A stretch of DNA of 32,359 nucleotides, taken from Candidatus Hydrogenedentota bacterium (GTDB lineage: Bacteria > Hydrogenedentota > Hydrogenedentia > Hydrogenedentales > SLHB01). The notes beneath the pieces were generated by a model. That model was not told the DNA's origin, made no database searches, and saw only the letters and a program-made list of their open reading frames with translations. Below, piece by piece: positions 1 to 32,359 of the stretch (its first letter is position 1; each line of letters begins with the position of its first letter). The position numbers and the translations under genes are program-made. Location: the NCBI GenBank assembly GCA_016215105.1, contig JACRLJ010000065.1:1-32359 (forward strand). Direction: 5' to 3'.

Positions 1-891
1 AGCGGGCTGCTCCAAGTTAAACCGACCTTGGCCGCAGCATTGAACCAGGAACTAGGCCGTGAGGCCTCGGCGGAACTACCGTTTCCGCAGGACGCGGCGT
101 TACCGCCTTCTCCACCACCCGCGCCCATCATCGAAGCCCGGTTGCGCACGAAAAACCCGGATCTCGAAGCGGCAGAGCACCTCATCGAGGGGCAGCGGAA
201 GGACATCGAACTCGCGAAGAAAGCCCGGTATCCAGAAATTGCGGTGGGCATGGCCTACGGGTTCAAGCGTGACATGAAGCAGCGCCGCGGCCTGAGCGAA
301 GGTCTGGATGCGCTGAACGCCGGACGCAAACTCTACGCCGACCCCACATCCAAGATGTACACCGACATTCTTGTCGACGCTACCAGGAATCGTGTTTTCC
401 AGGAGTCGGAAAACGTGGACGACGAGATCATGCTCACGCTCAAGATGAACTTGCCCATCTATCACAAGCGCATCAAAGCCGGCATCGAACAGGCCCAGAT
501 CATGGAGAAAAGTGTCCGCCAGCGCCAAGCCCAGCAAACGTTGACCTTGGGCGCCGAGGCGCAAATGGCCCTCAACAAATACCTCGACGGCGCCCGGCGT
601 CTCGACATCTATCGCGGTACCCTGATTCCCAAAGCGAAACTCACATACGACACAATCCAGAGTTCCTACACCACCGGCGCCGACGTCGTCTTCCTCGACC
701 TCCTCGAAAGCGAACGCTCGCTGCTCGAGTTCCAGCTCGCCGAAGCTATGGCCGTCCGCGACCTCCAGACCGCCGCCGCCGACCTCGAACGCATCATGGG
801 TGGCCCCTGGTCCGAAGAACCCGCCCCCGCAACGCCAACACCCTTGCCAACAGACAGCAAATCCTCAGCGGAAACTCCAGAACCGAAGTAA
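1..891 (+). CDS. TolC-family outer-membrane efflux protein, 3' part only
   Basis: This is the C-terminal part (about 296 codons) of an outer-membrane channel protein that works with an inner-membrane pump and a periplasmic adaptor. The frame is open to the first base of the window, so the true start lies outside; the TTG at 28 is not a convincing start. The family signature is the stretch around RTKNPDLEAAEH followed by long amphipathic helices (GQRKDIELAKKARYPEIAVG), then a second helical hairpin ending in the ADLERIMGG-like segment, as in TolC/CusC-type proteins. The last 30 residues are Pro/Ala/Thr-rich and unstructured. No pump or adaptor gene follows, so any such partners would lie upstream of the window. 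A stop is at 889-891 and the next promoter lies 40 bp on. Confidence 0.85.
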   Translation, partial: SGLLQVKPTLAAALNQELGREASAELPFPQDAALPPSPPPAPIIEARLRTKNPDLEAAEHLIEGQRKDIELAKKARYPEIAVGMAYGFKRDMKQRRGLSEGLDALNAGRKLYADPTSKMYTDILVDATRNRVFQESENVDDEIMLTLKMNLPIYHKRIKAGIEQAQIMEKSVRQRQAQQTLTLGAEAQMALNKYLDGARRLDIYRGTLIPKAKLTYDTIQSSYTTGADVVFLDLLESERSLLEFQLAEAMAVRDLQTAAADLERIMGGPWSEEPAPATPTPLPTDSKSSAETPEPK

Positions 892-930
892 TCCCATTCC
901 TCCCATATTTCCCCCGCCTCCCCTTCCCGT

Positions 931-959
931 TTGGGGTATGCATCCTGCTGCGGTATAAT
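931..959 (+). promoter_or_regulatory. sigma-70-type promoter of the MFS gene
   Basis: TTGGGG (931-936) and a perfect TATAAT (954-959) are separated by 17 bp. Transcription would begin near 966, which places the downstream TTG at 994 in the transcript and excludes the TTG at 931 as a start. Confidence 0.7.
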
Positions 960-993
960 TGAACGCAAACCACCGGAAGGAAGTATCACTCAC

Positions 994-2358
994 TTGAATA
1001 TCCCCATCGTATCGGGTCTACGCGAATTGGACCGGGCGCCCCGCCGGTTCCTGCTTTTCATTGTCTTCAACGTCATCTCGTGGCAATGCATCGTCGGCCC
1101 CTCCCTCGTTCTTTTTGGCCGCAAGATTGGCATGGACCCGTCCTGGGTGGGATTCCTGATCTCGTTCATGCCCCTATCGCAACTCCTGGTCGTGGTTACC
1201 GCCCGCGCGGTCACGCGCCTGGGCTCGAAACGCGTCATGTTTACGGCCTGGATGTTGCGCAACCTCGTGTCATGCACGATCTTTCTTATGCCTTGGGCTA
1301 TGTTCCACTGGGGCCAAAAAGCCGGCGCATATGTGCTGATGTTCGCCACATTGGGCTTCTGCCTGATGCGCGCGGTCGGCTCCGGCGGATGGTTTCCCTG
1401 GCTGCACGAGGTCGTGCCGCACACACAGCGCGGTATCTATTTCAGTTCCGAAACCGCCGTCACCCAACTTCTTTCCGTAATACTTATGGCCGCGCAAGCG
1501 TTCGTGCTGCGCGGTGACCCCAGTATCAACCGGTTCCTGCTGATCTACGGCGCCGGAGTCTGCTCGGGATTCTTCAGCCTGCTGTGGATGTCTCAGGTTC
1601 CCGGAGGCGAAGGGACTGGTAATGACGCCCCTCCCGAAACCTATTCGGCGCACGGCAAAGCCCTGGCGGATCGCGCCTACATGAAGTTCATCGTCGTCGC
1701 AGGACTATGTTTCGCGGCTCAAACCTGGTTCGGGTCGGCCATCGTCATGTACATGCGTGACGCGTTACACATCTCGTCGCAGAACATCATGCTCTACATT
1801 TCGGCGGGCAGCCTCGGCATTTTGTGTACAGTCGGATTCTGGGGCCGCTACGCCGAACACAGCGGCAGCGGCGCAGCTATGTCGCTGACGCTCGTCGGCT
1901 ATTCGCTCACTGCGCTGGCCTGCCTGACATTGCAGCCTGGCTCGGCGTTCGCGTCCTACGGACTGGCGCCGGTAATCGTGCTCACCAGTGTCTTCGCCGC
2001 CGCATTCGCCGTTGGCGTGAACCGCGCCTTGCTGCACTACGTCAAAGAACAAGGCCGTGTCGGCTACACCAACATCTGGTCCGTCGGCGCCGCCCTGTCT
2101 ACCGGCGTCACGCCCATCCTCGCTGGCTTGGCCATCGATCATCTTGGCCTCTGGGGATACCGGCTGTGTTTCGCGCTTTCTGGGGTTGCAGGGCTGGTCT
2201 GCGCTGTGGCATGCCGCTTCGTGGTACACGAAGAGCGAACCGTGCGCCGCCGCGTTGCATTCAGCGCGCTTCGGCCGGATCTTCCCCTCCGCACCCTCGC
2301 GAATATCGTGAGGATCACCGTCGGTGGGCACGAGAGCAACAGCCGAAACCACACGTAA
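994..2358 (+). CDS. MFS transporter
   Basis: A 454-residue integral inner-membrane protein of the major facilitator superfamily, with about twelve hydrophobic segments and a short loop after TM2 carrying the RLGSKRVM motif, comparable to the family's G-x-x-x-D-R/K-x-G-R-R loop. A central hydrophilic region (around [24 protein letters not shown]) splits two six-helix halves. The frame opens at TTG 931, but that codon is the -35 box of a strong promoter, so I start at TTG 994, preceded by GGAAGGAAG at 975-983. The substrate cannot be read from sequence. The C-terminus is basic and cytoplasmic. It is transcribed alone; the 9-bp repeat tract and mnmG follow. Confidence 0.8.
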
Positions 2359-2373
2359 GGCCCTGCCAGCCCC

Positions 2374-2481
2374 GTCCGACTCGTCCGACTCGTCCGACTT
2401 GTCCGACTTGTCCGACTTGTCCGACTTGTCCGACTTGTCCGACTTGTCCGACTTGTCCGACTTGTCCGACTCGTCCGACGG
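2374..2481 (+). repeat. 9-bp tandem repeat array, about 11.8 copies
   Basis: Eleven full copies of a 9-bp unit plus a partial twelfth run without interruption between the MFS gene and mnmG. The unit is GTCCGACTT; units 1, 2 and 11 end in C rather than T, and units 3-10 are identical. Because 9 is a multiple of 3 the array stays open in several frames, creating artefactual Pro-Thr-Cys or Ser-Asp-Leu repeat ORFs that extend the mnmG frame upstream. The array lies 14 bp after the MFS stop. Copy number is likely to vary between strains. Confidence 0.95.
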
Positions 2482-2531
2482 GCTTTCGCGGTTTCCCCGA
2501 AACCGCCGTCATTCGCCCCAACCCCTCGCCG

Positions 2532-2552
2532 TATGCTATTCTTCCCCGCGCG
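2532..2552 (+). promoter_or_regulatory. possible extended -10 just before mnmG
   Basis: TGCTATTCT (2533-2541) resembles an extended -10 element. A start site 6-8 bp downstream would leave only a few bases before the mnmG ATG at 2553, and no Shine-Dalgarno sequence is visible in the CCCCGCGCG stretch, so a near-leaderless transcript is possible. No good -35 is seen; TTCGCC at 2512 is weak. Confidence 0.35.
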
Positions 2553-4421
2553 ATGAGGGATTACGATGTCATTGTCATAGGCGCCGGACACGCCGGCGTA
2601 GAGGCCGCTCTAGCCTGTGCGCGCACGGATCACAAGACTCTCCTGACCACCATGCGGCTGGACGGCATCGCCTCCATGCCCTGCAACCCCGCTATCGGCG
2701 GTGTGGCCAAGGGCCAACTCGTCCGCGAAATCGACGCCCTTGGTGGCGAAATGGGCCGCTGCATCGACCGCACCGGCATCCAGTACAAAATGCTCAACCA
2801 ATCCCGCGGCCCCGCGGTCCACTCTCCCCGCGCCCAGGCCGACCGCATCGCCTACCAATACGACATGAAGCGGGTCTGCGAGGACCAGAAGAATCTCACG
2901 CTTAAGCAGGTCATGGTCGAGGACCTCGTCGTCCGTGACGGCGAAGTTGCCGCGATCCGCACGGCCACCGGCGCCGAAATCTCGACCCGCGCGGTCATCG
3001 TGTGTACGGGAACCTTCCTCGGCGGCAAGCTCCACTTCGGCATGGTCAGCGTCGAAGGTGGACGCGGCGGCGAAATGGCCGCCAACGCGCTCAGCCAGAC
3101 TTATCGCGCTCTCGGATTCCAGGTCGGCCGTATGAAGACCGGCACCGTTCCGCGCATCCACCGGCGCAGCATCGACACCAGCGTTATGGAAGAACAACAC
3201 GGAGACGAGAACCCGCGCCCGTTCTCGTTCTCTACGCCCATCGAAGGGTTCAACCCCAACAAGATCGTGTGCTGGCTCACCTACTCGAACGAGGCTACAC
3301 ACGAAGTCATCCGTGGCAACCTCGATCAGTCGCCCCTCTTCAGCGGCAAGATCGAAGGCATCGGCCCGCGCTATTGTCCGAGTATCGAGGACAAGGTCGT
3401 CCGCTTTCCCGAAAAGGATCGCCATCGTCTCTTTCTCGAACCCGAAGGCCTCACCACCTCCGAGGTGTACGTCAACGGCTTCTCGACCAGCCTGCCCGAA
3501 GACGTGCAACTCAAATTCCTGCATACCGTGCCCGGACTCGAAGAGGCCGAGATTGTCCGGCCCGGCTACGCTGTCGAATATGATTTCGTGCCCCCGACCC
3601 AACTCAAACCGACCCTCGAGACCAAACTCGTCCGTGGACTCTTCCACGCCGGCCAGATCAACGGCACCTCGGGCTACGAGGAAGCCGCCGCACAGGGCAT
3701 CTACGCCGGACTCAACGCCGTCCGCTACATCGAAGGCGCTGAACCGCTCTACATCTCGCGTAGCGAAGCCTATCTCGGCGTTATGGTCGACGACCTCGTC
3801 ACCTCCGGCGTCATCGAGCCCTACCGGCTCTTCACCTCGCGCGCCGAATACCGGCTCTTGCTTCGCCACGACAACGCCGACGCGCGTATGGCCAAATACA
3901 GCATCCTCGGCGACGAATTCACTGAAAATGTCCGGCGCAAAGAAATCGACATCCACGCCGAGATCGTCCGCCTCGAAGCCCAGCGCATCAGCCCCACCGA
4001 AGAGGTCAACGCCTATCTAGCCGAACGCGGATGGGCCCCCATGACCGAACCCCAGTCCGCCGCGCAACTCCTGCGCCGCCCCGAAGCCGCGCTACGCGAC
4101 GTGTGGGCGCTCTGCCCGCCACCCGCGCCGCTCGATTTCGAGACCGCCGAACAGGTCGAAATCCGCTGCAAATACCAAGGCTACATCGAACGCCAGGAAC
4201 GCGACGTCGAACGCTTCAAGAACGCCGAGGAAATGCTCATCCCCCCCGACATGGACTACTTCGCCATTCCCGGCCTTCCCCGCGAATCCAAAGAACGCCT
4301 CCACGCCATCCGCCCGGTCAACTTCGGTCAGGCCAGCCGCATCTCCGGCGTCAAACCCGCCGACATCGCCGTCCTCCACATCTACGCCGAAAAACTCCAC
4401 CGCTCCCGCGAAAGCGCCTAA
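2553..4421 (+). CDS. mnmG: tRNA uridine-5-carboxymethylaminomethyl modification enzyme MnmG
   Basis: MnmG (GidA) is the FAD/NADH-dependent partner of MnmE; together they add the carboxymethylaminomethyl group to U34 of certain tRNAs. The product is 622 residues, the normal length. The Rossmann FAD motif [10 protein letters not shown] is at residues 10-19, followed by the GidA signatures [12 protein letters not shown] and LGGEMG, the GTGTFLGG-type segment (here [13 protein letters not shown]), GYEEAAAQG and [15 protein letters not shown]. The helical C-terminal MnmE/tRNA-binding domain is complete. I chose ATG 2553 because the protein then begins [12 protein letters not shown] as in homologues; the open frame upstream is only the tandem repeat. 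mnmE and rsmG are not adjacent. Confidence 0.97.
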
Positions 4422-4435
4422 GCCCCGCCCGGCTT

Positions 4436-4597
4436 GCTCTTGGACGTTGGCGCCGCAACTTCGCGCAGATATAGGCGGAACAGCTACTCCCAAGGGAATA
4501 AAATGCCGCAAGCGTGGGTTGTCTAGGCCAAATGGCACAGGGCACGTAGTGGGGAAGCCTGAGAGGCCAACAGTTTCCCAAGGAGGAGTAACGGATC
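4436..4597 (+). other. structured-looking leader upstream of the 45-residue peptide gene
   Basis: This 162-bp gap after mnmG carries nested complementarity: GGGAA (4494-4498) can pair with TTCCC (4575-4579), GGCC near 4526 with GGCC near 4565 and the adjoining GTT with AAC, with a small GCCT-GAG-AGGC hairpin inside. It ends in the AGGAGG ribosome-binding site at 4581. The 10-mer GCACAGGGCA (4535-4544) also occurs in c-di-GMP-I riboswitches, but the other conserved parts of that aptamer are absent. I do not recognise a known RNA class. Confidence 0.35.
4581..4588 (+). promoter_or_regulatory. strong Shine-Dalgarno site of the 45-residue peptide gene
   Basis: AGGAGGAG ends 9 bp before ATG 4598. 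It is the main evidence that the small ORF behind it is translated. Confidence 0.65.
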
Positions 4598-4735
4598 ATG
4601 CCGGACCGGACAGAGTCTCAGTCACACGTGGTGGCGAAAATGATAAAAGGCGCGGCGCTCATTGCCGCGAGCACTATCGCAGTCTTATTGGCTGTGGCAA
4701 CCGTTATAACCGCGTTAGCCACCGGCCCGAGCTAA
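4598..4735 (+). CDS. 45-residue single-TM hypothetical peptide
   Basis: A 45-codon ORF begins at ATG 4598 behind the AGGAGGAG ribosome-binding site. The product has a hydrophilic N-terminus (MPDRTESQSHVVAKMIKG), then one hydrophobic helix of about 24 residues rich in Ala, Val, Leu and Ile, and ends in ATGPS. With Lys at positions 14 and 17 before the helix, the positive-inside rule predicts an N-in, C-out membrane peptide. It is too small for family assignment. It may be a small regulatory membrane protein, or one hydrophobic toxin of a type I system, but no antitoxin RNA is evident. A longer ORF in another frame (4447-4836) lacks these features. The gene sits alone between mnmG and the glycosidase gene. 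Confidence 0.55.
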   Translation: MPDRTESQSHVVAKMIKGAALIAASTIAVLLAVATVITALATGPS

Positions 4736-5119
4736 CCCGTATTCAGCGTCGCACACCTTTCGACAGCTCTTGCTGCGCGCTTGGCGCCGGTGGGGGAAGC
4801 CCTGATTCGCTTGCGGGCGCCTCAGGCCCTTGCTGAAACCGTAGCGCAGCCAAGAATTTGCCGCAAGCGCCCTTCCCCCAATCCCTCCCGTACGATGCAT
4901 CGCCATTTCATGGGTGATCCCATCCACTCCCGAAGTCGGCTTCAATACTTGGGAAGGTATCGAGTCCTGACTTTCGCGCGGTTCGGCTGGCCCGGCCTCG
5001 ATTGCGCTCCCCAGTCGCCCCCAGAGTTTCCACACAATCATCTTGCCCCGACACCCGGCTGAGGACTAAGCTGCACTGCGACAAACACGCCGGCCTCGAC
5101 CGGCGGAGCAGGAGGGTTT
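4736..5119 (+). other. non-coding tract upstream of the glycosidase gene
   Basis: No credible ORF is present in these 384 bp. The tract holds the large inverted repeat at 4791-4880, a small hairpin ATGGG-TGAT-CCCAT (about 4908-4921), a GAAG-TCGG-CTTC hairpin just after it, and the ribosome-binding site AGGAGGG before ATG 5120. I could not pick out a convincing promoter for the downstream gene. Confidence 0.5.
4791..4880 (+). repeat. 90-bp bipartite inverted repeat, possible structured RNA
   Basis: Two perfect 9-bp helices are stacked around a small internal loop. TGGGGGAAG (4791-4799) pairs with CTTCCCCCA (4872-4880), and CGCTTGCGG (4808-4816) pairs with CCGCAAGCG (4861-4869). The internal loop is 8 nt on the left and 2 nt on the right; the apical region is 44 nt. 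The 11-mer TGCCGCAAGCG of the right arm also occurs at 4504-4514, and GTGGGGAAGCC-like sequence at 4549, so parts of the element are echoed in the leader 290 bp upstream. The size and closed stem would suit a small non-coding RNA; strand is not determined. Confidence 0.5.
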
Positions 5120-7279
5120 ATGGTGGCGATTCTCGGAGGAATTATCATGGCACTCCATTCGGCTGCGGACGGAACCGTTGGAAATGGGGCGTATTCGCTT
5201 CGCGTATCGGTTACTCCCGAAGGAGTAACCACCACACTGAAGGACTTGAGCGCTTCAGCCGTACTTGCAGACGCGCCGTACGTGTATCGAGCTTCACGAC
5301 CGGTTCCAAACGGAACCATGCGCTACGACCGTGTCGAGGACGCCCAAGTAACCGGGTCGGGGCAGTCCCTAACCATTACCGGGCATTTGGCGGGGTTGGA
5401 GTTGGAGCACACGTTCACCGTGCCGGCTGACAAGCCGTATATGGAGGAACGGATCGCGCTGAAGAACGCATCCAGTGAAGCGATCACGTTGAGCGATTTT
5501 GAAGCGGGGTTCATGCGGATAGTCAGCGACCCGAATGCCCAAATCCTCCAGGAACTGCAGAAGGACAGGCTTGTCGAGATTCCATTCCGGCATCGTTCCA
5601 CGGACGCGCTGGATCGGGCGCATGAGTATTCACTGGCTGATTTCTTGAAGTTCAACGGAGTCGAGCGAAGGGCAGACGTGCCGTGGATGCAAGTGGAATT
5701 CCCATCGCGGCGCCATGCCGCCGAGGGCTGGGCCTGGACGCACGGCGATCACACCTTGGGAGTGTTTAAGTTCAATCAGGACGATATTGAATGGAGCGCA
5801 GTGTCGCCTCTGCCTGCTGGCAAGACAATGGCGTTGCAGTTCGGCGGCGCCGCGATTGTGGACGGTCGTCCATCATCCCTGCGAAGTATTGCGCCAGGCC
5901 AGATAGTCGCGCTGGGAGTGACGCGATACCAGACCGTGAAGGGCGACTATACGCGGGCCTACTACGCGTTCCGCGCGTTCCTGGACGAGCGTCAGTGCCG
6001 TTTTCCCAAGGATTACGACCCGCCAGTGCACTGGAACGAACTGTACGACAACCCGGAGTGGACACTCAGTACGCCGGGCAAGCCCGAGGGACCGCGAATG
6101 ACCCGTCCGAAGGCTTATACGAAAGCGCTGATCGAGTTGGAAGCGGCGAAGGCGCGTGACTACTCATGCGAGTCGCTGTATCTCGATCCCGGCTGGGACA
6201 CGGATTTCGGTACCTTCCTGTGGGGCGAGCAATGGCTCGGGCCGCGAAAGGCCTTCGTAGACGATATCCGCGCGAAATATGGCCTGGGCGTTTCGCTGCA
6301 TTGTCCGCTGGCGACGTGGATGTCCATGGACGGGCGCGGGGTCTCGTCATGGCCCAAGGAATCGCTTCGTATGGGCGAGGATGGAAAGATCATCGAGGGG
6401 TCGGTATGCCTCGGAGCGAAACAGTATCTCGACGAGGCGGCGAAGCGATTGCTAGACTCGTGTTCCGATGGTGTGACATTCCTGATGTTTGACGGAAACT
6501 GGTGGAACGGAGGCTGCTGGAATCCGAACCACGGGCATCCCGTCCCTTACACGCGCGAAGACCACGCTCGCGCCAATGTGGAACTGGCCCGCCGCGTGCA
6601 TGAGAAGTTCCCGAAGGTCTTGATCGAGATGCACGACATGGTCACGGGCGGCTCGGCCGTCCGTTACACGCCGGTGTACTACAAGTACGGGTTGCCGGGC
6701 AGCTACGACGAGAACTGGGGCCTCGAGTTGATGTGGGACAGCATGAAGGATATCCAGGAGGGCCGGGCAAGCGCACTGTATTACTACAACCTGGGGTGCA
6801 ACGTGCCAATGTATCTGCACGTAGACCTGCGGGACGACAACGAGCATTGTTTGACGCTCTGGTGGTTCGCCTCGACCTGCCGACATTTGGGCATAGGCGG
6901 GACACACGAGAACCCCCAAATCGCAGACGCGCAGAAACGGGCCATGCAGCGGTACCACGCCCTGGAACGCTACTACAAACGCGGCGAGTTCTTCGGAATG
7001 CAAGATGTTGGCTCGGCAGAACCGGCAAAAAAAGAGGAAATCCATCTACACGTCTTGCAGGATGAGGGGGCATTTGTGGTGAACTTGTTCAACCTCTCCG
7101 ACAAGCCCCGGCGCATTTCCGGAGGCGTGCCCGTCGCGGACCTGGGCCTCGACCCGAACCAATGGTACGTCACGCCCAAGGGATGCGGGTTCAACGCGAA
7201 TTCCGGCTGGTTCCACGTGGACCGCCAGCTCGGTCCTTGGGGAACCTACACGGCGGAAGTCCGCCCCCTGGGAAAATAG
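5120..7279 (+). CDS. secreted clan GH-D-like (alpha-galactosidase-type) glycoside hydrolase
   Basis: A 719-residue protein with the architecture of GH36/GH27-like enzymes: a short possible signal peptide (MVAILGGIIMALHSA), an N-terminal beta-sandwich (about 20-290), a TIM barrel (about 305-640) and a short C-terminal beta-domain. The barrel opens with LYLDPGWD (Asp356). The segment FLMFDGNWW puts Asp458 where these families have the nucleophile Asp of their KWD motif, and PGSYDENWG puts Asp530 where the acid/base lies. Both assignments are by position, not by close match, so substrate specificity is uncertain. AGGAGGG lies directly before ATG 5120. The gene is followed, without an evident terminator, by the DUF1326 gene 114 bp on. 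Confidence 0.65.
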   Translation: MVAILGGIIMALHSAADGTVGNGAYSLRVSVTPEGVTTTLKDLSASAVLADAPYVYRASRPVPNGTMRYDRVEDAQVTGSGQSLTITGHLAGLELEHTFTVPADKPYMEERIALKNASSEAITLSDFEAGFMRIVSDPNAQILQELQKDRLVEIPFRHRSTDALDRAHEYSLADFLKFNGVERRADVPWMQVEFPSRRHAAEGWAWTHGDHTLGVFKFNQDDIEWSAVSPLPAGKTMALQFGGAAIVDGRPSSLRSIAPGQIVALGVTRYQTVKGDYTRAYYAFRAFLDERQCRFPKDYDPPVHWNELYDNPEWTLSTPGKPEGPRMTRPKAYTKALIELEAAKARDYSCESLYLDPGWDTDFGTFLWGEQWLGPRKAFVDDIRAKYGLGVSLHCPLATWMSMDGRGVSSWPKESLRMGEDGKIIEGSVCLGAKQYLDEAAKRLLDSCSDGVTFLMFDGNWWNGGCWNPNHGHPVPYTREDHARANVELARRVHEKFPKVLIEMHDMVTGGSAVRYTPVYYKYGLPGSYDENWGLELMWDSMKDIQEGRASALYYYNLGCNVPMYLHVDLRDDNEHCLTLWWFASTCRHLGIGGTHENPQIADAQKRAMQRYHALERYYKRGEFFGMQDVGSAEPAKKEEIHLHVLQDEGAFVVNLFNLSDKPRRISGGVPVADLGLDPNQWYVTPKGCGFNANSGWFHVDRQLGPWGTYTAEVRPLGK

Positions 7280-7393
7280 ACGCGTATCCAGCGGCGTGAC
7301 AGGAATATTTTCCCCTCGATCAGGGTTGCCCTACGTGGTGGATGTGATCTGTCGTCGTCCGAGGTGTTCGAATCGTATGTGAGGATACGCGCC

Positions 7394-8029
7394 ATGTCGA
7401 ATATCGAGTGGAGTCTCAAAGGTCCTTCATTCTCGAACTGCAATTGCGATTGGGGTTGTCCTTGCCAGTTCAACGCGCTCCCCACGCACGGCCACTGCAA
7501 CGCCCTGACCGCGATGCGCATCGACGAAGGGCATTTTGGCGGCGTGAGACTCGATGGCCTGTGTTGGGTAGGTACCTTCAAGTGGCCGGGCCCAATCCAC
7601 GAAGGCAACGGAACGGCGCAAGTAGTGATCGACGAGCGCGCGGACTCGAAACAGCGCGCCGCGATACTGTCTATCCTTGCGGGGGAACACACCGAACCGG
7701 GCGCCACAATCTTCCAGGTCTTTGCCGCCATGATCACCAACATGCACGATCCACTGTTTCTTCCCATCGAGTTCGAGTGCGATGTGGACGCGCGCACGGC
7801 GCACGTCAAGACCGACGGATTTATTGCGGCTAAGGGCGAGCCTATCCTGAACCCCGTAACCGGCCAGCCTCACCGTATAAGTCTGACGATGCCGAACGGC
7901 TTTGAATACCATAAGGCTGAAGTTGGTATGGGCACAACGCGTACGTCCGGCGCGGTCAAACTCGACCTCAGGAAATCCCACGGTCACTTCGCCCACTACC
8001 ACATGACCCACAAAGGCGTGGTTCACTGA
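7394..8029 (+). CDS. DUF1326 domain protein with Cys-x-Cys cluster
   Basis: A 211-residue soluble protein of the DUF1326 family. After the start comes the hallmark segment with four cysteines, CNCDWGCPCQF (Cys16, Cys18, Cys22, Cys24), closely followed by HGHC (His32, His34, Cys35); this looks like a metal-binding cluster. The rest is beta-rich with the IDEGHFGGVRLDGL segment typical of the family. No signal peptide is seen. The frame can start at GTG 7364, but ATG 7394 has GAGG 10 bp upstream and gives the family's usual N-terminus. It lies 11 bp before the DUF2182 gene, and the two families are known to be neighbours in many genomes, so they probably act together, perhaps in metal handling; the biochemical role is not established. 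Confidence 0.82.
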   Translation: MSNIEWSLKGPSFSNCNCDWGCPCQFNALPTHGHCNALTAMRIDEGHFGGVRLDGLCWVGTFKWPGPIHEGNGTAQVVIDERADSKQRAAILSILAGEHTEPGATIFQVFAAMITNMHDPLFLPIEFECDVDARTAHVKTDGFIAAKGEPILNPVTGQPHRISLTMPNGFEYHKAEVGMGTTRTSGAVKLDLRKSHGHFAHYHMTHKGVVH

Positions 8030-8040
8030 CTCGAGCGCCC

Positions 8041-8829
8041 ATGACCACGTACTCCGTGCTCGAAATGACACTCAAACGAGATCGCCTCGTCGTTCTGGCC
8101 GGCCTCGCAGGCGCCACCGTGCTCTCCTGGATCTATCTCGTGAAGATGGCGCGCGACATGCAGGCCATGGCCGTCAACATGGGCATGGAAATGAATGTGC
8201 CATGCACCATGCCTTGGTCCATTTCTGATACCATTATGATGTTCACGATGTGGACCATCATGATGGTCGGAATGATGATTCCTACCGCGTCGCCTATGAT
8301 TCTGGTATTCGCCGCCTACGCTCGGCGCCAGCGCGAAAAAAACCAGCCCTACGTTCCGGCAGGCGCATTCCTATGCGGCTACCTCATCGTGTGGACCGCA
8401 TTCAGCCTCATTGCCACCGTCCTGCAGTGGGGCCTGCACAAAGCCGCGCTGCTCTCCATGATGCTCGTGAGCACCAGCGCGGTTTTCGGCGGAGTCCTGC
8501 TCATTGCCGCGGGCCTTTTTCAGCTCACACCGCTCAAGAACGCGTGCCTCCGGCATTGCCGGTCGCCCCTTCAATTCTTCATGGGCCACTGGCGTCCTGG
8601 GGTCATGGGCGCGCTGCGGATGGGCCTCGAGCACGGCTACTACTGTCTCGGCTGCTGCTGGATTCTAATGGCGCTGCTTTTCGTTGGCGGCGTCATGAAT
8701 CTGCTCTGGGTCGCCGCGATCACGGTCTTCGTTCTGATCGAAAAGGCCGCTCCCTATGGCCACTATGTAGGCCGCGTTTGCGGCGCTTGCCTAATCCTCG
8801 CAGGCGTCTACCTCATAACCACGGTGTAA
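8041..8829 (+). CDS. DUF2182 predicted metal-binding integral membrane protein
   Basis: A 262-residue inner-membrane protein with about six hydrophobic helices (near 16-34, 62-92, 107-130, 136-162, 205-232 and 245-262). The family is annotated as a predicted metal-binding membrane protein. Candidate ligands are plentiful: a Met-rich loop MGMEMNVPCTMP (48-58), a Met-rich helix 2 (IMMFTMWTIMMVGMMIP), C-x2-HC at 169-173, and EHGYYCLGCCW (197-207). It overlaps nothing and begins 11 bp after the DUF1326 stop, so the two are co-transcribed. The Met/Cys/His pattern would suit copper, which is inference. No metal-efflux ATPase or regulator is nearby. Confidence 0.82.
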   Translation: MTTYSVLEMTLKRDRLVVLAGLAGATVLSWIYLVKMARDMQAMAVNMGMEMNVPCTMPWSISDTIMMFTMWTIMMVGMMIPTASPMILVFAAYARRQREKNQPYVPAGAFLCGYLIVWTAFSLIATVLQWGLHKAALLSMMLVSTSAVFGGVLLIAAGLFQLTPLKNACLRHCRSPLQFFMGHWRPGVMGALRMGLEHGYYCLGCCWILMALLFVGGVMNLLWVAAITVFVLIEKAAPYGHYVGRVCGACLILAGVYLITTV

Positions 8830-8978
8830 TGCGCATTGCGCGGTTTTGACCGAGCGTGACGCCACCTCCTCGTTTGCGTCCTATGCCCATGTGCTGTCCG
8901 AGCGTCAACTTCGCTATTATGTGTCTCTTTGTGTTCCGGCGCCTCCAACTAGACTCGAACTCATAGCGAAAGGACGCG

Positions 8979-11966
8979 ATGCCAATGATGATTTGCATGC
9001 TCGCAGGAATACTGTCGTGCGCTGCCCCGGCCGAGGATAGCGTCCGCGCGAAGGCGTGGGAAGACACACTCACGCTTCCCACCTACCCCCCCGCGCCCGA
9101 CGATCTCAATCCGCATTTTCGCGCGTACGAGAACGCAGTCTACTACCCCTATACGCTGCAAGACCGCTTCACCACGGAGCCACGCGACGTGGCGCACCGC
9201 GTCCTGATACTCGAGAACGAATTCCTGCGCGTCACATTCATGCCAGACATCGGCGGGCGCATCTACTCCGCGCTCGACAAGACCACCGGCGAGGAATTGT
9301 TCTATCGCAACAAGGTCATCAAGCCTGGCTACATTGCGCTGCGCGGCGCATGGGTCAACGGCGGTGTCGAGTGGAACAACGGCCCGCAGAATCATACCGT
9401 CACCAGTTTCGCCCCCGTGGACGCCTCCTTCGTCAATCACGCGGATGGATCGGCTTCGGTTGTCATTGGCGACACCGAGGCCGTCAACCGCACGCGCTGG
9501 ACGGCGTGGATCACGTTGCGGCCCGGCAAGGCGTACCTCGAGGAACGCATCCGCATCGAAAATGAAACAGACCTGCCCCAACCTTTCTATTTCTGGAACA
9601 ACGCAAAGTTTATCCACCACGATCGAGTGCGCTTCATCGTGCCCGCCAGCCTCATGGTGGAGCACGGCGGAAAACACTACTACCCGTGGCCGATTCGTGA
9701 CGGTGTCGATCTCAGCTATGTCAAGAATCACCATGAACCGACCTCGCTTTTCGCTGTCGATTGCCCTTTCGACTTCTTTGGAGCCTATGATCTCAAGCGC
9801 GACCACGGCGTCGTCATCTATGCCGATCACAAGGAACTCGTCGGCAAAAAGATCTGGACTTGGGGCATGAGCGACGACGCTCGCGCCTCGCTCGCCAACC
9901 TGACCGATGACGACACCGGTGACATCGAGATCCAAAGCGGACCTTTGGCCACGCAAGAGGATTACGGCCTCCTCCTGCCGCACGAGCGCGTCGAGTGGCA
10001 GGAGTGGTGGTATCCCATCCACAGTCTACGTGACGGCTTCGATTATGCAACCCGCGATGTCGCCCTGCGCGTGGAACGGACTAAGGGGTCGAAGCGCGCC
10101 ACAGTGCGCGTGGCGGCGACGGCGAGCTTTCCCGGCGCGTCCGTTGCCGTGTATCAACCCGTGGACGCAAGCGCCGCGCGGGCAGAGAAGCGTATGGACC
10201 TGACGCCCGCGAAGACGCAAGCACTGGATTTCGATCTCGCAGACGCCGGGCCCGCGCGCATTTCCGTTCGCGGCGCCGATGGAACTGATCTCGCGTCGTT
10301 TGTGTCCCCCTTGCAGATCCCCGCGGTGTCCACCCCAGATATGCCGAAAGAAGCTGAAACCGCCTCGGCCGAGTCAAAGTACCTGGGCGCCATGAAACAT
10401 TTTCGGGGTCTCGCGCCGACGGAGTCTCGCGCAGACTTCGAGGCCGCGCTCGCGACTGACCCCGGTTACGCTGCGGCGCTGCGCGACTTGGCCGCGCTCG
10501 ATCTCTCCGAAGCGCGGGACCAATCCGCCGCGCAGCGGCTGACCAAAGCGCTCGAACGCAATCCCGATGACAGCTTGGCGTGGTACTACCTCGGCGTGGC
10601 GCGGCTGCGTATGGATGACCTTGAAGGCGCCCTCGACGCTGCGGCGCACACGATCCGAACAGTAGATCGCGCCGAGATCGGTCACGATCTCGAAGGACAG
10701 GCTCTCGCGCGCCAAGGGAAATGGGACCGCGCGCTCGAAGCCTTCGACGAAACGCTACGCAGCGCCCCCGGCGATTCACGGACGCAAGATCACCGCCTGA
10801 TCGCGCTCCACGCCTTGCGGAATACGGAAGCGCTGACCGCGACTCTTCTGCGTACGCTGGACGCGCGGCCGCTGGCGCTCGTGCCGCGACTCGTCAAGGC
10901 ATTCGGCCAGAACGGATCGCTCACAACGGCGGCCGCGCAGGAGTTCCTCCATCTCGCCGGGTGGGACGAATTCATGATCACCGAAGCCGCGCTCGAGTTT
11001 GCGGATCTCGGCCGCTATGACGAGGCCGCGCAGATCGCCGCGCTGCTGCAAAACGCTGACGCCACACGCGGCCGGCCATTGCCCTATTATTTCGGCGCTT
11101 ATTTCCTTCACCGGCTTCAGCGCGATGACAACGCGCGCGCGCTCCTCGTCCGGGCCGCCGCCATCAAGGCGGACTATGTCTTTCTCAAGCGCCCGGAGTC
11201 GTTACCCGTGCTGCAGTACGCTCTCAGCGTCCAGCCGAACGACGCCCGCGCGTGGCTCTATCTGGGAAGCCTGTACGCCGGTTTAAACCAGACCGGCGTC
11301 GCCACCGGCGCGTGGAAACGCGCGGTAGAAATCGATTCGGCGCTCAGCGTCGCCCACCGCAACCTCGCCGTGGACGCGTGGCGCCGCGCGAAGAACTTGC
11401 CCGAAGCCGAAGCGCAGTTTCGCGCCGCGATTGCTGCCGCGCCCGACGACCAAACCCTCTATCGTGATCTGGCCCACGTCCTGGTCGAGCAAAATCGCGC
11501 CGACGAGGCCATCACCGTGCTGGAGACCATGCCACAGCACGACCGCCGCCTCGACGTTATCCAGTTGCTTGCCGACACCCATCTGCGTCAAGACGCTCCC
11601 GCAAATGCGCTCAAGGTCCTGGCCTCCACCCGTTTCACCAACCGCGAAGGCAGCCGTGCCACATGGATTACGTTCTCCAGCGCGCATCTTATGCAGGGCC
11701 GAAAGCGCTTCGACGCGAACGAGTACAAGGCCGCCCTCGAGGACTTTCGCGCTTCCTTGACCTATCCAGCGAATCTCGGCGTCGGACGTCCCGCCCATCC
11801 CGAGGAGTCTGAATCCTATTACTGGATAGGACTCACGCTGGAGAAACTGAATCGGCTTGACGAAGCGCGAAAAGCGTTCTCCCGAAGCGCCGAAGGTCCC
11901 GACGGTTCCAATCACCAGAAGGAATTCAAGGCCAAGAGCTGCGCGTGGATTGCAGACCATCGTTGA
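8979..11966 (+). CDS. secreted DUF5107-TPR protein
   Basis: A 995-residue two-part protein. Residues 1-18 form a short hydrophobic export signal (MPMMICMLAGILSCA) that may be a lipoprotein signal, though the lipobox ILSC is imperfect. Residues of about 30-345 match the DUF5107 domain, a galactose-mutarotase-like beta-sandwich fold, with the segments FMPDIGGRIYSALDK, NGGVEWNNGPQNH and FYFWNNAKF. After a linker (345-460) the remainder is a long array of tetratricopeptide repeats, for example LAWYYLGVARLRMDDLEGAL and WLYLGSLYAGLNQTG. DUF5107-TPR proteins occur beside glycosidases and are presumed to act on glycans, but a specific reaction is not known. Start ATG 8979 follows AAAGGA. A TATTAT at 8915 may be its -10. 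Confidence 0.8.
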   Translation: MPMMICMLAGILSCAAPAEDSVRAKAWEDTLTLPTYPPAPDDLNPHFRAYENAVYYPYTLQDRFTTEPRDVAHRVLILENEFLRVTFMPDIGGRIYSALDKTTGEELFYRNKVIKPGYIALRGAWVNGGVEWNNGPQNHTVTSFAPVDASFVNHADGSASVVIGDTEAVNRTRWTAWITLRPGKAYLEERIRIENETDLPQPFYFWNNAKFIHHDRVRFIVPASLMVEHGGKHYYPWPIRDGVDLSYVKNHHEPTSLFAVDCPFDFFGAYDLKRDHGVVIYADHKELVGKKIWTWGMSDDARASLANLTDDDTGDIEIQSGPLATQEDYGLLLPHERVEWQEWWYPIHSLRDGFDYATRDVALRVERTKGSKRATVRVAATASFPGASVAVYQPVDASAARAEKRMDLTPAKTQALDFDLADAGPARISVRGADGTDLASFVSPLQIPAVSTPDMPKEAETASAESKYLGAMKHFRGLAPTESRADFEAALATDPGYAAALRDLAALDLSEARDQSAAQRLTKALERNPDDSLAWYYLGVARLRMDDLEGALDAAAHTIRTVDRAEIGHDLEGQALARQGKWDRALEAFDETLRSAPGDSRTQDHRLIALHALRNTEALTATLLRTLDARPLALVPRLVKAFGQNGSLTTAAAQEFLHLAGWDEFMITEAALEFADLGRYDEAAQIAALLQNADATRGRPLPYYFGAYFLHRLQRDDNARALLVRAAAIKADYVFLKRPESLPVLQYALSVQPNDARAWLYLGSLYAGLNQTGVATGAWKRAVEIDSALSVAHRNLAVDAWRRAKNLPEAEAQFRAAIAAAPDDQTLYRDLAHVLVEQNRADEAITVLETMPQHDRRLDVIQLLADTHLRQDAPANALKVLASTRFTNREGSRATWITFSSAHLMQGRKRFDANEYKAALEDFRASLTYPANLGVGRPAHPEESESYYWIGLTLEKLNRLDEARKAFSRSAEGPDGSNHQKEFKAKSCAWIADHR

Positions 11967-12167
11967 CCCAGATAACACCGCAGAGACCGAATGCGTGCCT
12001 CTTATACGCCCGACTTGAATCGATAAAAATACTTAAATCGATTGAAATTCTTTGCTTTGCAAATAAAGGTGTTGACCTTTTGCCCGTCCACTGGTTACCG
12101 TATCCCCTGCGCGCAACCCATCCAGGTCCGGCTGCGGACTCTGAGAACCAAACGCAGGGAGTAAGCA

Positions 12168-12902
12168 GTGGCAATGAACAGAGCCATTTCTTGGGGTCAG
12201 ACTGAGAAGCCCGACTCCGTACATAACTTCGTGGGAGGCCGCACTCGCGGAAAGAGCCGTCGGCGCGTGTCCGTCATCGGTAGACTCATTCTGGCGGGAG
12301 CGGCTGGCGTGGTCGCCACGGGAACGTGGGGCTGGTTTCATTTCGGTGACGAGTCGGCCCTGACCCAGACCTCCAAAGCGCTGTTGGACGCGTTGAAGGC
12401 CGGAGACGCCGGAGGAACCACCGCTATCCTGGCCTCGAGCGAAACCGGCTCCCGCCTCCTCAACAAGGAACTGACTCGCACCTCGGCCCGCAGCAAGGAA
12501 ACGACCAAGGCCGAGCCGCACGCGATGGTTCCAGCGCTGAGCGAAGTCCGCGCGTCCCTGGCGAAGGACGGGGTCGACTGGAACGGTGCGCAGCCACTGG
12601 CGTTCGGCGGCGTCCGCGCCCAAGTCATGGACCCTGCCACCATGCAGGCCTTTGCGACCGTCGTCACGGGCGAACTCTATTTCGCTTCAGGCGCCGGCGT
12701 TTTTGCCGTCGAGTTCAGCGCCCGAAAGTGCGGATCGGTCTTTGTAATCACTGACATCTGGCAATACCACTCCATCAAGGCGACGAAAGACCAGTTGGCC
12801 GAATACTCGTCCAAACGCTTCCGCGAGTTTATGGACGAACCCGAGGACCCAAAGGAAACGGCTAGGCTCCGCAGCCCGAAACACCTCTTCGTGGTCTTCT
12901 GA
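12168..12902 (+). CDS. hypothetical protein with one N-terminal TM helix
   Basis: A 244-residue protein I do not recognise. A basic N-terminal stretch (GGRTRGKSRRR, about 23-33) precedes one hydrophobic helix (LILAGAAGVVATGTWGWF, about 39-57), so the remainder is predicted to be outside the cytoplasm. The segment LTQTSKALLDALKAGDAGGTTAIL, with the later beta-rich part ending IDIW-like (FVITDIWQYHSI), loosely recalls NTF2/SnoaL-like folds, but this is weak. GTG 12168 has AGGGAG 5 bp upstream; ATG 12174 is an alternative. A TTGACC at 12072 could belong to its promoter, but no good -10 pairs with it. It converges on the minus-strand gene 17 bp downstream. Confidence 0.6.
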   Translation: MAMNRAISWGQTEKPDSVHNFVGGRTRGKSRRRVSVIGRLILAGAAGVVATGTWGWFHFGDESALTQTSKALLDALKAGDAGGTTAILASSETGSRLLNKELTRTSARSKETTKAEPHAMVPALSEVRASLAKDGVDWNGAQPLAFGGVRAQVMDPATMQAFATVVTGELYFASGAGVFAVEFSARKCGSVFVITDIWQYHSIKATKDQLAEYSSKRFREFMDEPEDPKETARLRSPKHLFVVF

Positions 12903-12919
12903 TTTCGCCGCGCGGACAC

Positions 12920-13261
12920 CTACGTCCGCTCCCAATCTTCCGTCACGGTATACAACCACCATCGAGCCTTGCGCGAGCGGGACGTGCGGGCCTGACGTTC
13001 AAAGTACAAGGTCATTTCAGAGCCACCGGAGGTGCGGATCTTGAACCAGTGCTTACGAACGTACTGTTCGCCGCTACCGTGAGTACACGGCCCAGTTTCG
13101 TGCCATTGTTCAATCTGTTCCGCAACGGCGTACTCCTGCCCCCGCCACGTGAAGCGCGCCGGCAGGCCAGGTCCGCCGCGGGCCATGCCGGACGCCCCGA
13201 ACGTTTCACCCACGGGTAGTATCTGTTCACTGACAAATCGCGTTCGAGTATCGGCGCTCAT
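12920..13261 (-). CDS. DUF6504-like small protein
   Basis: A 113-residue cytoplasmic protein whose core resembles the DUF6504 family: a FTWRGQEYAVAEQIEQWHETG segment, then an HWFKIRTSGGSEMTLYF beta-hairpin, and a final WWLYTVTEDWE strand. The family binds no known ligand; in other bacteria members sit near DNA-repair or mutagenesis genes, but no such neighbour is seen here. It converges with the gene to its left, and its start region faces the promoter of the solute-binding gene. A GCGGAC-ACCTAC-GTCCGC hairpin overlaps its last codons, with no U-tract. The family assignment comes from memory of the consensus and is not tested. Confidence 0.6.
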   Translation of the reverse strand: MSADTRTRFVSEQILPVGETFGASGMARGGPGLPARFTWRGQEYAVAEQIEQWHETGPCTHGSGEQYVRKHWFKIRTSGGSEMTLYFERQARTSRSRKARWWLYTVTEDWERT

Positions 13262-13330
13262 TTTCCTTCACCCTCTCCACTGAACCCCGCGCGAGAGAGC
13301 ACGAAGCTGCGCGGTTGATCCAATTTGGAC

Positions 13331-13361
13331 TTGACCCTCGCTACACCGCTATCATTATACA
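13331..13361 (+). promoter_or_regulatory. probable promoter of the solute-binding lipoprotein gene
   Basis: TTGACC (13331-13336) and TATACA (13356-13361) are 19 bp apart; TTATAC one base earlier gives 18 bp. The predicted leader of about 105 nt holds two small hairpins, GGCGC/GCGCC (13374-13390) and GCGGC-GAA-GCCGC (13446-13458), the latter immediately before the AAGGAG ribosome-binding site at 13461. Confidence 0.55.
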
Positions 13362-13473
13362 TCGAAGACGTTTGGCGCCAGGCTCGCGCCGGAAAACGGA
13401 ATTTCCCAAAGGCTGACTGAACGGGGGAATCGCTTCCTCGAGGTCGCGGCGAAGCCGCCTAAGGAGACACACC

Positions 13474-14493
13474 ATGACTAACAAGCTGATCACAGGTCTA
13501 GTCGCGTTGGCGTTCGTCACCGGCTGCGGGGGACAAGTCTCCGCGCCGTCCAAGCCCGGCGACGCGGCCGCGCCAAAGACCGCCTCACCCGCGCCTGCCG
13601 CCGAAAAGCCAGCGCCCCAAGCGCTGACTATCGCGGTCGTTCCAAAGGGCCTGACACACCAGTTCTGGCAAACCGTTCACGCCGGCGCCGAAGCCGCGGC
13701 CAAGGAGGTCAACGCGAAAATCATCTGGAAGGGTCCGGCCAAAGAGACCGAAATCGCGGAGCAAATCACTATTCTCGAAGATGTAATCAATAGCAGGGTC
13801 AGCGGCATCGTCATGGCGGCGTGCGATCAGAACGCGCTGGTGGACGTGCTGAAGAAGGCAGCGGATGCGAAAATCCCAGTCGCCACCATGGATTCGGGCG
13901 TGCAATCGGACCTGCCGATCACGTTCGTCGCCACGGACAACATTGCTGGGGCCAAAGCCGCCGCCAAGGAGTTGGCCCGCCTGATCGGCGCCGAGGGAAA
14001 GGTCGGTCTGATTCCGTTTGTCCAAGGCGCCGCGACTTCCGATATGCGCGAACAGGGCTTTAAGGAGGGACTCAAGGACTATCCTAACATCGAATTGGCG
14101 CCGCCGCTCTACTGCAAGAGTGACGTCGCCGTCGCCATGTCGGTCACCGAAGATATGCTGACGTCGCATCCGGACCTCAAGGGTATCTTCGCCGCTAACG
14201 AACCCGGGGCGCTGGGCGCGGCGGCGGCCCTCCAGTCGGCGGGCAAGACCGGTGAGATCAAGCTGGTGGCCTTCGACGCGTCGGACGAACAAATTGAGGC
14301 GCTCAAGAAAGGGACCATTCAGGCGCTCGTTGTTCAAAACCCCTTCCAGATGGGCTACAAAGGCGTCAAAGCCGTCACCGACCATCTCGCCGGAAAACCT
14401 GTTGAAAAGCGCATCGACACCGGCGTCACGGTGGTGACAATGGAAAACTTCACCAACCCCGACATCCAGAAGCTGCTCTATCCCCTAAAGTAG
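13474..14493 (+). CDS. sugar-type ABC transporter substrate-binding lipoprotein
   Basis: A 339-residue periplasmic binding protein of the RbsB-like (Peripla_BP_4) family. It begins with a lipoprotein signal ending in the lipobox VTGC (Cys18) and an Ala/Pro-rich tether (19-48), then two Rossmann-like lobes: ALTIAVVPKGLTHQFWQTVHAGAE opens lobe 1, and the family hinges SGIVMAACDQNALVDVLKKA and GIFAANEPGALGAAAALQ follow. Ligands of this family are ribose, galactose, xylose and similar sugars or autoinducer-2; which one applies here cannot be read. ATG 13474 has AAGGAG 7 bp upstream. No ATPase or permease gene is adjacent, so it either works with a distant transporter or acts as a sensor protein. 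Confidence 0.9.
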   Translation: MTNKLITGLVALAFVTGCGGQVSAPSKPGDAAAPKTASPAPAAEKPAPQALTIAVVPKGLTHQFWQTVHAGAEAAAKEVNAKIIWKGPAKETEIAEQITILEDVINSRVSGIVMAACDQNALVDVLKKAADAKIPVATMDSGVQSDLPITFVATDNIAGAKAAAKELARLIGAEGKVGLIPFVQGAATSDMREQGFKEGLKDYPNIELAPPLYCKSDVAVAMSVTEDMLTSHPDLKGIFAANEPGALGAAAALQSAGKTGEIKLVAFDASDEQIEALKKGTIQALVVQNPFQMGYKGVKAVTDHLAGKPVEKRIDTGVTVVTMENFTNPDIQKLLYPLK

Positions 14494-14533
14494 GAACCCT
14501 TGCTACCCAGTGTCAATTCCGAGGGATGAAAAG

Positions 14534-14577
14534 AACGCGTCGAAGATGAATCCTCTTCGGCGCGTTTATTTTCTCTC
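14534..14577. terminator. bidirectional Rho-independent terminator
   Basis: A 13-bp stem, with one T-G wobble, joins 14534-14546 to 14554-14566 through a 7-nt loop. TATTTTCTCT follows on the plus strand and CTTTTC on the minus strand, so it can end both the solute-binding gene and metG, which converge on it. Confidence 0.85.
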
Positions 14578-14579
14578 CT

Positions 14580-16322
14580 TCAGACCGCTTCGCCGGCCGC
14601 GTGTTTCGCAGCCAATTCCTCGATATAGTCCTTGTCCAGTTTTGGAAACAGGACCACCGGGGTTTGCAGCGAATGACCCGCCGACAATCTGTCTCTCGCG
14701 GCGTTCCAGGCGTCTTCGCCTCCGTCCGGTCCACCGGCGGGAAGCGCAATACCGAGGATCGCGGCCAGCTTCGCCGCGCCGTCGGGTAGGAACGGCGCCA
14801 TCGTCGTACACAGCGCCCTCACCACCTGGCAACACACATACAGCGTGGTCCCGGTTCGCGCCATGTCGGTCTTCCGTGTAACCCACGGAGCCTTGGTGTC
14901 GAAATACTGATTTGCTTTCCGCCCAATCTCGATGAACCGTTCGAGAGCTTGCCGGAACCGAAAGTCTTCAAGCGATTCCGCAACCGCGTCAATCAACTGA
15001 GGCAGCGATTCAAGCAGCGCCGTATCGTCCGCATCCAAGGCGCCGGGAGCCGGAACTTTGCCTTCAAAGTTCTTGTAGGTCATCGTCAGCGAGCGATGCA
15101 CGAAATTCCCGACCACGTCGCACAGTTCGCCGTTGTAGCGGTTTATGAATTCGTCCCAGTCGAAAGCAGCGTCGCGCGCCTCGGGCGCGTTCGCGCACAG
15201 GTAGTAGCGGATGGCGTCGGACGAAAACTTTTCCGCGAACCACCGCACGCTAATCATATTGCCGCGCGATTTCGACCCCTTCTCCGCTCTACCGGTCTGC
15301 CGGTTGAAGACGTTAAGGTATTCGTTCCCGATCACGTTGTCCGCCGCAATGTAATCGCCCTGTCCAATCAGCATTGCGGGAAAGATCACCGCATGGAACG
15401 GCACATTGTCTTTGCCAATAAAATGAATTAGCCGGGACGTCGTGTCCTTCCACCAGACCTCCCATCCATCGTCGCCGAGACCGCGGTCCAGCGCCCACTG
15501 ACGCGTGTTCGTCACATAACCAATGGGCGCATCAAACCACACGTAGATGCGCTTGCCCTCCGCGCCGGGATCGCTCGTGGGAATCGGCACGCCCCAGTCG
15601 GTGTCGCGCGTGATGCAACGCGACCGTAAGTCGTTCACCCAACTGTACGCAATGCCTTTGACGTTCGCGCGCCACTCCGGATGTGAATCGAGCCAGGTCT
15701 TGATCGCCCCGGAGAATTCCTGGAGCTTCAGGAACCAATGTGTGGACGGACGCAGCTCCGGCCGCGAAGAGTCTCCGGGAATGTTCGCGCGCGGCTCGAC
15801 CAAATCTTTGGGCGCGTATTGAGCGCCGCAATTCTCGCACTCGTCGCCGTTGGCGTTATCGTAACCGCATTTCGGACACGTCCCCTTCACGTAGCGATCC
15901 GGCAAGAACTTGCGCGACTGCTCCGAGTACCACAGCTCCATGTCCTGCTTCTCGATATAGCCACCCTCGTCCAGCTTCCGGAAAAAGGCCTGCGTCGTGT
16001 CCGCGTGCAACGGCCAAGAGGTGCGCCCGTAGATATCAAACGCGACTCGCAACGCCCCAAACGCTTCCGCATTGGCGGTGTGATACCGATCAATGACCTC
16101 GGTCGGTGAAACGCCCTCTTTCAGCGCGGTCAGCGTGATGGGCACCCCGTATTCATCCGAACCGCACACGTACAGCACGGCCTCGCCGCGAAGACGCTTG
16201 TACCGCACGTAGATATCAGCGGGCAGATACGCCCCTGCAATGTGTCCTAAGTGGATATGGCCATTGGCGTAAGGTAAAGCGCTTGTAACCAATGTCCGTT
16301 TGAACGTGTTCTGCGCTGGCAT
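14580..16322 (-). CDS. metG: methionyl-tRNA synthetase
   Basis: MetG charges tRNA-Met with methionine in the cytoplasm. The 580-residue product has the class I HIGH-type motif HIHLGH (22-27), the zinc knuckle CPKC-x9-CENC (Cys149, 152, 162, 165), the KMSKS-type loop written KGSKS (348-352), and the helical anticodon-binding domain. It stops without the C-terminal EMAP-type tRNA-binding domain of longer MetG proteins, a common variant. The frame begins at ATG 16334, but ATG 16322 has GGGAG 5 bp upstream, so I prefer it. The gene converges with the solute-binding gene, sharing a terminator, and diverges from the chemotaxis gene. Confidence 0.96.
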   Translation of the reverse strand: MPAQNTFKRTLVTSALPYANGHIHLGHIAGAYLPADIYVRYKRLRGEAVLYVCGSDEYGVPITLTALKEGVSPTEVIDRYHTANAEAFGALRVAFDIYGRTSWPLHADTTQAFFRKLDEGGYIEKQDMELWYSEQSRKFLPDRYVKGTCPKCGYDNANGDECENCGAQYAPKDLVEPRANIPGDSSRPELRPSTHWFLKLQEFSGAIKTWLDSHPEWRANVKGIAYSWVNDLRSRCITRDTDWGVPIPTSDPGAEGKRIYVWFDAPIGYVTNTRQWALDRGLGDDGWEVWWKDTTSRLIHFIGKDNVPFHAVIFPAMLIGQGDYIAADNVIGNEYLNVFNRQTGRAEKGSKSRGNMISVRWFAEKFSSDAIRYYLCANAPEARDAAFDWDEFINRYNGELCDVVGNFVHRSLTMTYKNFEGKVPAPGALDADDTALLESLPQLIDAVAESLEDFRFRQALERFIEIGRKANQYFDTKAPWVTRKTDMARTGTTLYVCCQVVRALCTTMAPFLPDGAAKLAAILGIALPAGGPDGGEDAWNAARDRLSAGHSLQTPVVLFPKLDKDYIEELAAKHAAGEAV

Positions 16323-16910
16323 TTCAACTCCCATGGCTCACACGGCATAGCCGCAATGGTTCAACTAGAGGTACTATTCCCTCGTCGGCATCCTTTCTGG
16401 AAAACGCCCGGATACCACCCAAACAGATGCGTGGGGAGACTAGGGCGGCATTCTAGCGCAAAACTATGCGCAATTGCACTTCGAACGCCCTCATACCCGT
16501 CTCTGTGCCCTCTCAAACAGCCAAGGCCTAAATGCTATAATCAATAAAAACTGCTGTCGAGTCCGGCCGTTCATAGGGGAGTCTAGCCAGAACATATGTA
16601 AGTTGTTTGTTTTCAATAGATTTCTCCACCAGATGCGCCTGTTCAATATGACTAACAATATAAAATACCTTGACATAGATCCGCAAATCGAATAAAATGC
16701 TAATGTAGTTGCTTCGGCATGAGATTACCCGTCCCGGTCTGAAGTGTTGGTCACCGTAGTTGCTCAAACGCGGCAGAAGTGAATGAAGTGAAGTTCGGTG
16801 AGTGTTCACAAGGCGGCGTCATGTTTCGTGCGAAGTTACCATGTGCGAAGCGGTGATCGGCCGGTCAACTGCCAGGGTTCGGTTCGATAGCCTAAAAAAG
16901 GGAAGGAATT
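16323..16910. other. AT-rich divergent intergenic region
   Basis: No credible gene lies in these 588 bp between metG and the chemotaxis gene. The part from about 16530 to 16700 is clearly richer in A and T than its surroundings. It contains TGCTATAAT (16532-16540, an extended -10 with no clear -35) and the strong promoter at 16670. The last 200 bp are the leader of the chemotaxis gene, with the ribosome-binding site GGAAGG at 16901. Short ORFs here have no ribosome-binding site. Confidence 0.6.
16670..16698 (+). promoter_or_regulatory. strong sigma-70-type promoter of the chemotaxis gene
   Basis: A perfect TTGACA (16670-16675) and TAAAAT (16693-16698) are 17 bp apart, with an A+T-rich tract upstream that could act as an UP element. 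It would give a leader of about 205 nt before ATG 16911. Confidence 0.75.
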
Positions 16911-18678
16911 ATGAATCGCATGACGCTCGGGACAAAACTGATTGGCGGATTCACTACGGTATCCATATTGACCGCGATCGCGGGTTCCGCTGCTTTTTGG
17001 GGTGTTACTAAACTATCGAAGCAGGCGCAAGTCCTGGAAGATGGATTGCGCGCCGCAGCAATGGCCATCGAAATACGATGACGAATCCGACAAACTCGTA
17101 AGTGCCATGGAGCAGAAGGCCGACAAGCTTGTCCAAGAAACTCGTGAGGCACTGGACAAAGTCCTGGCGGCCACGCCAAACAAGGATATCAGCGCGTCCG
17201 TGGACCAGTTGGTCATTGCGCTCAAACTCAAGCATGCCCTCGTCAAGCAATATCAACAACAGGCGGACTTGATCATCAATCACAACCTCGATTCGGTCAA
17301 GGAGTTTGACGCGACCAAGACCGCAATCGATCAGGCGCTTGCTCAGGCGCGCCAAATTGCGGGTACGCCAGAGAAGCAGGACTATCTCAAGGAAATTGGC
17401 GAATCCGAGCAAGCCTTCAGCACGGTATTTAAGGAGAAGGTGACGCCCGAGGTCGCTCGGATCTCCGAGAATCGCATACGGAAATTCGACGGCGAATCCG
17501 ACGAACACCTCGCCGCGTTGAACGAGTCAATCAACAGTGTCCTCACTACGACAGAGAACGAAGCAACCGCCGCCGAGCAAGCGTTTGACCGAACCCGAAC
17601 ACAAATCTATCTCGCGGTCTCGATTATCTGCGGCGCAGCAGTGTTGCTTGGACTGTTCTTGGGTATGTTTCTGACGCGCAGTATCACAAAGCCCATCCAC
17701 CAAGTTATCTCCGGTCTTGGAGCGAGTTCATCCCAAGTTACCGTGGCGTCGGCGCAGGTGGCCAGTTCCAGCCAGCAGATGGCGGAAGGAGCCAGTGAAC
17801 AGGCGTCAAGCCTCGAAGAGACGTCCGCCTCGCTCGAAGAAATGTCCTCCATGACCAAACAGAACGCCGATAACGCGCGCCAAGTCAATCTTATGGTCGC
17901 CAACACCGGAAAGGCCTCGGAAAAAGGACGTGAGGCCATGCAACGCATGACTGAAGCCATAGGCAAGATTAAGTCGTCCGCGGACCAAACGGCCAAGATT
18001 CTCAAGACCATCGATGAAATCGCCTTTCAAACGAATCTGCTCGCGCTGAACGCCGCCGTCGAAGCGGCGCGCGCAGGCGAAGCCGGTAAGGGCTTTGCCG
18101 TGGTCGCCGAAGAGGTCCGCCACCTGGCGCAACGCAGCGCCGAAGCGGCGAAGACCACGGCCTCCCTTATCGACGAGTCGCGCAAGAATGCCGACGATGG
18201 CGTCGCCGCCTCCTCCGAGGTAGCGGGAATCCTGGAAGTAATAAGCGGTAGCGTGGACAACGTCTCCAAGCTGGTTTCCGAAGTTTCGGCGGCCAGCAAA
18301 GAGCAGGCGCAGGGCATCGAACAAGTCAATACCGCAGTGTCGCAGTTGGACCGTGTAACCCAATCCAATGCGGCCAACGCGGAAGAATCCGCCTCCGCCA
18401 GCGAGGAACTGTCCGCTCAAGCCACCGAACTTGGTCAGTTCGTCGCCACTCTCACTGAACTCGTGGGCGCGAACGGCAACCATCGTGCCGTTTTCAACCA
18501 AACGCAGGCGACGCCGAGTCCACGTTCGCTGACACGCGAGACTCAGCCAACGCGTTGGCCGGCTCGCTCGAAGTCAAACGAGATCGACGTTCGGAAGTCC
18601 AATCACCGGCCTGCCGCCTCCGTCGTCAGCGCCGACCAAATCATTCCCCTGGAAGAAGATGAACTCAAGGACTTCTGA
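16911..18678 (+). CDS. methyl-accepting chemotaxis protein, interrupted by a +1 frameshift
   Basis: A transmembrane chemoreceptor that signals to CheA/CheW. Codons 1-56 (16911-17078) encode the classic start [14 protein letters not shown] and TM1, then meet TGA at 17079; the rest continues one base on, in a frame open from 17002 to 18678. Joined, it has about 588 residues: TM1, a helical ligand domain of about 190 residues, TM2 ([20 protein letters not shown]), a very short HAMP-like segment ([15 protein letters not shown]), and a full signalling hairpin with the tip [37 protein letters not shown] and methylation-type Glu/Gln pairs. It ends EEDELKDF. Removing one A of GAAATAC at 17070 restores the frame as AMAIE-YDDESDK. 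No other chemotaxis gene is nearby. Whether it is functional is unclear. Confidence 0.88.
17070..17082 (+). other. frameshift site within the chemoreceptor gene
   Basis: The reading frame changes by +1 between GAAATAC and the stop TGA (17079-17081). The context is CGA TGA C, a UGA followed by C, which is the same weak-stop context as the prfB frameshift site. Either one extra A in the AAA run or recoding at the stop would join the two frames. Confidence 0.7.
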
Positions 18679-18838
18679 AGAGATGAGCGTCGTATCTCCG
18701 GCTTGACCAAGGCCTGCCTGCTCTGTCACGTACTTGACCTAACTCAGCGCCGGCAAGTAGGCCGGTTCGGCGCGCGGGATTCGTGGTGTTCGCCCGCCGG
18801 ACCGCGTTGGACGCGCCGCAACCGGCATCGCCGGCGGG

Positions 18839-18867
18839 TTGCGAAAAGCGCGGCGGGCGCCTATAGT
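18839..18867 (+). promoter_or_regulatory. probable promoter of the aminotransferase gene
   Basis: TTGCGA (18839-18844) and TATAGT (18862-18867) are 17 bp apart. TACAAT at 18867-18872 is an overlapping alternative -10. Confidence 0.55.
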
Positions 18868-18896
18868 ACAATCGTGAACAGGCAAGACCGAGCGCT

Positions 18897-18906
18897 GGAG
18901 GTGATC
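18897..18906 (+). promoter_or_regulatory. full-length Shine-Dalgarno sequence
   Basis: GGAGGTGATC is complementary over ten bases to the 3' end of bacterial 16S rRNA. The GGAGG core ends 9 bp before ATG 18911, which fixes that start. Confidence 0.85.
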
Positions 18907-18910
18907 ACGT

Positions 18911-20095
18911 ATGTACACGATGGGATCGGAAGAAATCGATGCTGTGCGGCGAGTCATCGAGTCCGGAATGTTATTCCGCTACCGGGGTGACGAGACGAGC
19001 GAGACCGACTATTTCGAACGCGAGTGGGCGGAGAAAATCGGAGTCGCACACGCCCTCGCGGTAACCAGCGGCACCGCCGCGCTCACCTGCGCGCTCGTCG
19101 GCCTCAATCTCGGACCCGGTGACGAGGTGATTGTCCCCGCGTACACCTGGATCGCGACCGCGTTGGCGCCGCTGGCTGTTGGAGCCATCCCGGTGCTCGC
19201 GGAAGTGGACACCTCACTAACCCTCGATCCTGCCGACGTCGAACGAAAGATTACGCCACGAACCAAAGCCATCATCCCAGTACATATGTGCGGCCTGCCC
19301 TGCAACATGACGGCGCTGATGGACGTCGCCGCTCGTCGCGGCCTGCGCGTTGTCGAGGACTCCTGTCAGGCTAACGGCGGGTCGTTCCAAGGACGCCGGC
19401 TTGGTTCCATCGGCCATGTGGGGTGCAATTCGTTCAATTACTTCAAGATCATTACCTGCGGCGAAGGCGGCGCGGTGGTCACGAACGACATGGAAATCCA
19501 TCAACGGGCCATGATGTACCACGACGCCGGGATTGCCTTCCGGCCGCACGCGGACCAAATTCAAATCCCGTTCTTCGCAGGCTCCAACTACAGGATGAAC
19601 GACATCCTAAGCGCCATCCTGCGTGTCCAGACTCGACGGCTCGACGGAATCCTCCAGGCCCTGCGCAATGAGAAGCAAATACTTCGAGAAGCTCTCGCTG
19701 GCGGGTCACCTTTCACGCTTAGCCCCGTGAACTGCCCGGAAGGCGATTGCGGCACAACGTTCGGCATGTTATTTGACAGTGCGGATGAAGCGCGAGCCAT
19801 GGTCGAGAATCTCGCAAAGCGGGGCGTGACTGCCAACCGCCCCATCGACACCGGCCGGCACGTGTATACCAACTGGGAGCCAATCATCGAGAGACGCGGC
19901 GCCCACCATCCGGCGCGCGACCCTTACCAACAGTCTCCGGGCGTTGCCTTGAACTACGCACGAGATATGTGTCCAAAATCTCTCGATTACCTCGCTCGTA
20001 CCGTATTCATCGCGACCTCCATCAACCGCCCGCAAGACGAGCTTGCCCGTATTGTCGACGAAGTAAAAACGGCGGATCTACGCCGCCACACATAG
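18911..20095 (+). CDS. DegT/DnrJ/EryC1/StrS-family PLP aminotransferase
   Basis: A 394-residue cytoplasmic protein of the sugar-aminotransferase family (DegT/DnrJ/EryC1/StrS). These enzymes are PLP-dependent and usually aminate a keto sugar nucleotide for O-antigen, capsule or aminoglycoside biosynthesis. The fold markers are VTSGTAALTCAL (cofactor phosphate), EVIVPAYTWIATA, IIPVHMCGLPC, VVEDSCQANGG with the PLP-ring Asp, and FNYFKIITCGEGG with the Schiff-base Lys179. Immediate neighbours are a chemoreceptor and a kinase, not sugar-nucleotide genes, so the substrate is unknown. The two bases after its lysine (IITCGEGG) differ slightly from the SFxxxKxxTxGEGG consensus. Confidence 0.88.
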   Translation: MYTMGSEEIDAVRRVIESGMLFRYRGDETSETDYFEREWAEKIGVAHALAVTSGTAALTCALVGLNLGPGDEVIVPAYTWIATALAPLAVGAIPVLAEVDTSLTLDPADVERKITPRTKAIIPVHMCGLPCNMTALMDVAARRGLRVVEDSCQANGGSFQGRRLGSIGHVGCNSFNYFKIITCGEGGAVVTNDMEIHQRAMMYHDAGIAFRPHADQIQIPFFAGSNYRMNDILSAILRVQTRRLDGILQALRNEKQILREALAGGSPFTLSPVNCPEGDCGTTFGMLFDSADEARAMVENLAKRGVTANRPIDTGRHVYTNWEPIIERRGAHHPARDPYQQSPGVALNYARDMCPKSLDYLARTVFIATSINRPQDELARIVDEVKTADLRRHT

Positions 20096-20173
20096 TCCCA
20101 AACACTCTCCCGTCTGAGACAGTGCCCCTATCCCCTTCGTAGCCAATCCATGTATGCCTTCTTGCGTCTGCCC

Positions 20174-20215
20174 ACGGCTTCGCCGTAAACTCCACCTACC
20201 ACCTGCGGCAGGTGG
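20174..20215. repeat. tandem palindromes upstream of the kinase gene
   Basis: Two perfect hairpins lie side by side: ACGGC-TTC-GCCGT (20174-20186) and CCACCTG-CGG-CAGGTGG (20199-20215). Neither is followed by a T-tract, so they are not obvious terminators. The second resembles short REP-like palindromes that occur in many copies in some bacterial genomes; only one copy is in this window. Confidence 0.5.
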
Positions 20216-20254
20216 CCCCCGATTCGTAGTAATGCGCTATCAGACGGATAGGTC

Positions 20255-22585
20255 ATGGACACGGTTGCGGAACTAGCGGCAGGACAAGTAGTCGGCAAGT
20301 ATCGAGTAGTGCGCGAATTGGGCCGGGGTGGGATGGGCATTGTGTACCTCGCCACGGACCTGTCCCTCGGACGAAATGTGGCCCTGAAACTTCTCCATCC
20401 AGCCTTGAGTCTGTCGGAAAACTTCGTCCAGCGTTTCAAACAAGAGGCGCGCGCCATTGCCGCCCTCTCCCACCCCAACATCGTGGACATCCACTCCCTC
20501 GATCTGGTGGATGGCCGACTCCTGATCGATGTCCGTTACCTGGAAGGCGGGTCGCTTGCGAATCGCTCCTCGATACAGGTGATAACGTTGCCTGAGTTGG
20601 TGCGCTGGAGTTCGGAAATCCTAAGCGCCTTGTCCCAATGCCACAGCGCAGCGATAATCCATCGCGACGTCAAGCCAAGCAATATCCTTTTTGACAGCGC
20701 CTCCCGCGCATTCCTTTCCGATTTTGGCCTGGCCAAGGCCTACACTTCCCACGTCGAATCCGTAATCGCAAGCGCGTCCTCCTCCGGCTTCTTCTTGGGT
20801 TCGCCGCGCTATGCGCCTCTGGAAGCTTGGACCGATAGCGAGCCAGATCCTCGCTGGGACGTATACTCACTCGGCATTGTAATCTACGAAGCGATCGCAG
20901 GCGCCGCTCCCTACTCGGGAGCCACCCCGCTCTCGATACTGAATCAAATCATGAACAAATCCGTTCCCCCGCTCGAATCCGTGTGTGGCGGCGTCTCCCC
21001 TGCGTTAAGCCGCCTGGTGGACGATATGGTCCATCGCGATCCGAAGCAGAGGCCACGCGACGGCGCCGACGCCCTTGAGCGCCTCCGCGAGACTCCTGAG
21101 TACGAAACTTCGCAACATCGCGGTGAGTGTACAGTCGTCATTCCACACCCCGCTACCCCTTCGTCGGACAAACTGCCTTCGTCGGTGTCATCGGCCCGTT
21201 CTCCATACAGCCACACTGCTACGGAAACCGCCGGGAGAAGAGCCGCGGCGGCCAACGCGACATACCATGCGCCCGTGAAATCGCGGATCGGCCGCCGGAC
21301 TTTACTCGGTCTGACCGGAATACTCATCGTTCTAGGCGCCGTGGGAGTCGTTGTATACCGGCAAGGCATCTGGCGGGATCCCGAACCCACCACGGCGAGC
21401 GCATCCATTCCCGCCGGCTCGGCCCGTCCAGTTTCCCAGGCGAACCATCCCATCCCATCCGTGCCCGCCGTCGCGGATCTACTTATGCTCCCAAAACAGA
21501 CGACTTCGCCTCGGTTCTCCGTCTATGATGTCACCTTTTCCGAAAGCGGTAACCGCCCGCCACAGTCCTGGTTCATAGGAGATTCCGGCGCCGGCGCGGC
21601 CAATACCGTGTACGCAATTGGACCGTCTTCCCTCGCGCGCTTGAATATGGATTCCGCGGACGGCGCCGTATTCCGTTTGCAGGGGGATTGGGCGGAATAT
21701 CTTGATTCCGCCTCAAGTGTGCTGCGTTACGGCACGGTCACGGGCCAGGGGCGATGGCTACCGGATCACGGGGTATTCACCGCCTCGATGCAATTCAACT
21801 CGCTGCAAGATGGAGCCACTTGGGAGCGGACAACGGCTGGATCGCGAAACACCGCCGAGGCGACAGACACGCGCCTCTGCGTCGTGATCGAGGAACAGCC
21901 TAATCTCCAGGCATTACTCTACAACGAATTGCTTCCTAGAAACCTCCAGTGGGCCAAGGATGTTGAACGGCTTCTACCCGCAATGCGCGACGCGCGCGTG
22001 GAAGTCCCCGCCGTAGCCGACGCGCTCGCCTCCTTCAAAGCGGACGGGCGCCTGGATGAGTCCCTTTGGGCAACACTGGCCAACGACTCGGGAACAATAC
22101 AAGGTTGGCCGGCGGACCGGTCTCCCGTGATGCGGATTCGCAGTTGCGAGCAAGGCGTCTTCGTAGCGTTGCAGGCTCGCAACACGTCCTCGGCGAAGCT
22201 GACCTTTGAAATCTCCGTGTTACATAACTACTACGTACCCATACAGGACGCGCCTGTTTGGACCGCGTCACTGGCCCCGTCTCAGGAACCGGCGTTGAGC
22301 CACCGCGCGCGTGATCGGTCTGACCCGGTGGAATGTACTTGGAAGACAGGTGTCATTGCGGACGGCGGAATCGCTACCGCGGAAGTATTTATTCCCTTCG
22401 ATACCACTGCGAAGGGCGACGCCGCGAATGCGGGCGACCGTTGGCGGATTAGTGCCCGACTATCAAGCATACGCGGCGATGGGAGCGCAGCGACTGAAGT
22501 AATCTGGGGATATCCGGAGTTTGACAAGGTGTTCCACGGGGCCATCCTCGTATTCGGAGACGGCGCATCCAACGAACACGAGTGA
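20255..22585 (+). CDS. membrane Ser/Thr protein kinase with CBM9-like extracytoplasmic domain
   Basis: A 776-residue PknB-type kinase. Residues 16-280 form the kinase domain with all key residues: Gly loop GRGGMG (23-28), Lys45, Glu64, catalytic HRD with Asp138 (HRDVKPSN), DFG 156-158 and the APLE segment. After a juxtamembrane linker rich in Ser, Pro and Ala comes one TM helix (about 350-368), giving a cytoplasmic kinase and an external half. That half holds a beta-rich region (about 415-560) and a C-terminal domain (about 594-768) with DGRLDESLW, GVFVALQARNTSS, TAEVFIPFD and RISARLSSIRG, the pattern of CBM9-like domains. So it is a candidate receptor for sugar or a polymer ligand. The ELWxxDGT gene starts 37 bp after its stop and is probably co-transcribed. 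Confidence 0.9.
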   Translation: MDTVAELAAGQVVGKYRVVRELGRGGMGIVYLATDLSLGRNVALKLLHPALSLSENFVQRFKQEARAIAALSHPNIVDIHSLDLVDGRLLIDVRYLEGGSLANRSSIQVITLPELVRWSSEILSALSQCHSAAIIHRDVKPSNILFDSASRAFLSDFGLAKAYTSHVESVIASASSSGFFLGSPRYAPLEAWTDSEPDPRWDVYSLGIVIYEAIAGAAPYSGATPLSILNQIMNKSVPPLESVCGGVSPALSRLVDDMVHRDPKQRPRDGADALERLRETPEYETSQHRGECTVVIPHPATPSSDKLPSSVSSARSPYSHTATETAGRRAAAANATYHAPVKSRIGRRTLLGLTGILIVLGAVGVVVYRQGIWRDPEPTTASASIPAGSARPVSQANHPIPSVPAVADLLMLPKQTTSPRFSVYDVTFSESGNRPPQSWFIGDSGAGAANTVYAIGPSSLARLNMDSADGAVFRLQGDWAEYLDSASSVLRYGTVTGQGRWLPDHGVFTASMQFNSLQDGATWERTTAGSRNTAEATDTRLCVVIEEQPNLQALLYNELLPRNLQWAKDVERLLPAMRDARVEVPAVADALASFKADGRLDESLWATLANDSGTIQGWPADRSPVMRIRSCEQGVFVALQARNTSSAKLTFEISVLHNYYVPIQDAPVWTASLAPSQEPALSHRARDRSDPVECTWKTGVIADGGIATAEVFIPFDTTAKGDAANAGDRWRISARLSSIRGDGSAATEVIWGYPEFDKVFHGAILVFGDGASNEHE

Positions 22586-22622
22586 AGCCAGAGGGCAATC
22601 GCGTGCCAACCACGGAGATCAC

Positions 22623-25409
22623 ATGATGTGGAATGGAGCTCACGACAGACCAGGCGCAATCGCCGTACGTCCGTATGCCTGGGTGATCTCGCTTATTGTC
22701 GTGCTGCTTCCGCGACTATCCCACGCGGCGCCCGCCGAAACTGCCGCAAAAGAACTGGGTGTCATCAATCCGGATTCGTCGCCCGACCGGCTCCGAGTAC
22801 TGAATGAGGACCTACTCTTCACGGCCAATGATGGCGTGCATGGAGCAGAACCCTGGCGCTATCGGCCGAGCACGGGAGAGATCGGTCTCGTGAAGGATGT
22901 CAATCCCGGTCCGGCGAGTTCGGAACCCGGCGACTATGTGGTCGTCAACGATGTGGCCTACTTCACTGCGACCGACGGGCTGAATCCGGTTTACCTCTGG
23001 CGAACTGACGGGACCGAACACGGCACGAAGTTGGTGCGAAGATTCGCCGGCGGCCCAGAACGAAGACCGACCACTCTGAACGAATTCAACGGGTACCTGA
23101 TGCTCTACGCGGAAGCCAGCGACCACAACTGGAAGTTATGGCGCTGCGATGGGACCTTCGATGGCGCCATCGAAATTCAAAACGGGAAAAAGGGGCCCAG
23201 CTTGTACCAACCCGGCGGCGGTGTTTCCTGCGGCGGCCTCTACTATTTCTGGGCCGATTCCTCGCTGTGGCAGACGGACGCCACCCCGGCCGGCACGCGC
23301 CCCGTAGTCCGCGTCGAGCCCCCTCAAATACCTCACTTTGAACATGATCTAAGAACCTTCAACGGTAAACTCTTCTTCCGAGCCATCACTGCAGAGACTG
23401 GCTTGGAGACTTGGTTCTTTGACCCCGCCGTCCCCGCAACGCGTACGACGCTGCTGCGGGACATTTGCCGCGGAAAAGGGGACTCCAATCCCCAACAATT
23501 CGTCGTGTTCCGCAACCTTCTATATTACCAAGCCTACGACGCCGAACACGGCGCCGAACTCTGGAAAACGGATGGGACGCCGGAAAACACTACGATTGCA
23601 GGTGACTTGATTCCGGGACCGGCAAGTAGCTCACCCCAGTATTTCGCCGTCACCGGCGATATGCTGTTCTTCTCCGCGACAGACCCCGAGCACGGCCGCG
23701 AACTATGGCGGTCCGATGGGACCTCCGGCGGAACAACTCTCGTCAAGGACGCCTACCCCGGCCACGGCGACGGAACGCCATATCAACTGACACCTTTCGG
23801 AAAAATGCTGTTCTATTGCACAAACACTCCTGACTACGGGGAGGAGTTGTACATAAGCGATGGAACGCTGGAAGGTACCCGCATGGTGAAAGACATCAAT
23901 CCCGGTAAATCGTCGTCCGAGCCGTACCACCTAACCGTACTAGACAACATGCTCTATTTTTCAGCCAAGGACGGAGCGCATGGAGAGGAACTCTGGCAAA
24001 GCAACGGCTCCGCCGAAGGCACGGAACTGGTGGAAGACATCAACGTTCCGCCGGGCGCCGTCGCCTCCTCCTTCCCCTGCCGACTGGCCGAGATTGCCGG
24101 TGGGCTGGTGTTTTTTGCCCGCGAAAAACAGGGCAACTTCGCGCTATATATCAGCGACGGTACAAGCGACGGGACGCGTCTGGTAGATTGCCCAATTCCT
24201 CCTCAGGCAAACCTGGATGCCGTGTCTACGGTCAACGCGGCGGACTCCATGTACTTGATGGTAGCCAATACTGGGGCGCCGGGTATGTCATTGTGGCGAA
24301 GTGATGGCACATCCGGTGGCACAACCAAATTGGACGATCTGCCGGAGAACACCGGAGTCATGGAACCTCCGAGCATTGCCGTGGTGGACGGCGCTTGTTA
24401 CTATCCAAAAAGAGACCGGGAGCATGGTCTCGAATTGTGGGCCTGCCCCGTAGCCGGCGGTACACCGGTTCTCGCGGCTGACGTGCGTCTTGGCAATGCG
24501 GACTCCGCGCCTACAGACCTGGTTGCGTGGAAAGGGTCCGTCTACTTCGCCGCGGACGACGGCATGCATGGCGTCGAGCTATGGCGCTATAAACCATCCG
24601 ATGGACTGGCGCCGGTCGCGGAAATTGCGGCCGGCGCCGAGTCTTCGTCCCCAAAGTCGCTCACGTCGGCGGGACAGTACCTGTTCTTCGTGGCCGATGA
24701 CGGAATCCGTGGCGCCGAGTTGTGGCGAACCGACGGTACCACGGGCGGCACGATTCTCATGGCGGACATCTTGCCGGGTTACCCCGGGACCATGCCCCGC
24801 AAACTCACCGCCGTTGGAGACACACTCTACTTTGTTGCCAACGACGGCGTCCGCGGGTACGAACTCTGGAAGTCCGACGGCACTCCCGAGGGAACTGCCC
24901 TCGTCCGCGACATCTACCCGGGGCGTCCCTCCTCGGCCCCGGACTGCCTGACCGACATGAATGGAACACTGTTCTTCAGCGCGGACGACGGCGCACACGG
25001 CGTTGAATTGTGGCGCAGCGACGGTAGCCAGCAGGGCACCTTCCTGTTGGGCGATATCGTGGATGGTCAGACTGGCTCCGGTCCAGCAGGCCTTCGAGCG
25101 ATAGATGGGGTACTGTTCTTCTCCGCGTTTGACCGCCGCTACGGCCGCGAACTCTGGGTCTGCAACGGTGTTCGCGCGGATCCCTCACCTGCCAAAGACA
25201 TCTGCCCAGGGCCGGGCAGCTCGAATCCGGCGGAGTTCTGCGCCGTTGGCGGGAATATCTACTTCCGAGCCGACAACGGAGTACAAGGCGTTGAACTATG
25301 GACTACAGTACCCGGGAGTGACATGGACCATACCACCCGCCTCGTCGGCGACATCCTCGAAACCACCCCTCTGCGCGCCAAGGTCCTCCCCACTCACCCG
25401 AAAAACTGA
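22623..25409 (+). CDS. secreted ELWxxDGT-repeat protein
   Basis: A 928-residue exported protein made almost wholly of repeats of 45-50 residues with the core ELWRSDGTxxGT preceded by a short hydrophobic strand pair (LYFSAxDGxHG) and followed by LVKDINPGxxSSxP. I count about 15 recognisable units, some degenerate (LWACPVAGG, LWVCNGVR). The regular beta pattern would suit beta-propellers, perhaps two tandem ones, but no enzyme motif is visible. The signal peptide is MMWNGAHDRPGAIAVRPYAWVISLIVVLLPRLSHA, cleaved before APA. The frame runs to 22521 upstream, inside the kinase gene, but GGAG at 22614 fixes the start at 22623 or 22626. Adjacent to the kinase, it may be its ligand or an accessory adhesin-like surface protein. 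Confidence 0.85.
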   Translation: MMWNGAHDRPGAIAVRPYAWVISLIVVLLPRLSHAAPAETAAKELGVINPDSSPDRLRVLNEDLLFTANDGVHGAEPWRYRPSTGEIGLVKDVNPGPASSEPGDYVVVNDVAYFTATDGLNPVYLWRTDGTEHGTKLVRRFAGGPERRPTTLNEFNGYLMLYAEASDHNWKLWRCDGTFDGAIEIQNGKKGPSLYQPGGGVSCGGLYYFWADSSLWQTDATPAGTRPVVRVEPPQIPHFEHDLRTFNGKLFFRAITAETGLETWFFDPAVPATRTTLLRDICRGKGDSNPQQFVVFRNLLYYQAYDAEHGAELWKTDGTPENTTIAGDLIPGPASSSPQYFAVTGDMLFFSATDPEHGRELWRSDGTSGGTTLVKDAYPGHGDGTPYQLTPFGKMLFYCTNTPDYGEELYISDGTLEGTRMVKDINPGKSSSEPYHLTVLDNMLYFSAKDGAHGEELWQSNGSAEGTELVEDINVPPGAVASSFPCRLAEIAGGLVFFAREKQGNFALYISDGTSDGTRLVDCPIPPQANLDAVSTVNAADSMYLMVANTGAPGMSLWRSDGTSGGTTKLDDLPENTGVMEPPSIAVVDGACYYPKRDREHGLELWACPVAGGTPVLAADVRLGNADSAPTDLVAWKGSVYFAADDGMHGVELWRYKPSDGLAPVAEIAAGAESSSPKSLTSAGQYLFFVADDGIRGAELWRTDGTTGGTILMADILPGYPGTMPRKLTAVGDTLYFVANDGVRGYELWKSDGTPEGTALVRDIYPGRPSSAPDCLTDMNGTLFFSADDGAHGVELWRSDGSQQGTFLLGDIVDGQTGSGPAGLRAIDGVLFFSAFDRRYGRELWVCNGVRADPSPAKDICPGPGSSNPAEFCAVGGNIYFRADNGVQGVELWTTVPGSDMDHTTRLVGDILETTPLRAKVLPTHPKN

Positions 25410-25463
25410 GCACACCTTGTTCCATGACCCGTCCGCTTGATTTCCGCGATGGCCGCAATATTG

Positions 25464-25469
25464 TACAAT
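25464..25469 (+). promoter_or_regulatory. possible -10 element of the sigma-factor gene
   Basis: TACAAT at 25464-25469, with TATTGT overlapping it at 25459, is a reasonable -10. TTGATT at 25437 could serve as -35 for the TATTGT at 16 bp. Spacing is not ideal and the call is weak. Confidence 0.3.
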
Positions 25470-25520
25470 GATCCGAACACGTATGTACGGATCGGTGTCT
25501 AAGATCCTGGAAACGGCCAA

Positions 25521-25542
25521 CGCGGGGCGGACACACCCCGCG
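25521..25542 (+). other. GC-rich hairpin abutting the sigma-factor ribosome-binding site
   Basis: CGCGGGG (25521-25527) and CCCCGCG (25536-25542) form a perfect 7-bp stem with an 8-nt loop. The 3' arm overlaps by one base the GGGAG at 25542-25546 that probably recruits the ribosome. No T-tract follows, so it is more likely a translation-affecting structure than a terminator. Confidence 0.55.
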
Positions 25543-25558
25543 GGAGCGTAATTGATCG

Positions 25559-26164
25559 TTGGTCTTGTTGCGTGAAGCGCGAGGACGTTCCGATGTCGGC
25601 CTACTCGATGAGTGCCGAAATGGTGACCCGTCCGCGTTTGATGAATTGGTCCGGCGTCATAAGGACCGCATCTACAACGTTCTGTACCGCTTCCTCGGCA
25701 ATCGCGAGGATGCCCTGGACGTCTCGCAGGAGGTGTTTGTGCGGGCGTACCGGGGCGTCGCCGGCTTTCGTGGCGGCGCGCAGGTCTATACGTGGCTGTA
25801 TAGCATCGCGGCAAATCTCGCCCGCAACCGCCTCCGCGACTCCGGGCGAAAAGGTCGAAACATGAGTACGTCGCTCGAGGCGCTGGAAACCGCCGCGCCT
25901 GGCGTGGCGCAACTGGCCTCGGCCGACAGCGCCGATTCCCCGCGCGCCGTGGCCGAGCAACACGAAACGGATGCGCTCCTGCAACGCTGTTTGGATGAGT
26001 TGCCGGACCACTACCGGATGACCTTTGTACTGCGCACCGTCGAGGATCTCAGCTACGAAGAGATCGCCGACGTGATGGGATGCCCGGTCGGCACCGTAAA
26101 GTCGCGCTTAAACCAAGCGCGCGCGTTGCTGCGCGACCGCCTCCGCGAACTGGGTGTATTGTGA
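25559..26164 (+). CDS. ECF-type RNA polymerase sigma factor
   Basis: A 201-residue sigma-70 family group 4 factor. Region 2 (about 24-90) contains the DEL-x2-RH and DALDVSQEVFVRAYRGVAGF segments with the core-binding helices and the -10-recognising face; region 4 (about 140-195) has the helix-turn-helix YEEIADVMGCPVGTVKSRLNQARALLRD. Regions 1 and 3 are absent, as expected. The frame has no ATG near its beginning; TTG 25559 follows an in-frame stop at 25553, with GGGAG 12 bp upstream, so TTG 25559 or the nearby TTG 25565 is used. The next gene, its anti-sigma factor, starts 11 bp after the stop, so the pair is one operon. Target promoters are unknown. Confidence 0.9.
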   Translation: MVLLREARGRSDVGLLDECRNGDPSAFDELVRRHKDRIYNVLYRFLGNREDALDVSQEVFVRAYRGVAGFRGGAQVYTWLYSIAANLARNRLRDSGRKGRNMSTSLEALETAAPGVAQLASADSADSPRAVAEQHETDALLQRCLDELPDHYRMTFVLRTVEDLSYEEIADVMGCPVGTVKSRLNQARALLRDRLRELGVL

Positions 26165-26175
26165 AGGAAGATTCA

Positions 26176-27570
26176 ATGGATTGTGCGCATGCCAAAGAAG
26201 AGTTCTCAGCCCTGCTGGACGGCGAGTTGACTCCGGAGGACCGCGCCGCCATCGAAGCGCACCTGGCCGAGTGCTCCGAGTGCCTGCGCGACCTGGATGG
26301 AATGAAGCGCGTGGACGTCCGCTACCGTCAACTCGCGCCCCTGAAAGCTCCGGAAGGGCTTGAACACCGGGTGCGCGCGGCAACCCAGCGCGGAATTCGC
26401 ATTCGCACGACCCGCGCGTTATCTCCTCTCCGTGTATGGCCGCTCCTGGCGTCCGCTGCCAGCCTCGCCCTTGTCATAGGCGCAATCGCTTGGACACTGC
26501 ACACGCCGCGCACGGCGAGTTTCAAATTGGCGGAATCGTTCGAAAAGGCCGGGCAAGCAAAGACTGCGCCTGCTCCGGCCACGAGCGATCTCGCGTTGGA
26601 CGCCGCCAAGGAATCCGGGGAGGTGAAACTGAAGTCCGCTAGGCGTGAAGCGCCGGCGGAGGCGGCGCCAGCCCAACCCGCAAGCGCCGCGGCCCAACCC
26701 TCGCCCGCGGCGGCGTCTTCTCCCGGTGCCGAAGCCATGACGCTATCCCCAAGCAAGGCGCCGGCGGCCCCCAAGGAAGCGGCGCCGCCTATCGCCATAG
26801 GAGAAGCGGCTGCGACCGCTGGAATCGAGCACGCCAAACCCAAATCGGTGGCCCCCGTAGCGCACGACGAATTCGACTCGCGCGGGAAGATCTCCGGCGA
26901 CAACGCCGCTCGTTCCGCCCCGGAAACACCTCCGCCGTCCAGCGGCCTCGCTAAGGAATCCCTAGCCCAGCCCGATCGCGCCAGCGAAGCCGAGATGAAT
27001 GCGCCGACGCGCGTTTCCGATCAGCCGCTCTCGACCATCGCGGATTCCATTGCCCCGGGAATCGCATCGGATAAGGGAGGTGAAACAAAGCAAACTCAAG
27101 CCGAAGCCAAAGCGCCGCTCCCCATGGCGCAGGTTGCTCCGGTTATGACGCCACCTGCCGCGCCAACTGCCCAAGTTATTGCCAGAAAGGGTGAAGGCGT
27201 TCGCAGTGCGCCGCGTGCAGATCGTGAAGAAAACGCCCAGTCGTCATTTCTCGCCGGAGCAACGGGAACACGGGCCGCCCCTTCGGCGGCGAAGCCCGAA
27301 GCTCCACGCAAGGCAGACGCCGCTACGGAAGCCACCAAGAAGACCGTCGCGGGACGCACATTCGAACTACGCGATGGCGTGTGGATTCAGCAAGGATACG
27401 AACTCGGCGCCGCTACGCCCACCAAAGTACTGCGCGAATCAAGGGTATTGAAAGGGCTCACGGCAAAGTACACTGAGCTCCCGGCCATCCTCGACCTGGG
27501 AGATCGCGTAATCGTCCGCCTCGGCGATCAGTGGTATCGCGTCGAACCGCCCGACACAAAACCACGATAA
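26176..27570 (+). CDS. membrane anti-sigma factor with zf-HC2 domain
   Basis: A 464-residue single-pass protein. Residues 1-45 are a zinc-dependent anti-sigma (ZAS, zf-HC2) domain: MDCAHAKEEFSALLDGELTPEDRAAIEAHLAECSEC carries the H-x3-C-x2-C ligands (His29, Cys33, Cys36), and this part should hold the ECF sigma factor in the cytoplasm. One TM helix follows at about 87-108. The outer part is a long low-complexity Ala/Pro/Glu/Lys linker (about 120-390) and a compact C-terminal domain (about 395-464, GRTFELRDGVWIQQGYE ... VIVRLGDQWYRVEP). ATG 26176 has AAGGAAG 7 bp upstream; GTG 26161 is a possible alternative and would overlap the sigma stop. It converges with the SDR gene, 6 bp apart. Release of the sigma factor probably needs an outside signal acting on that C-terminal domain. 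Confidence 0.88.
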   Translation: MDCAHAKEEFSALLDGELTPEDRAAIEAHLAECSECLRDLDGMKRVDVRYRQLAPLKAPEGLEHRVRAATQRGIRIRTTRALSPLRVWPLLASAASLALVIGAIAWTLHTPRTASFKLAESFEKAGQAKTAPAPATSDLALDAAKESGEVKLKSARREAPAEAAPAQPASAAAQPSPAAASSPGAEAMTLSPSKAPAAPKEAAPPIAIGEAAATAGIEHAKPKSVAPVAHDEFDSRGKISGDNAARSAPETPPPSSGLAKESLAQPDRASEAEMNAPTRVSDQPLSTIADSIAPGIASDKGGETKQTQAEAKAPLPMAQVAPVMTPPAAPTAQVIARKGEGVRSAPRADREENAQSSFLAGATGTRAAPSAAKPEAPRKADAATEATKKTVAGRTFELRDGVWIQQGYELGAATPTKVLRESRVLKGLTAKYTELPAILDLGDRVIVRLGDQWYRVEPPDTKPR

Positions 27571-27576
27571 CGACGA

Positions 27577-28407
27577 TCAGATACCAAATCCCCCGGTAAC
27601 TTCGAGGCAGTGCCCCGTAACGTACGACGCGTACGGCGACGCCAACATGAGAATCCCACCCGCGGCTTCTTCGGCGTCTCCCCAACGGCCAAGCGGAATC
27701 AACATCGTCGCCATTTGCCTCAGCGTTTCAGGGATGCCCAAAGGCACTTTGCTCCCGTGAACGTCGATCGATTCCCCCAATTCTTTCGACCGGGATAACC
27801 GGGTGTCGATCATGCCAAACGCCACGCAGTTGCAGCGAATTCCAAACTGCCCCCACTCCTTGGCGATCGTCATCGTCATGCCCAGCACGCCCATTTTCGC
27901 CGTCGCGTAATTGACTTGACCGGCGTTTCCGTGAATGCCGGACGTAGACGATACATTGACTATGCACCGAGGCTCCGGAGTCTTGCCCGCGGCCAGTTCC
28001 TGTTTCGCCACCTCACGCATGTGCGGCGCCGCCGCGCGGATCATGCGAAACGGACCCGTCACATGACAATCCAACATCGCCTGCCACTGATCGTCGGTCA
28101 TCTTGTGAACCACGCCATCCCACGTGTAACCCGCGTTGTTCACAAGAATATTCAGTTTCCCGTACGCCTCAATCGTGGCGCTCATGATCCTGTCCGGGAA
28201 GGCCGCGTCGGTCACGTCCCCCGCCACGGCCAAGGCCTGGCCGCCAGCGCCCGCGATTTCCGCCACCACCGCCTTCGCCGGTTCAGGATCCAAGTCGCTG
28301 ACCACTACGCGAGCCCCTTGGTGTGCGAACAGGCGCGCCGTCGCCGCGCCAATACCACGACCGGCCCCGGTCACGATGGCCACCTGATTGGAAAGTAATC
28401 CTGGCAT
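27577..28407 (-). CDS. SDR-family oxidoreductase (FabG-like)
   Basis: A 276-residue classical short-chain dehydrogenase/reductase. The cofactor loop TGAGRGIG is at 13-20, NNAG at 90-93, and the catalytic set is Ser153/154, Tyr167 and Lys171 in NVSSTSGIHGNAGQVNYATAK; it ends YVTGHCLEVTGGFGI, typical of 3-oxoacyl-ACP reductases. Asp38 at the end of strand 2 favours NAD over NADP. The frame opens at 28473, but ATG 28407 has GAGGAG 6-8 bp upstream and starts the Rossmann fold normally. An acyl-CoA ligase gene lies 2.3 kb away on the same strand, with an unrelated plus-strand gene between, so joint action in fatty-acyl or aromatic catabolism is possible but not shown. Confidence 0.88.
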   Translation of the reverse strand: MPGLLSNQVAIVTGAGRGIGAATARLFAHQGARVVVSDLDPEPAKAVVAEIAGAGGQALAVAGDVTDAAFPDRIMSATIEAYGKLNILVNNAGYTWDGVVHKMTDDQWQAMLDCHVTGPFRMIRAAAPHMREVAKQELAAGKTPEPRCIVNVSSTSGIHGNAGQVNYATAKMGVLGMTMTIAKEWGQFGIRCNCVAFGMIDTRLSRSKELGESIDVHGSKVPLGIPETLRQMATMLIPLGRWGDAEEAAGGILMLASPYASYVTGHCLEVTGGFGI

Positions 28408-28896
28408 GATGTTCTCCTCGAAATTATTTCGCCGCAACCCACAACGTATCGCCTGCGCAAGGAGCTTTGGCACGGGTGATACGCGTATCGTGCAGCAGGT
28501 TAAAGCCAGCCGCTTCGGTAGCCACGGCTAAGCTGGGAAAGCGCCACTTTAACAAAGCTCACCCGCGGTTTCCAAGCCGCTCTTGCCGTTCACATCATAC
28601 CGTTGCGGCGATATTCACGCTCTTGTCAATACATTACTAAACAACTTCTGTGCATCAGTCCGTTGACACATTTGACGGTGCTATGCTACGGTACCTCTCG
28701 CAACTTACGCTCGTTGAGATTTCCCACGATCCGAAGAACGTCGTCTCAACACTGTAAGCAGGTTTCGCGGTTGAAGTTTCGCCATCGGGAGTCACGCTCA
28801 AACTCAGCGTGGCAAGGGGTGGGCAGGTAGGCGTTGCACGCGTACTGCGGGGCGCTGAATTCGCGGGGTGTGGCCGACACACAGGAAACGAGGTTG
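28408..28896. other. intergenic region between SDR and PLC-like genes
   Basis: These 489 bp separate two diverging genes. The right half holds the promoter at 28663 and a leader of about 200 nt ending in AGGAAACGAGG. A 24-codon ORF (ATG 28684) overlaps the promoter and has no ribosome-binding site. The left half, upstream of the SDR gene, shows nothing I can identify beyond its GAGGAG. Confidence 0.5.
28663..28692 (+). promoter_or_regulatory. promoter of the PLC-like gene
   Basis: A perfect TTGACA (28663-28668) is followed after 18 bp by TACGGT (28687-28692) carrying the extended -10 dinucleotide TG at 28684. Predicted start near 28699. Confidence 0.6.
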
Positions 28897-30525
28897 ATGA
28901 TGACACCTAACATGATTCGAGTCGCAGTGGCCCTGTGTATGGGGTTCGGGTTCGTCGCGCGGGACGCCGCGGCGTGGGGTCCAAAGGCGCAGAGGGCGAT
29001 CGTGGAAACAGCCCTCCAGGCCACCCAGCGCGTCTACTCCCGCGCCTTTCGTGAAGGAAACAATAACGTGGAAGGCGATGTGCTTCAGGGAGCGCTCGCC
29101 GGCGCCAAGGTCCTAACCGAGCAAACCACGATTCAATCGGAAGAGCAGGCCGTAATCGCGGTGGGTAATGAAATCCAATTGCTGAGAGAAGCGCGGAAAT
29201 TTGGCATATCGCGTTATTTCGCCTATCGTATGGGCGTCCTTTGCGCGCTCATGTCCGACTTGAGCCTCCCCTTCTCGCTCGGGCTTACCCCAGAGGATAC
29301 TCGACTGAAACTCGCCATTGACGCCGATATCGATAAGCACGTCGACTCCTACAACTACTCGCCCGATCCCGAAGCCCAAGTGCGCTCGTACTTGCGCAAT
29401 CCCGGCGAATACTTCAACACCCACCACAAATTCTATGCGAGCGGCAAAGAAATGATCGCGTTGGACTACAGAGACGGCAAAGGTTTCGACGGCTATCTCA
29501 AGCAAGGAGCCAAGTCATACTTCGGTGACGCAATAGACGCCACGGCCGATGCGTGGTACACCGTGTTGCGCCTCCAGGGCGATCCGAGTGATGTCGCGCC
29601 GTCGCGCGAAGCGATCACGTGGTACTTCGTGAAAGAGATGGACTACCTCCTGAACGTCAAAAAGAATCAGCGAGAGGCCGAGAAGGTCTACGCTAGCTTT
29701 CAGCGCGTCAATCCGGAAATCGGAGAAGCCTACGAAAAAGTCGGCGACATGTTCTATGAGTTCGGCGCCAAAGAACGCGGAGTCGCTGAATGGAACACTG
29801 CGCGCAACTATCCCGGGGCGCAACGGGTGCGCGTTCAGGACAAACTGAGCGACCACTACTACCAGTTGGGACTTGGATTGCTGGAAACCGGTAGAGACAT
29901 TCATGCGCCGGAAAACACGCTGGATGACGCGCGGGTGGCCCTGGAAAAATCCCTCGAGTATGCGCGCAATAGCTCGGCCATCGCCGACAAGCTCAATGAA
30001 ACCAAGCGCCTTCTAAGCGAGAAGGACGAGCGCCGGAAGACCGCGGTGTCCATTATTGCCGCCGCCGAGAAAGTCCTGAGTCAGGCCGCGCAGAAGAAGA
30101 CCGCCGGGGATTACGCCAACGCCATCGCAACCTACAATAGCGCCGCGTCGCTCTATGAAGCCATTGACGACGAGTTCCAAGCCCAAAGCAAGGCCGCTAA
30201 GGAAGGCGTTTCCGAAGTAAAGAAGCAAATCAATAAGATCATCGCTGACGTGCTCGACAAGGCCCAGGACCAAATCGATCAAGCCGCGAAAGCGACGAAA
30301 GAAAAACACTTTGATGAGGCCAAGCAAGCCTACGACAGCGTCGAGTCTATTGTAAGCGTCGTCCCGCCGGATGAAAGCACCACGAACGGCAAGGAACGCA
30401 AGAAGCGAATCGATGATGCCGCTCGCGGCAAGAAAGCCGTGGACGAAGCCAAGAGACGCTACGAGGCCGAGCAGAAGGAAGCAGCGGAGAAGGCGAAGAC
30501 CGGCGGAGCGCCGGCCCCGAAGTAG
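28897..30525 (+). CDS. secreted protein with zinc-PLC-like N-terminal domain and helical-repeat C-terminus
   Basis: A 542-residue exported protein with signal peptide MMTPNMIRVAVALCMGFGFVARDAAA. Mature WGPKAQRAIVETAL (27-40) and the segment YFAYRMGVLCALMSDLSLPF (107-126), followed by an acidic helix and a FDGYLKQGAKSYFGDAIDATADAWYTVL stretch, resemble the zinc-dependent phospholipase C / S1-P1 nuclease fold. The His that coordinates zinc in WG-x2-H is Gln32, and H-x3-D has become A-x3-D (Asp121), so it is likely a non-enzymatic member. The C-terminal half is helical, with TPR-like and Lys/Glu-rich coiled-coil segments. Start ATG 28897 (or 28900) follows GAGG. It ends at a terminator. A family role is not known; secretion or scaffolding is possible. 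Confidence 0.65.
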   Translation: MMTPNMIRVAVALCMGFGFVARDAAAWGPKAQRAIVETALQATQRVYSRAFREGNNNVEGDVLQGALAGAKVLTEQTTIQSEEQAVIAVGNEIQLLREARKFGISRYFAYRMGVLCALMSDLSLPFSLGLTPEDTRLKLAIDADIDKHVDSYNYSPDPEAQVRSYLRNPGEYFNTHHKFYASGKEMIALDYRDGKGFDGYLKQGAKSYFGDAIDATADAWYTVLRLQGDPSDVAPSREAITWYFVKEMDYLLNVKKNQREAEKVYASFQRVNPEIGEAYEKVGDMFYEFGAKERGVAEWNTARNYPGAQRVRVQDKLSDHYYQLGLGLLETGRDIHAPENTLDDARVALEKSLEYARNSSAIADKLNETKRLLSEKDERRKTAVSIIAAAEKVLSQAAQKKTAGDYANAIATYNSAASLYEAIDDEFQAQSKAAKEGVSEVKKQINKIIADVLDKAQDQIDQAAKATKEKHFDEAKQAYDSVESIVSVVPPDESTTNGKERKKRIDDAARGKKAVDEAKRRYEAEQKEAAEKAKTGGAPAPK

Positions 30526-30554
30526 CCGCGGCCCATTAAACTGGAGTCACAGGA

Positions 30555-30592
30555 CGAGGGCGGGAGAACTTTCCCGCCCTCGCTTTATTCTC
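30555..30592 (+). terminator. Rho-independent terminator after the PLC-like gene
   Basis: A perfect 11-bp stem joins CGAGGGCGGGA (30555-30565) to TCCCGCCCTCG (30572-30582), with the loop GAACTT, followed by CTTTATTCTC. Confidence 0.85.
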
Positions 30593-30685
30593 GACTGCCT
30601 TCTCGGGACCGCCCAAATCAAATTGCCGTTTGGATTTGGACAAAACGCACACCGTATTCCGTAGCGTTCCTCCGGCAACAACTCG

Positions 30686-32206
30686 CTACGTCACAGTGAT
30701 ATGCGCAAACTGAGCGGCAACGACCGGCTTGCGAATCTTGCCCGTCGCCGTCTTGGGCAGCGATTCCACAAAGCGTACATACTTCGGACACTTGTAGCTG
30801 GCCAGATGTTCGCGGCAATAGGCGACGATCGCCTCTTCGGTTGCGGTCTTGCCCTCGACCAGCTTGACTACAGCCAGAACTTCCTGCCCCCAACGGGCCT
30901 CCTCGATGCCGACGACACAGCATTCCTCCACCTCGGGCAAATGAGCGAGAACGTTTTCTATCTGCTGCGGATAGATGTTCTGGCCACCGCGGATGATCAT
31001 GTCCTTTTTCCGCCCCACGATGTACAGGTAGCCATCCTCATCGAAGCGCCCCAGGTCGCCCGTGTACAGCCAGCCGCCACGCAACGCCTCACGGGTCGCC
31101 TCCGGATTCTTGTAGTAGCCCTTCATCACCGCGGGGCCGGATATCAAGATCTCTCCCACGTCACCGTACGGAACGTCCGCACCGTCGTCCCCCACAATAC
31201 GTACTCCGGTGTACCGAAGCGGCGCGCCAACGGAACTCCATTTGACCGGATCGCGGTAATCGCCCGCGGCGCTTCCGCAGGTCGCTTCGCTCAGGCCATA
31301 CCCTGAAATGAACGGACGCTTTAGTACCCGGGTAACTTCGTTAAACGTGTCCTCGGATAACGGGGCGCCGCCCGATACAAAGAATCGAATCGAGCTCACG
31401 TCGTACGTTTCGGCTCGGGGCATCCGGCTTATGACATTGTAGATCGTCGGAACCGCGCTCAGGATCGTGGCGCGGTACTTCTCAATCATGGGCAAGATGC
31501 TGAACGGAGCGAATTTCTTCATCAACACTACGTCGCCGCCCGCCAAGAGCGGCGAAAGGATCGTAATCACCTGCGCATTGACGTGGAAAAGCGGCAAAAT
31601 ACAAAAGAAGCGGTCAGCCGCCGTCATATCAATCGCGCGTACCATCATCCGCGCATTCCAAATATAGTTTCGGTGCGTAAGCACCACGCCCTTGGGCATT
31701 CCCGTGGTACCGGAGGTGTAGATAAGCGCCGCATCGTCGCCCGGTTCCGCCGGATTCCGCAGCACATTGGGCGGTGAAGCCAAAAGCGCCAAAAACGATT
31801 CGGCGTCCTCCGTCGCCTCCCCCAGGACAAACACATGCTGAATCGCCGGAAGAACGCTGCGGACTTGCGGCAGCAGCGGCGCAAACTCCGGTATCGTGAT
31901 AAGCGTCTGAGCATCGGAGTCGTTTACAATAAATGCAATTTCATCGGGCTTGAGCATCGGGTTCACGGGAACGGTCACCGCGCCAATACTGCCCGCCCCG
32001 AGGAATACATACAGAAACTCCAGACAGTTTCCCATGAGCAGAACAATCTTGTCGCCCTTGCCCACCCCGCGCGCCGCCAAGTTCGCCGCCACTCGGCCCG
32101 CGTCACGCTGAACCTGCGCGTACGAATACGTCTCGTCCTCGCACTGAATAAACGTCCTATCGCCAAATTCCTGCGCGCGCTGCTCAAGCAGACCAGAAAT
32201 AATCAT
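30686..32206 (-). CDS. AMP-forming acyl-CoA ligase (long-chain-fatty-acid-CoA ligase-like)
   Basis: A 506-residue cytoplasmic acyl-CoA synthetase of the ANL superfamily, activating a carboxylic acid with ATP and CoA. The P-loop YTSGTTGMPKG is near residue 163, then SGYGLSEATC, YTGDLGRFDEDGYLYIVGRKKDMIIRGGQNIYP with the hinge, and the C-terminal LPKTATGKIRK with the adenylation Lys. Its substrate could be a medium or long fatty acid or an aromatic acid; the sequence does not decide. The frame opens at TTG 32212, but ATG 32206 has GGTAGG 8 bp upstream, so I start there. It is transcribed leftward, converging on the PLC-like gene whose terminator lies between. The 153 bp to the window's right edge hold no gene I can support. 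Confidence 0.92.
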   Translation of the reverse strand: MIISGLLEQRAQEFGDRTFIQCEDETYSYAQVQRDAGRVAANLAARGVGKGDKIVLLMGNCLEFLYVFLGAGSIGAVTVPVNPMLKPDEIAFIVNDSDAQTLITIPEFAPLLPQVRSVLPAIQHVFVLGEATEDAESFLALLASPPNVLRNPAEPGDDAALIYTSGTTGMPKGVVLTHRNYIWNARMMVRAIDMTAADRFFCILPLFHVNAQVITILSPLLAGGDVVLMKKFAPFSILPMIEKYRATILSAVPTIYNVISRMPRAETYDVSSIRFFVSGGAPLSEDTFNEVTRVLKRPFISGYGLSEATCGSAAGDYRDPVKWSSVGAPLRYTGVRIVGDDGADVPYGDVGEILISGPAVMKGYYKNPEATREALRGGWLYTGDLGRFDEDGYLYIVGRKKDMIIRGGQNIYPQQIENVLAHLPEVEECCVVGIEEARWGQEVLAVVKLVEGKTATEEAIVAYCREHLASYKCPKYVRFVESLPKTATGKIRKPVVAAQFAHITVT

Positions 32207-32359
32207 AGTCAAAACCTACCCTGTCAAGTCCTAAGAAAAGTTGACACTTCCAAGTTTCCGATTCCCTACCTTCATTCAATGGTAAACTGTCCCTGCCGCC
32301 GCGGAGGATAGGGCAACGCTGGGAAGCGACCCGAGCGCCGCGGTGGCCTGAGACGAAGC

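Follow-up and report, generated by a model that had tools for sequence, protein, structure and literature searches.

A Hanks-type Ser/Thr kinase and the secreted ELWxxDGT-repeat protein encoded directly behind it likely constitute a split receptor kinase, in which the repeat protein, a predicted chain of beta-propellers, serves as a dedicated extracytoplasmic partner. The gene pair lies in the window, the 32,359-nucleotide stretch of DNA analysed here, which sits in a 6.68 Mb, 171-contig genome assembly of a Candidatus Hydrogenedentota bacterium. Because the kinase gene almost always stands beside a propeller gene and single-protein forms exist in relatives, the two proteins probably form one sensor together. 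That the propeller is a functional partner of the kinase we hold to be quite probable; that propeller and ectodomain bind each other directly we infer, and consider likely. Features of the pair are collected in Table 1.

Table 1. Features of the kinase and repeat-protein gene pair, in window coordinates.
Feature	Position	Strand	Remarks
Transmembrane Hanks-type Ser/Thr kinase with barrel and CBM9-like ectodomain	20255..22585	+	776 aa
Protein kinase catalytic domain, residues 16-267	20300..21055	+	all catalytic motifs present
Single transmembrane segment, residues 349-367	21299..21355	+	hydropathy
Ectodomain part 1, 8-stranded beta-barrel (model), residues 420-534	21512..21856	+	conserved GxWAEY and RxGTxxGxGxW motifs
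Ectodomain helical linker (model), residues 538-571	21866..21967	+	conserved LLYNELLPRxLxWA motif
Ectodomain part 2, CBM9-like beta-sandwich (model), residues 580-769	21992..22561	+	canonical aromatic clamp absent
GGAG Shine-Dalgarno-like site of repeat-protein gene	22614..22617	+	direct reading
Secreted ELWxxDGT-repeat protein, 928 aa	22623..25409	+	starts 37 bp after kinase stop
Signal peptide of repeat protein	22623..22727	+	cleavage likely SHA|AP, direct reading
Predicted N-terminal half, four-stranded blades, likely beta-propeller 1	22764..24047	+	boundary approximate
Predicted C-terminal beta-propeller, model residues 445-880	24060..25367	+	structure model, comparison

Judged by its motifs, the product of the first gene is a Hanks-type Ser/Thr kinase. 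A Pfam search assigns Pkinase (PF00069) to the catalytic domain with an E value of 2.9e-41, and the complete set of catalytic motifs is found, namely GRGGMG (23), ALKL (43), EARA (64), HRDVKPSN (136), DFG (156), and APLEAW (187). The original prediction of a kinase complete in its catalytic residues and carrying one transmembrane helix is thus borne out. Identity as a PASTA kinase was dropped, the score being 225.5 bits against the 450-bit equivalog cut-off of NF033483, and the Pfam search found no PASTA repeats in the kinase. The kinase start is preceded, at a distance of about 40 bp, by CCACCTGC-G-GCAGGTGG, an inverted repeat without mismatch and a possible operator (window positions 20199-20215).

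The second gene encodes the secreted repeat protein of 928 residues that had been recognised from the sequence, and both its signal peptide and its repeat family agree with that description: TIGR04534 (ELWxxDGT) matches 17 stretches of the protein with an E value of 3e-221 and 715 bits, against a threshold of 65 bits. A search of the + strand of the intergenic gap revealed nothing resembling a promoter or terminator. In an AF2 model (pLDDT 83.7, pTM 0.60), the protein is a chain of four-stranded blades. Foldseek places the tandem-propeller receptors LRP2 and LRP6 at the top of the matches to this model and also retrieves the ectodomain of the BT4673 sensor, and the C-terminal portion compares with solved single propellers at Z scores of 22.7 and 22.4. 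We predict from these comparisons that the protein consists of tandem beta-propellers, the N-terminal half being the less well supported. Searching the full text of 5.39 million open papers returned no mention of ELWxxDGT. The original prediction contained neither this propeller fold, nor the N-terminal barrel of the kinase ectodomain, nor the recurrent FHA-sigma54 activator described below.

Structural modelling of the kinase ectodomain with AlphaFold (pLDDT 89.1, pTM 0.88) gives a two-part architecture. The best matches of the N-terminal barrel include a designed barrel, Cap15, and avidin-like proteins; since the designed barrel scores as high as the others, the barrel fold is generic, and a specific identification as Cap15 or avidin was dropped. 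The C-terminal part had been read as CBM9-like over residues 594-768. Comparison of the model with solved structures confirms that this part adopts the CBM9 beta-sandwich fold, with wider limits, at Z scores of 16.5 against Caldicellulosiruptor CBM9.3 (7nwn) and 15.8 against Thermotoga maritima Xyn10A CBM9-2 (1i82), and Foldseek matches the model to CBM9 with an E value of 2.3e-6. Pfam finds nothing in the C-terminal 404 residues of the window kinase, CBM9_1 included, and just 2 of the 33 homologous sequences in our ectodomain alignment match CBM9_1 at E values up to 1 (best, 1.2e-4). A profile built from the 33 sequences ranks TmCBM9-2 first, weakly, with E values of 0.12 for the whole ectodomain and 0.022 for the C-terminal part, and the C-terminal domain alone as query yields no match in a PDB sequence search. 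Given these weak profile matches, the CBM9 assignment is carried by the structure comparison.

The gene pair is conserved well beyond the window. A profile search for the ectodomain across 68 Hydrogenedentota genomes, which confines the tested range of the pair to one phylum, recovered 42 loci in 27 of the genomes. At 40 of these 42 loci, which are related by descent and do not count as independent trials, the kinase is followed on its own strand by an ELWxxDGT gene; at the other two, the contig ends inside the kinase (L108) or inside a downstream activator gene (L091), leaving 40 of 40 testable loci paired. The adjacency first noted in the window thus recurs in related genomes, and with it and the CBM9 fold the original prediction has withstood both of the refutations set for it. 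Several pairs overlap by 1-4 bp, and such overlaps or gaps of a few bp recur at many loci; at one locus (L082) an activator gene separates the kinase from the downstream ELWxxDGT gene. The window's genome contains three pairs (contigs C92, C99, and C12) among approximately 25 kinases and five ELWxxDGT ORFs, a triple occurrence for which a rough Poisson estimate gives P ~1e-5. Across eight genomes with long contigs, each of the ten full-length ectodomain loci is paired, and ELWxxDGT is likewise missing from the two genomes that lack ectodomain kinases.

The genes that flank the pair in the window (DegT, ECF sigma, anti-sigma) are not kept at other pair loci, and hence the pair itself is the conserved unit. 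The repeat is not in itself the mark of a kinase partner, since these genomes also encode ELWxxDGT proteins to which no kinase is linked, and on plasmids of other phyla the four ELWxxDGT genes inspected occupy unrelated contexts with no kinase neighbour. One of the unlinked proteins in the window's genome (L080, 1320-5489), 1389 aa in length, ends in a region that looks dockerin-like by eye. Two loci, L104 and L110, each hold two kinase-ELWxxDGT pairs in tandem, head to tail.

At eight loci (L098, L113, L115, L116, and L129-L132), a single ORF encodes the kinase, a transmembrane segment, and an ELWxxDGT propeller, and the barrel-CBM9 ectodomain is missing. In a tree of kinase domains, the paired kinases form one clade (support 0.90) that excludes the other kinases of the window's genome. 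Seven of the fusions make up a sister clade and the eighth, L098, is nested inside the paired clade, a distribution that calls for at least two independent swaps. That the propeller has repeatedly come to occupy the receptor position is the strongest of the indirect evidence for its acting at the outer face of the kinase.

The original prediction had offered a polysaccharide or the repeat protein itself as the ligand of the ectodomain. The eight fusions strengthen the case for joint action of ectodomain and repeat protein, and the polysaccharide alternative is weakened. In characterised CBM9s the sugar is clamped by two aromatic residues, Trp71 and Trp175 in TmCBM9-2 (PMC8280721), and in columns mapped by sequence alignment, not by structural superposition, none of the 33 ectodomain sequences has a counterpart of this clamp: the Trp71 column is almost always aliphatic, and the Trp175 loop is shortened and without the clamp Trp. 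Glycan binding by the ectodomain is consequently doubtful, and given how the tryptophans were mapped, the missing clamp counts as evidence against classical sugar binding, short of proof. These observations weigh against an explanation in which the ectodomain senses a glycan and the propeller, a surface or adhesion protein under shared regulation, is an output that has no contact with the kinase. The CBM9 fold would suit such a sensor, the genes of one operon are often products instead of partners, and the window's genome encodes other proteins with CBM9-like domains, one of them with GH123 glycosidase domains; the absence of the clamp and the placement of the propeller at the receptor position in the fusions nevertheless make this explanation unlikely. 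Fold comparison also matches the C-terminal domain to DOMON-type proteins, namely the ethylbenzene dehydrogenase gamma subunit (2ivf_C, Z 13.3) and an Nxr subunit (7b04_C, Z 12.4), as would be expected of a heme or redox sensor in place of a sugar-type or docking module. Among potential heme ligands, one His reaches 73%. Pure CBM9s score higher, however, and conservation in the ectodomain is strongest at W, R, G, E, and P, with Met, Cys, or Lys at no position the consensus at >=70%, so that we regard a DOMON-type sensor as very unlikely.

Adjacency might instead reflect descent alone, the pair being co-inherited with no shared function, and all ectodomain kinases do fall in one clade of one phylum. 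Against this stand ectodomains that have diverged down to 20-29% identity and flanks that are not kept, while the two genes have remained neighbours at every testable locus, and fusions that arose at least twice. Mere co-inheritance is in our judgement highly improbable.

In the split receptor kinase that we favor, the kinase would reside in the inner membrane, its catalytic domain facing inward and its barrel and CBM9-like ectodomain facing outward. Exported and folded as tandem beta-propellers, the ELWxxDGT protein of the same operon would act as co-sensor of this ectodomain, and its binding, alone or ligand-loaded, would alter the association or activity of the kinase. Thr phosphorylation read by an FHA-sigma54 activator would be the likely output. 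The conserved pairing, the predicted folds, the natural fusions, and the recurring activator gene are what the analysis shows; we infer that the two proteins touch, that a ligand is involved, which way the signal runs, and that the activator is phosphorylated.

About one locus in three also carries a gene for such an activator, which lies within ~3.2 kb of 13 of the 42 pairs and of 3 of the 8 fusions. The encoded proteins contain FHA, Sigma54_activat, and HTH_8 domains, some with weak or sub-threshold GAF matches. Among the 16 neighbouring activator genes, one of which is cut by a contig end, 14 retain GAFTGA, and in 13 the FHA domain fits a pattern of the phospho-Thr type (GR...SRxH/Q). FHA domains bind phospho-Thr (PMC1262709), which renders a link from kinase to activator plausible. 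No FHA-sigma54 activator lies beside the window pair or beside the C99 and C12 pairs. The window's genome encodes three full-length activators of this type away from its pairs, so that the output at the window locus is a guess, and we propose an FHA-sigma54 activator there only tentatively, at somewhat less than even chances. An ECF sigma factor gene followed by that of a zf-HC2 anti-sigma factor (window 25559-27570), 150 bp after the repeat protein, was considered as the output and dropped because this pair is not kept at other kinase-ELWxxDGT loci. An FHA-GAF histidine kinase encoded divergently (L079, 1083-2792) adjoins the C12 kinase-propeller pair of the window's genome. Elsewhere (L134, 4720-5313, genome G021), fragmentary ELWxxDGT ORFs near an FHA-sigma54 activator are perhaps a decayed locus.

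FHA-domain sigma54 enhancer-binding proteins are reportedly the subject of work by Jelsbak et al. in 2005 on Myxococcus xanthus. The activators that neighbor the pairs resemble these proteins in their domains and differ in being linked to a kinase-propeller pair, with none at the window locus. Besides FHA-sigma54 activators, propeller receptor kinases and PQQ- and WD-repeat kinases (PMC1262709) are already known. Mycobacterium tuberculosis PknD, an NHL beta-propeller receptor kinase, joins a Hanks kinase, one transmembrane segment, and an extracytoplasmic beta-propeller sensor (PMC3322341), a layout shared by the Hydrogenedentota fusion kinases. In the window, by contrast, the predicted propeller is a separate secreted ELWxxDGT protein with far more blades than the six of PknD, and the kinase has a barrel and CBM9 ectodomain of its own, the PknD-like fusion being seen instead at the eight loci of relatives. 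PASTA kinases (PknB/Stk1) likewise combine a cytoplasmic Hanks kinase, a juxtamembrane linker, one transmembrane segment, and an ectodomain, the repeats for which they are named being absent from the window kinase. The CBM9-like domain shares its beta-sandwich with the Thermotoga and Caldicellulosiruptor modules, whereas its identity to them is ~8-14%, the clamp is absent, and it is borne on a kinase instead of a glycoside hydrolase. The ectodomain of the Bacteroides hybrid two-component protein BT4673, and LRP5/6, resemble the repeat protein by fold match as tandem extracytoplasmic propellers serving a receptor, but they belong to other repeat families and hold their propellers within the receptor chain, not as separately exported proteins.

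The literature searched contained no separately exported propeller partner, no barrel plus CBM9 ectodomain, and no alternation of split and fused forms. We put at even chances the broader proposal of a receptor-kinase class, seen here in a single candidate phylum, in which a separately exported tandem propeller sensor engages a barrel and CBM9-derived docking ectodomain, alternates with a fused form, and signals via FHA-sigma54 activators; if true, this class would be a Ser/Thr analogue of a binding-protein-assisted two-component system. Few ligands and partners are known for bacterial Hanks receptor kinases, and comparative genomics here names a specific extracytoplasmic partner. With that partner named, natural fusions in its support, and a transcriptional output suggested, a complete signalling chain becomes testable in vitro. 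One group of ELWxxDGT-repeat proteins, which occur in other phyla too, gains a proposed function.

Two minor observations concern sequences outside the pair. The kinase ectodomain profile also matches the CBM9-like domain of a protein with GH123 domains (L137, 260-3103). Within the window, the 9-bp unit GTCCGACTT is repeated in tandem for 11.8 copies at 97% match (positions 2374-2479), just after a transporter ORF that ends at 2358 and upstream of an mnmG-like coding region, and is possibly a variable-number repeat.
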